A stretch of DNA of 64,000 nucleotides, from the NCBI RefSeq assembly GCF_019973735.1, contig NZ_AP024463.1, forward strand, positions 1,736,001 through 1,800,000. The letters are read 5' to 3'. Positions within the stretch are counted from its first letter, which is position 1. Each line of letters begins with the position of its first letter. This document shows positions 1 to 64,000 of this stretch, one piece after another. This stretch comes from Arachnia rubra. GTDB taxonomy: Bacteria; Actinomycetota; Actinomycetes; Propionibacteriales; Propionibacteriaceae. The position numbers were made by a program, and so were the translations under genes. The notes beneath the pieces were generated by a model. It saw only the letters and a list, made by a program, of their open reading frames with translations, ran no database searches and had not been told where the DNA came from.

Positions 1-131
1 TCAGGAGCTGCCACTTCCTCCGCGAGCTGCGCGATCTCAGCGCGCAACCTCGGCAGGTCAGCCACCGCCTCGATGGATTCCAGGGACTTCCCGAGCTGGT
101 CGATCTGGGTTGTGAGGTCTGTTTCAGCCAC
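1..131 (-). CDS. prfB: Peptide chain release factor 2, N-terminal fragment
   Basis: The reverse strand from a GTG at 131 encodes about 43 residues that read like the start of RF2: a polar helix (AETDLTTQIDQLGK), then the pattern ESIEAVADLPRLRAEIAQL. The rest lies beyond the left edge, so the GGQ and SPF motifs cannot be checked. RF2 recognises UGA and UAA stop codons. A purine-rich GGGGAG lies about 20 nt upstream of the GTG, rather far for a ribosome binding site, so the start is probable only. It is divergent from the YqeY-like gene. Assignment rests on family resemblance of a short fragment. Confidence 0.7.
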   Translation of the reverse strand, partial: MAETDLTTQIDQLGKSLESIEAVADLPRLRAEIAQLAEEVAAP

Positions 132-202
132 AGACGGGCAGTCTACAGCCTCGCTCCCCTGGCAATGGCTCGTTGAATGGTGTCACCAGAGAAAGGAAAC
201 AG

Positions 203-670
203 ATGGCTGCGACGAAGACCCGCCTCAAGGCCGAACTGGCGAAGGCCCTGCGCGCGAAAGATGAATTCACCAAGTCGACTATCCGCATGATGCTGGCTGC
301 CATCACCGTCGAGGAGATGGCGGGGAAGGAGGCACGAGACCTCACCGACGCCGAGGAGCTGGCTGTGATCACCAAGGAGCGCCGCAAGCGGCTGGACTCA
401 GCAGCCATCTACGCGGAGGCTGGGCGTCAGGAGCTTGCGGACAAGGAAACCGCCGAGGCCGAGTTCATGGCCTCCTACCTGCCCGCTCCTCTGACCGGCG
501 AGGAGCTTGATGCCCTCGTGGCTGCAGAGATCGGGAAGGTAGAGCAGAGCGGCCAGACTCCGTCCATGAAACACATGGGCGCGATCGTGAAGGCTGTGAA
601 CGCGGCGGCTGCCGGCCGTGTGCCGGGAGCAGAGGTCGCGGCCCGGGTGAAGGCCGCTTTGCTTGGTTGA
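203..670 (+). CDS. GatB/YqeY domain protein
   Basis: This encodes 155 residues beginning MAATKTRLKAELAKALRAKD. The ATG at 203 is chosen because GAAAGGA lies just upstream; an in-frame upstream start at 173 lacks such a site. The pattern of a helical N-terminus with KST-IRMMLAAI, then ETAEAEFMASYLPAPLT and a C-terminal helical domain, matches the YqeY family. YqeY shares the C-terminal fold of the GatB amidotransferase subunit, but its own cellular role is not settled. A tRNA gene follows 44 bp downstream. The full family length is present and nothing looks broken. Confidence 0.85.
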   Translation: MAATKTRLKAELAKALRAKDEFTKSTIRMMLAAITVEEMAGKEARDLTDAEELAVITKERRKRLDSAAIYAEAGRQELADKETAEAEFMASYLPAPLTGEELDALVAAEIGKVEQSGQTPSMKHMGAIVKAVNAAAAGRVPGAEVAARVKAALLG

Positions 671-714
671 CTTGGCCCTGGCTGACTCCCCTGTGACACA
701 ATAAGCAGGCCCGA

Positions 715-788
715 GGGCGCATAGCTCAGTTGGTTAGAGCACCTGCCTTACAAGCAGGGGGTCGGGGGTTCGAATCCCTCTGCGCCCA
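715..788 (+). tRNA. tRNA-Val (anticodon TAC)
   Basis: A full cloverleaf can be folded: acceptor stem GGGCGCA (715-721) pairs with TGCGCCC (781-787), discriminator A788; D-arm with GCTCAGTTGGTTAGAGC; anticodon loop CTTACAA giving TAC; T-arm with GGTTCGAATCC. CCA is not encoded. The TAC anticodon reads GTA and, with wobble, other Val codons. A short GAGCA-GTT-TGCTC hairpin about 25 nt downstream could end the transcript. Confidence 0.95.
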
Positions 789-933
789 CACAGCAGCCCG
801 CGGCGCACCACCGGAGCAGTTTGCTCTCCTTCCCCCTGAAACACGTGCCTAGCAGGTCCGGCCAGGAAATAAACGACGGCCACCCGCCGGGGACCTAGAC
901 TGTTGTAAACCGGCCGTGATGGGAAGGAGACGG

Positions 934-2148
934 ATGACAGACGATGCATCATGGTCCGCCAGCCCACGCCGATCCGCTGACTACGGGACGGCGGCCAGGC
1001 ATGCCAGCTCCGTCGATGCCCGCCCCACCCATGGCCGCCACTCATTCTCGGAACCAGATCTTGAGCCACTCCCCGAGTACCGCGGCGCACGCCGGTTTGC
1101 CGAACCTGAACCCCATGAATCATTCGAATCAGGCCACAGCGCAGGTGAGGAGATAGGGCTAAGACATCAGACACCTCCCCTGGAGGCCCGACGTGAGCCC
1201 ACCAGGTCGCGATTCCACCCCCGCACTGAACCAGTGTCAGATTTCTGGGCAACCGCAGAGGCCCGGAGCCGGGCGACGATCAGCCTGCAACCTGATTCTC
1301 CAAAGCACCAGGCCGATCATGAGGTGCCTTCTCCTTATTCCCCGACCTCTCCCGCCCCCCTGGAACAGGATGAGGTAGAACGGGATGAGAATGAGCAGGC
1401 GCGTCTCCCAGGCCAGACGTCCGGATCAAGGCCGTCCATGGGGTTGCGACGTGTTCTCATGCTGGTCCTGGCCGGAGTCCTGGTCATCGCGCTGGGCATA
1501 ACTGCCTGGTCCTGGGCCGCACGCGGCAGCTGGCTCTCAGCTTCTTTGTGGCCTTTCGGGAATGCGAGCACCTCCCCGGAAGTCTCCAGCACACCGACCT
1601 CAAACCCGAGCGCCTCCCCAGACCCAGAAAGCACCGAGGGAGCACGGCCCGCCGACAACGAGCAGGTCGTCGACGATGCCAAGTTCAACGTCCCATCGGG
1701 CTGGAGCCTGTATGGGGAGGATCTCCAGCCGCCGGAGCCAGGCCGCAAGCTGGTACGCCTTCTCCATACGGGGACCGGCGTCCGTCTACAGGTGACCTCG
1801 ATGACACCCCAGAGCAACCTCGGTGATCTGGGCACAGCCTGTGAGCAAGTCTCAAAGAATCAGCAAGAGCTCTTCAAAGACGTGACGGTCACACCAACGA
1901 TCGCAGTGGGAGTCGACCAAACCCGGGGGGCAGGTTTCACGTGCGGATTTCACGGAACCCGCAACGAGGACGGCCTTCCCACCACAGTCACCTTCACCTT
2001 CCTGCTGCGCGCCAGCGACAGCCACATCCTGTCGCTGCGAAGCATGGTTCCTGACAGTGTCGACGTGGGCGCCGCAGCCCGCCAGGAAATGGCCGCCATG
2101 AACTGCACAGCCAGCCTGTCCTTTGGAATCAGCCTTCCCGTGTGCTGA
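934..2148 (+). CDS. Membrane-anchored protein of unknown function
   Basis: I do not recognise a named family for this 404-residue protein. The ATG at 934 follows GGAAGGAGA with good spacing and is preferred over the GTG at 916. The first ~170 residues are charged, Pro/Ser/Arg-rich and probably disordered and cytosolic. One transmembrane helix follows (LMLVLAGVLVIALGITAW), then a Ser/Pro/Thr-rich linker and a ~150-residue extracytoplasmic domain with Cys residues (TACEQ, GFTCGFHGT, MNCTAS, final Cys) that could form disulfides. The layout resembles the membrane proteins with a small external domain found near type VII secretion genes, but no such genes are visible here. It is convergent with the phosphofructokinase gene. 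Confidence 0.7.
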   Translation: MTDDASWSASPRRSADYGTAARHASSVDARPTHGRHSFSEPDLEPLPEYRGARRFAEPEPHESFESGHSAGEEIGLRHQTPPLEARREPTRSRFHPRTEPVSDFWATAEARSRATISLQPDSPKHQADHEVPSPYSPTSPAPLEQDEVERDENEQARLPGQTSGSRPSMGLRRVLMLVLAGVLVIALGITAWSWAARGSWLSASLWPFGNASTSPEVSSTPTSNPSASPDPESTEGARPADNEQVVDDAKFNVPSGWSLYGEDLQPPEPGRKLVRLLHTGTGVRLQVTSMTPQSNLGDLGTACEQVSKNQQELFKDVTVTPTIAVGVDQTRGAGFTCGFHGTRNEDGLPTTVTFTFLLRASDSHILSLRSMVPDSVDVGAAARQEMAAMNCTASLSFGISLPVC

Positions 2149-2169
2149 TATCACTGGTCAGGGAGCGGA

Positions 2170-4383
2170 CTACTGCTGACCGGGACGACGACTCAGGATG
2201 TCGAAAGGCCTGCGCAGGGAACGCCACCACTGGGTACGCGGACGCATCTTCTCCCAGTCCATGTCCTCCACCACGTCATGCAGTGGGGCGAACAAGCCAT
2301 CAGTTCCCGCATGGGCAGCCGCGTATTCAGCCAGCCCATCACGCAGCTGCCGGTGTAGGTAGCCGATCGCATTCCAGGCCAGCCGAGTGGCGTTGATACG
2401 GTCGAAAGGTGATGGGTTCCCTCCCTGCTGCAGGTGCCCGACCACGGCTTCCCGTACTGAGAACCGGCCTTGTCCTTCTGCCTCGTAGAGTTTCCCGAGC
2501 ACATCGGTTGTGTAGTGCTCGCTGGTCCCCTCCCCCACAACAGCGAGGTAGAAGTTCCGCCCGGAGTCGAAGGCATCGACCAATGCCGCGATGTCGGATT
2601 CGAGTTCAGGCAGGGTAATCCCTGTCTCCGGCAGATAGGCCTTCTCCGCTCCCCCAGCGAGCCCGCCGACCAGAGGCAGAAAACCGCAGCCCCGCCCCAT
2701 GGTCTCCACGATGAAAGCCCGTCTGCTGGCCGAGGCGCTCATCCGCAGCATGTCGATCGAGTCCACGATGGTGTTGAGGGCGGTGTCCGCGCCGACAGCC
2801 ATAGGCCAGCCAGGGAGATTGTTGTCGATGCTGGCGGGAACCACCGCTATCGGGATGTTGAAGGCCGGGTAGCGTCTCCTCTCCCGTTCCATCAGGTCAG
2901 TGGTCGCGTAGGCGTGGTATCCGCCCATCACCAGAAGAGCATCAACCTGCTGGTCCTCCAGCTGCCGGGCGATGGAGTAGAGCTCGGTGTCCGAGGGCAC
3001 ATAACGACGAGTGCCGAAATCTGCTCCGCCGGTGTGAGCCATGCCCTCAACATCAGCCCAAGCCACCTCGTCAAAATTGCCCTCGATAAGTCCCGGCACT
3101 CCCCCACGCACCGCCAGCATCTGATATCCCAGATCGATCCCAGAACGCACCGCGACACGCGCCAGCTGGTTCATCCCTGGCGCCAGCGCCCCAGCATGCA
3201 TGATCGCAATCCGCTTTCCTGCGGGATCTGCGACGGAGGGCCGGGCCTCGGTGATGGCGCGATAGATGTCGATCATCATCTGGAACCCCGGACCGCGGGA
3301 TGCGATTGCCGCCGCATAGTCGCCCTCAGCTATGTAGTCAGCGATCCTGCGGGTGGCAACCACAGATTCCAGGAGCGGCTCCACACCAACCCTGTCACTA
3401 TGGACGCCCACCAGCACTGGTTCAGCGTCAGTGCCGACCTCAAGTACCTCGGTAACGGCCCTGACTCCGCACGCCGTAGCCATCCAGCGATCGTATGCCG
3501 ATGGCTTCCCACCTCGCTGGACATGTCCCAGGATCGTGATCCGCGCGTCCTCCCCGCTTTTCTCCCTGAGGATGTCCCGCACCCGGTTCGCCGTGATCGG
3601 CACCCCCTGCCGGTCTGCTGCGCCCTCGGCCACCACCAGTATCGAATCACGCCGTCCCGCCTCCCGTCCCCGGGTGAGCACCTCCACCATGCGGTCCTCC
3701 CAGCCGTCGCGAGGAGGAGACTCGGGAAGAAAAGTGTAATCTGCGCCGCCTGCGATGGCGCTCATGAGCGCAAGATAACCGCAATTGCGTCCCATCACCT
3801 CGACGATGAAGGTGCGCTGATGCGACTCGGCGGTGGCCGAGATAGCGTCTATGGCCTCTGTGATGCGGTGTAATGCCGAATCGGTACCTATCGTCATATC
3901 GGTACCCACCATGTCGTTGTCGATGGATCCCGCAAGACCCGCGACCTGCAACTCCGGATGGCGTTCCGCACTGTCCGAGGTCACTTGGCCACTGTCGACC
4001 AGCTCAGCTAGGAGCTCCCCCCACTCCAGGCGCAGCTGACGGGTCCCGGTCAGCGATCCATCGCCACCGATCACGATCAGTCTGTCGATACCAGCGTCCA
4101 CAAGGTTCTTGACGGCGATCCGCCGTCCTTCCCGCTCCCGGAACTCCAGGCAGCGAGCCGTCCCGATGACCGTCCCGCCCTTACTCAAGATCCCGGAGAC
4201 ATCATTCCAGCCCAGCTGACGGATGTGGTCTCCACCCTGCACAGCTCCCTGCCAGCCCTCCTGGATGGCAAAGACCTCTGCACCAGCCTGGATAGCACCC
4301 CTGACAATCGCGCGCACAGCAGCGTTCATGCCCTGGGCATCCCCACCAGAGGTGAGGACCCCAATTCTTGTTGTTACAGTCAT
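2170..4383 (-). CDS. Tandem-domain (eukaryotic-type) 6-phosphofructokinase
   Basis: This 737-residue protein holds two PFK domains in one chain (about 1-370 and 385-737); the usual bacterial PfkA is about 320 residues. PFK phosphorylates fructose 6-phosphate in glycolysis. The ATG at 4383 has GAAAGGAGCG upstream. The N-terminal half keeps TSGGDAQGMN, GGDGS (Gly after GGD favours ATP rather than pyrophosphate) and the catalytic SIDND. The C-terminal half is degenerate: HAGALAPGMN, GGYHAY in place of GGDGS, and SIDNN. This repeats the logic of eukaryotic PFK, where the C-half is regulatory; that role here is inference. It lies downstream of aceE and DUF3052 on the same strand. Confidence 0.9.
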   Translation of the reverse strand: MTVTTRIGVLTSGGDAQGMNAAVRAIVRGAIQAGAEVFAIQEGWQGAVQGGDHIRQLGWNDVSGILSKGGTVIGTARCLEFREREGRRIAVKNLVDAGIDRLIVIGGDGSLTGTRQLRLEWGELLAELVDSGQVTSDSAERHPELQVAGLAGSIDNDMVGTDMTIGTDSALHRITEAIDAISATAESHQRTFIVEVMGRNCGYLALMSAIAGGADYTFLPESPPRDGWEDRMVEVLTRGREAGRRDSILVVAEGAADRQGVPITANRVRDILREKSGEDARITILGHVQRGGKPSAYDRWMATACGVRAVTEVLEVGTDAEPVLVGVHSDRVGVEPLLESVVATRRIADYIAEGDYAAAIASRGPGFQMMIDIYRAITEARPSVADPAGKRIAIMHAGALAPGMNQLARVAVRSGIDLGYQMLAVRGGVPGLIEGNFDEVAWADVEGMAHTGGADFGTRRYVPSDTELYSIARQLEDQQVDALLVMGGYHAYATTDLMERERRRYPAFNIPIAVVPASIDNNLPGWPMAVGADTALNTIVDSIDMLRMSASASRRAFIVETMGRGCGFLPLVGGLAGGAEKAYLPETGITLPELESDIAALVDAFDSGRNFYLAVVGEGTSEHYTTDVLGKLYEAEGQGRFSVREAVVGHLQQGGNPSPFDRINATRLAWNAIGYLHRQLRDGLAEYAAAHAGTDGLFAPLHDVVEDMDWEKMRPRTQWWRSLRRPFDILSRRPGQQ

Positions 4384-4408
4384 TCCACGCTCCTTTCGAG
4401 GTGGGGCA

Positions 4409-4816
4409 TCAGCGCCGAGCAGCTCCCTTGGGGCGAACCACCTTGTGAGCCTGCCAGTCTGGCGAGACATTCGCAGAACTGGTGAGAGACAGCCCCGCTG
4501 TCGCGGTCCCTTCCGCGAGATCGCTCGGAGCCACGTATCCGGGTCTACCGACCTTCGGTGTCAGCAGCCAGATGACACCGGTGGCCGACAAATCCTTCAT
4601 CGCATCCACCAGCCCGTCGACGACATCGCCATCATCATCCCGCCACCAGAGAACAACCACGTCGACAGCCTCGATGGCGTCTTCGATCATGTCGGCATCG
4701 ATGGCATCCATGATCTCGTCACGCAGTTCAGGATCGGTGTCCTCGTCCCATCCCAGCTCCTGAACGACCATGCCTGTGCCCAGTCCGAGCAACTCGGCTC
4801 CCCGTGCGGCTGTCAC
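4409..4816 (-). CDS. DUF3052 family protein
   Basis: This is a 135-residue acidic protein starting at a GTG (4816) preceded by AAGGGGAAG. The sequence LGLGTGMVVQELGWDEDTD, then a run of acidic residues and WLLTPKVGRPGYVAPSDLAEG, matches the actinobacterial DUF3052 family. Its biochemical function is unknown to me. Family members commonly sit beside aceE in actinobacteria, as here (98 bp from the aceE stop), and the phosphofructokinase gene follows after 25 bp. No membrane segment or signal peptide is visible. Confidence 0.85.
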   Translation of the reverse strand: MTAARGAELLGLGTGMVVQELGWDEDTDPELRDEIMDAIDADMIEDAIEAVDVVVLWWRDDDGDVVDGLVDAMKDLSATGVIWLLTPKVGRPGYVAPSDLAEGTATAGLSLTSSANVSPDWQAHKVVRPKGAARR

Positions 4817-4914
4817 GACACTTCCCCTTGAATTATGTGTCCCACGATGCCTAGCCTGCCAGATCCCCCGGTGCCTGCGCATCCGGGGGATCCGATCATC
4901 TCAGATCAAGAGCA

Positions 4915-7677
4915 TCACTCGTCATCACCGGTTTTCCCAGAGGTCCCGGCGGAGACATCATCCAGGCGATACCGCTCGGCAGCTTCGACAGGCCACTCAC
5001 GGGGGATCTCGCCTTTGTAGGCCAACTGCTGCAGCACGGCAACGGCGATGGAGGGGCCGTCGATGTTGTAGTAGCGACGAGCCGCTGCGCGCGTGTCGGA
5101 GAAACCAAACCCATCGGCACCAAGCGTCGTGTACTCGCGCGGTACCCACGGCCGGATCAGATCCGGTACGGCATGCATGTAGTCGCTCACGGCGACGATG
5201 GGCCCCTGGGTTCCGGCCAGCTTGGATTCCACCCAGGTGGGGGCGTGCTCCCCGAATGGATCATTGAACTTGGCCTTGTCGTGGGCGAGTCCATCGCGAC
5301 GCAGCTCACCCCAGGAGGTGACAGACCAGACATCCGCCACCACCCCATAGTCCTTCTTGAGCAGTTGCTGAGCCTCAAGTGCCCAGGGGACACCGACACC
5401 GGAGGCAAGGATCTGCGCCCGCCGGGCATCCTGCCCGATGCCCTCGAAGGAGCCGGGACGTAACAGGTACATCCCCTTCACGATGCCCTCAGCATCCACG
5501 TCCTCGGGCTCAGCGGGCTGCACGTAGGGCTCGTTGTAGACCGTCAGATAGTACATGATGTCCTCGGGCTTCTCCCCGTACATGCGTCGCAGACCGTCAC
5601 GCACTATGTGCGCCAGCTCATACCCGTAGGCAGGGTCATAGGCAGCGAAAGCCGTGTTGGTGGACGCGAGGATCGGTGAATGACCATCCATGTGCTGTGT
5701 GCCCTCACCGGTCAACGTGGTGCGGCCCGCGGTTGCGCCGATGACGAAGCCACGGGCGAGCTGATCCCCGGCCGCCCACATGGCATCGCCTGTGCGCTGG
5801 AAACCGAACATCGAGTAGAACAGGTAGATCGGCACCATCGGCTCACCATGGGTGGCGTAGGACGTTCCAGCGGCGGTGAAGGCCGCCATCGATCCGGCCT
5901 CGTTGATGCCGGTATGCTGGATCTGCCCGTTGACGGCCTCCCGGTAGCTGAGGAACAGGTCGGCGTCGACTGGCGTGTACTGCTGGCCGTTGGGGTTGTA
6001 GATCTTAATGGTCGGGAAGAAGGCGTCGAGCCCGAAGGTGCGTGCCTCATCGGGGATGATGGGCACCACGCGTGGGGCAAACGCCTTGTCGCGCATCAGG
6101 TCCTTGAGCAGGCGGACAAAGGCCATAGTGGTGGCCACCTCCTGCTTACCGGAGCCCTTGCGAACCGACTGGTAGGCCTTTTCACCGGGGAGCGAAATGA
6201 ACTTGCGGTCTCCGCGGCGCTCCGGCACGTAACCACCGAGAGACTGCCGACGCTCCTGCAGGTACTGCATCCGTGGATCGTCATCAGCAGGGCGCACGTA
6301 TGGGGGACGGTAAGGATCGGACTCAAGCACCTCGTCGGATACCGGCACCTGCACCCGGTCGCGGAAAGCCTTCAGGTCGTCGAGGGCCATCTTCTTCATC
6401 TGGTGGGTGGCGTTACGGCCTGCGAAGTGCTGACCCAGGAAGTAGCCCTTGATGGTGTGGGCCAGGATGACCGTCGGAGCTCCCGCGAACTCGGTGGCCG
6501 CCTTGTAGGCTGCGTAGACCTTGTGGAAGTCGTGGCCGCCCCGGGTAAGCGCCCAGATCTGTTCGTCGCTCCAGTCCTTCACCATGGCTGCGGTACGAGG
6601 ATCCCGGCCGAAGAAGTGTTCACGCACGTATGCACCGTCATTGGCCTTGAAGGTCTGGTAGTCGCCGTCCGTCGTGCTGTTCATCAGGCTGACCAGGGCC
6701 CCATCGGTGTCTGCTGCCAGCAGGGGATCCCAGCCACGGCCCCAGATCAGCTTGATGACATTCCAGCCTGCTCCGCGGAAGAAACCCTCGAGTTCCTGAA
6801 CGATCTTGCCGTTGCCGCGCACCGGGCCATCGAGGCGCTGCAGGTTACAGTTGATCACGAAGGTCAAGTTGTCGAGTTCCTCGTTAGCAGCCAGCTGCAG
6901 CAGCCCGCGGGACTCGGGCTCATCCATTTCACCGTCACCGAGAAACGCCCACACCCGCTGCTGCGAGGTGTCCTTGATCCCACGATTCTGCAGGTACCGG
7001 TTGAACTGGGCCTGATAGATGGCATTCATGGGCCCGATTCCCATCGAGACCGTGGGGAATTCCCAGAAATTCGGCATCTGGTGAGGGTGGGGATAACTCG
7101 GCAGTGCCCGCACCCTCCCATCGACGATGTGGCTGTGCTCCTGCCGGAAGCCGTCCAGGTCGGCCTCCTCAAGACGCCCCTCCAAGAAGGCGCGAGCATA
7201 CATGCCCGGGGACGCATGCCCCTGGAAGAAGACCTGGTCGCCGCCTCCGGGGTGGTCCTTGCCCCGGAAGAAGTGATTCATGCCCACTTCGTAGAGGGTT
7301 GCAGCGGAGGCATAAGTGGAGATGTGGCCGCCAACACCGATTCCCGGACGCTGGGCACGGTGCACGGTGACCGCGGCATTCCAGCGGAGCAGCCGGCGGA
7401 TCTGCCGTTCCAGGTTCTCGTCACCTGGATAGACCGGCTCCTGGTCGGCCGGAATCGTGTTGACGTAGTCGGTGCCGATCAGCGAGGGAACACCGACATG
7501 ACGTTCACGTGCCCTCTCCAGCAACTTCAGCATGACGTAGCGGGCGCGGTTGCGCCCACCATGATCGATCACCCCATCGAGCGACTCCAGCCACTCGGCG
7601 GTCTCCCCTGGGTCGGTGTCTGGGAGGTTCGTCGGCAGGCCATTGATGATCGGCCCCACTTGGTCCTGGATGCTCAC
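4915..7677 (-). CDS. aceE: Pyruvate dehydrogenase E1 component, homodimeric type
   Basis: This 920-residue protein is full length for homodimeric AceE, which decarboxylates pyruvate using thiamine diphosphate and passes acetyl groups to the E2 core. The GTG at 7677 has GAGAGGA seven bases upstream. The thiamine diphosphate motif is clear: [12 protein letters not shown] followed by [31 protein letters not shown] and the C-terminal [12 protein letters not shown] are also typical. It is divergent from the sugar-binding lipoprotein gene and leads a same-strand run with DUF3052 and the phosphofructokinase. In actinobacteria E2 (SucB/SucA complex) is usually encoded elsewhere, and no E2 or E3 gene is seen nearby. 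Confidence 0.97.
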
Positions 7678-7848
7678 GTGAGAGTCCTCTCGTAACAGTG
7701 TGTGCACAGTCCCTGTAAAGATACCGTGTTATGGTCCCTGGACGAATTATCGCCGTGTCATGACTACCCGAGCCTGGCGACCATACCTAGCCACCCGATG
7801 TCATGGTGTAGGACTGGAATCATGTCCATCCCAGCGGAAAGGGCAAGG

Positions 7849-9222
7849 ATGTTCCGTATGAAGAAGCGGGAAGTGATCGCGACGCTGAGCGTCGTCGCGC
7901 TGATCGTCCTGGTCTCATGCAGCGGGGGGAATCCGCCTGATGATTCCTCGAATATGCCGAGCGACCCGGCAGGCAGCTGCTTCGCCTTCAGACAGTATGG
8001 AAACCTGCAGGGCAAGTCAGTCACGGTCTACACCTCCATACTCTCGCCTGAGGACCAGTCCCACATCGACTCCTTCAAACCCTTCGAGAAGTGCACGGGC
8101 GCCAAGATCAATTACGAGGGCTCCCATGAATTCGAGTCACAGCTTCCACTCAAAATCGAGGCGGGTTCTTCCCCAGACATCGCATACCTGCCGCAACCAG
8201 GTTTGCTGAAGACACTACTGGCGCGTCATTCCGGAAAGATCAAGGAGGTCAGCGGGCAGGCTCTGAGCAACCTCGAGGAGAACTATAGGCAGGCCTGGAA
8301 AGACTATGGCTCCGCCGACGGAAAGGTATACGCGGTGCCGGTGGGAGCAAGCGTCAAGTCCTTCGTATGGTATTCCCCCAAGACTTTCACCGATAATGGT
8401 TATCAGGTGCCGAAAACCTGGGATGATTTGATGATCTTGACCGAGAAGATCAGTTCGGATCATCCCGATGCCAAGCCATGGTGTGCCGGTATTGAATCAG
8501 GCAGTTCCACCGGCTGGCCTGCCACGGACTGGCTTGAGGACACAATGCTGCGTACCGCAGGCCCTGATGCCTATGACCAGTGGGTCACCCACCAGATACC
8601 ATTCAATGACCCCAAGGTAGTCACGGCACTCGACCAGGCCGGAGGCATCCTGAAGAATGACGCATACGTCAACGGAGGCCTGGGTGGCATCAGGTCCATC
8701 AGGACCACCGCTGTCGGTGAGGCCGGCCTCCCGGTCCTCGAGGGGACCTGCTTCCTGCACCACCAGGCCTCCTTCTACCAGGTCAACTGGCCTGCGGGCA
8801 CAAAAATTGCCGAAGACGGCGACGTGTTCGCGTTCTACCTGCCTGGCAGTACCGAGACAGACAGGCCGGTGCTAGTCGGTGGCGAGTTCGCGGCCGCCTT
8901 CAGCGATCGGGAAGAGGTTAAGGCTTTCCAGGCCTACCTGACCTCACCTGAATTCAGCAATGCAAAGGCACAGGCGACGGGCCCGGGCTGGGTGTCAGCG
9001 AACAGAAAACTGGATCCCGCCAATCTCTCATCCCCCGTCGACAGGCTCTCTTACCAACTCATCAGTGATGAGAACAATGTGCTTCGTTTCGATGGCTCAG
9101 ACCAGATGCCAGGAACTGTCGGCACCGGAACCTTCTGGACCGGGATGACAGACTGGATATCCCTCAACAAATCCTCTCAGGACATCCTGACGGAGATCGA
9201 GAACTCATGGCCAGATAAATGA
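7849..9222 (+). CDS. Sugar ABC transporter substrate-binding lipoprotein, solitary
   Basis: This encodes about 457 residues. Starts at 7849 (MFRMKK) or 7858 (MKKR) both fit, with purine-rich GGAAAGG and AAGG upstream. A signal peptide ends in a lipobox (LVSC), so the mature protein is a membrane-tethered lipoprotein. The body reads as a family 1 carbohydrate-binding protein, with PQPGLLKTLL, KTWDDLMILTEKI, GWPATDWLEDTML and a late GGEFAAAFSD region as in alpha-glucoside-type binding proteins. No permease or ATPase gene adjoins it, so its transporter partners must be elsewhere or absent. Substrate cannot be read from sequence. Confidence 0.85.
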   Translation: MFRMKKREVIATLSVVALIVLVSCSGGNPPDDSSNMPSDPAGSCFAFRQYGNLQGKSVTVYTSILSPEDQSHIDSFKPFEKCTGAKINYEGSHEFESQLPLKIEAGSSPDIAYLPQPGLLKTLLARHSGKIKEVSGQALSNLEENYRQAWKDYGSADGKVYAVPVGASVKSFVWYSPKTFTDNGYQVPKTWDDLMILTEKISSDHPDAKPWCAGIESGSSTGWPATDWLEDTMLRTAGPDAYDQWVTHQIPFNDPKVVTALDQAGGILKNDAYVNGGLGGIRSIRTTAVGEAGLPVLEGTCFLHHQASFYQVNWPAGTKIAEDGDVFAFYLPGSTETDRPVLVGGEFAAAFSDREEVKAFQAYLTSPEFSNAKAQATGPGWVSANRKLDPANLSSPVDRLSYQLISDENNVLRFDGSDQMPGTVGTGTFWTGMTDWISLNKSSQDILTEIENSWPDK

Positions 9223-9554
9223 CGGCGATGCAACCTGCGCGATCCCACGACAGACAACAATGACCTGAATATAACGTTGTCACTGGCTTGGACTGCGGCC
9301 AGCAACAGAAGATCAGGAGCCCACGACAACCGGTGTCTCCCGGATTCCACACACATCACTGTTCTCCCGCCGACCGAGTCCGCGCTCCCATATCCGGGAG
9401 TTTTAAATCCCTGCAGGGACCTCTATCGGATCCTCTCCAACGCATTGAATTAGCGCATTCGCCCAGAATCCCAGCTTGCCACGTGATGCGGAATGGCAAC
9501 ATACCGGCTGTTCCTTATGCCGGGCATCCGCCCGCAGGTAGGCTGGCGACCACC
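9223..9554. other. Intergenic region upstream of fasR; no gene seen
   Basis: This 332-bp stretch has no convincing coding sequence. It holds a small hairpin CTCCC/GGGAG (9385-9400) followed by TTTTAAA, which could end the binding-protein transcript, and a perfect 12-bp palindrome TCCCTGCAGGGA (9408-9419). Either could be regulatory; neither has a recognised regulator. Confidence 0.4.
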
Positions 9555-10745
9555 ATGACCGCTCAGCCTGTGCGCGCCGGTACGCTTCCGGCCACCGTCT
9601 CATCCGCCCGCACCCGGGCCGCCATCCTGAAACGGTTGCGCGGCGCCACCGCCACGATGAACACCGCCACCCTGACTGCCCTGGAGGCACGTCATAGCTG
9701 GTTTGCTGAGCTCGATGCCGAGTCCCGGTCCTGGATCAGCGTGATCGCACGAGGGGGGATCGACGGCTTTGTGAACTGGGTAGCTGGCTCGGGGTTCGCC
9801 CCCGAGGCCGTCTTCGACTCCGCTCCCCGGGCACTTGCAGGACGCATCTCTCTTCAACAGACCGTGGATCTGGTGCGCACCACCACTGATGTCGTTGAGG
9901 AGCAGATCCAGCTCCTGCTGCCCAAATCTGACCGGCAGCCACTCCAGCTTGGAATAGTGCATTACTCACGGGAGATCGCCTTCGTCGCGGCCGCAGTCTA
10001 TGCGCGTGCAGCAGAGTCCCGAGGAGCATGGGATTCCCGGATCGAGGCAACGATCGTGGATGCCATCGTCAGAGCCGAGGCGGATGAATCAGTGGTCTCC
10101 AGGGCATCCACCCTGGGCTGGGACTCGGAGGCGCCCACGGTTGTCGTCATCGCCGGCGCCCCGAAGGACCTGCGGCTTGATGAGCTACGACGGGCATCAG
10201 GACGGCTCACCCTGGATGTGCTCGCGGCTCCCCAGGGCGAGCGTCTCGTGTGCATCCTAGCGGGTACAGCCCTGACCGACCCTCCCAGGGCCTACTCTCT
10301 GGTGACCAATCTTGAACCACACTTCGCGCCCGGCCCCATCGTGGTCGGACCACTTGCCGAGGGGCTACGGGGGGCACCCGCCTCTGCGCGGGCAGCCGCC
10401 TCCGGGTACCGAGCCGCAAAGGCCTGGCCTGAGGGCCCTCGCACTCTCCTTTCCAACGACCTCCTGCCAGAGCGGGCTCTCGCCGGCGATGGTCATGCCC
10501 GCCGTACACTGGCCCGGGATATCTTCGGCCTGCTCAAGGGCTCCAAGGAGCTGCTTGAAACCTGTATAGGCTTCCTCGACGCCGGGTCGTCGATGGAGGC
10601 CACGGCCAGGGCTATGTTCATTCACCCCAATACCGTCCGCTATCGCCTGCGACGCATCCAGGAGGTCACGGGATACAACCCCACCGATGCCCGAGAAGCC
10701 TATGTGCTGAGGCTGGCAGTTACCCTTGGGCGGCTCCAAGAGTGA
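9555..10745 (+). CDS. fasR: PucR/CdaR-type regulator of fatty acid synthesis (FasR-like)
   Basis: This 396-residue protein has the C-terminal PucR helix-turn-helix: FLDAGSSMEATARAMFIHPN then TVRYRLRRIQEVTG. The first ~130 residues carry SRSWISVIARGGIDGFVNW, typical of actinobacterial FasR. FasR is known in Streptomyces and mycobacteria as an activator of fatty acid synthase genes. The neighbouring fabD-fabH-acpP-fabF gives the same context here. The ATG at 9555 is chosen because homology begins there; upstream in-frame sequence to 9288 does not look coding, and no strong ribosome binding site is visible. A strong inverted repeat lies between this gene and fabD. Confidence 0.88.
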   Translation: MTAQPVRAGTLPATVSSARTRAAILKRLRGATATMNTATLTALEARHSWFAELDAESRSWISVIARGGIDGFVNWVAGSGFAPEAVFDSAPRALAGRISLQQTVDLVRTTTDVVEEQIQLLLPKSDRQPLQLGIVHYSREIAFVAAAVYARAAESRGAWDSRIEATIVDAIVRAEADESVVSRASTLGWDSEAPTVVVIAGAPKDLRLDELRRASGRLTLDVLAAPQGERLVCILAGTALTDPPRAYSLVTNLEPHFAPGPIVVGPLAEGLRGAPASARAAASGYRAAKAWPEGPRTLLSNDLLPERALAGDGHARRTLARDIFGLLKGSKELLETCIGFLDAGSSMEATARAMFIHPNTVRYRLRRIQEVTGYNPTDAREAYVLRLAVTLGRLQE

Positions 10746-10765
10746 GGCTCCTTGGCAGCGGAAGG

Positions 10766-10798
10766 ATGCCGAATTGTAGGAAATCAACAATTCCGCAT
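10766..10798. promoter_or_regulatory. Inverted repeat between fasR and fabD (candidate operator)
   Basis: The arms 10766-10777 (ATGCCGAATTGT) and 10787-10798 (ACAATTCCGCAT) are complementary at 11 of 12 positions across a 9-nt spacer. It lies 20 bp after the fasR stop and 61 bp before the fabD start, where a fabD promoter is expected. A FasR operator is the most likely reading. A fasR terminator is less likely because only ATATTTT, not a clean U-run, follows. Confidence 0.5.
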
Positions 10799-10859
10799 GA
10801 GATATTTTCGTTACATTCGCAGCCGCACAGCATCCTGATGAGCGGGCAGAGTTGATCAC

Positions 10860-11789
10860 GTGCTAGCTATCGTCGCGCCTGGACAGGGCGCTCAGGCCCC
10901 TGGGTTTCTCACCGCTTGGCTGGAGGAGCCGGGGTTCAGGTCCCATCTCGAGTGGTTGAGCGCCGTCGCGGACATCGACCTCGTCGCCCACGGGACCATC
11001 TCAGATGCAGATACCATTCGCGACACCTCTGTCGCACAGCCACTTCTGGTCGCCTCAGCTATAGCCACCTTCGAGCAGATCTTTCCCTCTCGCACCGGCA
11101 ATACCGCCGACTTGCTCGCCGGACACTCTGTCGGAGAGCTCGCAGCTGCTGCCTTGGCCGGGGTGATCTCCACAGAGACGGCCTTGGTGCTCGTCCGAGA
11201 ACGTGGCCGGAGCATGGCATCGGCCGCCGCGATCACCCCCACGTCGATGACTGCCATCATCGGCGGGGACCGCGACGAGGTGCTGGCGGCCGTCGATGCC
11301 GCCGGGCTGACTGTCGCCAACAACAACGGCCCAGGCCAGCTCGTCGCCGCAGGCACCGTGGAACAACTGGCTGCCTTCGCCGAGAACACGCCCCGGCGCG
11401 CACGCCTGAAACAGCTCAGTGTCGCTGGAGCCTTTCACACCCACCACATGGCTCCCGCCGTCGCCCGTCTGGAGGCCTTGGCCGCCGCTGTCCCCACACG
11501 GGACCCCAGGAGCAAGCTGCTCAGCAACGCTGATGGAACAATCGTGACCTCTGGCCGTGAGTACCTGGAACGCCTGGCCCGCCAGGTAGCGAATCCGGTG
11601 CGCTGGGATCTGTGTATGGAGACCATGTCTACTGAAGGCGTCACCGGCATCCTTGAACTGGCCCCGGCCGGCACCCTGACGGGGATCGCAAAACGCAATC
11701 TGAAGGGTGTCGAGTTGTTCAATCTCAACACCCCCGACCAGCTGGACGATGCCCGCGCCTTCTGCGAGAGCCACTCAGCCAGCGCCTGA
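10860..11789 (+). CDS. fabD: Malonyl-CoA:ACP transacylase
   Basis: This 309-residue protein transfers malonyl groups from CoA to acyl carrier protein. The nucleophile motif GHSVGELAA puts the serine at residue 90; APGQGAQ at residues 6-12 and AGAFHTHHM with its catalytic histidine are also present. The start is a GTG at 10860, with a weak GGGCAGAG upstream. It is the first gene of a plus-strand operon with fabH, acpP and fabF, cytosolic type II fatty acid synthesis. Confidence 0.96.
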
Positions 11790-11832
11790 GGACCCACAGT
11801 CCGCTTCCACATACCGCCTGAAAGGCAACCCC

Positions 11833-12828
11833 ATGACAGTGACCCCCTCCACCGGCAGCCAATACGCCCGTATTTTGAGCGTTGGCGGGTACCGTGGTTC
11901 GCGAGTCGTCGACAACGATGAGATGTGCACCATCATCGACTCCACCCCTGAATGGATCGAACAGCGCACCGGTATCCTGGAACGCCGCTGGGCGACTGAG
12001 GAGGAAACCCCGCTTTTCATGGCGGTGGCCGCGGCCCGCAAGGCAATCGACCGCGCAGGCCTGAGCCCCTCCCAGATAGATGCGGTGATCTGCTCAACGG
12101 TGTCCCATTTCCAGCAGTCCCCCTCCCTGGCTGTGTATGTTGCTGACGAGCTGGGCCTGAGCGCTGGGCCAGCCGCCTTCGACATCTCGGCTGCATGCGC
12201 CGGTTACTGCTACGGGATCGGGATCGCCGAGTCGCTGGTACGTTCCGGAGCTGCCACCAACGTCTTGGTGATTGGCGTTGAGACCTTGAGCCGCATGGTG
12301 AACTTCGAGGACCGCAGCACTGCTTTCCTCTTTTCCGACGGAGCGGGGGCCACGGTCATCGGACCAAGTGATGAGCCTGCCCTCGGCCCGATCATCTGGG
12401 GTTCTGATGGTTCTCAGGCCTTTACCATCCAGATTGAGGACTGGTCCAAGGTGACCGACCCGGAACAACGGCTACCCCTGATCAGCATGGATGGGCGAAC
12501 CGTATTCCGCTGGGCAACCACCTATATTGCCGACAAAACCCGGCAGGCCATCGAGGCGGCCGGCATCACCACCGACGATCTGAACGTCTTCATCCCCCAC
12601 CAGGCCAACAACCGGATCACCGATTCGATGCTACGCCACCTTAAACTACCTGAGAACGTGGTGGTCTCGCGTGACATCAGGCACATGGGCAACTCCTCGG
12701 CGGCATCCATTCCGCTAGCGATGGAGGCCTTGCTCGAATCAGGCGAAGCAGCCACAGGGCAGACCGCTCTGATCATCGGTTTCGGCGCTGGTCTTGTGTT
12801 CGCGGGCCAGGTCGTCGTTCTTCCATGA
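11833..12828 (+). CDS. fabH: 3-oxoacyl-ACP synthase III
   Basis: This 331-residue thiolase-fold enzyme condenses an acyl-CoA primer with malonyl-ACP. The catalytic triad is visible: Cys122 in [12 protein letters not shown], His in [10 protein letters not shown] and Asn in MGNSSAAS. The ATG at 11833 follows GAAAGGCAACCCC and is preferred to upstream in-frame starts that would overlap fabD. It lies 43 bp after fabD and 38 bp before acpP. Primer preference (straight or branched) cannot be told from sequence. Confidence 0.96.
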
Positions 12829-12866
12829 CCCGAATCAGCCATCAACAAACTAGCTAGGAGACAACA

Positions 12867-13112
12867 ATGGCAAGCACTGAAGAGATTCGCACCGACCTCG
12901 CTGAGATCGTCAACGACGTGGCGGGGGTAGCCGCAGAGGACGTCCAGCTGGACAAGTCCTTCGTCGACGATCTGGGTGTTGACTCCCTTTCCATGGTGGA
13001 GATCATCTACGCCTGCGAGGACAAGTTCGGCGTCTCGATCCCCGACGAGGACTCCAAAAACCTGAAGACCGTGGGCGACGCCGTCGCGTATATCGAACGC
13101 GCCCAGGCCTGA
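12867..13112 (+). CDS. acpP: Acyl carrier protein
   Basis: This 81-residue acidic protein carries growing acyl chains. The phosphopantetheine attachment Ser40 is in GVDSLSMVE. CTAGGAGACAACA upstream is a strong ribosome binding site for the ATG at 12867. A long hairpin directly after the stop codon separates it from fabF and probably raises acpP transcript over fabF. Confidence 0.97.
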   Translation: MASTEEIRTDLAEIVNDVAGVAAEDVQLDKSFVDDLGVDSLSMVEIIYACEDKFGVSIPDEDSKNLKTVGDAVAYIERAQA

Positions 13113-13116
13113 GTCC

Positions 13117-13151
13117 GGGTGGTGGGATGGCGTAGCGCCACCCCACCACCC
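13117..13151 (+). terminator. Strong hairpin between acpP and fabF (attenuator or RNA stabiliser)
   Basis: Arms 13117-13132 and 13136-13151 pair at 15 of 16 positions (one A-C mismatch) around a TAG loop; the stem is nearly all G-C. The sequence after it is TCGTGTTT, so there is no proper U-run. It starts 5 nt after the acpP stop codon. I read it as a partial terminator or a 3' stabilising structure that sets the acpP:fabF ratio. Confidence 0.6.
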
Positions 13152-13191
13152 TCGTGTTTCCCAGAGTCTCATCCAGTCCCAGGAGTTCAAC

Positions 13192-14448
13192 ATGACCGAG
13201 GTAGTCATCACAGGTTTCGGCGCTCTCACGCCACTTGGTGTGGACGCTCCCAGCACCTGGGAGGCGATGCTCGCCGGCCGTTCCGGCGTCCATACCCTGC
13301 ACTATGAGTGGGCACAACCCCTACCCGTCACCTTTGCAGCCGAGGCAGCCGGCGATCCCACCGAGAAGATCGACCGGGTAGCGGCCCGCCGCCTCGACCG
13401 AAGCTCGCAACTGGCCCTGGCCGCCGGCCAGGAGGCATGGGAGGACGCCGGTTTCGGATTCGACGAGGACAACCCAGTGGACCCAGACCGGCTGGCTGTG
13501 TGCGTGGGAACCGGCATCGGGGGTCTGCACTCACTGCTGGGCAACTGGGATGTCCAGAAGGAGAAGGGGCTTCGCCGCGTCTCGCCTTTCACCATCCCCA
13601 TGCTCATGGCCAACGCACCTGCTGCGAATCTCGGGTTGAAGTTCGGCGCCGCCGCAGGTGTGCACGCACCGGTCAGTGCCTGCGCATCGTCAAACGAGGC
13701 GATCTCCCTCGGACTCGACCAGATCCGGTTGGGTCGCTGTGACATCGCTGTCGTCGGGGGCTCCGAGGGCGTGATCCACCCCCTACCCATCAATGCCTTC
13801 GCCCAAATGCAGGCCCTGAGTCGGCGCAACGACGACCCGGAGCATGCTTCCCGTCCCTGGGACACCGGACGCGACGGCTTCGTTCTCGGCGAAGGATCAG
13901 TGATCATGGTGATCGAGACACTCGAACATGCTCGCGCCCGTGGAGCACGTATCTACGGCACCCTCGCCGGAGCAGGAATCAGCAACGACAACCACGACAT
14001 GGTGCAACCTGAGCCGACTGGCCGCGGCCAGTCCGCTGCCATGCTTAAAGCCCTCCAGGTATCGGGGCTCGCCCCCGCCGATATCAAGCACATCAATGCC
14101 CACGGCACCTCAACCCCACAGGGGGATGTCACCGAGGCGAACTCGATCGCAAGTGCTCTCGGCGCTGCAGTCGACCACTGCATCGTCACCTCCACTAAGT
14201 CCATGAGCGGACATCTGCTGGGAAGCGCCGGTGCTTTGGAGACCTTCGCGACGGTGATGGCGCTGAAAGAGCGCGTGGTACCGCCAACGATCAACATCGA
14301 GAACCTTGAGCCGGGCCTGCCCATCGATATCGCGGTGAACGAGGCGCGCACACTCCCCGGCGGCGATCTGGCAGCTGTCAACAACTCCTTCGGGTTCGGA
14401 GGCTCAAACGTCGCCGTAACAGTGACCAACGCCAACGTCACTGGCTAA
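13192..14448 (+). CDS. fabF: 3-oxoacyl-ACP synthase II
   Basis: This 418-residue condensing enzyme extends acyl-ACP with malonyl-ACP. The catalytic Cys164 lies in APVSACASSNEA, and the two histidines in NAHGTSTPQGD and SMSGHLLGSAG complete the triad; FGFGGSNVAV closes the protein. The ATG at 13192 opens with MTEVVITGFGALTPLG, as the family does. It is the last gene of the fab operon and is convergent with the DUF3145 gene, as in Streptomyces. Confidence 0.96.
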   Translation: MTEVVITGFGALTPLGVDAPSTWEAMLAGRSGVHTLHYEWAQPLPVTFAAEAAGDPTEKIDRVAARRLDRSSQLALAAGQEAWEDAGFGFDEDNPVDPDRLAVCVGTGIGGLHSLLGNWDVQKEKGLRRVSPFTIPMLMANAPAANLGLKFGAAAGVHAPVSACASSNEAISLGLDQIRLGRCDIAVVGGSEGVIHPLPINAFAQMQALSRRNDDPEHASRPWDTGRDGFVLGEGSVIMVIETLEHARARGARIYGTLAGAGISNDNHDMVQPEPTGRGQSAAMLKALQVSGLAPADIKHINAHGTSTPQGDVTEANSIASALGAAVDHCIVTSTKSMSGHLLGSAGALETFATVMALKERVVPPTINIENLEPGLPIDIAVNEARTLPGGDLAAVNNSFGFGGSNVAVTVTNANVTG

Positions 14449-14526
14449 CTAAGGCAAGCACCGCAGAAACCCTCGTCGCTGGGCATGTTTCGGCTGTCCG
14501 ATCCTGGAGAGGCGGAAGAAAACGCC

Positions 14527-14545
14527 GTGCATGTTCTTCATGCAC
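14527..14545. terminator. Hairpin between convergent fabF and DUF3145 genes
   Basis: GTGCATG and CATGCAC pair perfectly around a TTCTT loop, extended by flanking GCC/GGC. It sits midway in the 173-bp gap between two convergent genes, so a shared terminator is likely, although no T-run follows on either side. Confidence 0.4.
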
Positions 14546-14621
14546 AGAAGGCGGCGCCGTCACCGTCCTGCCGCCTGGAGCCTTGCCAGGTGAGCCGGCC
14601 CCGTCTGCCGGGTGGCCTGGC

Positions 14622-15146
14622 TCATACCACCTGGTGGAGCCAGCGGATGGGAGCGTCCTCCGAGCTGTAGCGGAACTGCTCCAGCTCCTCGTCCCAAGCC
14701 GTGCCGAGGAGGCGCTCCATGGCCTGGTGGACGCTGATCCCATCGGCAGATGCGGTGTCGAGGGCATGACGGATCCGGTCTTCAGGAACCAGGATGTCCC
14801 CGTGTACTCCCACGGTCGCCGCAAAACCACCAAGAGCCGGGGTGTAGCAGTAGCGTGTCCCCTCGGCGCCCAGCACCGCGTCTTCGGTCACCTCAAAACG
14901 GATCCGGCTGAACTCAGCGAGACGAGACGCCAGCCTTGCCCCGGACCCGGTCGGCCCGGCCCATGACAGTTCAGCTCGCTGAGATCCCGGTTCAGCGTTC
15001 TGCGCGCTCCACTGCCAGTTGAGACCTGCGCCCAGCACCGAGGCGGCCGCCCATTCCAGATGAGGGCACAGCGCAGCCGGGGTGGAGTGGATGAATACCA
15101 TCCCCCGTGCCCCTGGCAGGCTCTCAGTGGCCATGCATGCGTTCAT
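14622..15146 (-). CDS. DUF3145 family protein
   Basis: This 174-residue protein matches the actinobacterial DUF3145 family: GMVFIHSTPAALCPHLEWA near the start, then GTRYCYTPALGGFAATVGVHGD and EDRIRHAL, ending with IRWLHQVV. AGGAGAGAAAGAAC lies upstream of the ATG at 15146. Function is unknown to me. Family members lie next to fabF in Streptomyces in the same order, so a link to lipid metabolism is suggested by context only. Confidence 0.85.
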   Translation of the reverse strand: MNACMATESLPGARGMVFIHSTPAALCPHLEWAAASVLGAGLNWQWSAQNAEPGSQRAELSWAGPTGSGARLASRLAEFSRIRFEVTEDAVLGAEGTRYCYTPALGGFAATVGVHGDILVPEDRIRHALDTASADGISVHQAMERLLGTAWDEELEQFRYSSEDAPIRWLHQVV

Positions 15147-15262
15147 GTTCTTTCTCTCCTGGGTATCGGCCGGATTGCCTTCCCCTGCATCCGTCTTAAC
15201 TCCAGGCGAGCTCAATTCTGCTACAGCTAGGGCAAAGGCACAATAAGCAACCGCGGGTCGGG

Positions 15263-15268
15263 TATAAC
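15263..15268 (+). promoter_or_regulatory. -10 box (TATAAC) for a leaderless S9 peptidase mRNA
   Basis: TATAAC ends 8 nt before the ATG at 15277, so transcription should begin at or within 1-2 nt of the start codon. No Shine-Dalgarno sequence is visible. The -35 region is weak. Confidence 0.5.
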
Positions 15269-15276
15269 TGGAAATC

Positions 15277-17136
15277 ATGCAGCGCATGTCCATCGACCAG
15301 GCTCTTGTGGGAGCAGACTCCATCCGGCAGGTCCGCGCCAGCGCCAACGGCGTGTTCTGGCTGGCAGGTATCGCGGCCGAGGATGGCCGGATGACGATCC
15401 GACGCTGGCACGATGGCGAGGTCACCGACATCACGCCCTCATCCAATGTGCGTTCCCGGGTAATGGAATACGGAGGCGGCGCCTACGCGGTTTCCAATGA
15501 CCTGGTTGCCTGGTGTGACGACCTCACTCAGCGTCTGTGGTTATGTGAAAAGAACTCCCCGCGTCCCCTGACCCCTGTCAGCACCAGGTTCAGGTATGGT
15601 GGGTTGGCCCTGGCTCCGGAACGCCGGCTGCTCCTCGCAGTTCGTGAGGACCACGACGCCAGGCCCGAGGAGCGGAGCGAGATCGTCGCGCTGAGCCTAG
15701 ATTCAGACAACGCTGGTGGCGGTCATGTCCTGGTCACCGGGGCTGATTTCTACGCGGGGCCTGCGCTGCGTGATGGCCAGCTCGCCTGGTTCCAGTGGAT
15801 GCACCCCAACATGAGCTGGGATGCGTCCCAGGTGTGCATCGCCTCCTGCCAGGATGATGCTGCAGACGGCCTATCCCGCGTGGCTCCCGTGGCGGCAGAC
15901 GCAGGTGTCAGCGCTCAACATCCTCTGTGGCTCGGCGACGGCTCGATTGCCTTCGTCACGGATGACTCCGGTTACTGGAACTGGAGAGTGATCCATGGGG
16001 ATGAGACATACACCTGGTCTACTCCCCACGACTGCTCAGTACCGGTCTGGGTGCTGGACAGCCCTCCCGCCTGCGCTGTCGGAGAGGATCTGCTGGCAAC
16101 AGTGCAGATCGCTGGTGGCCGTGGTGCGCTGGCTCTGTGGCAGCCACGAAGCGGCGGGGTTACCTACCCTTTGCCGGACACAGCGATGATCGAGTCGGTG
16201 GCCTCCAGAGGCGACGAATTGTTCGTGATAGCGCAGTGGACTGACCGTCCCGCTTCCCTGGTGCGCATCTCCCCCACCGGGGAGCGGAGCGAGATCGTGA
16301 CCTCTGAGCCGCTTGCAGATGCGAGCCGACCTGTATACCGCTGGTCCGAGGGCAAAGCCGGGCCTGTGCAGTCGTGGTTCTATCCAGTGCCGACGGCCAC
16401 CGCAGCATCGCCACTGCTGGTGCTCACCCACGGCGGGCCGACCTCCGTGCACTACCCGAGCTTCGACAGGATGGTCCAGTTCTGGGTGTCCCGGGGCATT
16501 GCCGTCCTAGATGTCAACTACTCAGGGTCGAGCGGTTTCGGCCGGGCCTATCGAGACCGCCTGGCAGGACAGTGGGGCGTCCTGGACGTAGCCGATGTGG
16601 TGGCTGCGACACGCGAAGTGTGCCAGGCCGGGCTGGCGGATCCTGAACGTGTCGCCATAGCCGGCGGCAGCGCAGGCGGGTACACCACTTTGCAGGCGCT
16701 GGTGACCAGTGACACCTTTTCCGCCGGTATCAGCTCTTACGGCATAGGTGACCTACGGGCTCTCGTGAAGCAGACCCACAAGGCAGAATCCCACTACACC
16801 TTTTCCCTGGTGGCCCCATGGCCAGAGGGAGAGCAAATATATCAGGATCGCTCCCCCATCACGCAGCTGGACCAGCTCAGCACACCCATGCTGATCATGC
16901 AGGGGCTGGAGGACCGCGTGGTCCCACCACAGCAGGCCTTTGACATGGCAGCTGCGGTGCGCGCCAAGGGACTCCCGGTGGCGTTGGTGACATTCGAACA
17001 TGAGGGGCATGGCTTCCGTTCCCTCACGGCCCGCCGTCAGGCCTTGGAAGCACAAGTCTCATTCCTGGAGCAGGTATTCGGGCTACCCCACAGCCAAGAC
17101 GTGGCACCCTTGGCCATCGAAAACCTCCCATCGTGA
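15277..17136 (+). CDS. S9 family (prolyl oligopeptidase-type) peptidase
   Basis: This 619-residue protein has an N-terminal beta-propeller region (about 1-370) and a C-terminal alpha/beta-hydrolase domain. The catalytic Ser lies in GGSAGGYTTLQ, the Asp in MQGLEDRVVPP and the His in EHEGHGFR, so the triad is complete. THGGPTSVHYPSFDRMVQFW and SGSSGFGRAYRDRL are typical of acylaminoacyl-peptidase-like S9C enzymes. No signal peptide, so it is probably cytosolic and cuts short peptides. The start at 15277 or 15286 is uncertain; the promoter position favours 15277. Confidence 0.9.
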   Translation: MQRMSIDQALVGADSIRQVRASANGVFWLAGIAAEDGRMTIRRWHDGEVTDITPSSNVRSRVMEYGGGAYAVSNDLVAWCDDLTQRLWLCEKNSPRPLTPVSTRFRYGGLALAPERRLLLAVREDHDARPEERSEIVALSLDSDNAGGGHVLVTGADFYAGPALRDGQLAWFQWMHPNMSWDASQVCIASCQDDAADGLSRVAPVAADAGVSAQHPLWLGDGSIAFVTDDSGYWNWRVIHGDETYTWSTPHDCSVPVWVLDSPPACAVGEDLLATVQIAGGRGALALWQPRSGGVTYPLPDTAMIESVASRGDELFVIAQWTDRPASLVRISPTGERSEIVTSEPLADASRPVYRWSEGKAGPVQSWFYPVPTATAASPLLVLTHGGPTSVHYPSFDRMVQFWVSRGIAVLDVNYSGSSGFGRAYRDRLAGQWGVLDVADVVAATREVCQAGLADPERVAIAGGSAGGYTTLQALVTSDTFSAGISSYGIGDLRALVKQTHKAESHYTFSLVAPWPEGEQIYQDRSPITQLDQLSTPMLIMQGLEDRVVPPQQAFDMAAAVRAKGLPVALVTFEHEGHGFRSLTARRQALEAQVSFLEQVFGLPHSQDVAPLAIENLPS

Positions 17137-17190
17137 TCCGCTGATCTTCTCTGGCAATAGGGGTTCTCAGGCACCTGGTGAGAATTACCT

Positions 17191-18156
17191 TTATGGCCAG
17201 CGGGCGCCCAGAGATATCACACCGACGGCAGCCAGGATCGCGAAGATGATTGCCAGCCCGGCGTACTGATCCGTGATCTCCATCGGTACTTTCTCGTATC
17301 CCACGTCGGAAGAGATCGCCTGATAGATCTCGCTAAGCTGATCAGCCGATTCCGCCGAGAACTTCTTGCCGCCGGATCTTTCCGCGATCACATAGAGTTC
17401 ATGATGGTCGACAGCCACTCGCTGCCGCTCACCATTCGACTCGACGAAACCATCTTGTGTGCCATAGGCGATGGTGTAGATGGGAACCCCCATCTCCTTC
17501 GACTGTTCGGCTGCGGCAGCGGAGCTCCGCCCCAGATTCGAGGCGCCGTCGGAGAGCAGCACGATGGCCGCAGGGGCTGTCTCGTCTGGGTGGTCGGGGT
17601 CGGGCGGCACCTGTTTCAGTGCGTCAAGACTTGTGTAGATGGCTTCGCCGATAGCCGTTGAGGGTGCCATCTCAAGGTTGTCGATGGCACGCGTCAGCAC
17701 TCCACGATCCACTGTCGGGGGCACATTCACGTTCGCTGTACCGGCGAAGGTGACCAACGCCACATTGAAGCGCTCGGGCAGGCTCGAGATGAACTTCTTG
17801 GCGGCCTGTTTGGCGGTCTCCAGCCGGTTCGGCTTCACGTCCTCTGCCTCCATCGACCAGGACACATCGATCGTCACCACGACGGTGGCGCGGTCACGCG
17901 GTTGCTTGCCATAGTCTTTGGGCGTCGCCCAGGCGATCACCAGCGACGCGAGGCTGAGCAGCGCTAGGAGCACCGCTCCGTGACGTTTCCAGGCCGCGTC
18001 CTTCGGGATCACCAGCTGAATGCGTGAGCGTGAGCCGGGTTTCCGGGACTGGGGGATGCGTCTCGCGAGGTACCAGTAGACACCTGCGATCGCTGGGATC
18101 AGGATCAGCGCCCACAGCCTGGCAGACTGCATGAACTCGAGTATCAGTGTTGTCAT
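17191..18156 (-). CDS. VWA-domain membrane protein (BatA-like), second copy
   Basis: This 321-residue protein has two N-terminal hydrophobic helices, a von Willebrand factor A domain with the metal site TIDVSWSMEAEDV, and a final transmembrane helix. The ATG at 18156 overlaps the TGA of the preceding gene (ATGA) and has GAGGTGG upstream. It is a clear paralogue of the preceding gene. With moxR and DUF58 it forms the MoxR-DUF58-VWA (Bat-type) set, in which a chaperone-like AAA ATPase is thought to act on VWA proteins at the membrane. The target is unknown. Confidence 0.88.
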   Translation of the reverse strand: MTTLILEFMQSARLWALILIPAIAGVYWYLARRIPQSRKPGSRSRIQLVIPKDAAWKRHGAVLLALLSLASLVIAWATPKDYGKQPRDRATVVVTIDVSWSMEAEDVKPNRLETAKQAAKKFISSLPERFNVALVTFAGTANVNVPPTVDRGVLTRAIDNLEMAPSTAIGEAIYTSLDALKQVPPDPDHPDETAPAAIVLLSDGASNLGRSSAAAAEQSKEMGVPIYTIAYGTQDGFVESNGERQRVAVDHHELYVIAERSGGKKFSAESADQLSEIYQAISSDVGYEKVPMEITDQYAGLAIIFAILAAVGVISLGARWP

Positions 18157-19115
18157 CGTGGCCACCTCGCAGCCATCATCACAGCCCCAAGAGCTGCCAC
18201 AACGGCGAAGCCAAGTGCGCCGAAGGCATACTGGGCAGTCACTGGCTTCTGCACCTCTTCCGTACCGACTGATGAGCCGATCTTCTTGTAGGCCTCGTTG
18301 AGGCTGCTCGCGCTGTCCGCGGTCACTGACTCCCCATTGGTGGCCGCGGAGATGGAACGCAGCACCTCCGTGTCAGGAGCGACATTGTGACGTTTACCGT
18401 CCAGATCGACATAACCGTTCTGGGTTCCGTAAGCGATGGTGAAGACCGGAACCCCAGCCTGTTTGGCCCGGCTCGCACCTTCACTCGGATCCGCTCCCTG
18501 GGTGTTCCCGCCGTCGCTGAGCATCACGATCATGGCCGGGACCGGCTCGGAGCCCTCGTCAGGTGGCGGTGCATCCGCAATGGCCTTCAAGGACACGTCC
18601 AGAGAGTCACCGATGGCAGTGCCTTCCTTGAGCTCCAGCGTGTTGATGGCTCTTTGCAATGCTCCCCGGTCCGTCGAGGGAGGCATGACCACCGAGGGAG
18701 AGCCATTCAGGGATACCAGTGAGACGTTGTAGGAGTCAGGTAGCGCATCCACGAACTGCAGTGCCGCCGCTTTCGCCGCCTCCAGCCTGTTGGGCTCAAC
18801 ATCGGTTGCTTGCATGGACAAGGAGGTGTCGATCGCAAGCACCACCGTCGCGCGTTCTCTAGGCACCTTCTCTGTGCCGAGTGGCTGCGCCCAGGCCAGT
18901 CCCAGCGCAACCAGGGAGCACAGGGACATGGCGACCGCTATATGCCGGGTCCAGCGGCGCTGAGAACCGATGACACGTCCCAATACTCCCGTATTGGTGA
19001 ACCGCAGCGACGTCCTCCCTTTGAGGCGCATCAGCACCAGGTAGGCGATGATCAGCACAGGAAGCGCCAGCAGCACCCACAGACGTTCTGGGGTCTTGAA
19101 CTCAAGCCAGCCCAT
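18153..19115 (-). CDS. VWA-domain membrane protein (BatA-like), first copy
   Basis: This 320-residue protein has N-terminal helices (LWVLLALPVLIIAYLVLM and IAVAMSLCSLVALGLAWA), a VWA domain with AIDTSLSMQATDV (DxSxS metal site) and a C-terminal membrane helix. The ATG (19113-19115) overlaps the DUF58 stop as TGATG, implying coupled translation. The downstream paralogue shares the layout almost segment by segment, so the pair arose by duplication. Confidence 0.88.
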   Translation of the reverse strand: MGWLEFKTPERLWVLLALPVLIIAYLVLMRLKGRTSLRFTNTGVLGRVIGSQRRWTRHIAVAMSLCSLVALGLAWAQPLGTEKVPRERATVVLAIDTSLSMQATDVEPNRLEAAKAAALQFVDALPDSYNVSLVSLNGSPSVVMPPSTDRGALQRAINTLELKEGTAIGDSLDVSLKAIADAPPPDEGSEPVPAMIVMLSDGGNTQGADPSEGASRAKQAGVPVFTIAYGTQNGYVDLDGKRHNVAPDTEVLRSISAATNGESVTADSASSLNEAYKKIGSSVGTEEVQKPVTAQYAFGALGFAVVAALGAVMMAARWPR

Positions 19116-20170
19116 CAACGGCTCACCCCCTGCGGTGGTTTGTGAAGCATGCCGGCGACACGCCGGTAGCCGAGAACGAAGCGCGCGATGTCAGCCACCC
19201 AGTCGCGGTCTGTACGCAGCTGGATGTGCCCAGCCCCGGCCCGCCTGAGCGCCACCTTGATGCGTTCTCGCTGCGCCCGGGAGGCCTCGTCCATCCTCTG
19301 CCGTGCGACGGGGTCGGAGGTGTTGATGTAGCGCAGGAAGGAGGTCTCGGGATCCCGGATCAGCATCTCCCCGACATCGGGAAACTCCAGCTCATGCCGA
19401 TCCACCACCTCTACGCAGAGCACCTGGTTCCGCACCGCCAGGCGGCGGATAGCCCGTTCCCAGGCAGGCGGCCTGTCAGGGTCGAGTTCAGCTTCACCGG
19501 CAGTCAGGAAATCCGACACCACAACCCGCATGCCACGACGACGCTGCGAACGTGCCAGCTGCTCGATTCCATCGGCTAGCTCCAGGTCGCCACTGGCATT
19601 GTCGGGGACGATGGGCTCAGTCAGCATCTGCCGCAGCATGCCGTACAGAGCAGTGCGCCCCGAGCGAGCGGGGAGCCGCTTGACGCGGTCAGGCAGCAGC
19701 AGCATCCCGCCAAAGCGATCCCCCATCCGCTGGCTGAGGAAACCGATGGTCGCGATGGCCGCGATCCCCAGGTCGCGCTTGGTCACTCCCTCAGTCCCCC
19801 AGTTCATCGACGGCGTGACATCGAGCAGGCCCCAGACCTCCAGCTCCCGATCCGCCATCGTGTCGCGGACGTGGGGAACCGTGGTCCGGGCCGTGACGGC
19901 CCAGTCCATCATGCGGACATCATCCTGGCCAGGCTGGTAGACGCGTGCGTCATTGGTGTCGGACCCGGGACCGGGAAGCAGTCCCAGGTGATCACCGTGC
20001 AGGAAACCCTCGAGACGCCGGACCACCGTGAGCTCCAGGCGGCGCAGCGCCGCCTCCGGCGCCAGTTTTGCCAAAGGGATGGTGGGGCCACTCGGCGTGC
20101 GCAGCAACGAGGTGGCAGCCCCTGGGTCATGGGCTGCCTGAGCTGCTGGCGTGAAGGATGGGGAGGCCAA
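19115..20170 (-). CDS. DUF58 domain protein
   Basis: The family signature is present: GDHLGLLPGPGSDTNDARVY then QPGQDDVRMMDW, the usual R-x-Y-x-x-GD-region, followed by a VWA-like fold. I choose a TTG start at 20170 (LASPSFTPAAQ, 351 residues), because GAGGG sits seven bases upstream and moxR stops just before it. The alternative ATG at 20239 would overlap moxR by 59 bp and has no ribosome binding site. DUF58 proteins are regular partners of MoxR ATPases; the molecular role is not established. Confidence 0.82.
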   Translation of the reverse strand: MASPSFTPAAQAAHDPGAATSLLRTPSGPTIPLAKLAPEAALRRLELTVVRRLEGFLHGDHLGLLPGPGSDTNDARVYQPGQDDVRMMDWAVTARTTVPHVRDTMADRELEVWGLLDVTPSMNWGTEGVTKRDLGIAAIATIGFLSQRMGDRFGGMLLLPDRVKRLPARSGRTALYGMLRQMLTEPIVPDNASGDLELADGIEQLARSQRRRGMRVVVSDFLTAGEAELDPDRPPAWERAIRRLAVRNQVLCVEVVDRHELEFPDVGEMLIRDPETSFLRYINTSDPVARQRMDEASRAQRERIKVALRRAGAGHIQLRTDRDWVADIARFVLGYRRVAGMLHKPPQGVSR

Positions 20171-20180
20171 GAAGGTTCCC

Positions 20181-21242
20181 TCAGGCCTGGCCGGGCTGGT
20201 AGCCGTGCTGCTGGTGCCGCTGTTGGCGTTGCTGGTCATTCCAGACGGGTGTGGGCGCCGGGACCATGGCCAGGATGCGGTCTATCACATCCGTGGGAGC
20301 GACATTGTCTGCGACCGCATCGAAACCGAGCACGATACGGTGGGACATGACGTCGTAGGCGACGGCCTGGACATCGGTCGGGAGGACGTAGTCGCGCCCA
20401 TTGATCAGGGCCAGGGCACGGGAGGCCGCCACCAGGCCGAGCGTCGCACGGGGCGAACAGCCGATCTGGATTACAGGCTCCAGGTCGGGCATCCCGAAAT
20501 CCGAGGGATCCCGGGTGGCCAGGACGAGACGGACGATGTACTCGCTGACCAGGTTGTGCACGAAAACCTTCGACGCCATGTCCTGCAGGTGGCGTATCAG
20601 TGGCGGGTTAAGCACCTGTTCCGCCACGGGCGGCGTGATGCTCATGCGCCGGAGAATCTCGAATTCCTCGTTGCCCTTCGGGTAGGGAACATCGACTTTG
20701 ACGAGGAACCGATCACGCTGCGCCTCCGGGAGTGGGTATACGCCCTCGGACTCCACCGGGTTCTGGGTCGCGATCACGATGAAGGGTTCGGGGGCTGGGT
20801 AAGTCTTGCCACCGATGGAGACCTGTTTCTCGGCCATCAATTCAAGCATCGCTGACTGCACCTTGGCGGGTGCCCGGTTGATCTCGTCAGCCAGCACGAA
20901 GTTGACGAAGACCGGGCCGAGCTGGATCTCGAAGGACTCAGAACTGGCGGAATAGATCCGGGTGCCGACGATGTCGGAGGGGACCAGGTCTGGCGTGAAC
21001 TGAACCCGTGCGAAATCTCCCCCGACCACCGTCGCAAAGGAACGGACCGCCAGGGTCTTCGCCACCCCGGGGACACCTTCGAGAAGGCAATGGCCCTTCG
21101 CCAGTAGAGCCACCATCAGCTGTTGAACCATGTGTTCCTGACCGACGATGACCCGCTGCACCTGGCTGATGGCCACACCCAGAAGGCGGGCGGCGTCGGC
21201 GACGGTTGTGGGCAGAGCTGGCTGCGCGCTGGGTGTAGTCAA
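20181..21242 (-). CDS. MoxR-family AAA+ ATPase
   Basis: This 353-residue ATPase has Walker A GVPGVAKT, Walker B FVLADEINRAP and sensor 1 IATQNPVESEG. The start is a TTG at 21242 with AAGGAGA seven bases upstream; the longer ORF beyond it is not supported. It heads a minus-strand operon with DUF58 and two VWA genes. MoxR proteins act as chaperone-like ATPases that prepare or insert cofactors in partner proteins. The C-terminal tail is Gln-rich (DQQRQQRHQQHG). Confidence 0.92.
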   Translation of the reverse strand: MTTPSAQPALPTTVADAARLLGVAISQVQRVIVGQEHMVQQLMVALLAKGHCLLEGVPGVAKTLAVRSFATVVGGDFARVQFTPDLVPSDIVGTRIYSASSESFEIQLGPVFVNFVLADEINRAPAKVQSAMLELMAEKQVSIGGKTYPAPEPFIVIATQNPVESEGVYPLPEAQRDRFLVKVDVPYPKGNEEFEILRRMSITPPVAEQVLNPPLIRHLQDMASKVFVHNLVSEYIVRLVLATRDPSDFGMPDLEPVIQIGCSPRATLGLVAASRALALINGRDYVLPTDVQAVAYDVMSHRIVLGFDAVADNVAPTDVIDRILAMVPAPTPVWNDQQRQQRHQQHGYQPGQA

Positions 21243-21353
21243 CTTGGAGTCTCCTTGAAACGATCGCGCACCACGATACCGCGCTGGCAGAGCATCCTCC
21301 GACACGACTGCCAAGGGGCGCTAAGACACGCTGATGTGGTGTCATAGTCTCTG

Positions 21354-22206
21354 ATGACTGAACCACCGGAACCAATGCCCCAGCACGCGGAGCACTTCCC
21401 GCTGCTTCCAGGGGATCCTGTACGCATAGGCGATTTCTGGATCGACTCGCGACTGGCAGAGAGCCCCGCGGGGGTTGTCTACTGCGCGCACGCAGACGGC
21501 TCGGACCCGGTGATGCTCATCCACCTGAAAGACGGGGCGGCCTCGGATGCCGCGGCACGGGCGCGCTTCTCCGGTGAGATCAACGCCATGCACATCGACA
21601 CGGTCGTGGCACGCGGCGGGCAGGATCAGGACGAAGGACGCATGGCCGTGCGTTTCCGGGATGAGGATGACGACCCGATAGTCGCCTCTCACCGCCCGCT
21701 GGCGCCCTGGGTCGCCCTGGCCTTCTCCGGTTCCCCCGAGGCTGTTGCCGAGGCCCAGCGGATACTCGCGGCTGTTGACCTCGTGCACACACCGCAACTC
21801 GGCTCACCTGCTGGACCGGACTTCCACCTGCACTGGTGGCAGAACGCACAGACGGGGACGTGGCGGATGTGGCCACTACCCTGGCCGGGACGTCGTGACC
21901 GAGCCGGATGGCTCAGTCTGCTGACCTCCTTCCTCCTGATGCTGCTGATCGCGGCAGTGGCCGTTCTGCTTGCCATCCTGGTCTTCCAGAACCAGCCCAA
22001 AGTGGCCCCCCCCAGCACCTGTCCCAACCTCTGCCAGCGCATCTGCCTCCAGCTCCTCAAGCGAGTCGCCTTCGTCTGCGTCACCCTCGTCCTCCGACAG
22101 CGGAGAGCCCTCCGAACCGCCCAGCCGGTCGGACACCCCGTCCATGCAGCAGCCGTCAGGAGAGGAATCGGGTCCTGGAAGCCCAAGCCCCGAACGCAAG
22201 CTGTAA
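21354..22206 (+). pseudogene. Membrane protein with degenerate kinase-like N-terminus; frameshift at a C8 tract
   Basis: The N-terminal ~185 residues contain GDFWIDSRLAESPAGVVYCA then VMLIHLKDGAASDAAARARF, reminiscent of the glycine loop and N-lobe of Ser/Thr kinases but without catalytic motifs; this comparison is weak. A transmembrane helix follows (LTSFLLMLLIAAVAVLLAIL). At 22006-22013 a run of eight C occurs. In the annotated frame the sequence then becomes Cys/Arg-rich and runs to 22343, into the next gene. In the +1 frame it becomes a Ser/Pro/Glu tail ending at 22206, far more natural for this position. One C too many (sequencing error or slippage) is the best explanation. Confidence 0.6.
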
Positions 22207-22321
22207 CCAGGCTTCACATCCACTGCTTCTGGGAAACACAGGAAACGTACAAGTTCGCCCGGCTTACTGGTGAGCGTCATGAGGGAACAACCTCTTCCGC
22301 CGAGACCACCGAGGCCAGAAC

Positions 22322-22909
22322 ATGGAACTCCTGCCCTACCTAGCCGACATCATCGCGATCTGCATCCTTGTTTTCGCCGTCTATCTGCCACGGCACCACC
22401 GGCGCGACCTAGCGGTCGCCTACCTGGGCGTCAACATCGGCGTCATGGCGGTGTCCATTGTGCTCGTGAACAGTGCCGCGGCTGCGGGCCTGGGGCTTGG
22501 CCTGTTCGGTGTGCTGTCGATCATCCGGCTGCGCTCCGATGAGCTGGCACAGCATGAGGTGGTCTACTACTTCAGTGCGTTGGCCCTTGGGCTACTGGGC
22601 GGGCTTGGCGGCCCTATCACCACCTACGCGCTGATGGGACTCATCGTCGCCGTCCTGGCTGTCGTCGACACTTCACGGTTCAGGCGGGGAGCCAGGCGTG
22701 AGGTGGTCAATCTCGACCGCGCCATCACCGACCCAGAGGAGCTTCGCTACGAGCTCGCAACGCGTCTCGGCGGTCGGGTGCTCGGTGTCAACGTCCAGCG
22801 CCTGGACTTCGTCACCGACTCCACGCTCGTCGAGGTCCGCTACGCCCCCGGTGCCGCCCTTCCCGCCGCTGAGCTTCCCATCGCTGACGAGATGGAAGTG
22901 CTGCGATGA
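22322..22909 (+). CDS. DUF4956 membrane protein
   Basis: This 195-residue protein has about four membrane helices in its first 120 residues (LADIIAICILVFAVYL, VAYLGVNIGVMAVSIVLV, a Gly-rich GLGLGLFGVLSIIRLRS segment and YALMGLIVAVLAVV) and a cytosolic C-terminal domain. FGVLSIIRLRSDELAQHE is characteristic of DUF4956. These genes are typically next to a VTC-domain polyphosphate polymerase gene, as here, where the stop codon overlaps the next start (ATGA). A channel or assembly role for polyphosphate is plausible but unproven. Confidence 0.85.
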   Translation: MELLPYLADIIAICILVFAVYLPRHHRRDLAVAYLGVNIGVMAVSIVLVNSAAAAGLGLGLFGVLSIIRLRSDELAQHEVVYYFSALALGLLGGLGGPITTYALMGLIVAVLAVVDTSRFRRGARREVVNLDRAITDPEELRYELATRLGGRVLGVNVQRLDFVTDSTLVEVRYAPGAALPAAELPIADEMEVLR

Positions 22910-23643
22910 GCCTGAAGGATCTCGCACCGGTGCATCTTGACGAACTCAATGCCACCGCGGCGCTGATGAAACGTGTGGACCGCAAGTACCCACTGCACCG
23001 CCGGGCTGCCGAGGCAGTCCTGGAGGAGCTCCCTGCCGGAACCAGGGTCCTGTATATCGGGGGGCGAGCGGAGTTCGGATACACATCCGTCTATTTCGAC
23101 ACCACCTCCCGTGACTCCTATCTGCTGGCCGCCAGAGGACGCCCCCACCGGTTCAAGGTACGGGTCCGCAGCTACCAGGACTCCGGGGAAGCCTTCCTGG
23201 AGGTGAAGACCCAGCACAGGGGCAGCACGGTCAAGCAACGTATCCCTCACGATCCGGGCGCTCTGTTCACGATCGATCCCGAACAGTACGGCTTCATCAG
23301 CCGCTGTCTCGCAGCCGGGGGGATACGCGGCCTGCGTCCGCAGTGGTTGAGACCGAGCTTGGAAACCAGCTACCTGCGCACTACGCTCCTCACTCCCGAC
23401 GGCCGGACCCGGGTCACGCTGGACCAGGGACTCGTCTGGACAGAAAACGCAAGAACACTGCGCAACCCGAAACTGGCAATCATCGAGAGCAAATCGGGAT
23501 CAGCGCCCAGCCCCGCAGACCGGGCCCTCTGGTACCACGGCTACCGCCCCCAGCGGATCTCGAAATACGCGACGGGCCTAGCAGCCCTTCACCCCGAACT
23601 TCCGGCTAACCGCTGGCGCCGGGTCCTCAAACGCCACTTCTGA
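22906..23643 (+). CDS. VTC-domain protein, probable polyphosphate polymerase
   Basis: This 245-residue protein matches the VTC tunnel fold, which in yeast Vtc4 makes polyphosphate from ATP. Key charged residues expected in the tunnel are visible: RVDRKYPL near residue 23, FKVRVRSYQDSGEAFLEVKT with paired Arg and Glu-x-Lys, LAIIESKSG and RISKYATG. No membrane segment; it probably binds the DUF4956 partner at the membrane. Translation is coupled to DUF4956. Activity is inferred from fold and residues. Confidence 0.82.
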   Translation: MSLKDLAPVHLDELNATAALMKRVDRKYPLHRRAAEAVLEELPAGTRVLYIGGRAEFGYTSVYFDTTSRDSYLLAARGRPHRFKVRVRSYQDSGEAFLEVKTQHRGSTVKQRIPHDPGALFTIDPEQYGFISRCLAAGGIRGLRPQWLRPSLETSYLRTTLLTPDGRTRVTLDQGLVWTENARTLRNPKLAIIESKSGSAPSPADRALWYHGYRPQRISKYATGLAALHPELPANRWRRVLKRHF

Positions 23644-23668
23644 CCTCGAACTCCGGAAGGATTTGACC

Positions 23669-25153
23669 ATGAGAATGCGAAACCTCAAGCTCGGATTTGC
23701 CTCCCTAGCCGCGGTGGCCGTCCTGGCCGGCTGCTCTTCGGCCGCGGCGACTTCGGACGGCTCCACAGAGACCGCGGTCCACTCCGCATCCACTGGCGGC
23801 AGCAGCGATGCCTTGACAACGATGCTTGCCGAAAACCAGAAGTCCCACTACACCGAGACCGACTCGACCTACGACGAAGCCTCCGTGGTGGATGTCACTC
23901 TGAGCGGCTCCTCAGCTACCGCCTCCGGCAGTGGGGTCACGGTGGACGGCTCCACTGTCACGATCACGGCCGGGGGCACCTATCGACTGACCGGTTCGTT
24001 AGAAGGGCAGGTGGTCGTGAACGCCGACTCCCAGGATGTGAAGGTGATCCTGAACGGGGTTGACCTCACCAACTCCTCTGGTTCCCCGGTGGTGGTCACA
24101 GCCGCCGACGAGGTAACTCTCATCCTGGCGGATGCAACCGCCAACACGATCTCCGACGCCAGCAGCTACGCAGACACCTCTACCGGCGCTCCCTCATCAG
24201 CTATCGACTCCGCCAGTGACCTGAGCATCGCCGGCAACGGGTCGCTGACGGTGACGGGAAACAACAACGATGCCATCAACTCCGCTGACGGACTGGTCAT
24301 CGCTGGCGGCAATATCGCGGTGAAAGCCGCGGATGACGGTATCCGGGGCAAGGACTACGTCATCGTCTCGGGCGGCACCGTCACGGTTGATGCCACCGGC
24401 GACGGCGTCAAGTCAGACAATGAGACCGACGCCGATCGTGGCTATGTGCTGATCGAGAACGGCAGCCTCACCGTCGCGTCCGGGGATGACGGAATCAAGG
24501 GTTTCAACGACGTCGCGATTGCAGGGGGTGACATCACCGTCTCGAAGTCTGTCGAGGCAGTTGAGGCCCAGAACATCGTCGTGGCTGGCGGCGAGACCAA
24601 GCTGACCAGCAGCGACGACGGTATGAACGTATCGGGAGACGCGCCCCAGGGATTCACCATCACGGGAGGGTCATTGACGATCGACGCCGAAGGTGACGGG
24701 ATGGACTCCAACGCGGCCGGCACCATCGCAGGGGGCAGCGTCGTCATCTACGGGCCGACGATGGGAGGCAACGGATCGGTCGACGTCGAGCAAGGACTGA
24801 CCATGACAGGAGGCGAACTGTGGGCCGTCGGGTCTTCCGGAATGGCGGAGTCGCCCTCGCAGAACTCCACCCAGGCCTTCGTCTTCACGAACCTGAACGG
24901 GACCGCCTCCGGCGAGGTCTCGATCGCGGATTCCAATGGGAACGTGCTCGCCACCCAGAGCTCCAGCAAACAGTACTCATCCGTGCTCTACTCCGGTCCC
25001 GGCATCTCGGCCGAGGGAACCTACCAGATCCTGCTGAACGGCCAGTCTGCCGGCACGGTCGCCGCCAACCAGTACGCGACCGGCATGGGCTCTGGCCCGG
25101 GCAGCGGACAGCCCGGAGCCGGCCAGCCAGGTGGCGGCAGGTCCGGGCGCTGA
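23669..25153 (+). CDS. Carbohydrate-binding (Cthe_2159-like, DUF4353) surface lipoprotein
   Basis: The ATG at 23669 follows GGAAGGA. A signal peptide ends in a lipobox (VLAGC), so the 494-residue protein is lipid-anchored. The body is Gly/Asp-rich with repeated short strands such as DGIRGKDYVIVSGGTVTVDA, DGIKGFNDVAIAGGDITV and DGMDSNAAGTIAGGSVVI, the right-handed beta-helix with acidic (Ca-binding) turns seen in Cthe_2159. The C-terminus is Gly/Pro/Gln-rich. It lies 25 bp after the VTC gene, and VTC/DUF4956 genes often accompany such proteins or CotH kinases. Ligand unknown. Confidence 0.8.
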   Translation: MRMRNLKLGFASLAAVAVLAGCSSAAATSDGSTETAVHSASTGGSSDALTTMLAENQKSHYTETDSTYDEASVVDVTLSGSSATASGSGVTVDGSTVTITAGGTYRLTGSLEGQVVVNADSQDVKVILNGVDLTNSSGSPVVVTAADEVTLILADATANTISDASSYADTSTGAPSSAIDSASDLSIAGNGSLTVTGNNNDAINSADGLVIAGGNIAVKAADDGIRGKDYVIVSGGTVTVDATGDGVKSDNETDADRGYVLIENGSLTVASGDDGIKGFNDVAIAGGDITVSKSVEAVEAQNIVVAGGETKLTSSDDGMNVSGDAPQGFTITGGSLTIDAEGDGMDSNAAGTIAGGSVVIYGPTMGGNGSVDVEQGLTMTGGELWAVGSSGMAESPSQNSTQAFVFTNLNGTASGEVSIADSNGNVLATQSSSKQYSSVLYSGPGISAEGTYQILLNGQSAGTVAANQYATGMGSGPGSGQPGAGQPGGGRSGR

Positions 25154-25173
25154 CCCAGGCCATCGCCCGCCTG

Positions 25174-25179
25174 TAGCCT
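25174..25179 (+). promoter_or_regulatory. -10 box (TAGCCT) for a leaderless HAD-hydrolase mRNA
   Basis: TAGCCT ends 6 nt before the ATG at 25186, and no ribosome binding site is present. Transcription would start at or next to the ATG. Confidence 0.4.
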
Positions 25180-25185
25180 TGGGGC

Positions 25186-25980
25186 ATGCGACCGGCATTG
25201 ATCGCCACGGACCTGGACGGCACCTTTCTTGGGACAGGCGCAGCTCTCCTTCCGTCGAACCTGGCGGCAGCGCGACGGGCCATCCAGGAGGGCGTCATCT
25301 TCGTGGTGGCCACAGGACGCCCCCGGCGCTGGCTCGACGGGCTGCAGAAGCTGCGGGACCTAGACCCGGTGGTGATCTCCAGCAACGGCGCCGTCACCAG
25401 CCGGCTGGCCGCATCGCATCCTGATCATCTCCACCCGGTGAAGCCGGAGAGCGCCCTAGCTTTCGCGGCAGCGCTGCCGCCGGAACTTGAGACCGCCTTC
25501 GCGGTAGAATACGAGTACGGGTGGGGACGTGAACCGGACTATCCAGTGGGGGTTTTCTCCGCAACCGAGCATGAGGCTCCCCTTGAGGAACTGCTCAGGC
25601 TCGGCCCCGTCGTCAAAGTGCTGGCCCGCACTCGTCACGCAGGCACCCACGCGTTCGCCCCCATCGCCCTCGCCACGGCAGGCGAGACGCTCCAAAGCAC
25701 CTTCTCCTGGCATGATGCATGCGGGACCGTCGAGTTGTCAGCCCCCGGTGTCACCAAGGGCACGGCCCTGGCGAGGCTGCTGGAGGAGCTGGACATCGAC
25801 CCAGCCGAGACAGTCGCGTTCGGTGACATGCACAATGATCTGGGGATGCTGGAGCTGGTGGGTCACGGCTATGTCATGGCGGGGGCGGATCCCTGCCTGC
25901 TCGGCCGGGAGTTCACCCAGCTCGGCAACCACTACGACGGTGCTGTCGGGAAGCAGATCCAGCTTCTGCTGGATAATTGA
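25186..25980 (+). CDS. HAD superfamily (Cof-type) sugar phosphatase
   Basis: This 264-residue hydrolase has the catalytic motif I DLDGTFLG (residues 9-16), motif II with VISSNGAV, motif III Lys in GVTKGTALARLLEELDI, and motif IV FGDMHNDLGML. The insert between motifs II and III is the C2 cap of the Cof group, which act on small phosphorylated sugars or cofactors. Substrate cannot be read. Glycerate kinase starts 3 bp after its stop codon, so the two are cotranscribed. Confidence 0.9.
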   Translation: MRPALIATDLDGTFLGTGAALLPSNLAAARRAIQEGVIFVVATGRPRRWLDGLQKLRDLDPVVISSNGAVTSRLAASHPDHLHPVKPESALAFAAALPPELETAFAVEYEYGWGREPDYPVGVFSATEHEAPLEELLRLGPVVKVLARTRHAGTHAFAPIALATAGETLQSTFSWHDACGTVELSAPGVTKGTALARLLEELDIDPAETVAFGDMHNDLGMLELVGHGYVMAGADPCLLGREFTQLGNHYDGAVGKQIQLLLDN

Positions 25981-25983
25981 GTC

Positions 25984-27099
25984 ATGCGGATCATCGTCGT
26001 CCCGGACTCATTCAAAGGGTCACTCAGCTCACTGCAGGTCTGCGGGATCATCACAGACCGTCTCAAACGACGAGGGCACTCCGTGGTGCAGGTTCCCGTC
26101 GCCGACGGCGGTGAGGGCACGGTGGAGGCGATGCTGCTGGCCGCCGGCGGAGAGCCCCGCACGGACATCGTCCAGGGTCCCTATGGAAACCGGGTCTGCG
26201 CCATACGGGGTGTGCTTCCGGGCGGGACAGCGGTCATCGAACTGGCCCAGGCTGCTGGCCTGCCCCTGGTCGGCGACGATCGCCGCGCTGGCGAGGCCAC
26301 AACCTTCGGGGTGGGTGAGCAGCTCCTGGCCGCGGTCCATGAGGGAAGTGATGAGATTGTGGTCGGGCTTGGTGGCTCGGCCAGCAACGACGGCGGGTGC
26401 GGAGCGGCGGCAGCCTGCGGGGTGCGTTTCCTGGATGCGGACGGAGCCGAGTTCGTTCCTGTCGGGTCGAGCCTCCACCGGATCTCGCGGGTAGATGTGA
26501 CAGGACTTGAGCCAGCCCTGGCACGGGCGCAGATTACAGCGATGTGTGATGTCGACAATCCTCTGACCGGCCCCGAGGGGGCGTCTTACGTCTTCGGTCC
26601 CCAGAAAGGAGCCGACCTTGAGGCGATCGCGCTGCTGGATGCGGGACTCGCCCACCTGGCGGAGGTGATCCGCGGCGATCTTGGTGTGGAGGTCGAGCAC
26701 CTCGCCGGCGCAGGCGCCGCCGGAGGGATGGGAGCCGGCTTGGTGGCCTTCCTCGGAGCCGGACTGCGCAGCGGCATCGACGTGGTGCTGGAGACCGCTG
26801 GCTTTGAAGACCTCCTGGCAGGTGCCGATGCTGTGGTCACCGGAGAAGGAAGCTTCGACTCACAGTCGCTGCGCGGCAAAGTGATTCACGGCATGGCAGC
26901 CCGCGCCCGGGCCGCTGGGGTACCGGTACACGTTCTCGCTGGTCGCGTCGCCGAGGGACTCGAGCCCGAGTACACCCACCTGGGCATCCGGTCCGCTCAG
27001 GCCATCACCCCGCCAGGAATCCCCCTGACCGAGGCCATGGCCCGGGCGGATGAATTCTTACGGGAATCAGCCGAGGCGCTGGCGGAGCAGCTGCGTTGA
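25984..27099 (+). CDS. Glycerate kinase
   Basis: This 371-residue protein opens MRIIVVPDSFKGSLSS and continues VPVADGGEGTVEAML, the signature of class II glycerate kinases (GlxK/GarK). GLGGSASNDGGCGAAAACG is the glycine-rich nucleotide site, and VTGEGSFDSQSLRGKV a further conserved block. It phosphorylates glycerate to feed glycolysis. It is coupled to the HAD gene and ends 5 bp from the convergent glycyl-tRNA synthetase gene. Confidence 0.93.
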   Translation: MRIIVVPDSFKGSLSSLQVCGIITDRLKRRGHSVVQVPVADGGEGTVEAMLLAAGGEPRTDIVQGPYGNRVCAIRGVLPGGTAVIELAQAAGLPLVGDDRRAGEATTFGVGEQLLAAVHEGSDEIVVGLGGSASNDGGCGAAAACGVRFLDADGAEFVPVGSSLHRISRVDVTGLEPALARAQITAMCDVDNPLTGPEGASYVFGPQKGADLEAIALLDAGLAHLAEVIRGDLGVEVEHLAGAGAAGGMGAGLVAFLGAGLRSGIDVVLETAGFEDLLAGADAVVTGEGSFDSQSLRGKVIHGMAARARAAGVPVHVLAGRVAEGLEPEYTHLGIRSAQAITPPGIPLTEAMARADEFLRESAEALAEQLR

Positions 27100-27104
27100 T
27101 GAGG

Positions 27105-30100
27105 TCACTTCGTGGCCGCATCGATGGCAACCCAGTCCAGGCCAGCCGGTGCCAGTGACTGGACGGTGGCCAGCAGGCCGAGACGGGCCGCTCGCAGACT
27201 GGGGTCCTTTGCCATCACGAGGGTCTCGTCGAAGAATCGGGCTATAGGCTTCACCAGCTCCTGTGCGGACTTCGCGAAACCGGAGACAGACAAGCCAGGC
27301 TCCCTGCCTGAAATGATCTGGGCTAGGTCTTTCTCCGCGTCGTCGACCAGGACAGCAGCATCGAAGCCCACCGGCGTGCCCGTCGGCACTATGCGGTTGA
27401 TCCTCACCACAGCTTCCACGACAACCCGCCAGCCGGCGTCCCCGGTCAGGACCTCCAGGTCACGGATCTTCGCATCCGCGTCCGCCGGGCGGGTGGCCGA
27501 GGGCAGGACAGCAGCCACCAGGTCAGCCGAGTGTCCCTCATCGCGCATCAGCTGCGCGTAGCGGCCGGTGATGAACTCCTCAGCCGCGCTCACCGCCTCG
27601 TCTGAGACCTCGATGCCCTGGTTCCTCAATGCCGCGGCTGCTGACAGTAGGCAGTCACGAACACCGATGCCAGCCAGTCCGGGGACCTCGCGCAGGATAC
27701 GGGCAACACCGAGCGCCGCCCGGCGCAACCCGTAGGGGTCGGAGGAACCGGACGGCTTCGCGCCGAGAGCAAACATGGCCATCAGCAGGTCGAAGCGATC
27801 TCCGAGAGCCAGCAGCGCGCCTGGCAGCGAGGCCGGAACCGCATCGGCCGAGGTGTGGGGCTGCTCCATCTCGCGCAGAGCGTCAGCAACCGCCTGCGGC
27901 TCACCTTTGCGGAGCGCATACTCACGCGCCACGAAACCAGCCAGGCTGGTCATCTCGGTGACAAGGTTCGTGGCGAGGTCGTACTTGGCAAGCGCACCCG
28001 CTCGTGTAAGAGTAGCCGCCTGGTCGGCGTTTAGGTGCAGGCCTTCCCCCAGCGTGGAAGCTACGGCCGCGATGCGGCGAGCCCGCTGCCCCATGGAACC
28101 GAGACGATTCTCAAAGGTCAGCTTCTCCAGGCCTGGTACGAATTCCTCGACAGAGTCGGCCTCAAGATCCTGGTTCCAAAAGAACAGGGAATCCTCGTAG
28201 CGTGCCCGGAGCACTGATTCATTACCGGCTGCGACCACGGCTGCGTCGCATATGCCGTTGGCCATGGTGACGAAATAGGGAAGCAGCTTCCCATCGGCGT
28301 CCCGGACCGGGAGGTAGCGCTGATGCTTGGCCATGACGGAAATCAGGATCTGGTCCGGCAACTCCAGATAGCGCTCATCGAAACCGCCGAGCACCCCGAC
28401 GGGTTCCTCCACCAGATTGGCGATCTCATCCACGAGCGCTGGATTGTCTGCGAAGTCGATGGCCCCTCCCACGCTCGCGGCCAGCTTCCCGGCCTGCTCG
28501 ACAACAGCGGCCCGCCGCTGCGAGAAGTCAAGCACGATCCGGCCTGCACTGAGCAAGGGCAGCAGATCATCGGCGGACGCGACCTCGTGGAATCCGACTG
28601 GGATGCCATCGCTGCGCGTCCTGCTGTCAGCGGAGGCTGCGGTGGTGCGTTGCAGATAGGTCTTCCGGCCTGCGGCAATCTCCGAGATGCGGGCCGGAAC
28701 CACCTGATTGCCCCAGAGAGCAACCAGCCAGCGAATGGCCCGGGAGAAGGACAGCTTCGGATCGCACCAGCGCATGTTCTTCTCAGCACGCAGCCCCAAG
28801 ACACAGTCCTCGACGACGCCCCTCAGCACCTCAAGAGCACTCTTGCCAGGCGATTCGACGGCGACACAGGCATGCTCGGCACCGTTCACCTCAGCCTTAA
28901 TGACCTGCTCCAGACAGACGCCCTGGCCACGCATGAAACCCTGCAGCGGTTTGGCAGGGTTGCCGTCGGCGTCGAAGGAGGCAGCCCACTTCGGTCCCTT
29001 CCGCAGGTTTGTGGCATCGGGTTCGTGGGCAGCGACCTCCGCGACGGTGGCCACGATACGCCGGGGCGTACCCTCGACGGTGATCTCACCGTGGCTCAGG
29101 CGTGAGGCCGCGAGCCCGGCAGTGACCGCATCTCGCACAGCCCGTACCGTGGGGGCGACAACATGCGGGGGCAGCTCTTCAAGCCCGATCTCCAGCACAA
29201 AACTCTGGGGCTGACTGGTACCGGGTTCCTCGGCCATGGGTTCATGGCCGCCCGGGGTCTGCCCTGCGGACTTGAGCAGCGGGAATCCGAGCTCCTCCCG
29301 CCTCTCCACCCACAGCGCAGCGGTGTCACGCATCAGGCGGCGCATGGTACTAAAGGCCTGGGCGCGCTCTGTGGTGGAGATGGCGCCGCGGGCATCGAGG
29401 ATGTTGAAGGCGTGGCTCGACTTCAGGATGTAGGTGTGGGCGGGCACCGGCAGCCGAGCCTCGACCATGCGGGTGGCCTCCGAGACATAGTCCTCGTAGA
29501 GCCGTCGGTTGACCTCAATATCGGCATCATCCAGGTAGTAGCGGCTCATCTCGTACTCCTGCTGGCCGAAGGCCTCACCGTAGGTGACGATGCTGCCGTC
29601 GGCCTTGCGCGCATATGCGATGTCCTTGAAATGCGTGACGCCCTGCTGCGCCATCAGGATGCGCTCCATGCCGTAGGTCAGTTCAACCGGGATCGGCCCC
29701 AGATCCTGCCCACCGACCTGCTGGAAATAGGTGAACTGCGTGATCTCCATGCCATCCAGCCATACCTCCCAGCCAAGCCCCCATGCTCCGATCGCTGGCT
29801 GGGCCCAGTTGTCCTCGACGAAACGCACGTCGTGGGCGTCGAGGTCGATCCCGAGGGCCTCCAGCGACCCGAGGTAGAGCTCCTGCGGGTCGCCGGGTTC
29901 GGGTTTCAGGATCACCTGAAACTGGGTAAACGTCTGAATACGCATCGGGTTCTCGCCATAGCGGGAGTCGTCGGGGCGCACCGACGGCTCCACGTAGGCC
30001 ACATCCCACGGCTCAGGGCCAAGCACCCGCAGCACCGTCGCCGGGTTCATGGTGCCGGCCCCCACTTCCGAGTTGTAGGGCTGCCAGGTCAGGCAGCCGC

Positions 30101-30152
30101 GCGAGGTCCAGTAGTCGGACAGGATCCGGAGGGCGTCTTGCATCGTCAGCAC
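27105..30152 (-). CDS. glyQS: Glycine--tRNA ligase, fused alpha and beta subunits
   Basis: This 1015-residue protein joins the bacterial alpha subunit (about 1-300; SRGCLTWQPYNSEVGAGTMN, PSVRPDDSRYGENP, catalytic core) to the beta subunit (about 320-1015; FVLEIGLEELPPHVVAP, an HD-like and anticodon-binding tail ending VMAKDPSLRAARLGLL). Most actinobacteria use the unrelated single-chain, eukaryote-like GlyRS, so this is unusual. The start is a GTG at 30152, giving the family-typical MLTMQDAL; TAGTCT lies 6 nt upstream, pointing to a leaderless mRNA. ATG at 30143 is the alternative. The DUF885 gene ends 9 bp upstream. Confidence 0.92.
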   Translation of the reverse strand: MLTMQDALRILSDYWTSRGCLTWQPYNSEVGAGTMNPATVLRVLGPEPWDVAYVEPSVRPDDSRYGENPMRIQTFTQFQVILKPEPGDPQELYLGSLEALGIDLDAHDVRFVEDNWAQPAIGAWGLGWEVWLDGMEITQFTYFQQVGGQDLGPIPVELTYGMERILMAQQGVTHFKDIAYARKADGSIVTYGEAFGQQEYEMSRYYLDDADIEVNRRLYEDYVSEATRMVEARLPVPAHTYILKSSHAFNILDARGAISTTERAQAFSTMRRLMRDTAALWVERREELGFPLLKSAGQTPGGHEPMAEEPGTSQPQSFVLEIGLEELPPHVVAPTVRAVRDAVTAGLAASRLSHGEITVEGTPRRIVATVAEVAAHEPDATNLRKGPKWAASFDADGNPAKPLQGFMRGQGVCLEQVIKAEVNGAEHACVAVESPGKSALEVLRGVVEDCVLGLRAEKNMRWCDPKLSFSRAIRWLVALWGNQVVPARISEIAAGRKTYLQRTTAASADSRTRSDGIPVGFHEVASADDLLPLLSAGRIVLDFSQRRAAVVEQAGKLAASVGGAIDFADNPALVDEIANLVEEPVGVLGGFDERYLELPDQILISVMAKHQRYLPVRDADGKLLPYFVTMANGICDAAVVAAGNESVLRARYEDSLFFWNQDLEADSVEEFVPGLEKLTFENRLGSMGQRARRIAAVASTLGEGLHLNADQAATLTRAGALAKYDLATNLVTEMTSLAGFVAREYALRKGEPQAVADALREMEQPHTSADAVPASLPGALLALGDRFDLLMAMFALGAKPSGSSDPYGLRRAALGVARILREVPGLAGIGVRDCLLSAAAALRNQGIEVSDEAVSAAEEFITGRYAQLMRDEGHSADLVAAVLPSATRPADADAKIRDLEVLTGDAGWRVVVEAVVRINRIVPTGTPVGFDAAVLVDDAEKDLAQIISGREPGLSVSGFAKSAQELVKPIARFFDETLVMAKDPSLRAARLGLLATVQSLAPAGLDWVAIDAATK

Positions 30153-30161
30153 CGGGCCAGA

Positions 30162-31814
30162 CTACCCGGCCAGCACCTCGCGCAGCACGTCAAGTGGCAG
30201 CGAACCGACAGCCAGGGCACGGTCATGGAAGTCGCGCAGATCGAAATCCGCTCCCGCGCGTGAGGCAGCGTCGTCGCGCAGCTCCTCCCAGATCCGCTGG
30301 CCGATCCGGTAGCTGGGGGCCTGCCCCGGCCAGCTGAGGTAACGGTGGAACTCGAAGCGCAGCTGGTTCTCCTCCATCGCTACGTTGTCTCGCAGCAGCT
30401 GCCAGCACTTGTCGTAGTCCCAGATGCCGCCGCCATAGCGTTCGAAGACGGGTTTACCGAGATGAATCCCCAGGTCCAGGACGACGCGGGTGGCGCGCAG
30501 CCGCTGTCCGTCGAGCATGCCGAGGCGCTCCCCCGGATTCAGGAAGCCGAACTCGTCCATGAGCCGTTCCGCGTAGAGCGCCCATCCCTCGCCATGCCCG
30601 GAGACCCAGCACACCAGGGAACGCCACCGGTTGAGATTTTCTGCCTGGGCGACAGCCTGGCCGACCTGCAGGTGATGCCCAGGCACACCCTCGTGGTGAA
30701 CGGTGGTCTTCTCCTGCCAGGTGGTGAACTCCGTCACCCCTTCCGGCACGGACCACCACATGCGGCCAGGACGGGAGAAATCAGCCGACGGACCCGTGTA
30801 GTAGATACCGCCAGTAGCCGAGGGCGCGATCATGCCTTCAATAGTGCGCACCCGCGGGTCGAGGGTGAAGTATCTCCCATCAAGGGCTGAGATGGCCTCG
30901 TCGGCGGTGCGCTGCATCCAGTCACGCAGCGCGTCGGTGCCATGGATCAGGTTGGCGGGGTCGGCGTTCAGCTGGGCGATCGCGTCGGCGACGGTAGCCG
31001 AGGAACCGGCGATCTCCCTGGCGAGAGCCTCCTGTTCCGCAGTGATCGCGGCGAGGGATTCCACCCCCCATTCGTAGGTCTCATCGAAGCCGATCCTCGC
31101 GCCGAGGAACTCCCTGGAGGCCCGCTGGTAGCGTTCGCGCCCCACAGCATCGGCCTTACGCGCAGCGGGAGCCAGCTCCGTTGTAAGGAACCGCCCCAGG
31201 TTCCCGAAGGCCTCCGCGGCGATTCCGGCCGCACGTTCCAGCTCACCTCTGAGTGCTCCGCTGCGTCCGGAACCGGCCGCCAGCTCATGGAATCGCGAGT
31301 CCTGACCTGACAGAGCTGCGGCCTGGGCCGCGGCATCGACCACGGCGCGGCGAGCCGGGACAATACCCCGGCTGATTCCCTCCCGCAGGGACTCGATGTA
31401 GCCGTCCAGGGCCTCGGACATAGCCGCCATACGGGAGGCCACGTTGGCCCAGTCGCTGTCGGTCTTCGTGGGCATCAGGTCGAAGATGTCCCGCAGCCAC
31501 TGGATGGGTGAGTCGATGTTGTTGACCGCGGCCAGTTGGTCCCCGGCTTCGATGCTTTCCAGCTCTAGCCCGAGCCGCTCGGTCATGGCCGCAGCGGTGA
31601 CCTCGTCAGCCTCATCCACCTTCGGCGCCTCCCTGACCAGGTGGAGTGTCCTACGCAGTTCGTCAGCCCAGCGGCCGGTGGCTTCCGGCGAGAAGTCGGG
31701 CAGTTCGTGGTCATGCCCGGGCAGGCCGCACCAGGTGGCGTTGAGCGGGTTATGAGACGCGAGAGCGTCGACATGGGCCTCGGCGACGGCATCGAGAGAA
31801 GTGGGGGTACGCAT
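30162..31814 (-). CDS. DUF885 family protein, probable metal-dependent hydrolase
   Basis: This 550-residue protein carries the DUF885 hallmark HHEGVPGHHLQ (a relaxed HExxH-like zinc motif) near residue 395, with SGHGEGWALYAERLMDEFGF after it supplying a likely third ligand, Glu. Members are thought to be M32-like or gluzincin-type peptidases, but substrates are unknown. There is no signal peptide. The ATG at 31814 has TAGGTT 7 nt upstream and no ribosome binding site, suggesting a leaderless start. It lies 10 bp after the GT2-GtrA gene and 9 bp before GlyRS. Confidence 0.85.
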   Translation of the reverse strand: MRTPTSLDAVAEAHVDALASHNPLNATWCGLPGHDHELPDFSPEATGRWADELRRTLHLVREAPKVDEADEVTAAAMTERLGLELESIEAGDQLAAVNNIDSPIQWLRDIFDLMPTKTDSDWANVASRMAAMSEALDGYIESLREGISRGIVPARRAVVDAAAQAAALSGQDSRFHELAAGSGRSGALRGELERAAGIAAEAFGNLGRFLTTELAPAARKADAVGRERYQRASREFLGARIGFDETYEWGVESLAAITAEQEALAREIAGSSATVADAIAQLNADPANLIHGTDALRDWMQRTADEAISALDGRYFTLDPRVRTIEGMIAPSATGGIYYTGPSADFSRPGRMWWSVPEGVTEFTTWQEKTTVHHEGVPGHHLQVGQAVAQAENLNRWRSLVCWVSGHGEGWALYAERLMDEFGFLNPGERLGMLDGQRLRATRVVLDLGIHLGKPVFERYGGGIWDYDKCWQLLRDNVAMEENQLRFEFHRYLSWPGQAPSYRIGQRIWEELRDDAASRAGADFDLRDFHDRALAVGSLPLDVLREVLAG

Positions 31815-31824
31815 GAAACTCAAC

Positions 31825-32865
31825 CTATCGGGTGACCAGGTGCCGGCTGCGGGCATTTGCCCTCTTGTGAGTGAACACCAGGGCACGCTGGGCTGCGAAA
31901 CTGACGACGAAGAGTGTCACCTCCGTCACCAACTTCGCCAGGACCAGCGGCATCAGCATGGACAGGGTCCGCAGCAGCACATAGTTGGCGGCCAGGATCC
32001 CGCACGCCAGGGCCGCGTACCGCAACGGAGTGCTGCGGTCGCCGTCGCGGAACACCGCATGCCGGTTGAGAAGATAGTTGACGGTGGCTGACAGCACCCG
32101 GGCGGCAATCACGCTGGCTAGGAGATTGTGGGTCACCGCCATCAGGACCAGCAGGGCCACGAAGTCGACGGCGAAGCCCGCCAGCGACGATCCGGCAAAG
32201 GCCAGCAGGGGACGGTAAACCCGCCACGAGTCCTGGACCGGGCGGAAGTGAGAGCTCTTGTTGCCGTGCAGATAGACAGTCTCAATCTCGATCTCCCGGA
32301 TGCCTATCCCAGCCTGCCTGGCCTGGAGCAGCAGCGACAGCTCGTACTCGAAACGCTCCCCCGGGATGGTTCCGAGCCATTCGAGCAGGCTCGGCGGGTA
32401 GCCGCGCAGCCCGGTCTGGGTGTCACCCACCCGGATCGCGGTCAGGGTCTTGAACAGCCAGGAGGTCACCTTGTTCCCGACGGCGCTGCGCAGTGGCACC
32501 TGACCCGTGAAACGGCGTCCCCCCAGCACCATCTCGCGGGATTCAACATCCACCTCATGAGCCACACGCATGATGTCGGGTACTTTGTGCTGCCCATCCG
32601 AGTCGGCGCAGACGACCGCCTCACCCAGGTAGTGTCTCCTCGCGATGGCGAACCCGGTTTTCAACGCGTGGCCTTTCCCCCGGTTGACAGGGTAGCGGTG
32701 CACGGTGGCGCCATGGATGCGCGCCAGTGCGAAGATTTCGTCGAAGTCAGGACCGGAGCCGTCATCTACGACCAACACGTCGGGAACGGATGGCTGGGAC
32801 CGCAACTCACGGATGAGCGAGATGAGTGAGTCTCCGGGCTCATAGGCGGGAATGAGGACGAGCAT
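31825..32865 (-). CDS. Family 2 glycosyltransferase fused to a GtrA-like membrane domain
   Basis: This 346-residue protein starts MLVLIPAYEPGDSLISLIRE (ATG 32865, GGAAAG upstream). Residues 1-220 are a GT-A domain with VVDDGSGPDF, CADSDGQHK (metal-binding DSD) and GLRGYP, as in polyprenyl-phosphate sugar transferases. Residues about 230-340 form four membrane helices of the GtrA type (SLAGFAVDFVALLVLMAV, VIAARVLSATVNYLLNRHAV). The fusion would make a lipid-linked sugar and move it across the membrane for glycosylating surface polymers. It begins 4 bp after the phosphodiester glycosidase gene. Confidence 0.9.
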   Translation of the reverse strand: MLVLIPAYEPGDSLISLIRELRSQPSVPDVLVVDDGSGPDFDEIFALARIHGATVHRYPVNRGKGHALKTGFAIARRHYLGEAVVCADSDGQHKVPDIMRVAHEVDVESREMVLGGRRFTGQVPLRSAVGNKVTSWLFKTLTAIRVGDTQTGLRGYPPSLLEWLGTIPGERFEYELSLLLQARQAGIGIREIEIETVYLHGNKSSHFRPVQDSWRVYRPLLAFAGSSLAGFAVDFVALLVLMAVTHNLLASVIAARVLSATVNYLLNRHAVFRDGDRSTPLRYAALACGILAANYVLLRTLSMLMPLVLAKLVTEVTLFVVSFAAQRALVFTHKRANARSRHLVTR

Positions 32866-32869
32866 GGTG

Positions 32870-33841
32870 TCACTTTCCAATCCACAGGATGTCGCTGGTG
32901 CCACGTTCCCTGTTCTTGCCGAGCGGGTTGTTGACGAGGGATCCGTTGAAGACCATCTGGGAAGAGCCACCGCCGTCGAGGTTGTAGGCCACCTGTGCGC
33001 CCAGCTCCACAAAAAGCTGGGCGAAGCCGGTCATGGTGACTCCGTTGCTGTAACCAGAGGCCCGCCCGTCGACCACGATGAAGACGAAATGATTCGCGGC
33101 GATCATCCCCAGTCCGGTCCTGGGCTGGGCGCCCTGGATGGAGTGGTTGCCGAAGTTGGTGTCGATCTCAAGCTGGTCGATGCCGGAGACGGCTGCTCCC
33201 CCATCGACGAGCGTGGGACCGAAGGAAAGCGTCTGCCAGGCGCCGTCGGAGATCAGCTTTGCGGCATTGGTCGCGGTCTCGTCATAGCTGATCATGGAGC
33301 CGTCGCGCATGATCGCCAGTCCCTGCCGGGCCGGTTCATCCCGGAACGCGACACCATCGCGGATAATGATCCCGGTGTCACGGAACCCGTAGTAGTCGCC
33401 GTTGATGGCAAACAGCGCCCCGGCGCTTTGGGCAATTGCCGTCGGGTACTCGATGATGTTGGTGCCGAACGTGTTCTTCGCGAAGGCATTGCGTACAGCA
33501 GTGACATCATTCAGCCTCACATCAGCCACGAACCAGGCCATGGCTGAATTCCCGGACCCAGAAGAATGGGACGTTATCGTGATCTGCCGGTCGCTGGAGG
33601 TGTAAGTCGTGCCATCAATGACCCCGTCCCCGGCTGAGGTGGCACCGGTCGTGGCGGAACCGCTGTTCTGGGTACCTGGCAGTCCCTGATAGTCAGAGGC
33701 GGAGGTGACATCGGCATGCTCGATCAGGTAACGGTCGAGGGCCCAGGCCGTGCCGCCCACGGCGGCAACTCCCACAGCACCCGCGGAACCGGTGATGAGG
33801 GCTCGGCGGGACAGGGGCGGTGCGGGTCGTGATTTCGTCAT
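32870..33841 (-). CDS. Secreted phosphodiester glycosidase (NAGPA domain) protein
   Basis: This 323-residue protein begins MTKSRPAPPLSRRALITGSA. The twin arginines before a hydrophobic stretch resemble a Tat signal, with AWA as the likely cleavage region. The mature part has LFAINGDYYGF, GPTLVDGG, TGLGMIAANHFVFIVVDGR and YNLDGGGSSQMVFNG, the conserved block of the NAGPA/DUF2233 family acting on sugar phosphodiesters and tied to exopolysaccharide or wall polymer metabolism. GAGGGTG precedes the ATG at 33841. It heads a minus-strand run with GT2-GtrA. Confidence 0.85.
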   Translation of the reverse strand: MTKSRPAPPLSRRALITGSAGAVGVAAVGGTAWALDRYLIEHADVTSASDYQGLPGTQNSGSATTGATSAGDGVIDGTTYTSSDRQITITSHSSGSGNSAMAWFVADVRLNDVTAVRNAFAKNTFGTNIIEYPTAIAQSAGALFAINGDYYGFRDTGIIIRDGVAFRDEPARQGLAIMRDGSMISYDETATNAAKLISDGAWQTLSFGPTLVDGGAAVSGIDQLEIDTNFGNHSIQGAQPRTGLGMIAANHFVFIVVDGRASGYSNGVTMTGFAQLFVELGAQVAYNLDGGGSSQMVFNGSLVNNPLGKNRERGTSDILWIGK

Positions 33842-33930
33842 GCCAGACACCCTCGCGAACCGCCCTGTGGGAAGCCTGTGGTGACGCTGCGCGCGCGGCA
33901 TGAGCATCCCCGCTACACTTGTCCCCGCTC

Positions 33931-34007
33931 GGGGCGTTAGCTCAGCCGGTCAGAGCAAGGGACTCATAATCCCTGGGTCGCGGGTTCGAGCCCCGCACGC
34001 CCCACCA
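33931..34007 (+). tRNA. tRNA with CAT anticodon (Met or lysidine-type Ile2)
   Basis: Acceptor stem GGGGCGT (33931-33937) pairs with ACGCCCC (33997-34003), discriminator A34004, and CCA is encoded (34005-34007). Anticodon loop CTCATAA gives CAT, and the T-arm is CGGGTTCGAGCCCCG. I cannot tell elongator Met from Ile2 (lysidine-modified) by eye. TACACT at 33914-33919 is a good -10 box for it. Confidence 0.9.
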
Positions 34008-34030
34008 ATCACCCGAGGCACCTGCCGCTA

Positions 34031-35269
34031 TCAGTACTGCTGCCATAGAACTTGCCCCGCTGCATCCAGGATGACGACGGCTGGCTTATTTACAAGACTG
34101 ATTTCGACTGTGAGCTGATGAACACGGTCCTTTGAAATAGCCCTGTACACGCACCGGGTGTTGTCGAGTTCAGACATCTCACTCGCTGCGGTGACCAGCC
34201 AAGGATGACGGCGACGCAGCCCTATCAGCTCCTGGTGAGCCCGGTAGATGTTCTCCCCCCAGGGCGCCAACAGCGAAGGATCGTCGGGCATGCCAGGGCG
34301 GATAGCGTCGTCTCCCCCAAGACATTCCTCCTTGATTCCAATGAAACCCTGCTCATCCCCGTAGTAGATAGAAGGCACTCCACCGAGCGTGAGAAGGATC
34401 GCCACCGCGCTGACTGCCCCATCCGCCCCGATCACACTGGCTATCCGAGTGACATCGTGGTTTCCGACGAACGTGTGTGGCGTGAAGTTCGCCAGAAACT
34501 CATTGTGACGTTTCAGCGCCCAGTCGAGTTCAAAGAGGTTCCGATCCCTGATGCTGGACCAGATTGCCTTCCACAACTCGTACTGCGTCACCGAATCGAC
34601 ACTCGATTCAGCGACGAACTTGGAGTAGTCGCCGTGGATGACCTCTCCCAGGAACCAGGCATCGGGGTAATCAGCGCGCACTACCGGCAGGACCCGCGCC
34701 CAGAAGTCGGGACTGATGGAATAGGCGGCATCGAGCCGCCATCCGTCGATCCCGCGTTCCAACCAGTGTTTCATGACAGCGACGGTATAATTCGCTGCCT
34801 GTTCACCAGCGTGGTTCAGCCGCACAAGTGAGGAATGACCTTCGAAGACTCGAGGAACAGGTCTTCCTGAGGTCCAGTCGATATCGAACAGCTCGGCCGC
34901 AGGGTCTTCCTTGCCCTCCTGTAGAGCACGAACAACACCGGGGTGTTGTGCTCCAACGTGGCTGAACACTCCATCCAAGAGGATGCGCAGGCCACGTTTC
35001 TTACAAGCAGAAACCAAAGCTTCAAAAGTTTCCTCCCCACCCAGGCGTGGGTCAATCCGAAACTGGTCGGTCGTGTCATAGCCATGCGTCTGCGAAGCGA
35101 ATACCGGTCCCAACAGCAGGCCAGATGCTCCCAGTTCGATGGCATAGTCGAGCCATGCGAGCAGCTTGCGCATTCTCGGCGCCGGGGCTGGGTCTTCCTC
35201 CCGGAACGGGGCCCCGCAGAACCCCAGGGGGTAGACCTGCCACCAGATTGCATGATCAATCCACTCCAT
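34031..35269 (-). CDS. GH13 alpha-amylase family glycoside hydrolase
   Basis: This 412-residue protein has the four GH13 conserved regions: DGVFSHVG, GWRLDAAY (nucleophile Asp), LGEVIHG (acid/base Glu) and FVGNHDVTR (transition-state Asp). No signal peptide, so it is probably a cytosolic maltodextrin- or alpha-glucoside-processing enzyme. It is short, with a reduced C-terminal beta domain. AGGAGTGTGTC precedes the ATG at 35269. It is divergent from a TetR regulator across a 70-bp gap with a perfect operator-like repeat, so that regulator probably controls it. Confidence 0.9.
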   Translation of the reverse strand: MEWIDHAIWWQVYPLGFCGAPFREEDPAPAPRMRKLLAWLDYAIELGASGLLLGPVFASQTHGYDTTDQFRIDPRLGGEETFEALVSACKKRGLRILLDGVFSHVGAQHPGVVRALQEGKEDPAAELFDIDWTSGRPVPRVFEGHSSLVRLNHAGEQAANYTVAVMKHWLERGIDGWRLDAAYSISPDFWARVLPVVRADYPDAWFLGEVIHGDYSKFVAESSVDSVTQYELWKAIWSSIRDRNLFELDWALKRHNEFLANFTPHTFVGNHDVTRIASVIGADGAVSAVAILLTLGGVPSIYYGDEQGFIGIKEECLGGDDAIRPGMPDDPSLLAPWGENIYRAHQELIGLRRRHPWLVTAASEMSELDNTRCVYRAISKDRVHQLTVEISLVNKPAVVILDAAGQVLWQQY

Positions 35270-35292
35270 GACACACTCCTACTGAATCGAGA

Positions 35293-35309
35293 TCACTAAT
35301 TCTTAGTGA
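35293..35309. promoter_or_regulatory. Inverted-repeat operator between GH13 and tetR genes
   Basis: TCACTAA-TTC-TTAGTGA is a perfect 7-bp inverted repeat with a 3-nt spacer. A further half-site TCACTA begins at 35317, so GTGA (35306) and TCAC (35317) form a second, wider pair. It lies between the two divergent starts (35269 and 35340), where a TetR dimer would block both promoters. Confidence 0.65.
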
Positions 35310-35339
35310 ACTTACATCACTAGGGATAGGGTAAGCAAC

Positions 35340-35951
35340 ATGGCACGTACCGACCGCAAGCCCCGCCGGAGACTCGACCCCTGCTCGCGTCGCACTGCGA
35401 TCCTGGAAATGGCAGCCAAGACATTCGCAGTCCAGCCTTACAACGAGGTGACGATCTCTTCTATCGCCGACAGCGTGGGAGCATCGAGCGCCCTGGTCTA
35501 CCGCTATTTCGACGGCAAGGAAGGCCTCTACGCTGAGGTGGTGCGCTCGGCCATCACAAACCTGATGACCAAACAAGCAGATGCACTGGCAGAGCTTCCT
35601 GCCGGAACCCCTGTCCGCGATCAGGTCCAGGTAGCCAGCATCGTCTACCTTGACCACATCGCCAGCCATCCCGAGGCCTGGGCGCTACCGCTAAGACAAC
35701 CAGATGGCGAGCCGCAAGCCGCTGCAACGCTACGTTCTCAGGCCCGCAGGAAATACATCAAATATTTAGAGGATCTGCTCCCCCCAAGCAGACAGCCACG
35801 TCATACCTATGCCCTATGGGGTTACCTTGGGTTCATCGATGCCGCCTGCCTGCGCTGGGTCGAAAACGGTTGTCCTAAGGATGAAAGATGGCCATTGATT
35901 GACTCTGCATTAGGTGCTCTTGAGGGCGCACTGGGTGATTGGGCCGCATAG
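35340..35951 (+). CDS. TetR-family transcriptional regulator
   Basis: This 203-residue protein has a typical N-terminal helix-turn-helix: RTAILEMAAKTFAVQPYNE, then VTISSIADSVGASSALVYRYF, and a variable C-terminal ligand domain. The N-terminus is highly basic (RTDRKPRRRLD). TAGGGT ends 7 nt before the ATG, consistent with a leaderless transcript. By position it should autoregulate and control the divergent GH13 gene; the ligand is unknown. Confidence 0.9.
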   Translation: MARTDRKPRRRLDPCSRRTAILEMAAKTFAVQPYNEVTISSIADSVGASSALVYRYFDGKEGLYAEVVRSAITNLMTKQADALAELPAGTPVRDQVQVASIVYLDHIASHPEAWALPLRQPDGEPQAAATLRSQARRKYIKYLEDLLPPSRQPRHTYALWGYLGFIDAACLRWVENGCPKDERWPLIDSALGALEGALGDWAA

Positions 35952-35955
35952 TACA

Positions 35956-36000
35956 AAGACCGCTCTGCGAGCGACCATTAGTCGCCCGCAGAGCGGTCTT
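35956..36000. terminator. Bidirectional terminator between tetR and the surface protein gene
   Basis: Arms 35956-35969 (AAGACCGCTCTGCG) and 35987-36000 are a perfect 14-bp inverted repeat; a second stem GCGAC/GTCGC forms inside the loop. It sits between the convergent stops at 35951 and 36022 and can serve both strands. Confidence 0.8.
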
Positions 36001-36021
36001 CACCAGTTCTGGCTCAGCCCG

Positions 36022-39000
36022 TCACTGCTGCCCGGTCTTAGGCAGCTTCGGTCTGATCATAACCGGAGGCGTCGGCGACGGCGTGGGCGTCAGCGACTGC
36101 TGAGGGGTCGGCGACGGCGTGGGGGTTGGCGACTCCGACGGTGACGGCGGCGGAGTGACGGGAGCGCACGCCTCGGCTGTCTGTTCCTTACCATCGAAGG
36201 TCATGGTCGCCTTGTTCAAACGACCTGTTCCGGTCTCCCCCTCATCAATCGTGCAGTCCGCGGCGGTGGCGGTGATGCCAACTACGGCCTTACCCTGCAC
36301 CTTGACGGTAAAGGTGTGCGAGGCACCCCCATCGATGTTCTGACCTTTGGCAAGCATCTTGTCGGTGGTGCCGTTGAAACCGGAGTTCACTGCGACCGAG
36401 CTGGGATCCACCGAGGCGACGGATGCCTCCACCACAGAGATCCCATCACCATAGGAGAGGTTGTCGGCCAGATCATAGGTGCCTGCCAGCGATCCGCTGT
36501 TTGAAACCACGATCCGGTAGGTGGTGGTCAGGTCCACACCATTCTGCTCGCTTCCCACGATCTCCTTGGTGATACTGAGAGCGGGCGGGTTGCGGAAGGT
36601 GTTGGTGGCCGTGAGCGTGAGCTGGCTCACCTCACCGGTGTGGGTACCACCGACGACTGCCGCGTTGTCGTAGGAGTCATAGTCGACCTTCGACTCTGCA
36701 GCCCCACCGTTGTCCGTCTCCGTCCCGAAGCAGTGTGCGCCGTAGGGGATCTTCGCGGGACTGCCGGCGTCATCAAGTACCTTCTTGGTCTCGGCCCCGG
36801 TGACCGCGACCTCGCCGTTGAACACCTCGGTGCGTTCGCCTGTGGCATTCTCGGTCTGGCAGACCACGTTGACCTTGAACTGCTTACCCTGCGCGGCCTC
36901 GACGGCTTCAGCGTCGCCGTCGATCTTCTTGACGACGGTCAGCTCACCGGTAGGCGCGGGAGGCGGGGTGACGGAGCCGCAGGCCTCGCCCTTCAGCGTC
37001 TCTCCGTTCCAGGCAGCCTGTGCCTCGTTGAGCAGCCCAGTGCCCTTCTCCCCGCCGTCCAGTGTGCAGTCAGCGGCGGTGGCCGAAACATTGAAGGCCG
37101 CGGTTCCCCTGACTTGAATGGTGTACGTGTGCACAGCTCCTCCGCTGATCTCCTGGCCGGTGACGAGCATGGTGTCGGCCACACCGTCGAAAGCCGGATT
37201 GGGAGTGATGCCAGTGGGCTCCACTGAGGTGACGGAAACCTCGTTGACGCTGATGCCCTCCCCGTACTTCAGTTCGTCCGTCAGATCATAAGTGGAATCC
37301 AACGTCCCAGTATTTTTGACCGTCACCTTGTACGTCACGGTGAGGTCGCCACCGTTCTGCTCCGCTGACACCAGTTCCTTGCTCAGCTCCACCTTGGCTG
37401 GGTTGCGGAAGGTGTTGGTAGCCGAGATCTGAAGCTCGTCCAGTGCGTCCGGATCGCCGGTGTCAACGACCACGCCGTCTGCCCAGGTGCTGGGAGTCAC
37501 GCTGTGGCTGGCCGCACCGCCGGTTCCAGTCTCCTGACCGAAACAGCGGGCCCCCAGCGGAAGCTTGACGTCGTTACCGTCAGGCCCCTTCGCGGTCACA
37601 GTCTGGCCGCCCTTCAGCTTCACGTCTCCGCTGAAGACCGTCGCCCCGGCTGCGCCACTGGCATCAGGGACCTGACAAGTGACCTGGACGGTGAACTCGG
37701 TGTCTGCGGCATTCGCCACGGCCCGCTCGTCACCTTCCAGCGACTTCGACACCTTGACGATACCTGCCGAGTAGTAGTTGGTGAGCGATGCCTTGACCGC
37801 CTGCCCAGCCTTGGCACCCGCGTCCCAGCCGATCGTCACCGTCGTGGACGGCAGCTGGGCGGCAGGATCAGAGCCGGAAGCGGCGGTCTCAGTGACCACG
37901 CAGCTGCTTCCCGCGGGGATTCCATTCATGGTCTCGCTGTCCGCGCTGGTTGCCCCCTTGGGGATGGTAACGGTGATGTCCTGTTTGTTCAGGACCTCAG
38001 TGCCCTCCAAGGTGCAAACAGCTTTGAATGTGAAGGTGCCGCCTTCTGCGAAGGGAACCACACCCTGTCCAGAGACCTGTTTGGTGACGGTGAGGCTGCC
38101 GCTGGCGACATAGCCCGCGTCGATGGTGTTGTCCTTGGCTCCTTTCTCCAGGATGACCGGGGCAGAAGCACCCGTGGTGGTGTCCGCGTTGGAGTCGACG
38201 GCTCTGTCTGAACCTGCCGTCTGGCTTGTGAACCCATCGGCATAGGACCCGAACGTCACGGTGTACCCCGAGCCGTCAGAGGCGCGGAGGCCACGGAAGG
38301 AATAGGCGCCTTTCGCATCCGTCGTGGTGGTTGCGTTCACGGCGTTGCCCAGGTCATCCGTGCCAGTCAGCTTGACGCTGACACCTTCAGCAGCCGGCTC
38401 GTCACTTCCGTTGAGCTGGTCCTGTATTCCGTTGCGGTTCATGTCTATCCAGGTGTAGTCACCGATCTCACCGCCGACAGCACGCTCCGCGCGCTTGATG
38501 GGCCCCACCGGCAGGGCGAGCCCAGCGGTGCGGGCGAACACCACATTGGAGTACACATCACCGTCGAGATTGCCGACCCCCAGCATCGAAAGCTCGATTT
38601 CGACGTACTCACCAGAGCCGAAGCTTCCAGGCTGCTGGATTCGCAAGGCAGTGACCTCGGCCGCCGAGGCGGGGCAGGAACCGGTGCCAGAAACCACAGC
38701 GCCACCGGCGGGGGCATCACACCAGGCAGTGGCACCGCTGCTGCCATTCGTGGCGTCATTCGGGTCCTGGTTCACGTCTGTCGCGGAGGTGTACAGGATC
38801 CGGGCCGCACCGGTCCCATGGGTGATGGAGGCAGCGTCAAAGGTGAAGGTCCCGTTGAAGGAGGTGTCATCGAGGCCGTTGCGTGGCAGCATGTCGATCA
38901 CATCCGGATTGCTGATCGCCTGCGCATCAGGGTTCGGGAACGTATTTGTGATGCGAACCCGCCACTTGTTCAGCTCATTGTTGGCCTGGCCTTCACGGTT

Positions 39001-41655
39001 GACCTGTACGACAGGGGTCAGGGCAACCTTCTCAAGCTTGATGCCTGCGAGGTTGGAGAGCTGCACAGAAGCCTGATCCGTGCGTTTCTCCAGGGGGGAG
39101 GCATCATCCTCTGCCCACACGACCACATTGTTGGTGTACACGCCGTCCTTCGCGGTCGGTGACACCTCGGTGGTCAGGATGATGGGTGGAATAGCCTGGT
39201 TCACCTCGTGTTTCGGGAAGACCCAGCGGATGTAGGTCTCCCCTGCCGCGCAGGCTGAGCGCTTCGCATCGCTGGGCGTCGATCCAGCCGACACCACCTC
39301 AGGGGTCACCGACGCCTCGGCGTAGTTCAGGGACCCCGGCAGGCAGTCCTCCACCCAGACATCCTTCAGGATGCCCGGCACCAAGGCCGCTGATGTGAGT
39401 GAAGGCGAGAGCTGGAACTGAGCCACGTCACCCTCGGTGACTTGCGGCGGTGTGGAGCTGAAGCTTCCCGAAGTCCCTTTACGCACCTGCTTGTTCACCC
39501 GGACCTGGGCCATAGCCAGGATCAAGCGGTCACCGTACTGACCGGTATGGTTACTCGGATCGTAGCTGCTGCGCCCCCAGGCGGCGTTGTGGGCGAGCAA
39601 GTTTTCTTGGGACAGTTCCTCGAGGTTCACTCGCTTGACGCCTGACCAGTTGGGCAGGATATCGCCAGTTGCCCTGCCTGAATCGACGACTTCGTGCGAG
39701 ATGCCGACCACCATGCGAACGCCGGAACCGACCAGTTCGTTCTTGGCGACTGGTTCAGGCAGGACGGTGTAGATCCGGACCCGAGATACCGCGGAATAGA
39801 CACCGCGAGCAGCGAGAGTGGAGTCATTGCCGGGAACATCCGACGGCGAGTCGTACCACGGTCCCTGATCATCCCCGCATTCCGAGGCAGCCTCGGAACC
39901 GCCAGGGGTCGCCGAGTACTGGACCTTGATCGCTGGAACCTGGTCGGCTTGGGTTGCCCAGGCGGCTTTGTCACCCACGAGAGCGTTGTTATATCCGGAG
40001 ACCCAAACCGGTGAGCCGTTGCTGCCGATCCGTTGGAAGTTCGCTGCGGCTTCAGTGGATCCGGGAACAGTACGCGATTCGAGGCGAAGCCTGGTGTTGT
40101 CCCAGGCATCGCACATCATGGCGCTGACTTTCCCAGGCAAGCCCGGGTTGGTCCCAACCAGAAGCAGCTGGGTTTGGACATCCTGGGTTGGCGCCACGGT
40201 GATGCCGCCGGAGCGGAAGGTCGCGCCACCAGCTGGCCCCTCGCCGTAGGAGGAGTCTGATGGGCTGAACTCACCGGGAGTCATGTTGCCCTGCTGCCCA
40301 GGGACTCCAGCGAAATACTTGGAAAAGCCGGCTCCGATACTCACCTCGGGAGTGGTGGTCCGGTAGTCATTCCAGGCAGGCTGATCTCCGCTGTTCTCGA
40401 CGTCACTGGCGGTAAGGCCATTCACTCCCAGATTGGTGAAGGCATTACGGGTGGCAAGAGTCCAGGTGTTGTCCCGGGAGACCCCGAAGTCCTTGATCAC
40501 GTCCACAGGCGTATAGACAATGAAGGAGGTCGTCACCGCGTAGGCGGCATCTGATGGGATCGCAGTACCGGAAGGCTGGAGCACCTGAGTCGGATAGGTC
40601 TTCAAAGTCGTATCCGCATTGCTCACGGTGAAGACCGCAGGAGTTCCAGGCCCAGCCTGATTGATGCTCACCTTTCCTGAATCCCGCACGGCATTAGCCT
40701 CTGTAGATCCTCTGAAGCCAATCTTGGGGGCCGCGGCCATGTAATAGTAGTCATACGGGTAGGCCCGGCTACCGTACTTCTCCAGATCAGCATTGATGGT
40801 GGCGATCTTTCCCGCGTCAAGCTGCGGATACATGGCAGCTGGGCTCAGATCATCGGTGAAGGTGATGTCACCGATAGCCGGCATAGCGCCTTTGCCACTG
40901 GCTGGAGCAGAGAGCTGCGCGGTGTAGGCAGTGAGTTTGCAGACCCTGCTCTTGTCCCACGGGCACTCCGAGTTGGTGGGACCGTAGACGTAGCCGCTGT
41001 TCTCTTTCAGTGCGACGCTGTTTTTGGAGATGTCCCACTTGAGGCGGGACGATGCAGTCACGGTAGGCAGGGAGGAGGCCGCAACCTCTGAGGCATCGTC
41101 CGTTCTGATCGAGCCTTCTAGGACCGCCAGCTTCGTCCCGTTGCCCACCAGGTTGCTCACCTTCGCCGTCAGATAGAACGACTCCGATACGTTGGTCTTG
41201 TCACCGATGTTGCAGATCAATTCCTGCTCAGGCATTTCATCCAGGGAATTGGACTTCAACGGCAGGGTCGGGGTAGGGAGCGTCTCAGGGTTCAAGCTCG
41301 ATCCGGGCTGCTTGCAGATGCCCGGCAGGGACTCAACATAGAGTCCCTTCGGAAGCTTGATTTTCACAGTGGTGTTCTTACCGGTGTAGCTGGCGCCAGC
41401 AGAGTCATTCACGTTGTACTGAACGCGGTAGTTCAGCGTGTCATTGACTCGGACGATCCCGTTGTTCGGCCCGGAGTCATTACCGGCTGAGTCATCGGCG
41501 TCCCAGGACTCGGTGCCATCCGAGTCAACAGTGACGAGCATTTCAAGCTGTGGCGCAGCATGAGAGACGGAAGGGAAGAAACTGCTGAGCAGAGCCCCCG
41601 TCCCCAGTACAGCCAAGGCACGCAATCGCCATGTCTTGGATCTTGTCAAAGCCAT
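36022..41655 (-). CDS. Large DUF5979/SdrD-type repeat surface protein ending in LPKTG without a membrane anchor
   Basis: This 1877-residue protein has a signal peptide (residues 1-33, cut near SHA-APQ), a long N-terminal adhesin-like part (to ~1050), an SdrD B-like module around 1060-1170 (GEIGDYTWIDMNRNGIQDQ), a DUF5979-like module (~1180-1295), then two ~268-residue tandem repeats (~1295-1565 and ~1569-1835), each with KQFKVNVVCQ-like starts and a TNTFRNP junction. A Pro/Ser/Thr linker leads to LPKTGQQ and stop. The sortase motif lacks the hydrophobic helix and basic tail that normally follow, and the terminator lies 21 bp after the stop codon. Such proteins are usually wall-anchored adhesins or pilins; here release or a different fate is possible. 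GGGGAAGAGG precedes the ATG. Confidence 0.85.
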   Translation of the reverse strand: MALTRSKTWRLRALAVLGTGALLSSFFPSVSHAAPQLEMLVTVDSDGTESWDADDSAGNDSGPNNGIVRVNDTLNYRVQYNVNDSAGASYTGKNTTVKIKLPKGLYVESLPGICKQPGSSLNPETLPTPTLPLKSNSLDEMPEQELICNIGDKTNVSESFYLTAKVSNLVGNGTKLAVLEGSIRTDDASEVAASSLPTVTASSRLKWDISKNSVALKENSGYVYGPTNSECPWDKSRVCKLTAYTAQLSAPASGKGAMPAIGDITFTDDLSPAAMYPQLDAGKIATINADLEKYGSRAYPYDYYYMAAAPKIGFRGSTEANAVRDSGKVSINQAGPGTPAVFTVSNADTTLKTYPTQVLQPSGTAIPSDAAYAVTTSFIVYTPVDVIKDFGVSRDNTWTLATRNAFTNLGVNGLTASDVENSGDQPAWNDYRTTTPEVSIGAGFSKYFAGVPGQQGNMTPGEFSPSDSSYGEGPAGGATFRSGGITVAPTQDVQTQLLLVGTNPGLPGKVSAMMCDAWDNTRLRLESRTVPGSTEAAANFQRIGSNGSPVWVSGYNNALVGDKAAWATQADQVPAIKVQYSATPGGSEAASECGDDQGPWYDSPSDVPGNDSTLAARGVYSAVSRVRIYTVLPEPVAKNELVGSGVRMVVGISHEVVDSGRATGDILPNWSGVKRVNLEELSQENLLAHNAAWGRSSYDPSNHTGQYGDRLILAMAQVRVNKQVRKGTSGSFSSTPPQVTEGDVAQFQLSPSLTSAALVPGILKDVWVEDCLPGSLNYAEASVTPEVVSAGSTPSDAKRSACAAGETYIRWVFPKHEVNQAIPPIILTTEVSPTAKDGVYTNNVVVWAEDDASPLEKRTDQASVQLSNLAGIKLEKVALTPVVQVNREGQANNELNKWRVRITNTFPNPDAQAISNPDVIDMLPRNGLDDTSFNGTFTFDAASITHGTGAARILYTSATDVNQDPNDATNGSSGATAWCDAPAGGAVVSGTGSCPASAAEVTALRIQQPGSFGSGEYVEIELSMLGVGNLDGDVYSNVVFARTAGLALPVGPIKRAERAVGGEIGDYTWIDMNRNGIQDQLNGSDEPAAEGVSVKLTGTDDLGNAVNATTTTDAKGAYSFRGLRASDGSGYTVTFGSYADGFTSQTAGSDRAVDSNADTTTGASAPVILEKGAKDNTIDAGYVASGSLTVTKQVSGQGVVPFAEGGTFTFKAVCTLEGTEVLNKQDITVTIPKGATSADSETMNGIPAGSSCVVTETAASGSDPAAQLPSTTVTIGWDAGAKAGQAVKASLTNYYSAGIVKVSKSLEGDERAVANAADTEFTVQVTCQVPDASGAAGATVFSGDVKLKGGQTVTAKGPDGNDVKLPLGARCFGQETGTGGAASHSVTPSTWADGVVVDTGDPDALDELQISATNTFRNPAKVELSKELVSAEQNGGDLTVTYKVTVKNTGTLDSTYDLTDELKYGEGISVNEVSVTSVEPTGITPNPAFDGVADTMLVTGQEISGGAVHTYTIQVRGTAAFNVSATAADCTLDGGEKGTGLLNEAQAAWNGETLKGEACGSVTPPPAPTGELTVVKKIDGDAEAVEAAQGKQFKVNVVCQTENATGERTEVFNGEVAVTGAETKKVLDDAGSPAKIPYGAHCFGTETDNGGAAESKVDYDSYDNAAVVGGTHTGEVSQLTLTATNTFRNPPALSITKEIVGSEQNGVDLTTTYRIVVSNSGSLAGTYDLADNLSYGDGISVVEASVASVDPSSVAVNSGFNGTTDKMLAKGQNIDGGASHTFTVKVQGKAVVGITATAADCTIDEGETGTGRLNKATMTFDGKEQTAEACAPVTPPPSPSESPTPTPSPTPQQSLTPTPSPTPPVMIRPKLPKTGQQ
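36071..36123. repeat. Direct repeats in the Pro-rich linker of the surface protein gene
   Basis: The 17-mer GTCGGCGACGGCGTGGG occurs at 36071-36087 and 36107-36123, 36 bp apart, encoding the TPTPSPTP-type linker. The 12-codon period preserves frame, so copy-number change would alter linker length without breaking the protein. Confidence 0.7.
36155..37770. repeat. Tandem ~800-bp coding repeats of the surface protein
   Basis: Two adjacent units, about 36965-37770 and 36155-36955, encode homologous ~268-residue modules. Shared blocks are TFRNP, SAEQNG/GSEQNG, YGDGISV/YGEGISV, ATAADCT and SVTPPP/PVTPPP. The copies are diverged at amino-acid level, so this is an old duplication. Boundaries are approximate. 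Confidence 0.75.
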
Positions 41656-41717
41656 CCTCTTCCCCCTCTGGCTTTCTTTTCAGTTAAAACGGCCTGGGTA
41701 TCTCCAAGCGCCTCAGA

Positions 41718-41746
41718 AGGGTATCCCAGAAAACACAGGAAGTTAA
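41718..41746 (-). promoter_or_regulatory. Possible promoter of the surface protein gene
   Basis: On the minus strand TTAACT (41746-41741) and TACCCT (41723-41718) are separated by 17 bp. This gives a 5' leader of about 55 nt before the ATG at 41655. Matches are modest. Confidence 0.35.
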
Positions 41747-41780
41747 GTTGGGGATCGCTTCCTGCCCAAAGGTTAATTCT

Positions 41781-41818
41781 CGAAAATAAAAACTGGCGGA
41801 AGTCTTCTTCCGCCAGTT
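41781..41818 (-). terminator. Intrinsic terminator downstream of tRNA-Asn
   Basis: On the minus strand a perfect 12-bp stem (41818-41807 with 41802-41791) and 4-nt loop is followed by TTTATTTTCG. It begins 6 bp after the end of tRNA-Asn and is a textbook rho-independent terminator. Confidence 0.9.
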
Positions 41819-41823
41819 GGCTG

Positions 41824-41896
41824 CTCCCCGGACTGGACTCGAACCAGTAACCCTTCGATTAACAGTCGAATGCTCTGCCAATTGAGCTACCAGGGA
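41824..41896 (-). tRNA. tRNA-Asn (anticodon GTT)
   Basis: On the minus strand acceptor TCCCTGG pairs with CCGGGGA (one G-T pair), discriminator G at 41824. The anticodon loop CTGTTAA gives GTT, and the T-arm carries GGTTCGAGTCC. CCA is not encoded. A strong terminator follows directly. Confidence 0.95.
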
Positions 41897-41956
41897 CCGT
41901 GTGGCCTGCCGGCCACGCGAAGAAAAACTTTAGCAGGGTCTGCCTGGAAACGCCAA

Positions 41957-42682
41957 TCAGCTCGATTGGCGCATCGTCGCGCTGCTTACCCCTGCCAGGA
42001 TGAGATGGTCGATGCGGTTGAAGCAGCGCAGCTCGGTGTCGTTGCCGGGGAACAACCGGAACCAGGAGACCGATGTGTTGTCGAGGGCAAACCAGCTGGA
42101 CGTCTCCCCCATGATCTGACCGGATCGCCTGCCCAGCTCAGCAGGGCAGAACAGGGCCGTCGCGAACAGAGACCCAATGGCGCCATGACTGACAAGCACG
42201 ATGCAGTCCTCAGGCTCGAAGTCGCTGCGCACCCAGTCCGCCAGTTTCCTGGCACGCTCGATGGCCATCTCTAGGGTCTCGAACGGGCCGCTCCACCACC
42301 CGTCCTCTGTCGCCTCATCCGGCAGTCTCAAACGAGGTGAGATCCTCTGCAACTCTGCCCGAGGAGATCCCGGATGGTGCTGCTGGTCCATGATCGGCCC
42401 GGTGAATGGCCCGCCACGTTCCATCAGGTCTGGCTTTACCACAATGTCCATGTCGAGCGTATTGGCCAGGGGGGCTGCGGTCTCCAGAGTGCGTATGAAC
42501 GGCGACACGAACAAGTGCGTGGGGTGCGCCGCGAAGCCCGGGAACCAGCCGGCCAGCGCATCGGCTTGGGAGCGGCCGAGCTCAGTCAGTCCTGGATCGG
42601 GGACCCGGAGTGACTCGTCACGGTTCTCTGCCCAGGTTTTGTTGTTGGTGGATTCGGCGTGCCTGATGAAGATGATGTCCAC
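41957..42682 (-). CDS. Histidine phosphatase family protein
   Basis: The phosphohistidine motif FIRHAESTNN is at residues 5-14, and the second catalytic histidine lies in VLVSHGAIGSLFAT. DPGLTELGRSQADALAGWF and SPFIRTLETAAPLA are typical of the phosphoglycerate-mutase-like superfamily. I start at the GTG at 42682 (241 residues): the longer ORF would overlap the upstream gene, and TAGGTT lies 8 nt before the GTG, suggesting a leaderless mRNA. Substrate unknown. Confidence 0.88.
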   Translation of the reverse strand: MDIIFIRHAESTNNKTWAENRDESLRVPDPGLTELGRSQADALAGWFPGFAAHPTHLFVSPFIRTLETAAPLANTLDMDIVVKPDLMERGGPFTGPIMDQQHHPGSPRAELQRISPRLRLPDEATEDGWWSGPFETLEMAIERARKLADWVRSDFEPEDCIVLVSHGAIGSLFATALFCPAELGRRSGQIMGETSSWFALDNTSVSWFRLFPGNDTELRCFNRIDHLILAGVSSATMRQSS

Positions 42683-42719
42683 AGGGGAAGAACCTACCGG
42701 GTGGCGATGCCAAAGAACA

Positions 42720-43205
42720 TCAAAGCTCGTACTCAGAACGTAATCGATCGGTTTCCGCCACCACGAAGGCCGCTGTCGTGGCATCCTTGAGGTTGGCTCC
42801 GCCGCTGACGCTGGCCAGCCAGGTCACAGCGCCATCCAGCAGATTGCGCCGGGCGATGATCTGTACGGCACCCACCGGCAGATCATGGTTCACCGTCATC
42901 ACGGTGGAAGCCAGGATGCGTTCCCGGAAGATTGAGAGCACCTCTCCTGGGGAGTCGAGGAGACAGTCGAAGCTCTCACCACCGGCCTCCCAGAACAGGG
43001 ACGAGGTCTCCTCATGCCATCCGCCACGCAGCACCTGCTCCCAGCCCCAGCTACGCCACTGCCCACCGAGACGGGACACCAGCGCCCCGGTCATGAGGAC
43101 TACCACCCCGCCTGGCCCCTCCGCCCACCCGAGCAGGCGGCCACAAGCGCCGGCGACAGACTCCACCTCTGAGCGATACGGCAGGCGGCGAGTTCGGTTC
43201 TGCAT
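42720..43205 (-). CDS. Hypothetical protein divergent from a sigma factor gene
   Basis: I do not recognise this 161-residue protein. It begins MQNRTRRLPYRSEVESVAGA, has a Trp/Gly-rich middle (GGQWRSWGWEQVLRGGW), no signal peptide and no clear membrane helix, and ends DRLRSEYEL. Base composition is like the neighbours. It is divergent from the sigma-70 family gene (131 bp between starts) and 37 bp upstream of the histidine phosphatase gene. A role as a partner or regulator of the sigma factor is only a positional guess. Confidence 0.6.
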   Translation of the reverse strand: MQNRTRRLPYRSEVESVAGACGRLLGWAEGPGGVVVLMTGALVSRLGGQWRSWGWEQVLRGGWHEETSSLFWEAGGESFDCLLDSPGEVLSIFRERILASTVMTVNHDLPVGAVQIIARRNLLDGAVTWLASVSGGANLKDATTAAFVVAETDRLRSEYEL

Positions 43206-43335
43206 GAGTCAATTCTGCCCCTGCAGCAGCGGGTGTCTCCCCAGAGGTCCCGAGTGTTGTCACTTCGTGTCCGGCTGTTGCCAATCTCACCTGGACCCTG
43301 GTCATGCAGCTGAAACCCATGACAGCCTTCCAGGC

Positions 43336-44064
43336 ATGAACACCACCAAGCTTGTTCTACCGGCCTCGCTGTTGAGCGCCGGAGAGGAGACCAGTCTCGC
43401 ACGACAGATCGAGGCGGGGATGTACGCCGAACATCTCATCGTTACCGGTGACCGCCGCTACCCCTACTCTGCGCTCCGGCGCGTGATACGGGCCGGAGCT
43501 CAGGCCAGAGAGCAGTTCTTCCAGGCGAATCTACGGCTCGTGATGAAACTGGCTGCCAGGTCCGCGCACCACCCGGGGTTATCCCTTGACGACCTGTTCC
43601 AGGAAGGCTGCCTGGCACTCGGTGAGGCTATCCGGCGCTTCGACTATCGCCGGGGCACTCGGTTTAGCACCTTCGCGTATGAATACATCTCGAGAACCGT
43701 GAATCATGCTGTCAGGACCCATTGCGGCAGCCTTGACCTAGTGAGGACAGCTCATGGTGGCCGACAGCCTGTGAGGTTCACGGAGCTAGACCAGGCACCC
43801 CCAGGGCTGATCACATGTGACGGCGGATTCGACGCGGTGGATCGTTCCTCCATGGATTTCCTCGAACTTCTGGGCACCGCTGGCCTGGTCTTGAAGTTAC
43901 GGTTCGGCATCGGGACCGCGCGCCGGAGCCGTGAGCAAGCCGGGGAGTTGCTTGGGATGTCTGCCACGAGCGTCAAACGTCTTGAGGAACGGGCTCTCAA
44001 CCAAGCGCGCATTCTGCTGAGCGCCGAGCGCTGCCGCGTCGAGGCCTTGTCATCCGCTGCCTAG
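43336..44064 (+). CDS. Sigma-70 family (non-ECF) RNA polymerase sigma factor
   Basis: This 242-residue sigma factor has a short region 1.2, a strong region 2 (FFQANLRLVMKLAARSAHHP then LDDLFQEGCLALGEAIRRFD and GTRFSTFAYEYISRTVNHAV) and a region 4 helix-turn-helix (SREQAGELLGMSATSVKRLEE). Region 3 is reduced. It resembles a small group 2/3 factor rather than a housekeeping one. The ATG at 43336 overlaps the stop of a possible 6-codon leader ORF (43319-43339), so coupled translation is possible. Upstream in-frame sequence back to 42778 is not considered coding. Confidence 0.85.
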   Translation: MNTTKLVLPASLLSAGEETSLARQIEAGMYAEHLIVTGDRRYPYSALRRVIRAGAQAREQFFQANLRLVMKLAARSAHHPGLSLDDLFQEGCLALGEAIRRFDYRRGTRFSTFAYEYISRTVNHAVRTHCGSLDLVRTAHGGRQPVRFTELDQAPPGLITCDGGFDAVDRSSMDFLELLGTAGLVLKLRFGIGTARRSREQAGELLGMSATSVKRLEERALNQARILLSAERCRVEALSSAA

Positions 44065-44074
44065 TGTGGCCCTC

Positions 44075-45910
44075 TCACGAGAGCTGTTGTTCCAGGAGCT
44101 GTTTGCGGCGCAGCTCCAGCGCCGTTACCTCCTGGAACATGCTCTGGTGGGATTCCGGCTCCTTGAGTGGATCGGTCCGCTGGAGCCTGGACTTCAAGTC
44201 GCTGATCTGACGGGACAGGCTTACCAGGTGTAGTCGGTTCGTGTGGGCCAGGGAATAGCTCTCGTCGGCCTGCCGGAGCAAGGGCTCGACCATCAGCATC
44301 ACCAGTAGCTGAAGCACCAGCTCATTGGGGGCGCGGCGCCGCAGTTCCTCAGCCCATCCCTCACCGGGCTCGGTGACGGAGATCACCCGGAACACCGCAG
44401 CGTAGCCAGGGTGTGAGAACTGCTCGGGTTGAACCGAGTTCCAGGCCTCGTCAAAGGTGAAGGGATATTGCAGCATCAGTTTGAGGGCATCGCGTTCCAG
44501 CCTGAGCGCTGGGTCGTTGGGGTCTGGCCAGTCCACGTCAGCTTTCCGGGACCGCGGCGTCGAGGCATCTTTGCCTCCGGAGGCGGGTGCCTGGCGGGAA
44601 CGGTTGGCCACCTCGCGGCGGACATCCTCCAGGTCCATGCCCAGCATGTCAGACAGTTCCCGCAGGTACCCACCCACCATGGAGCGATCGCGGATCGCCC
44701 CGAGCAGTCCAGCAGCCTCGCGCAGCGCGCCCAGCCTCCCATCGGCGCGCTCCAGGTCGTATTTCTTCAGGACGTTCGACATCACGAAACGATAGATGGG
44801 GATCCGTCTGCCGACGAGTTCCCGCACGGCGGCTTCCCCGTCGCGCAGCCACAGGTCGCACGGGTCCAGTCCAGAGGGCTCGACCGCCACATAGGTCTGG
44901 GAAATGAAGTTCCGGTCCCCCTGGAACACCTTCAGCGCCGCCTTCTGTCCAGCCGCGTCACCATCGAAGGTGAAGACCACCTCCCCATGCAGTCCGTCAT
45001 GGCTGCCTAGGAGGCGTTGGAGCATGCGGGCATGGTCTTCGCCGAAAGCCGTCCCGCAGCTGGCGACGGCGGTGTCCACCCCGGACAGATGGGCAGCCAT
45101 CACATCGGTGTACCCCTCGACGACCACGGCCTGGGAGCGTCTCCCGATGGCCCGGCGCGCCAGATCCAGGCCGTAGAGGACATGCGACTTCTTGTAGACC
45201 GGGGTCTCGGGGGTGTTGATGTATTTGGCTGGCAGCCGGTCGTCGTCAAAGATCCGGCGCGCCCCAAAACCCAAGACCGCACTGGCGGAATCCCGGATGG
45301 GCCACAGCAGCCTACCTACGAAGAAATCACGGCCGCCATCGCGTATCAGTCCCGCTGCGCGCAGCGTGGCGTCGTCGAAACCCTGCGAGCGCAGGGTCTG
45401 TCTGAGGGCATGCCCGCCCCGAGGGGCATAGCCAAGCACGAACTGCTCAGCCACAACCCGGTCGAAGCCTCGCCGGTCGAGAAATTCACGCGCAGTCATC
45501 GCCTCGGGTGATGCGAGCTGGGCAGCGAAGAACTCCTGGGCTGCTGTGTTCGCCTCAAGAATGCGTTTGCGCTGTCCCGGCGGCTGCCCAGGATCCTGGC
45601 CATCATCGGTGATCCTGAGCGTGATGCCGGCGCGATCGGCGAGGGTTTGCACGGCCTCAGTGAAACTGAGGTTCTGCTGCCGTTGCAGGAAGGTGATGAC
45701 GTCACCCCCCTCTCCGCAACCGAAGCAGTAGAAGAAACCACGGGACGGGGTGACTGTGAAGCTCGGGGTCTTCTCGTCGTGGAAGGGGCACAGTCCCTTC
45801 CACGAGCCACCGCCCGCAGAACGCAGGGCGACATAGTCGCGTACGACATCGTCGATCCGGCACCGCTCCCGAACCAGCGCGATGTCCTCGTCGTTGATCC
45901 GCCCTGCCAT
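44075..45910 (-). CDS. dnaG: DNA primase
   Basis: This 611-residue primase makes RNA primers at replication forks. The N-terminal CHC2 zinc finger is visible (LCPFHDEKTPSF and FYCFGCGEGGDV), as are the TOPRIM core (VVEGYTDVMAAHLSG then TFDGDAAGQKAALK) and a C-terminal helicase-binding region. The ATG at 45910 opens MAGRINDEDIALVRERCRID. TACACT lies 7 nt before it and no ribosome binding site is present, pointing to a leaderless mRNA. It is convergent with the sigma factor gene. Confidence 0.97.
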   Translation of the reverse strand: MAGRINDEDIALVRERCRIDDVVRDYVALRSAGGGSWKGLCPFHDEKTPSFTVTPSRGFFYCFGCGEGGDVITFLQRQQNLSFTEAVQTLADRAGITLRITDDGQDPGQPPGQRKRILEANTAAQEFFAAQLASPEAMTAREFLDRRGFDRVVAEQFVLGYAPRGGHALRQTLRSQGFDDATLRAAGLIRDGGRDFFVGRLLWPIRDSASAVLGFGARRIFDDDRLPAKYINTPETPVYKKSHVLYGLDLARRAIGRRSQAVVVEGYTDVMAAHLSGVDTAVASCGTAFGEDHARMLQRLLGSHDGLHGEVVFTFDGDAAGQKAALKVFQGDRNFISQTYVAVEPSGLDPCDLWLRDGEAAVRELVGRRIPIYRFVMSNVLKKYDLERADGRLGALREAAGLLGAIRDRSMVGGYLRELSDMLGMDLEDVRREVANRSRQAPASGGKDASTPRSRKADVDWPDPNDPALRLERDALKLMLQYPFTFDEAWNSVQPEQFSHPGYAAVFRVISVTEPGEGWAEELRRRAPNELVLQLLVMLMVEPLLRQADESYSLAHTNRLHLVSLSRQISDLKSRLQRTDPLKEPESHQSMFQEVTALELRRKQLLEQQLS

Positions 45911-45917
45911 GGCGGGA

Positions 45918-45923
45918 AGTGTA
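45918..45923 (-). promoter_or_regulatory. -10 box (TACACT) for leaderless dnaG
   Basis: TACACT on the minus strand ends 7 nt before the dnaG ATG, which puts the expected transcription start at the start codon. The -35 region is weak. Confidence 0.45.
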
Positions 45924-45944
45924 GTACCGGTCCACGCCGGCCGG

Positions 45945-46553
45945 TCACAGCCAGCCGCGTTCCGTGGCAAACTGTGCCGCCTCCACCCGGTTCGCCGCTC
46001 CCAGCTTGCCGATGGCGCTGGAAAGATGGTTGCGCACGGTTCCCGGGGACAGGAACAGTCGTTTTGCCAGTCGCGCCACCGGCTCACCGGTACGCGCCAG
46101 CTGCAGGATTTCCTGCTCACGCTCAGTGAGGGGGTTGGGACCGCTGAACAACAGATCGTTGGCTAGCTGCGAGTCGACCGTGCGCAACCCAGCATGAGCA
46201 CGGCGCACCGCCTCGGCGAGCTGAGGGGCCGGGGTGGTTTTGACGACGAACCCCACAGCGCCGACGTCAAGAGCCCTTCTCAGGTAGCCGGGACGATCGA
46301 AGGTGGTTACCATCACAACCCGCGCCCCGGGGAGCGATTCCCTCACCTGGCGGGCCGCATCGATCCCATCGATACCAGGCATCTGGATGTCAATCAGGCA
46401 GACCTCAGCCCCCGACTCCTGGGCAGCCAATACCACCTCGTCTCCCCTGCCGACCTGGGCCACCACCTCGATATCGGGTTCCAGGCCGAGCAGGGCAGCC
46501 AGCGCACCCCGCACCAAGGTCTGGTCATCAGCCAGCAGCACCCTTATCACCAC
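45945..46553 (-). CDS. NarL/LuxR-type response regulator
   Basis: This 202-residue regulator has a receiver domain (LLADDQTLVRGALAALLGLE; phospho-acceptor Asp in CLIDIQMPGIDG) and a C-terminal LuxR helix-turn-helix (LTEREQEILQLARTGE, SPGTVRNHLSSAIGKLG). The GTG at 46553 has GAGGTG eight bases upstream, and the start overlaps the end of the kinase gene. With the kinase and ABC-2 transporter it forms one operon. Confidence 0.92.
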   Translation of the reverse strand: MVIRVLLADDQTLVRGALAALLGLEPDIEVVAQVGRGDEVVLAAQESGAEVCLIDIQMPGIDGIDAARQVRESLPGARVVMVTTFDRPGYLRRALDVGAVGFVVKTTPAPQLAEAVRRAHAGLRTVDSQLANDLLFSGPNPLTEREQEILQLARTGEPVARLAKRLFLSPGTVRNHLSSAIGKLGAANRVEAAQFATERGWL

Positions 46554-47629
46554 GTAACCGTCACCTCGCATCCCCCGAGCCCGGAGGGACCGAAACTGAA
46601 TCCGCTGCCAACAGCCGCCACGCGCTCCCGCATGCCGGCCAGCCCGCTGCCTTCTCCCCCACAGTAGCCATCCCCGTCATCTGCCAGTGAGAACCGGCCG
46701 CTGGTGAAGGTGATCTCCACGCGGGTCGCATGGGCATGGCGGAGCACGTTGGTGGCAGCCTCCCGCAACACCCAGCCGAGAACGAGGACGATCGGGCCCC
46801 GTACCTCTTGGGGATCGCCTTCGACTCGCACCTCGATCCCATTGGAACGCAACACCTTGACAACACGGATGGTCTCCTCCGCAACTGGCCGTTCCCACTC
46901 TCCGGTCACGCTGAGCCGCAACTCCTCCTGAGCCTCGGTCAGGAAGGCCCGGGTCTGCTCCAGCTCGGCCTTGGCCTGCCCAGGGTCGCTCTCGAACAGC
47001 CGCTCAGCCAGCTGCAGCCGGAGATTCGCGACCGTCAGGGAATGCCCGACGAGGTCGTGCACATCGCGGATCATCCGCTCTCGTTGTTCAGCGACCGCCC
47101 GCTGCTGCTCATGCTCAGCGGTGATGGCCTCATGCTCAACCAGCTTCACGGTGATCATCCCCATGATGGCCACCAGAACTGTGAGGATGGCACCGCCATC
47201 GCTGAGTCCCACACCCGCCCAGAGCATAACCGCCATCCCGCCCCCGGCAACGGCTATTGTGGCCGGAATGCGGACCGGGGCCCACAGACCATAGCTGGTG
47301 AAGGCCGCCAGGAAAGGGAACATGCTGAATGCCTTGGTGCCGATCGCCCAGAAAAGGATCCCGACCGCCAGCAGTATGAGCGCGCCCCGGAACAGCTGCC
47401 TGCGTCTCTCTCGTGGATCCAGATAGTTTCCCATGTCCGTGAAGGACCTGAGATAGGCGGGGACGAACAGGACCAGGGCCAGGATTCCCACCGTCCGGGC
47501 CAACGGATCCTCGAGATTCCACACCGACAAGGCGGGGAAAGCCAGGAAGACCAGCCAGATGGCGGCAAGCAGAACTCCGGTGGAGGAGCTCTGCCACACT
47601 GCCGACGGAAATGTTCTGGACGGCTTCAC
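46547..47629 (-). CDS. HisKA_3-type sensor histidine kinase
   Basis: This 360-residue kinase has about five to six N-terminal membrane helices (to ~160) with no large external loop, then the phospho-acceptor RDVHDLVGHSLT and a HATPase_c domain (REAATNVLRHAHA, GSGLAGMRERVAAVG). The type resembles DesK/LiaS-like kinases that sense membrane stress. Its GTG start overlaps the permease stop codon (GTGA), so translation is coupled. Confidence 0.9.
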   Translation of the reverse strand: MKPSRTFPSAVWQSSSTGVLLAAIWLVFLAFPALSVWNLEDPLARTVGILALVLFVPAYLRSFTDMGNYLDPRERRRQLFRGALILLAVGILFWAIGTKAFSMFPFLAAFTSYGLWAPVRIPATIAVAGGGMAVMLWAGVGLSDGGAILTVLVAIMGMITVKLVEHEAITAEHEQQRAVAEQRERMIRDVHDLVGHSLTVANLRLQLAERLFESDPGQAKAELEQTRAFLTEAQEELRLSVTGEWERPVAEETIRVVKVLRSNGIEVRVEGDPQEVRGPIVLVLGWVLREAATNVLRHAHATRVEITFTSGRFSLADDGDGYCGGEGSGLAGMRERVAAVGSGFSFGPSGLGGCEVTVTW

Positions 47630-48381
47630 TGGCGTTTCCTGGAACGTCTCTGGCCGAGCACTGCGAGCCCAGTGAAGACCAACAGCCAGGCCAGGTAGTT
47701 GCCAGAAAGAACCCAGACCGAATCGGTCTGCGGTGGATTGACGCGAATGATCTCACCTTCGAGCTGCGGGTAGCGCACCAACCCAACATAGCCGTACATG
47801 GGGGTGAACCTGGCGATATCGAGCATCACTCCCTCAAGGGGCAGGAACACATTCCCGAAGAAGGCGAGGAAGACCATGGCGCCGCTAGCGATGCTGCTGG
47901 CACTCTCGGATCTCAGCAGCAGAGCCATCGCAAGACCGAAGATGCCGAACAGCACGGCTCCCAGAATGGCGGTCCCCCAGGTGGCGGCCCACACCCACCA
48001 GGCTTCGGCTTTCGCTCCTGTGAAGGCCCCCACCAGGAAGACGAGTCCGGAGGAGACAGCACCGACTACCAGGGCCACCACAACCTTGTTCGCAACAAAA
48101 CCAAGCGGCTGCTGCCTGGTCAAGGCCAGTTGACGGCCCCAGCCGAGCATGGACTCCGTGGCGGCCTGCGCCGAGATCGCTGTCGCTGCGATCACAGCAC
48201 CATAGGCGCCCATCGATGCCATGACATAGAAGCCAATCGTTCCGCGTCCCACCTGCTGGCCGGAGTACTCGGCCTTGCCAAACAGCAGATACATCGCGAC
48301 AGGCAGCGCGAGGGTGAACATCAGGTTACCGACGTCCCGGAAACACCTGGCGAGCTCGATACGGACATAAGCGAGGTTCAT
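47626..48381 (-). CDS. ABC-2 type transporter permease
   Basis: This 251-residue protein starts MNLAYVRIELARCFRDVGNL and has six predicted membrane helices, including VAMYLLFGKAEYSGQQVG and FLAFFGNVFLPLEGVM, typical of DrrB/LnrM-type permeases. The ATG overlaps the ATPase stop (ATGA). It should export a lipid or a membrane-active compound. Substrate is unknown. Confidence 0.88.
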   Translation of the reverse strand: MNLAYVRIELARCFRDVGNLMFTLALPVAMYLLFGKAEYSGQQVGRGTIGFYVMASMGAYGAVIAATAISAQAATESMLGWGRQLALTRQQPLGFVANKVVVALVVGAVSSGLVFLVGAFTGAKAEAWWVWAATWGTAILGAVLFGIFGLAMALLLRSESASSIASGAMVFLAFFGNVFLPLEGVMLDIARFTPMYGYVGLVRYPQLEGEIIRVNPPQTDSVWVLSGNYLAWLLVFTGLAVLGQRRSRKRQ

Positions 48382-49283
48382 GGCTGTCGCTCCGTCTCGG
48401 TGAGGGTGAAAAAGGCTTCTTCCAGGTTTGCGGCGGTGACCGTCAGATCCCAGGCTCCCCGCTCCAACAGCGCCAAGGCGAGGGCATCGGATTCGATGAC
48501 AGTCGTGTTCAGGCATGTCCCGTCGAGACTCGCGTCATCGCCTAGAAACGGCCGGAGCTCTGCCACCAGGTTTTCTGCTCTGCCTGGGGGCAGCTGAGCG
48601 GTGAGGCGACGGTGGTTGGTCAGCCGGCGCACCTCGTCAACGGATCCATCGGCGATGATCCGTCCCTTCGCTATCAGCACTATCCGCTGCGCGAAGTTCT
48701 GCGCCTCCTCCAGGTAGTGGGTGGCGAACACGATGGTGCGTCCTCCTGCAGCCTGGGCACGCATGGAATCCCAGAAGTCGCGCCTGGCGGTGACATCAAG
48801 CCCGGCAGTGGGCTCATCGAGGATGAGGAGCTGGGGATCCGTTAGCAGGGCCAGCGCAAACTTGACCCGCTGCTGCTCCCCGCCGGAGCACCGGGACACC
48901 TGGCGGCGTGCCACATCCGCCAGCCCGGTGAGAGCCATCACCCTCCCCACCCGGGAGGTGGCACCCTGCAAGGCAGCGATCGCCCTGATCGTCTCCTCAA
49001 CCCTCAGGTCCCGCAGTAGGCCACCGGTCTGGAGTACAGCCCCGATCTTGCCCTGCATGATGGCGCTGCGGGGAGCCAGTCCGAACACCTCGATAGTGCC
49101 CGAGGTGGGAGAGGTGAGTCCCAGCAGCATGTCCAGGGTAGTGGTCTTTCCCGCTCCATTGGGGCCGAGGAAGGCAACGATCTCACCTGGCTTGATGGTG
49201 ACGTCAATTCCGGCAACAGCTTCGACGAGACCGTCAGGGCTGCGGAAGCTCTTGTGCACTCGCTGTAGCTCAATGGCATTCAT
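48378..49283 (-). CDS. ABC transporter ATPase (drug/lipid export type)
   Basis: This 301-residue ATPase has Walker A GPNGAGKTTT, signature CSGGEQQRVKFAL and Walker B LLILDEPTAGLD, followed by the His switch in FATHYLEEAQ. The C-terminal extension is as in DrrA/CcmA-type export ATPases. GGAGGGTTGAGGTC precedes the ATG at 49283. It is the first gene of a four-gene operon (ATPase, permease, kinase, regulator), a common arrangement for antibiotic or envelope-stress response. Confidence 0.92.
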   Translation of the reverse strand: MNAIELQRVHKSFRSPDGLVEAVAGIDVTIKPGEIVAFLGPNGAGKTTTLDMLLGLTSPTSGTIEVFGLAPRSAIMQGKIGAVLQTGGLLRDLRVEETIRAIAALQGATSRVGRVMALTGLADVARRQVSRCSGGEQQRVKFALALLTDPQLLILDEPTAGLDVTARRDFWDSMRAQAAGGRTIVFATHYLEEAQNFAQRIVLIAKGRIIADGSVDEVRRLTNHRRLTAQLPPGRAENLVAELRPFLGDDASLDGTCLNTTVIESDALALALLERGAWDLTVTAANLEEAFFTLTETERQP

Positions 49284-49341
49284 GACCTCAACCCTCCAGC
49301 AGGCCGCAGGCAATGGCCTAGGGGGCACGTCACGTTGCGGG

Positions 49342-49357
49342 CATGACAAAAGTCATG
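49342..49357. promoter_or_regulatory. Inverted repeat upstream of the ABC/two-component operon
   Basis: CATGAC-AAAA-GTCATG is a perfect 6-bp inverted repeat with a 4-nt A/T spacer, 59 bp upstream of the ATPase start. A NarL-type regulator dimer binds such sites, so it is the likely autoregulatory operator of this operon. Confidence 0.5.
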
Positions 49358-49371
49358 ACATGCAGCAGAGG

Positions 49372-50478
49372 TCAGGCGCCCCGCCCGATTCCCTTCGGGA
49401 GTAGGGCTCTGTCCCAGCCTAGGAGGCGTTCCGCGTGGTCGAAAGCAAAACGGTCTGTCATGCCCCCGACATAGGTCACGACCCCACGCACCGCATCCTC
49501 GGTGCGATACTCAGCGGGCAACTCGCCAGGATGCCCGAGGAAATAATCGACGAGTCCCTGCAACACTTTGACCACTGTGACGGACTGCGCCACCGACTCA
49601 GGACGAGTGTAAATACGCTCGTAATTGAAGCGGCGTAACTCCCCCAGCGCCCCGGCCGTCATCGGATCCATGCCAACCACGCCTGTCGTCATGGTGGTGT
49701 CGATCACCGCTCCGATGAATCGGGCGAGCTGGATTCGGCGTGCCGTGCCGGCCACGTCGGCCACTGCTGAAGGCAGCTCGTCTGTGGTGACTATGCCCGC
49801 GGCGACCGCGTCCTCAAAATCATGCGCACAATAGGCGATCCGATCAGCCCAGCTGACGATCTCCCCCTCGAGGGTGGTGGGCGCCGGCCGGGACCACGAG
49901 TGGTTCCGGATGCCGTCAAGGGTCTGGGCGGTCAGGTTCAGGCCCCGGAGCACCACGTCAGCGCCCCACGGCCCGTGGTCGTAGCCCTCCGGTAGGAATG
50001 CGTCGAAGGCATCCTCCGAGGCATGTCCTCCCGGTCCGTGACCGCAGTCATGGCCCAGGGCCATGGCATCGGTCAGGGCCAGATTCGCCCCAACCCCACG
50101 GGCTATCGCCACCGCGCACTGCGCCACCTCGATGGCATGGGTCAGGCGGGTACGCTGATGGTCGGTCGGATGGACCACCGCCTGGGTCTTCCCGGCAAGC
50201 CTCCGGAACGAGGCCGAGTGGACTATCCGGTCCCGGTCACGCTCAAAACAGGTGCGGAACTCGCAGGGTTCCTCTTCCCGCTCTCGCTCCCCCGGCCCGG
50301 AGGCGAAGGTCGCAGCGGGATTGAGGCTGAGCCGCTCCAGCTCCTCTCTCTCCTCCCGGCGCCTGGGTGGACGTGGCTCCGCCCGGGCCGACGAGTCGCG
50401 GTGAGCCACCACTACATCATCGCCATGGCCGTGCATGGTCCTAGCCCACTCACGGGCCCTGGGAAGCGGTTCTCTCAT
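49372..50478 (-). CDS. dgt: Deoxyguanosinetriphosphate triphosphohydrolase-like protein
   Basis: This 368-residue HD-domain enzyme splits dNTPs to nucleoside and triphosphate. The HD motifs are clear: RRLAGKTQAV, RTRLTHAIEVAQ, GHDCGHGPGGHASE and the later SWADRIAYCAHDFEDA. Length suits the bacterial Dgt type-2 group. In mycobacteria dgt lies right next to dnaG; here the ABC/two-component operon lies between. The N-terminal ~60 residues are polar and poorly conserved, so the start is uncertain. Confidence 0.9.
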   Translation of the reverse strand: MREPLPRAREWARTMHGHGDDVVVAHRDSSARAEPRPPRRREEREELERLSLNPAATFASGPGEREREEEPCEFRTCFERDRDRIVHSASFRRLAGKTQAVVHPTDHQRTRLTHAIEVAQCAVAIARGVGANLALTDAMALGHDCGHGPGGHASEDAFDAFLPEGYDHGPWGADVVLRGLNLTAQTLDGIRNHSWSRPAPTTLEGEIVSWADRIAYCAHDFEDAVAAGIVTTDELPSAVADVAGTARRIQLARFIGAVIDTTMTTGVVGMDPMTAGALGELRRFNYERIYTRPESVAQSVTVVKVLQGLVDYFLGHPGELPAEYRTEDAVRGVVTYVGGMTDRFAFDHAERLLGWDRALLPKGIGRGA

Positions 50479-50532
50479 CGGGGAAAGCCTACGAGATATG
50501 AATCTGGGATTCCCCCGCCATACGCAGTGCCC

Positions 50533-51819
50533 TCACCTCTCGTCGCGGGGAAGCCACTTCATGAGCCGGTTGCCCGTGTAGAGCTGGCGGGGCCGGTAGA
50601 TGCGCTGGGCGGAATTGTCGTTGACCTCTTTCCAGTGCGCTATCCAGCCCGCGGTCCGGCCGATGGCGAACAACACGGTGAACATGTCGAGGGGAATCCC
50701 GATCGCCCGCAGGATGATGCCCGAGTAGAAGTCGACGTTCGGGTAGAGGCGCCGCTCCGCGAAATAGTCATCTGCCAGAGCCGCCTCCTCCACTTCCCGG
50801 GCAATGTCGAGCAGCGGGTCGTCGATGCGCATGGACTCCAGGAGGTCGTGAGCGGCCTTCTTGAGGATCCTTGCGCGCGGATCGAAATTACGGTAAACGC
50901 GATGCCCAAAACCCATCAGCCGGATCCCAGACTTACGGTTCTTGGCCTTTGCGAGGTAAGAGCTGACCGACATGCCATCGTCCCGGATCCGCTCCAGCAT
51001 CTCGATCACCGCCATGTTCGCCCCACCATGTGAGGGTCCCCACAGGGCGGTCACACCCGCCGACACCGATGTGAACAGGTTCGCCCCGCTGGATGCGACC
51101 ATCCTCACCGTGGAGGTCGAGCAGTTCTGCTCGTGATCGGCGTGGAGGACGAAGAACATGTTCAGCGCATGGGCCGCCTCGGGAGTCACCTCGTATTCTC
51201 GGTAGGGCACGGTGAACATCATGTGAAGGAAGTTCTCGGCGTAGGACAGGTCATACCGCGGATAGGCGACAGGCTGGCCGACATGGCTCTTGTACGAGGC
51301 AGCGGCTATGGTGCGTGTCTTGGCCAGCAGCAGCGCCGCGGCCCTACGGAATCCCGCCTCCCCAGTGATATGGATCTCAGGTAGGTCGTAGGCCTGGATG
51401 GCATTGATCATCGCGGAAAGTATCGCCATCGGATGGGCATCAACAGGGAACCCATCGAAGTGTTTGCGCATATCCCGGTGTAAAGAAGAGTTATCGGTCA
51501 GTAGCTGACGGAACTCATCCCGCTCCTCATCGTCGGGCAGATCACCGAAGATCAGCAGCTCCGCCACCTCGATGAAGGACGAGCGGGCTGCGAGATCTTC
51601 AATAGGCACCCCGCGATACCGCAGGATGCCATGTTCCCCGTCGATGAAGGTGATGGCGGATGTACAGGATCCGGTGTTGCTGTATGCGTCATCGAGGGTG
51701 ATGAGACCGGTGGTGGAGCGCAGCTTGGAGATGTCGACAGCTCTCTCTCCCTCGGCGCCGGTGATAAGGGGCAGCTCGTAGGCGATGCCGTCGACGGTCA
51801 GGGTCACGGTATCGGACAT
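50533..51819 (-). CDS. gltA: Citrate synthase
   Basis: This 428-residue enzyme condenses acetyl-CoA and oxaloacetate. The catalytic histidines lie in LHADHEQNCSTSTVRM and GFGHRVYRNFDPRA, and the catalytic Asp near LDMFTVLFAIGRTAGW. Length and LTVDG N-terminus match the hexameric (type II, NADH-sensitive in some bacteria) group. GGAGGAGTCCC precedes the ATG at 51819. It stands alone with its own promoter region. Confidence 0.96.
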   Translation of the reverse strand: MSDTVTLTVDGIAYELPLITGAEGERAVDISKLRSTTGLITLDDAYSNTGSCTSAITFIDGEHGILRYRGVPIEDLAARSSFIEVAELLIFGDLPDDEERDEFRQLLTDNSSLHRDMRKHFDGFPVDAHPMAILSAMINAIQAYDLPEIHITGEAGFRRAAALLLAKTRTIAAASYKSHVGQPVAYPRYDLSYAENFLHMMFTVPYREYEVTPEAAHALNMFFVLHADHEQNCSTSTVRMVASSGANLFTSVSAGVTALWGPSHGGANMAVIEMLERIRDDGMSVSSYLAKAKNRKSGIRLMGFGHRVYRNFDPRARILKKAAHDLLESMRIDDPLLDIAREVEEAALADDYFAERRLYPNVDFYSGIILRAIGIPLDMFTVLFAIGRTAGWIAHWKEVNDNSAQRIYRPRQLYTGNRLMKWLPRDER

Positions 51820-52071
51820 GGGACTCCTCCGCTTCTTAAGATTGGGTCACCGTATCCGGGTTGTGTGACACGCTTGTTACGGGATGGTGAAAGCTGGTGT
51901 CCGTGCGCCGGGAATTCATCGGTGGCAGGCGACTCTGGACGGTTGCTGCGCCAAGGCAACTGAGCGAAATGCCACCGGGTGCACTGTGAGCGAAGTGACC
52001 CTCGGCACAGGCACCGTTTCCGGGAGAAGAAAACCACCTGAATGAATCCACGACACGGCACCAGCACCGAC
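51820..52071. other. Intergenic region between gltA and dusB; no gene seen
   Basis: The 252 bp upstream of gltA carry no convincing ORF (a 110-codon minus-strand ORF starting at 52136 overlaps the dusB end and looks like a shadow). The region should hold the gltA promoter; no clear operator is visible. Confidence 0.4.
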
Positions 52072-53214
52072 TCATCCTCCGCTGACCCCGTCCTCGGCCT
52101 CGGTGAGGTCCAGTTCACGGCCCCCGGTGTCGTCATACCAGCCGTGGGGCAGGACCACCTTGCTCCTGGGACCTCCTTGCCGTCCCCTCGGGGTACCTAG
52201 CTCTCCTACGGGGAAGGGCTGGTCGGCGTCGAGGAGGCCAACCAGCCGGCGCAACTCATCAAGCGAGGCGACCATGGCGAATCGGCGGCGCAGTTCGCCG
52301 ACAGGATAACCCTTGAAGTACCAGGCCATGTGCTTGCGCAGATCCACCACACCACGCTCTCCCATCAGCGCGGTCAGCAGCTCAGCATGACGGACGATCA
52401 TGGCACCGACCTCTCCAAGGGTCGGTCGGGCACGCTGGGGTTCCCCGGCGAAAGCGGCTGCAAGGTCGCCAAACAGCCATGGCCTACCCAGGCAGCCACG
52501 CCCGATCACCACGCCGTCGCAGCCGGTCTCAGCCATCATCCGCAACGCGTCCTCGGCTTCCCACAGGTCACCGTTGCCCAGAACGGGGATGCCCACGGCC
52601 TGCTTGAGCTCCGCGATGCGGGACCAGTTGGCTTTCCCCGAGTATGCCTGCTGCACGGTGCGGGCGTGCAGGGCGATGGCGGCTGCCCCTTCCTCCTCAG
52701 CGATGCGTCCCGCGTCAAGGAAGGTTTCATGGTCCGCGTCGATCCCAATCCGGGTCTTGACTGTGACGGGAACCCCGAATTCATCCGCAGCGCGGACCGC
52801 TGCCCTGATGATGGCGCGGAGGCGATCACGCTTGTATGGCAGCACACCGCCCCCGCCTTTGCGGGTCACCTTGGGGACAGGGCAGCCGAAATTGAGATCG
52901 ATGTGGTGGACACCATGGCCAGTGATCAGAGTCCTCGTGGCCTGCGCCATGATCTCAGGGTCAACGCCGTAGAGCTGCACTGACCGGATGGTCTCGCTCG
53001 GGCCAAAGGTGAGCATGGAGCGGGTTTTCTGGTCGCCAGCGATGATTCCTCGCGATGTCAGCATCTCGCAGACATATAACCCGGCACCCTGCTCCAGGCA
53101 GAGCGCCCGGTAGGCGGCGTTCGTGATGCCGGCCATCGGTGCCAGCACCACAGGAAGCGGCACCACGACGGCATCACGTCGGCTGGGCGCGTGCAGGCGA
53201 AGCGACTCGACCAC
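52072..53214 (-). CDS. dusB: tRNA-dihydrouridine synthase
   Basis: This 380-residue flavoenzyme reduces uridine in the tRNA D-loop. It has LAPMAGITNAAYRALCLEQG at the start of the TIM barrel, catalytic Cys in NFGCPVPKVTRKGGG and VTVKTRIGID. The order and length fit the DusB/nifR3 group. The GTG at 53214 follows AAGGGGAACCTGA. It is divergent from the M3 peptidase gene. Confidence 0.92.
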   Translation of the reverse strand: MVESLRLHAPSRRDAVVVPLPVVLAPMAGITNAAYRALCLEQGAGLYVCEMLTSRGIIAGDQKTRSMLTFGPSETIRSVQLYGVDPEIMAQATRTLITGHGVHHIDLNFGCPVPKVTRKGGGGVLPYKRDRLRAIIRAAVRAADEFGVPVTVKTRIGIDADHETFLDAGRIAEEEGAAAIALHARTVQQAYSGKANWSRIAELKQAVGIPVLGNGDLWEAEDALRMMAETGCDGVVIGRGCLGRPWLFGDLAAAFAGEPQRARPTLGEVGAMIVRHAELLTALMGERGVVDLRKHMAWYFKGYPVGELRRRFAMVASLDELRRLVGLLDADQPFPVGELGTPRGRQGGPRSKVVLPHGWYDDTGGRELDLTEAEDGVSGG

Positions 53215-53272
53215 TCAGGTTCCCCTTCCATCTTCCAGACCGGGAGATTCTACGCGTGGTTGGATGGAGGCC

Positions 53273-55318
53273 ATGAATCCGTTGCTGACTCCCTCGACGC
53301 TGCCTTTCCAACTTCCCGACTACGCCAATCTGACCGACGCACAGTTCAAGGAGGCTATAGAGGAGGGCCTGGCGCAGCAGAGAGCCGCTCTGGAGGCAAT
53401 CGCAACCAACCCCGAGGCACCCGATGCCGAGAACACCATCATCGCCTGGGAGCTCAGCTCGGCTACCTTGGATCGTGCCGGTTCAGCCTTCTGGGTCGCG
53501 AAAGCGGCTGATGCCAATGAGCAGCGCGACGCCGTCGAGACGGCGCTGGCCCCCAGGCTGGCAGAGCACAACAGCATGATCCTGCTGGACAGTCGCCTCT
53601 TTAACCGGCTGGTTAGGCTCCGCGACCGCGCAGACACCGGGGAGGTGACCCTGAGTGAACAAGACCGCTACTGGCTCGACGAGCATATTCGCGAGTTTGA
53701 GCGCTCAGGCATCGCGCTAGATGACGCTGCGCAGCAGCGACTGCGGGAACTGAATGTGGAGCTGGCTGGGCTGTCCGTGGCCTTCGAGCAGGCTCTCGTG
53801 GATGGCCGTAACGCCTCAGCCGTGCTGGTAACTGACCGGTCTGATCTGGCTGGCCTGGGGGATGAGGAGGTCAAGGCGGCCCGGGAGGCGGCCCAGGCCC
53901 TGGGGCAGGAGGGCTGGCTGATTGAGCTGACCAACACCACTGGCCAGCCGGTACTGGCGGATCTGGTGAACCGTGACCTGCGCCGCCGCGTCTTCGAGGC
54001 TTCCGTGGGGAGGGGCCTGAGCGGCCCATACGACACCCGCCAGCTCGTGCTGGACATCGCCCGGCGCCGCGCGGAACGCGCCCGGCTCCTGGGCTACGAA
54101 CACCATGCCGCCTGGGTAGCTGCCGACGGGTGTGCACGGACCACCGAGGCAGTTCTCGGCCTGCTCAGGCAGGTCACGCCAGGGGCAGTCGAGTTGGCGA
54201 ATCGTGAGGCCGAGGAGCTACAGCAGGCCCTTGAGGAGGATGAGCCGGGCGCGAGGCTCGCTGCCTGGGACTGGGAGCACTATGCCGCGAAGCAGGCTGC
54301 CTCCAAGACCATAGATCCTGCGGTGCTGCGCCCCTACCTGGAGTACCACCGGGTGCTGCATGAAGGGGTTTTCGCGGCCGCCACAGCTCTTTACGGCATC
54401 ACCTTCCATGCCCGCCCCGAACTTCACGGCTTCACCGGAGAGTCAGAGGTGTACGAGGTCTGCGAAACTGACGGTAGCACGCTGGGGGCGGTGATTCTTG
54501 ACCCGTTCACCCGGAACACCAAGCGGGGCGGAGCCTGGATGACCTCCATCGTCGACCAGGCGGACCTGACCAAGGCCCTGCCGGTGGTTACAAACACCTG
54601 TAATTTCCCCCGTCCCACCGAGGGTTCCCCGAGTCTGCTGAGCTGGGACAACGTGATCACGATGTTCCACGAGTTCGGCCACGCGCTCCATGGCCTGCTC
54701 TCAAAGGTCAGGTATCCGTCCCGCTCCGGCACAGCAGTGCCTCGTGACTTTGTGGAGTTTCCCTCGCAGGTGAACGAGCTGTGGGCCTGGGATGCGAAGC
54801 TGATCTCCCGGTTCGCGGTCCATCATGAGACCGGTGCGCCCCTGCCTGCCGCACTGGCTGAGAGGCTCCGGGCCTCGCGGTCCGTCGGTGAAGGACACCA
54901 TACTCTGGAGCTGGTGGCGGCGATGCTACTGGATCAGGCCTGGCACAGCACTACCCTGGAGGAGTTGCCGGCCTCGGTTGATGAGCTGGAGGGATTTGAG
55001 GCCGCTGCCCTACAGCGGGCTGGTGTCGCGCATGAGCTGGTCCCGCCGCGGTACCGTTCGTGCTATTTCAGCCACATCTTCGGCGGCGGCTACGCGGCTG
55101 CCTACTACGGATATCTGTGGGCGGAGGTCATGGACGCCGATGCCTGCGCCTGGTTCAAGGACAATGGCGGTCTCAACCGGGAGGCTGGCGAGCATTTCCG
55201 CCGCGAGTTGCTGAGACACGGTGGGAGTATTGAACCCATGGAGTCGTGGCGTGGTTTCCGCGGCGCAGAGCCCGATGTTTCTCATCTGCTGCGCCGCAAG
55301 GGACTTGCCAACGCCTAG
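53273..55318 (+). CDS. M3 family peptidyl-dipeptidase (Dcp-like)
   Basis: This ~681-residue metallopeptidase has the zinc motif HEFGHALHGLL with the third ligand Glu in VEFPSQVNELWAW. The overall helical N-terminal region (PDAENTIIAWELSSATLDRA) is typical of M3 Dcp enzymes, which cut dipeptides from peptide C-termini in the cytosol. Two starts are possible: 53273 (GGAGG only 2 bases before) or 53264 (MEAMNPLL). The upstream part of the ORF overlaps dusB and is not coding. Confidence 0.92.
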   Translation: MNPLLTPSTLPFQLPDYANLTDAQFKEAIEEGLAQQRAALEAIATNPEAPDAENTIIAWELSSATLDRAGSAFWVAKAADANEQRDAVETALAPRLAEHNSMILLDSRLFNRLVRLRDRADTGEVTLSEQDRYWLDEHIREFERSGIALDDAAQQRLRELNVELAGLSVAFEQALVDGRNASAVLVTDRSDLAGLGDEEVKAAREAAQALGQEGWLIELTNTTGQPVLADLVNRDLRRRVFEASVGRGLSGPYDTRQLVLDIARRRAERARLLGYEHHAAWVAADGCARTTEAVLGLLRQVTPGAVELANREAEELQQALEEDEPGARLAAWDWEHYAAKQAASKTIDPAVLRPYLEYHRVLHEGVFAAATALYGITFHARPELHGFTGESEVYEVCETDGSTLGAVILDPFTRNTKRGGAWMTSIVDQADLTKALPVVTNTCNFPRPTEGSPSLLSWDNVITMFHEFGHALHGLLSKVRYPSRSGTAVPRDFVEFPSQVNELWAWDAKLISRFAVHHETGAPLPAALAERLRASRSVGEGHHTLELVAAMLLDQAWHSTTLEELPASVDELEGFEAAALQRAGVAHELVPPRYRSCYFSHIFGGGYAAAYYGYLWAEVMDADACAWFKDNGGLNREAGEHFRRELLRHGGSIEPMESWRGFRGAEPDVSHLLRRKGLANA

Positions 55319-55332
55319 AGATCCTGTGCCGC

Positions 55333-55376
55333 CGGGATTCCCGGAGGTGGGGCTGAGACCCTGCCCGGGAATCCCG
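55333..55376. terminator. Inverted repeat between convergent M3 peptidase and ROK genes
   Basis: CGGGATTCCCGG (55333-55344) and CCGGGAATCCCG (55365-55376) are perfect 12-bp complements with a 20-nt loop. It lies 14 bp after the peptidase stop and 21 bp from the ROK stop, so a bidirectional terminator is likely although there is no long T-run. Confidence 0.6.
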
Positions 55377-55397
55377 TGGTCACGACCTGTGCCGCAA

Positions 55398-56483
55398 TCA
55401 GTAGGCGAGGCTCAGCCGCGTTGCCACTGCTGCGGCGCCACGGGCCCAGGCATGGAAATCCTGTTCGGCCAGCACCAGCTCAGGTGGGTCGATGTTCTCG
55501 AAACGCCGGTCCCTCAAAACCTGCTGGATCAGATCCACCCGATCCTTGTAGTGGATGATGCCCTCACCAGTCAGCAGGACCCGCTCCGGACCCCAGAACT
55601 GCTTGGCCAGCACCACCAGTTCACCGAGAGCGACAGCCGCACGGTCAAGTACCGCCACGATGGCCGGATCATCCGCCTGAGCCAGTTCCTCCAGCGACAC
55701 CTCCCGGCCGGCAGACTCACTGGCTGCTGCCCGGAGTGGTTCGTCGGCGAGCGCGTCATGGAAGCGCTGCCCCCACGTCGTCCACGCCTCGCCCACCATC
55801 CCAGTCGATCCCTGGTGTCCGACGACCAGCTCATCGGCAACCACGGCCCCAGCCCCCACACCTGCCCCAACGGTGATGACGACGAAATTATGGGTCCGGC
55901 GCCCATGCCCGACCCAGTGCTCGGCCAGGGTCAGGGCATCGACGTCGTTGGCGGCCTTACACGGCAGTCCGCAGGCCTCGGTGACGAGGGCAGTCAGGTT
56001 GCCGCCTCCCCAGCCAAGCAGAGGCGCCGCACGCACCTCTCCGTGCGGATCGACAGCGGCTGCCAGCGCCACACCCACCGAGGTCGGCTCGTGAGGCCCG
56101 GAGAACTCGTCGACAAGCTGTGCGATGGCCTGTGCGGTCGTTTCTATCGTAGAGGTGTCCGCCTGGCGGACATCAGTGGCCCGGACATGGCCAGCAAGCC
56201 CGGTCACCACCGCGTGCAACTGCCCCGGCACCACCTTCACGCCGACGAATCGCGCAGCATCATCAACCACCACCAGTGGCAGGGCGGGACGCCCAAGCTG
56301 TTTTGCGGGTGTGGGGCGTCGTTCCTGGAGAATCCCGGCGGCAACAAGCGGCGTGGTCAGCCTGGTCATCGAGCCGGAGCTCAGACCGGTGCGCTGGGCC
56401 ACGCCGACCCGCGCGATGGGACCGTGGCGCAACACCGTCTGCACCACTAGTCGCGAAGTGGGATCGATGGAGCTGAGAATCAC
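55398..56483 (-). CDS. ROK family transcriptional regulator
   Basis: This 361-residue protein has an N-terminal winged helix (VAQRTGLSSGSMTRLTTPL) and a C-terminal sugar-kinase-like ROK domain (VGVALAAAVDPHGEVRAAPL, GAGVGAGAVVADELVVGHQG). The usual CxCGxxGC zinc motif is missing, as in some NagC/XylR-type relatives. GAGGAAAG precedes the GTG at 56483. It is 24 bp after the sugar-binding protein gene, so it is probably the repressor of this alpha-galactoside locus. Confidence 0.9.
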   Translation of the reverse strand: MILSSIDPTSRLVVQTVLRHGPIARVGVAQRTGLSSGSMTRLTTPLVAAGILQERRPTPAKQLGRPALPLVVVDDAARFVGVKVVPGQLHAVVTGLAGHVRATDVRQADTSTIETTAQAIAQLVDEFSGPHEPTSVGVALAAAVDPHGEVRAAPLLGWGGGNLTALVTEACGLPCKAANDVDALTLAEHWVGHGRRTHNFVVITVGAGVGAGAVVADELVVGHQGSTGMVGEAWTTWGQRFHDALADEPLRAAASESAGREVSLEELAQADDPAIVAVLDRAAVALGELVVLAKQFWGPERVLLTGEGIIHYKDRVDLIQQVLRDRRFENIDPPELVLAEQDFHAWARGAAAVATRLSLAY

Positions 56484-56507
56484 TGGCGTCTTTCCTCCCG
56501 ATACTCG

Positions 56508-57862
56508 TCACGATGATGTTAGCGACAACAGCCTATTGACTTGGTGATTCAGTTCGCTCAGGTAGGTTACATCCTTCTGACCGATGAAGACCGCCTCGAA
56601 CCCTGGAGATGTTAGGGCAGCCACGTCAGCGGCGTTCACGGTCACCGCGGGATCCTGGGTGGTGCCGTCCTTGACGTGCAGGGCGAATGGTCCAACATCG
56701 AATCCTGCGTCCTCACGGACCTGGATGGAGCGTTCCATGGCTTCGGAACGGGCCGGCAGCACCACCCCGGCGTCGGCGACCTTCATCTGGCATTCAGAGG
56801 ACCCCAGATAGGCCACCCACTTACCCGCCGCTGCCTTGTCGTCGGCAAACTTGGTGACCGAGTCTGCAAGGCCGTTGAACGGACTCGCGCGATGTCCGCG
56901 GGGCCCGACTGGTGTGGGGACGATCTGCAGATCGATGCCGGGGATGGAGGCGAAGGTGGAGATCATCCAAGACCCATTCATGCCCAGCACGGCTTTGCCC
57001 TGGGCGACCTGCTGATACGAACCTGAACGCTTCCCGAAGATCTCGTAGGAAGGCATGTATCCCTTTTCGACGAGACCGAAATACCAGGCAATGGTCTTCT
57101 GGAAATCGGGATCATCCAGGTTGAAATGGGTGCCCCAGGGGTTCTTATCCAGGGGATTCCACCCGATGGAGCCGGTGTAAGCACCCCATTGAGTCTGCCC
57201 GAGGTTCTCACCTCCAGCTCCCTCGGAGGCCAGCCCGTAGACCGCGACGTTCTTCTTGTCGAACCCCGGTTCATCACCCCGGATGCCATTGGCATCGACG
57301 CTCAGGTGAGCGATGATCTTCTCAAAACTGCCCCCGTCAACGGGATTCCAGTCCATGTTCATCAGCTGTTCCCGGCTGATCCCAGCTGCGTCGGTGGCCT
57401 TCTGGTCGTAGAAATAGGCGATAGTGTCCCAGTCCTTCGGGATTCCGTAGCGTTTGCCGTCTCGCCCCTTCCAGAGTTCGGCTAGGTTACCGACGTACTC
57501 GGAGTCGTCGACATCATGGGTGGCCTCAAGGTCATCAAGCGGTACCAGAACCTGCAGATCGACGAACTGGGCATATTTGGTCAGGTGGTTGGTGAACACG
57601 TCGGGGGTTTGTTCGGCTATGAACCCGGCGGTCAGCTTGCTCCAGTAGTCGTCCCACCCGTACTGGGTGATCCTGATCTTCAACCCCGGTTCACCGTCTC
57701 GAAGGCATCAGCGCAGGCCTGGTAGCCGGGCTGCTGGGTGGCGTCCCACAGCCAGTAGTCGATGACACCGTCTGGCCCCTCTCCTCCTTTAGTGGTGCAC
57801 GCTGCGGCAAGCAGGACTTCAGCTGCTAAAACCGGCAGGATTTTTGCAATTCGTTTCTTCAT
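56508..57862 (-). pseudogene. Sugar ABC transporter binding lipoprotein, split by a frameshift
   Basis: Residues 1-59 are encoded from 57862 (signal peptide, lipobox AAAC, then DYWLWDATQQPG) to a stop at 57680, and the remaining ~390 residues follow in another frame to 56508. The two join naturally at ETVN-PGLKIRITQYGW if one G is added at 57688-57689 on the plus strand (CCCCGG to CCCCGGG). The rest is an intact family 1 sugar-binding protein. It is either a real frameshift that inactivates uptake, or a sequencing error; the rest of the operon is intact. Confidence 0.85.
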
Positions 57863-57870
57863 TTCGATCC

Positions 57871-58800
57871 TTATTTGATGCCGCTGAAACCGATGGAGTT
57901 GACGATGCGTTTGGCGCGGAAGGCAAAGAGCAGAAGCATCGGGACCGCGGCCACGAGAGCAGCTGCCATCAGACCGGACCAGTCAGGCCCGGTGTTTGGG
58001 GTCTGGGACCGGAAAAATCCCAGACCGACTGTGAGCACACGTGAGTTCTCGGAGTAGGACACCATCAGCGGCCAGAAATAATCATTCCAGGATGTGATGA
58101 AGGTCAGCAAGGAGATCGTTGCGATCGGGGCAGCTGACATGGGCAGGATCAGGCGGAAGAAATTGCCGATCTTACTGGAGCCGTCGAGCAGGGCCGCCTC
58201 TTCCAATTCCACGGGGACATTCATGAAGAACTGCCGCAGGAAGAAGACCGCGAAGGGCGTCATGAACATAGTGGGCAGCGAGATGCCGAGCAGAGTGTCG
58301 ATCAGGCCAAGCTGTTTGATCAGGACGAAATTGGGCAGGAACGTGAAGATTGCCGGCACCATCAGGCCACCGAGGAACAGGCTGTAGATCAGATCGCGGC
58401 CTTTCCACTTCAACCGTGAGAATGCATAGGCCGCGCAGGCGGAGAAGAAGACCTGCCCAAAGGTGACCAGGGTTGCGACGATGATGCTGTTGCCCAGATA
58501 GCGCCAGAAGTCGATGGACTGGCCGGAACCTCCCTCCGCCAGTGCCGCTTCGCCCGCCTGGATCCCGAAAACCCGGGCAAAGCTGCTCGTGTTCCAATCG
58601 GTTGGCAGCCACGTGACGGCTCCGCTGTACAGGGAGGAATTGGAGGATAAGGCGGTGCGCAGAATCCAGTAGAGGGGGAACAGGGTGATCAGCATGACGA
58701 TCCCCATCACAACCCAGGCACATGCTCTCCCCCAGGAGAGACGGTGGTGGGCGTTGGCCATCCGCATCCGCTGGCGAGCTGTAATTGTGTTAGCGGACAT
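57871..58800 (-). CDS. Sugar ABC transporter permease, MalG type
   Basis: This 309-residue protein has six membrane helices and the EAA loop with the core ELEEAALLDGSSKIGNFFRL, the ATPase contact. N-terminal MALG-like cytosolic region precedes the first helix (VVMGIVMLITLFPLYWIL). TGAGGTGAAGAC precedes the ATG at 58800. It is paired with the MalF-type permease and a binding protein; no ATPase gene is in the locus, so a shared MsmK-type ATPase is expected elsewhere. Confidence 0.92.
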   Translation of the reverse strand: MSANTITARQRMRMANAHHRLSWGRACAWVVMGIVMLITLFPLYWILRTALSSNSSLYSGAVTWLPTDWNTSSFARVFGIQAGEAALAEGGSGQSIDFWRYLGNSIIVATLVTFGQVFFSACAAYAFSRLKWKGRDLIYSLFLGGLMVPAIFTFLPNFVLIKQLGLIDTLLGISLPTMFMTPFAVFFLRQFFMNVPVELEEAALLDGSSKIGNFFRLILPMSAAPIATISLLTFITSWNDYFWPLMVSYSENSRVLTVGLGFFRSQTPNTGPDWSGLMAAALVAAVPMLLLFAFRAKRIVNSIGFSGIK

Positions 58801-58809
58801 GTCTTCACC

Positions 58810-59721
58810 TCAGTTTAGATCGGTCTCGCCCGCGCGAGTCAGCCGGTATTGGAAGAAGGTGATCACGACAAGAATCAGCAGCAACGCCACAGAAAGTGCG
58901 GAGGCATAGCCGAACTGGAACCGACCGAAGGCCATGTCGTAAATGTAGAGCTGGAGCACTCGCGATGAGTTGACAGGACCACCCTGCGTAGCGATGGCGA
59001 CCGTGTCAAAGACCTGGAATGACTCGATGATCGTCATAATCAGGACCAGCGCCAGAATAGGGCGCAGCAATGGAATGGTGATGCGCCAGAACATCTGCCA
59101 CTCCGAGGCGCCATCGACCCTCGCCGCCTCATAGGCAGATTCGGGAATGGTCTGAAGGCCTGCGAAGATCAGCAGTGCTGTATAGCCCATGTGCCGCCAC
59201 ACGTTGATCAACGCAATCGTCGGAATAACTGTCGACTCCTGGGACAGGAAGGGGATCATCTCCAGGCCCAGCAAGGAAAGCAGCTGGTTGCCGATCCCCA
59301 GATGGGTGTCCAGAATCCACATGAACACGAGCGCGGCCACCACGTTGGAGACCAGGTAGAGGGTCAGCACGATGGACCGGACCCATGTGGACTGGGTGAG
59401 CCGGTGCATCAAAACCGCGATCAGCAAGGCTAAGACAGTCTGTATTCCGATATTGACCATCACGTAGTAGACGGTGACAGCAGCTGCATTCCAGAACACC
59501 GGGTCCTCCAGCAAACGGAGGTAATTGTTGATCCCGACGAATTCAGGCAGGGTGAGTAGATTGTAGTTGGTGAAGCTGAGCCAGATCCCATTGATCGTAG
59601 GCCACATCAGAAACGTTGTGAAGCCGATGAACGCAGGCGCGATCAGTACAATAGCCAGGAGCAGATCGTTCCTGCTTCTGGCGCCCTTCCGGCTGGGCAC
59701 AGTCAGCCTAGGACTGTTCAT
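58810..59721 (-). CDS. Sugar ABC transporter permease, MalF type
   Basis: This 303-residue protein has six helices and the EAA loop YEAARVDGASEWQMFWRIT. It starts MNSPRLTVPSRKGARSRND (ATG 59721, ACGGAGGTATGTT upstream). A palindromic operator lies 29 bp upstream at 59750-59766, so this gene starts the transcript for both permeases, the binding protein and the ROK gene. Confidence 0.92.
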   Translation of the reverse strand: MNSPRLTVPSRKGARSRNDLLLAIVLIAPAFIGFTTFLMWPTINGIWLSFTNYNLLTLPEFVGINNYLRLLEDPVFWNAAAVTVYYVMVNIGIQTVLALLIAVLMHRLTQSTWVRSIVLTLYLVSNVVAALVFMWILDTHLGIGNQLLSLLGLEMIPFLSQESTVIPTIALINVWRHMGYTALLIFAGLQTIPESAYEAARVDGASEWQMFWRITIPLLRPILALVLIMTIIESFQVFDTVAIATQGGPVNSSRVLQLYIYDMAFGRFQFGYASALSVALLLILVVITFFQYRLTRAGETDLN

Positions 59722-59749
59722 AACATACCTCCGTTGGTACGAATGAATT

Positions 59750-59766
59750 AATTCTGTAACAGAATT
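59750..59766. promoter_or_regulatory. Palindromic operator upstream of the sugar permeases
   Basis: AATTCTGT-A-ACAGAATT is a perfect 8-bp palindrome with a 1-nt centre, 28 bp before the permease ATG at 59721. A ROK (NagC-type) or LacI-type dimer would fit; the ROK gene at the end of this operon is the best candidate. Confidence 0.55.
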
Positions 59767-59799
59767 ACATCCTTCTGCGCGAGGTTGCGGATATTTTTT

Positions 59800-61941
59800 T
59801 CAGATCCGGGTCACTACAAACAATACCGTAGTGGATGGACGGAGCACTGGAGCCCTCAGTCCGGCGCCCATCAACTGCGCTCCAGTCAATTCAAGGGGTG
59901 CCCCAGCCATCCAGGGCACCTGCAGGACCCCCTTCAATGCGGGACGATCGATTATCTCAACTCGGTAGCGCCTCTCGGAAATCAGCCCAGGGAACTTGAG
60001 CATTCCCAGATTCACTGCGGGAGTGGCTTCCAGCACCGACAGAGAGTAGATACCGCCTTCATCGTTGACGATCCCCTTGAACCAGACCCCGGGGTCGGGC
60101 ATCGAGACACGCACCAACCGCCCCGCAAGCAGTCTTTTACGATGGTCCTTGTACCACGCGATCCACCAGGCAAGTTCCTCAAGCTCCTCCTCGGTCGCAC
60201 TGGCAAGATCCCACTCGATGCCCAGGTGGCCAAAGACAGCGGTTGCAGCGCGGTGACTGAGATCGTGCCAGCGGCCCGTCACATGGGACCGCCCTGAGGC
60301 GATGTGGGATCCCAGCAGCTCGGCGGGCAACAACTGAGAGGTCCACCACAGCATCCGCTGTCTGTCGTCGGGGTCAATGTTGTCGGAGACCCACACGCGC
60401 TCTGCCCGCTCCATCACCTCCAGATCTATACGAGATCCCCCGGATGAACATGACTCGAATTCCACCTGTGGGAAACGGCGGCGCAGCTCATCCAGCAGGG
60501 CGTAGAAGGCGCGTGTCTGTGCAGCGACGGCAGGACGACCATCAGGTACGGTGCCTGCATCGTTGAGATCACGGTTGTGGTCCCATTTGACGTAGGAGAT
60601 GGGGTATTCCTCAAGGATGGCGGACATCTGGCCCAGGACATGGTCAAAAGCACCAGGAAGCGACAGGTTGAGTACTTGCTGGAACCGCCCCTCCAAAGGT
60701 AGCCGGTCCTCAAGCTGCATCAGCCACTCAGGATGCGCCCGCGCCACATCAGAGTCGGGATTGACCATCTCAGGCTCGAACCAGAGCCCGAACTGCATGC
60801 CGAGTTCCGTCACCCGGTTGACGAGCGGATGCAGTCCCTCCGGCCACACCTCAGGGCTGACGACCCAGTCGCCCAGACCAGCATGATCGTCACGACGCGC
60901 CCCGAACCACCCGTCATCCAGCACATAGCGTTCCACCCCTAGCGCAGCGGCCTGCTCGGCTAAGTCGATCAGCCGTGAAACGTCGTGATCGAAATAGACA
61001 GCTTCCCAGACGTTCAGGCTAACCGGACGCTCAGAGTCGGGATGCAAAGGCAGAGCCCGCAGATGCTGATGGAAACGTTCTGCCTGAGCGTCCAGGCCGA
61101 CAGCATGATTGAAGTAGACCCATGGTGACCTGTACCGCCGCCCAGCCGTCAGCCATCCCTCCCCTGGCAGGAGCAGCTCTCCGCCGCCAATGAGTTGCGC
61201 GCCGGTGAAATCCCGCTCGGCGAGATGGAGATGGTTGCCGCTCCATGCCACATGGCAGGCCCAGATCTCGCCAGTTTGATACCCGAATCCCTCCTCCCCC
61301 AGGCTGAGCACGAAGGCCGCGTCAGCACCAGTGCGGCCGTGCCGTCCCTCGCGGCGACGCACTCCCATATCGAGCCTTGTGCGCTGCGGCATGCGCTCGG
61401 CGGCCCACCGGCCCCCAAAGTCCATGAGGTCGCGGGCCTGCCCAGGAACCGGCATCCGCAAAGTCAGCTCAGTCACTTCAAACGGCGCGTCGCCCACATT
61501 CTCCAAGGTTGCGCGCACACGTACCAGCCCTGTTGGCAGCATCTCAACCACCAACAGCATCCACAGACTCGCAGAGACTGCCTCCAAGGCATACTCCACC
61601 ACCGCGGGGCCAGCCACGATGAAGTCGTCCACGGGCCGCCCACTGACGCGGACCTCTCTGATGCGCCAGCCGGGACTCCACCCCCTCCCGGCACAAGAGC
61701 CGATCAGGCCAGGCGTCCCAGTCCAGCCATATCGACCCTCAGGGATAATCCCCAGGCGCGGGTTGAGGTCAACAGAGTTGCCTGGAACCATCCAGGCCGA
61801 TCCCAGCCGCAGCGCCTCGAACTCAGCCTCTGTGACCTCTCCCAGGTCTGTCCCCCAGTGGACCACCTCCGGCATTCCGTCCTGTCCAGCCGAAATCAGC
61901 AATGCAACCCCAGCGGAGCGCAGAACGACTCGCGCAGGCAT
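59800..61941 (-). CDS. GH36 alpha-galactosidase
   Basis: This 713-residue enzyme is full length for GH36. The nucleophile Asp lies in ISYVKWDHNRDLN and the acid/base Asp in RVWVSDNIDPDDRQ. EAVYFDHD, YVLDDGWFGARRDDHAGLGD and LWFEPEMVN are family blocks, and an N-terminal beta-supersandwich precedes the barrel. No signal peptide, so it acts in the cytosol on imported raffinose/melibiose-type alpha-galactosides. GGGAGGGTAG precedes the ATG at 61941. It lies upstream of the two permeases, with an operator between. Confidence 0.95.
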   Translation of the reverse strand: MPARVVLRSAGVALLISAGQDGMPEVVHWGTDLGEVTEAEFEALRLGSAWMVPGNSVDLNPRLGIIPEGRYGWTGTPGLIGSCAGRGWSPGWRIREVRVSGRPVDDFIVAGPAVVEYALEAVSASLWMLLVVEMLPTGLVRVRATLENVGDAPFEVTELTLRMPVPGQARDLMDFGGRWAAERMPQRTRLDMGVRRREGRHGRTGADAAFVLSLGEEGFGYQTGEIWACHVAWSGNHLHLAERDFTGAQLIGGGELLLPGEGWLTAGRRYRSPWVYFNHAVGLDAQAERFHQHLRALPLHPDSERPVSLNVWEAVYFDHDVSRLIDLAEQAAALGVERYVLDDGWFGARRDDHAGLGDWVVSPEVWPEGLHPLVNRVTELGMQFGLWFEPEMVNPDSDVARAHPEWLMQLEDRLPLEGRFQQVLNLSLPGAFDHVLGQMSAILEEYPISYVKWDHNRDLNDAGTVPDGRPAVAAQTRAFYALLDELRRRFPQVEFESCSSGGSRIDLEVMERAERVWVSDNIDPDDRQRMLWWTSQLLPAELLGSHIASGRSHVTGRWHDLSHRAATAVFGHLGIEWDLASATEEELEELAWWIAWYKDHRKRLLAGRLVRVSMPDPGVWFKGIVNDEGGIYSLSVLEATPAVNLGMLKFPGLISERRYRVEIIDRPALKGVLQVPWMAGAPLELTGAQLMGAGLRAPVLRPSTTVLFVVTRI

Positions 61942-61955
61942 CTACCCTCCCACAT

Positions 61956-61973
61956 AATTTCGACGTTGAAGTT
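61956..61973. promoter_or_regulatory. Imperfect palindrome in the alpha-galactosidase promoter
   Basis: AATTTCGACGTTGAAGTT is an 18-bp palindrome with 14 matching positions and lies next to a possible TTGATA -35 element on the minus strand (61976-61981 region). It differs from the permease operator, so a second regulator may act here. Confidence 0.35.
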
Positions 61974-62106
61974 ATCAAAAGAGTAGCCTCCCCCCGGGAC
62001 ATCTGGAAACGCCGGTCCACAAAACTGCTTGCCACCCGACGATGTGAACAGACTCCACCAACGGATATCCGACACCCGGCGCTGCGCCAGGCAGATTCGA
62101 GCAGAT

Positions 62107-62388
62107 CTACAGGTGAAGCTCTTGGGGATCGAGATAGGCAGACGGCTCATCTATGGCGCGTATCAGGATAGGGGTCAGCAGTAGTTTCGCCTCGTTGCCG
62201 GAGAGAGCACGCCGGTAGCTTCCAACATCACGCCACCGGCTTACCAAGGCCCACAGATCTGGGGCATCCAGGTTGGCCACCACCTCGACATCAAGACACC
62301 CCGGACGGGAACGCCAGAACTCTGCGATGGACTGAAGCCCCCTGGCAAGTTCCTCGTCAACTTTACTGAAGCGGGAGATCGCAAGCAT
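62107..62388 (-). CDS. Antibiotic biosynthesis monooxygenase (ABM) domain protein
   Basis: This 93-residue protein has the ABM ferredoxin-like pattern: MLAISRF, SIAEFWRSRPGCLDVEVV, DLWALVSRWRDVGSYRRALS and ILIRAIDEPSAYLD. The RALS and DEPSAY blocks are typical of small actinobacterial members. Function is unknown; ABM folds include heme-degrading and quinone-forming enzymes. TAGCCT lies 6 nt before the ATG, without a ribosome binding site, so a leaderless start is likely. Confidence 0.72.
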   Translation of the reverse strand: MLAISRFSKVDEELARGLQSIAEFWRSRPGCLDVEVVANLDAPDLWALVSRWRDVGSYRRALSGNEAKLLLTPILIRAIDEPSAYLDPQELHL

Positions 62389-62437
62389 TGACTCAGGCTA
62401 TCCACCTGACACCCACGAGTTTGAAATTCCCCATCAT

Positions 62438-62905
62438 AAAAACGATAGCGCCTGCGCATCAGAGAACCCAGCCACCACTAGCCCTGCCACCAGCGCGGCG
62501 GCAGGTGCCGTGAAGATCGCGACCGTCTTCTATCCGCTCGAGTTATGCCGCCACCAAGACCTGAGGCGCCAAGATAAGCGTCTCGAACCTGACATTGCCG
62601 GCCAGGAGCCACACGACCTGGAGCTGACGCCGCAACAGATCGCCAGTCTCGAGGAGGCGGATCTCGTGGTCTACCTCAAAGCTTCCAGCCTGCTGTGATA
62701 AGGCAGTGGAACAGTCGGGCATTAAGCACAAGCTCGCCCTCTCCCAGGTATGATCCAGCTACCTCGGCTGCCGAAGACCATAACCATGCGCTGAAGGTGA
62801 AGGCGCTCGGGACCATTGCCGACGAACTCGCGAAGATAGACGCCGGAGGCAAGGCCTTCTTCGAAGCGAAAGCCAAGACCGCCAGTGACGAGCTCAGTGG
62901 TGGCA
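62438..62905 (+). pseudogene. Remnant of a ZnuA-like metal-binding lipoprotein
   Basis: Conceptual translation gives DSACASENPATTSPATSAAA, then AVKIATVFYPLE and GQEPHDLELTPQQIASLEEADLVVYLKASSLL, the N-terminal part of a zinc/manganese ABC substrate-binding protein (the GAEPHDLE-type metal-ligand region). The lipobox cysteine is present but the signal peptide before it is lost. Frames change at about 62698 and again near 62750, with later pieces (DKAVEQSGIKHKLALSQ, then DHNH... TIADELAKIDAGGKAFFEAKA). It fuses at about 62893-62905 with a ZnuC fragment. Not functional. Confidence 0.78.
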
Positions 62906-63200
62906 CTGACCCGTTCCAGCAAGGTCAGGTACGTCTGTTCGGGATGCCGATCCGGCAGTTCCGCGAATGACATCACGTAGGGTACGTCCCTCAGCACGCC
63001 ACGTTGAAAATGCAGAGCACCACAGCGCAGGAGGTGGTTACCTCTGGACCGCTGGCGCATCACAGGTTGTTGAGACGTGCCAACAAGACCGACCGGAAAA
63101 TTGTCGCTGAGGCACTGGAACGCGTACACCTGAACGACCAGGCCCGCTGGCCCTTCACCCCACTGTCCGGCGGGCAGAAGCAGCGGGCGCTGCTTGCCAC
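62893..63200 (+). pseudogene. Remnant of a ZnuC-like metal transporter ATPase
   Basis: Translation gives QGQVRLFGMPIRQFRE, a TGA (62968-62970) where family members have Trp, then HHVGYVPQHATL, EVVTSGPLAHHRLLRR, and the ABC signature LSGGQKQRALLA. Walker A is deleted and Walker B is cut off at ~63200 by the insertion-sequence end. The nonsense codon and both missing ends make it a dead fragment, fused by deletion to the ZnuA remnant upstream. Confidence 0.78.
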
Positions 63201-64000
63201 GGGTCTGTCCGATAAACGGTGTGTAGGGTCCGGTGGTTTTCATCAGTGGGTGGTTCGGTTGAACCGTCCAGCGAAGGTGATTGCGAACGCGTTGAGTGCG
63301 GGCTTCCACCTGATCACCCAGCGTGCCCGGCTCCCGTCGGTGGGGTCAAGGGAGCGGGTCACTAGGTACAGGCACTTCAACGCGGCTTGCTCGTTGGGGA
63401 AGTGCCCACGGGCCCGCACGGCCCGGCGGTACCTCGCGTTGATGGACTCGATGGCGTTGGTCGTGCAGATCACCTTCCGGATCTCCATGTCGTAGGCCAG
63501 GAACGGTACGATACTGCGCCCACGCGTTGCGCCACAGCTGCACGATCGCCGGATACCGGTCGCCCCACTCGGTGGCGAACTCGGCAAACCGGTCCTTGGC
63601 CGCTTGCTCGGACGGGGCCGTGTACACCGGTTTGAGGGACTTCACGATCGCGTCGCGGTGCTGCCGGCCGGCGTAGCGGAAGCTGTTGCGGAACCAGGTA
63701 GATCGATGCACTGCTGCACGATGGTGTGTTCCCAGGTCGTGTTGATCGCCTCAGGGAGTCCCTTCAACCCGTCACACACCGCGATCATCACCTCGACGAT
63801 GCCTCGGTTCTTCACCTCCGAAAAGATCTGCAGCCAGAACCGGGCACCCTCAGCACCGTCACCAGCCCAGATCCCTGTGGATGTCGCGTTCCCCGTTCAT
63901 CGTGACACCCATGACAACGTAGAACGGGGTGTTACGGACTTGACCGTCACAGACCTTCACGTGCGAATCGCGCCGGGCGAAGATCACCGGGTAGACAGGA
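63201..64000 (-). mobile_element. IS256-family element, frameshifted and running off the window
   Basis: The minus strand encodes an IS256 (Mutator-like) transposase C-terminal region: IRKVICTTNAIESINARYRR with the DDE glutamate, then RARGHFPNEQAALKCLYLVT and WKPALNAFAITFAGRF, stop at 63243. At least three frameshifts are needed to read it through (about 63508-63513, 63697-63706 and 63869-63880). The element end is placed near 63201 (GGGTCTGTCCGATAAACGG), where the ZnuC similarity stops. The other end lies outside the window. Confidence 0.8.

Follow-up and report, generated by a model that had tools for sequence, protein, structure and literature searches.

A conserved DUF4956-VTC-Cthe_2159 gene unit as a candidate envelope system for polyphosphate or a similar anionic phosphate polymer

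Proteins with a VTC domain are common to many bacteria. The literature searched yielded no tested function for any of them, save a deletion that kept aggregation, described in the available part of one report (PMC12345266). Among the described systems closest to the locus considered here, the eukaryotic VTC complex (Vtc1/Vtc3/Vtc4) has the same conserved basic and acidic tunnel residues and a membrane partner that accompanies the polymerase. Unlike it, the protein of our locus, 245 residues long, has the VTC domain as its one Pfam match, with no SPX and no fused Vtc1-type membrane domain, its partner is DUF4956, and its product would exit towards the cell outside rather than the vacuole. Second, Gram-positive Pel operons include CotH, polyphosphate polymerase and DUF4956 genes, that is, a VTC-DUF4956 core with an extracellular third gene, according to the available text of two papers (PMC7112168, PMC12345266). 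Our locus shares this core but carries a Cthe_2159 lipoprotein, a NAGPA-type phosphodiester glycosidase and a GT2-GtrA protein. Third, the NELoc-2 cluster of Clostridium perfringens brings genes for a VTC domain, a 'tubulin' and CotH close together, but has two VTC genes and names no Cthe_2159 in the portion of the paper available (PMC2879425); the 'tubulin' genes that adjoin VTC there encode small membrane proteins and could conceivably be DUF4956 genes. Finally, Cthe_2159 of Clostridium thermocellum (4peu/4phb), a beta-helix protein, is described as a binder of cellulose and polygalacturonic acid, and the accessible text mentions no link to VTC (PMC6712302).

In the window, by which we mean the whole stretch of 64,000 nucleotides from Arachnia rubra that was analysed, the three plus-strand genes for DUF4956, VTC and Cthe_2159 are packed together, the first two overlapping by ATGA (Table 1), and VTC and DUF4956 adjoin as in the Pel-linked CotH-VTC-DUF4956 accessory module. 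The Cthe_2159 ORF opens with a TTG at 23663, and GGAAGG precedes an ATG at 23669. The window flanks scanned over 17-34 kb (apart from the gene at 27105-30152, glyS by reading) hold genes for MoxR, DUF58, two VWA proteins, HAD, glycerate kinase, DUF885, NAGPA and GT2-GtrA, and no Pel gene. CotH is absent from the locus, the sole match of the genome being at C1:355674, ~1.4 Mb off. A PPK1 domain is encoded elsewhere in the same genome, so that VTC would not be required merely for internal polyphosphate storage.

Table 1. Genes of the trio and neighbouring features in the window
Feature	Position	Strand	Profile match
ORF1, kinase-like membrane protein	21354-22343	+	no Pfam match at E 0.1
DUF4956 membrane protein	22322..22909	+	Pfam E 6.8e-57
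VTC-domain protein, stand-alone Vtc4-like putative tunnel polymerase domain	22906..23643	+	Pfam E 2.6e-25
Cthe_2159 beta-helix lipoprotein	23663/23669-25153	+	Pfam E 3.2e-66
GT2-GtrA protein (polyprenyl-phosphate sugar synthase/flippase type)	31825..32865	-	Pfam GtrA_DPMS_TM 2e-12, Glycos_transf_2 8.5e-12
NAGPA-type phosphodiester glycosidase	32870..33907	-	Pfam E 1.2e-32

The trio is a conserved gene unit. Among 147 genomes of the taxonomic family, VTC was found in 48, DUF4956 in 51 (47 shared) and Cthe_2159 in 49 (43 shared), and a phylum sample of 276 genomes gave VTC in 28, DUF4956 in 29 and both in 28, the P values for co-occurrence taking no account of shared ancestry. DUF4956 adjoins VTC at 49 of the 52 VTC sites of the family, and the Cthe_2159 lipoprotein lies downstream at 36, the other 16 having no adjoining copy; reciprocally, 16 of 52 Cthe_2159 places have no adjoining VTC, and four of these have DUF4956. 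At the 31 VTC sites of the phylum sample, counted after split VTC matches of three genomes (G320, G332, G406) had been merged, DUF4956 adjoins 30, and Cthe_2159 or CotH is present at 28. Such split loci could be taken to mean that the genes are chance neighbours with no functional link, which we regard as extremely improbable, since the genes co-occur in both samples, which differ in depth, have come together again repeatedly on the VTC tree, and in part overlap.

When the VTC family profile was compared with solved structures, the best match was Vtc4 (3g3q, E 1.2e-14), with Vtc2 and Vtc3 ranking behind. Equivalents of Vtc4 K200, R264, R266, K281, R361, R373, E426 and K458 are identical in 37/37 aligned VTC proteins and that of K294 is kept in 36; those other than R264, R266 and E426 are residues that we take to be key ones. 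The alignment used 37 of 45 references (the window copy being L001), with frame-broken, inserted, duplicate and near-identical ones left out, and the same exclusions left 43 of 45 for DUF4956. R264A/R266A/E426N is the combination used for inactivating yeast Vtc4 in the available text of PMC9911596. By homology and kept residues, the VTC protein is thus likely a Vtc4-like polymerase, with putative synthesis of polyphosphate from ATP. The tight packing with an ATGA overlap and the intact charged tunnel residues described by the first-pass annotation were both borne out, as was its lipid-anchored Cthe_2159-like protein: the latter has a lipobox (..LAGC), is acidic, with 54 D+E against 15 K+R over the 474 residues read, and matches the solved relative 4peu with E 4.5e-33. 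The lipobox pattern recurs in 28 of the 31 relatives tested (out of 34 references), and two of the three misses do have a cysteine, though its surroundings differ slightly.

DUF4956 is modelled with five predicted helices followed by a beta-alpha-beta-beta domain (AlphaFold mean pLDDT 85.7), its C-terminal end being predicted as ferredoxin/ACT-like; comparison with solved structures gave nothing significant (Foldseek best E 0.11, with VIA rows at noise level). DUF4956 likely works with VTC as an exporter or a regulator. For Streptococcus intermedius, the accessible text of PMC12345266 describes SIR_1592 as a membrane protein of four helices that bears an ACT domain, and we take it to be the DUF4956 gene there.

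The ACT-like end would suit a regulatory reading, in which VTC-DUF4956 acts at the membrane as a sensor or buffer of phosphate or ATP and adjusts a surface polysaccharide, as near Pel operons, with little or no polymer export. According to the same partial source, deletions of SIR_1592 and of the CotH-type SIR_1594 altered Pel level and aggregation, and SIR_1593, a predicted polyphosphate polymerase, could be deleted with aggregation and Pel kept (PMC12345266); two-component regulators, moreover, are found near 8 of 38 loci. A pure sensor, however, would not need the catalytic and tunnel residues, which are conserved. Furthermore, 70 of the 96 ORFs picked within ~5 kb to either side of 11 loci without Cthe_2159 were scanned, and the 25 families listed (out of 88) include none of Pel; Pel is therefore not a constant neighbour of the module. 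Taken together, a purely regulatory role seems rather unlikely.

The extracellular third gene is by turns Cthe_2159 or CotH, and the VTC tree shows the two exchanged several times. Left out of this tree were L011, L062, L072 and fragments of <180 residues; the window copy and L001 were treated as one, and the branch of L101 is very long. CotH lies within 8 kb of VTC at 17 of the 31 sites of the phylum sample. One paper's analyses, as far as its available text goes, found no synteny of DUF4956-like, VTC and CotH genes outside the Pel locus (PMC12345266). Given this frequency of CotH and the absence of listed Pel families around the 11 loci, the DUF4956-VTC-CotH arrangement is probably wider than the Pel locus. 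This alternation goes beyond the first-pass annotation, as does the association of the trio with NAGPA and GT2-GtrA.

That pair lies ~7 kb downstream of the trio, outside the module as first drawn. The NAGPA gene lies 7.7 kb from the trio; its product bears, by inspection, a signal or anchor at the N-terminus and is related to solved human NAGPA-type chains, and profile match and solved relatives point to a phosphodiester glycosidase of predicted activity (18 proteins from 33 NAGPA sites were aligned). GT2-GtrA adjoins it, with a listed ORF start at 33012 and a likely ATG at 32865 by inspection, and matches dolichol-phosphate-mannose synthase 5mlz weakly (E 1.2e-4). Among the sites examined, which cover the best 60 of 81 NAGPA matches, 29 of 48 VTC genomes and 0 of 99 others yielded the NAGPA-GtrA pair, which was not found in the remaining 19 VTC genomes; these counts leave out G045 (a generic NAGPA) and G075 (no GtrA found within 11 kb). 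Over the same sites, the NAGPA subfamily with an adjoining GtrA occurs only in VTC genomes. Five loci (L066, L077, L080, L120 and L122) have co-directional five-gene operons. NAGPA is thus proposed as a fourth member, and together with GT2-GtrA, with which it travels alongside the trio, may belong to one system.

Since NAGPA, GT2-GtrA and CotH handle phosphodiesters and phosphorylation, and PPK1 is already in the genome, the VTC tunnel could make something else, for instance a phosphate or pyrophosphate donor with which a glycan or protein of the surface is decorated, and NAGPA would then act on the phosphodiester so formed. We consider this fairly unlikely, given that the family profile matches the polymerase Vtc4 over Vtc2 and Vtc3 and that the key residues are kept.

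Our preferred reading, held with about even confidence, is that the module is an envelope system for polyphosphate or a similar anionic phosphate polymer. The cytosolic VTC domain would make the polymer from nucleotide triphosphate, as homology and intact residues suggest. DUF4956, because of its near-constant pairing with VTC and its topology, would carry the polymer over the membrane or gate its release, like the Vtc1-type membrane domain in yeast. On the outer face, the acidic lipoprotein would hold the polymer, most likely via divalent cations, or link it to wall glycan; in the absence of a cation bridge, a protein so acidic would repel polyphosphate. NAGPA and GT2-GtrA might supply and process a sugar linked to lipid phosphate, likewise at this surface. 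The literature searched held no polyphosphate measurement for the module. Also counting against this reading are the SIR_1593 deletion that kept aggregation and Pel, the lack of a significant structural match for DUF4956, the VTC and Cthe_2159 sites that lack the other gene, and the 19 VTC genomes in which the NAGPA-GtrA pair was not found. With a membrane partner that is nearly constant, an outside partner that can be swapped, and a pair of genes for sugar-phosphate handling, the module leads to a testable proposal: some bacteria would make polyphosphate for display, apart from the PPK store. A stronger version, which we deem distinctly unlikely, is that the joint product of the five genes is a surface polyphosphate that bears sugar: VTC would synthesize the chain and DUF4956 extrude it, GT2-GtrA would make and flip a polyprenyl-phosphate sugar, the NAGPA homologue would cap or uncap the polymer outside by acting on a sugar phosphodiester, and Cthe_2159 would anchor it. 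Where CotH takes the third place, exported phosphate polymer could even serve this secreted kinase, which would have no access to cytosolic ATP. If all this is true, bacteria would have a surface polymer of phosphate and glycan for which the literature searched offers no counterpart.

ORF1 and MoxR are excluded from the module. The first-pass annotation had drawn a four-gene unit that included ORF1 as a kinase-like protein and was possibly tied to the divergent MoxR-DUF58-VWA operon. The four genes are contiguous in the window, as they are in the close relatives G070, G036 and G134, yet ORF1 occurs in 143 of the 147 genomes of the family versus 48 for VTC, adjoins VTC at 4 of 52 sites, none of them outside its genus, and is divergent to MoxR in 30/30 loci, VTC present or not; in three relatives the order is MoxR-ORF1-HAD without the module. 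The condition that would refute the first-pass annotation, routine absence of the lipoprotein or the kinase-like protein next to VTC/DUF4956 in relatives, thus holds for the kinase-like gene (4 of 52 sites) but not for the lipoprotein (36 of 52). Presence almost throughout the family and an orientation to MoxR independent of VTC leave the MoxR link to the module unsupported, and such a four-gene unit is very improbable.

As to the nature of ORF1, no NCBIfam kinase match was found. All 50 Foldseek matches listed for its folded part, which resembles a protein-kinase N-lobe, are protein kinases; the best is PknI (E 7e-3, prob 1.00), and none of the 50 has E <= 0.001. The HRD and DFG motifs are marks of a complete two-lobe kinase catalytic domain. 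The model (mean pLDDT 71.5) places a membrane helix at 185-212, ahead of which no catalytic C-lobe is present. A complete two-lobe protein kinase was rejected, as an N-lobe-like fold alone is modelled before the membrane helix; of the kinase-like membrane protein first described, the predicted N-lobe-like fold and membrane helix stand, and the complete kinase domain does not. Finally, the reading of ORF1 departs from the family frame at a C homopolymer (22006-22013), which puts the called C-terminus out of frame relative to the 29 relatives read; intact copies exist, and the called coordinates of ORF1 differ from those of its family.

The first-pass annotation had treated DUF4956, VTC and the Cthe_2159 lipoprotein as a gene unit, and this grouping holds both in the Propionibacteriaceae (36-49 of 52 VTC sites) and in a phylum sample. 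Among 147 family genomes, VTC was found in 48, DUF4956 in 51 and Cthe_2159 in 49 (a count that takes in one genome below cut-off), with VTC and DUF4956 common to 47 genomes and VTC and Cthe_2159 to 43. DUF4956 lies within 6 kb of VTC at 49 of the 52 family sites, upstream of it at 44, while Cthe_2159 lies downstream of VTC at 36 and CotH within 8 kb at six. Among 276 phylum-sample genomes, VTC occurs in 28, DUF4956 in 29 and both in 28; co-occurrence P values for these trio counts, as for NAGPA-VTC and for NAGPA plus GT2-GtrA with VTC, are uncorrected for kinship. Once split VTC matches were merged, 31 phylum-sample sites remained, 30 of which have DUF4956 nearby, with Cthe_2159 at 12, CotH at 17, both at one and neither at three. 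Two counts speak against a fixed unit: Cthe_2159 is missing from 16 of the 52 family VTC sites, and no VTC lies near 16 of the 52 places with Cthe_2159, four of which have DUF4956. The trio is well supported as a conserved envelope module, its product being putative. In G040 and G017 (L067-L070), DUF4956 directly adjoins Cthe_2159, and VTC is matched at another place in the genome that has no DUF4956. In G103, Cthe_2159 (L062) is spread over two frames. Of the 38 loci compared, 8 have two-component genes close to VTC, one for a response regulator and one for a histidine kinase (L079, L086, L088, L089, L091, L095, L100 and L102); a representative of each was identified by Pfam.

Genes of the module and its surroundings in the window
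Feature	Position	Strand	Remark
ORF1	from 21354	+	upstream of trio, divergent to MoxR-DUF58-VWA-VWA
DUF4956	22322-22909	+	first of three consecutive genes
VTC	22906-23643	+	ATGA overlap with DUF4956
Cthe_2159 lipoprotein	ATG 23669 to 25153	+	third consecutive gene
HAD hydrolase, glycerate kinase, glyS (presumed, from reading alone), DUF885 protein			downstream side of trio, in this order, then GT2-GtrA and NAGPA
NAGPA	32870-33907	minus	GT2-GtrA, also on minus strand, comes next

The extracellular partner is exchanged between loci. The core occurs as DUF4956-VTC or as VTC-DUF4956, and either order can be accompanied by Cthe_2159 or by CotH. On a tree of 62 VTC domains, which includes a long-branch row (L101), drew tool warnings of long branches meeting and has partnerless rows that are possibly contig ends, the Cthe_2159 label changes 8 times and the CotH label 7 times, at least 7 and at least 6 of these changes being forced by well-supported branches. 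None of 500 shuffles gave values as low, yet these are far from a single origin. Such repeated re-association suggests a core that acts together with a partner outside the cell. The single CotH gene found in the 3.3-Mb, single-contig genome holding the window (C1:1736001-1800000) lies away from the module (C1:355674-356447, L128).

The module is a new form of the already known VTC-DUF4956 type. CotH, a polyphosphate polymerase and a DUF4956 gene are reported to adjoin Pel operons (PMC7112168); a second paper likewise places CotH, a polyphosphate polymerase and a membrane-protein gene, here taken to be DUF4956, beside Pel, and deletion of the polymerase-type gene there failed to stop aggregation (PMC12345266). 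In the open-licence literature, three papers name DUF4956, and no paper was found joining any two of the VTC domain, carbohydrate-binding domain, DUF4956 and polyphosphate polymerase domain, and none of the matches listed (20 of 179 and 8 of 9) concerned the present module, judging by titles and the first lines of abstracts.

The best structural match of the VTC family profile is yeast Vtc4 (E 1.2e-14). Tunnel residues are identical in all 37 aligned VTC proteins, including three that were changed to inactivate yeast Vtc4 (PMC9911596). Judged by its length and domain content, VTC lacks a membrane part; DUF4956 would therefore be the natural exit or gate for its polymer. DUF4956 has five predicted helices and a ferredoxin-like domain, with R69 and R71 invariant among 43 aligned sequences; a search for a relative of solved structure found none. 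The Cthe_2159 lipoprotein is predicted to face the outside of the cell. The genome also encodes PPK1.

ORF1, the kinase-like membrane protein previously counted as a member, is carried by 143 of 147 family genomes, yet stands beside VTC at only 4 of 52 sites; it is a neighbour and should be struck from the member list. MoxR is divergent to ORF1 in all 30 loci examined, short stretches of which contain HAD in 17 cases, DUF4956 in four and neither in nine. Three relatives, G139 (L036), G124 (L037/L063) and G143 (L064/L038), run from ORF1 to HAD and glyS with the module absent there; therefore either the window's clade gained the trio between ORF1 and HAD, or the others lost it. Among named relatives, the closest found is [Pseudopropionibacterium] massiliense (L002), whose VTC is 81% identical. 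At a C run (22006-22013), the window's ORF1 goes out of frame with its family through slippage or a sequencing error; intact copies exist. Its predicted fold resembles a kinase N-lobe. The 29 relatives read keep an open Ser/Pro/Gly-rich tail, the last two residues of which are Lys-Leu or Arg-Leu. The window copy (21354-22010) and L033-L061 represent a membrane protein that occurs across the family and combines a kinase N-lobe-like domain with a conserved basic-Leu C-terminus.

We propose NAGPA and GT2-GtrA, unlisted in the first-pass annotation, as fourth and fifth members; they may point to a phosphate-linked sugar at the same surface as the polymer. Neighbour clustering placed NAGPA next to four loci. 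VTC is present in 31 of the 36 family genomes with a strong NAGPA match in a short open frame. In the NAGPA subfamily with adjoining GtrA, defined by profiles built from the window's own pair, VTC occurs in 29 of 29 genomes and Cthe_2159 in 28. GtrA was not found in the stretches fetched from the five VTC-less short-frame genomes and 20 long-frame sites, where NAGPA scores 22-73 bits, against at least 254 bits for subfamily members wherever scores were printed; the survey covers the 60 strongest of 81 rows, except for a single long-frame site in each of G002, G015 and G143. Within the genus, 6 of the 8 genomes with VTC carry the pair, which was seen in none of the 6 genomes lacking VTC, a count that leaves one site in G143 aside. 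The five genes are co-directional in L066, L077, L080, L120 and L122, with 19 of 20 stop-to-domain gaps under 60 bases; in L113-L119 and L121, NAGPA/GT2-GtrA is divergent to the core. In the 31 VTC genomes with short-frame NAGPA, the two lie at most 2.4 kb apart in 14 and 8-10 kb apart in four, which make up the window's clade.
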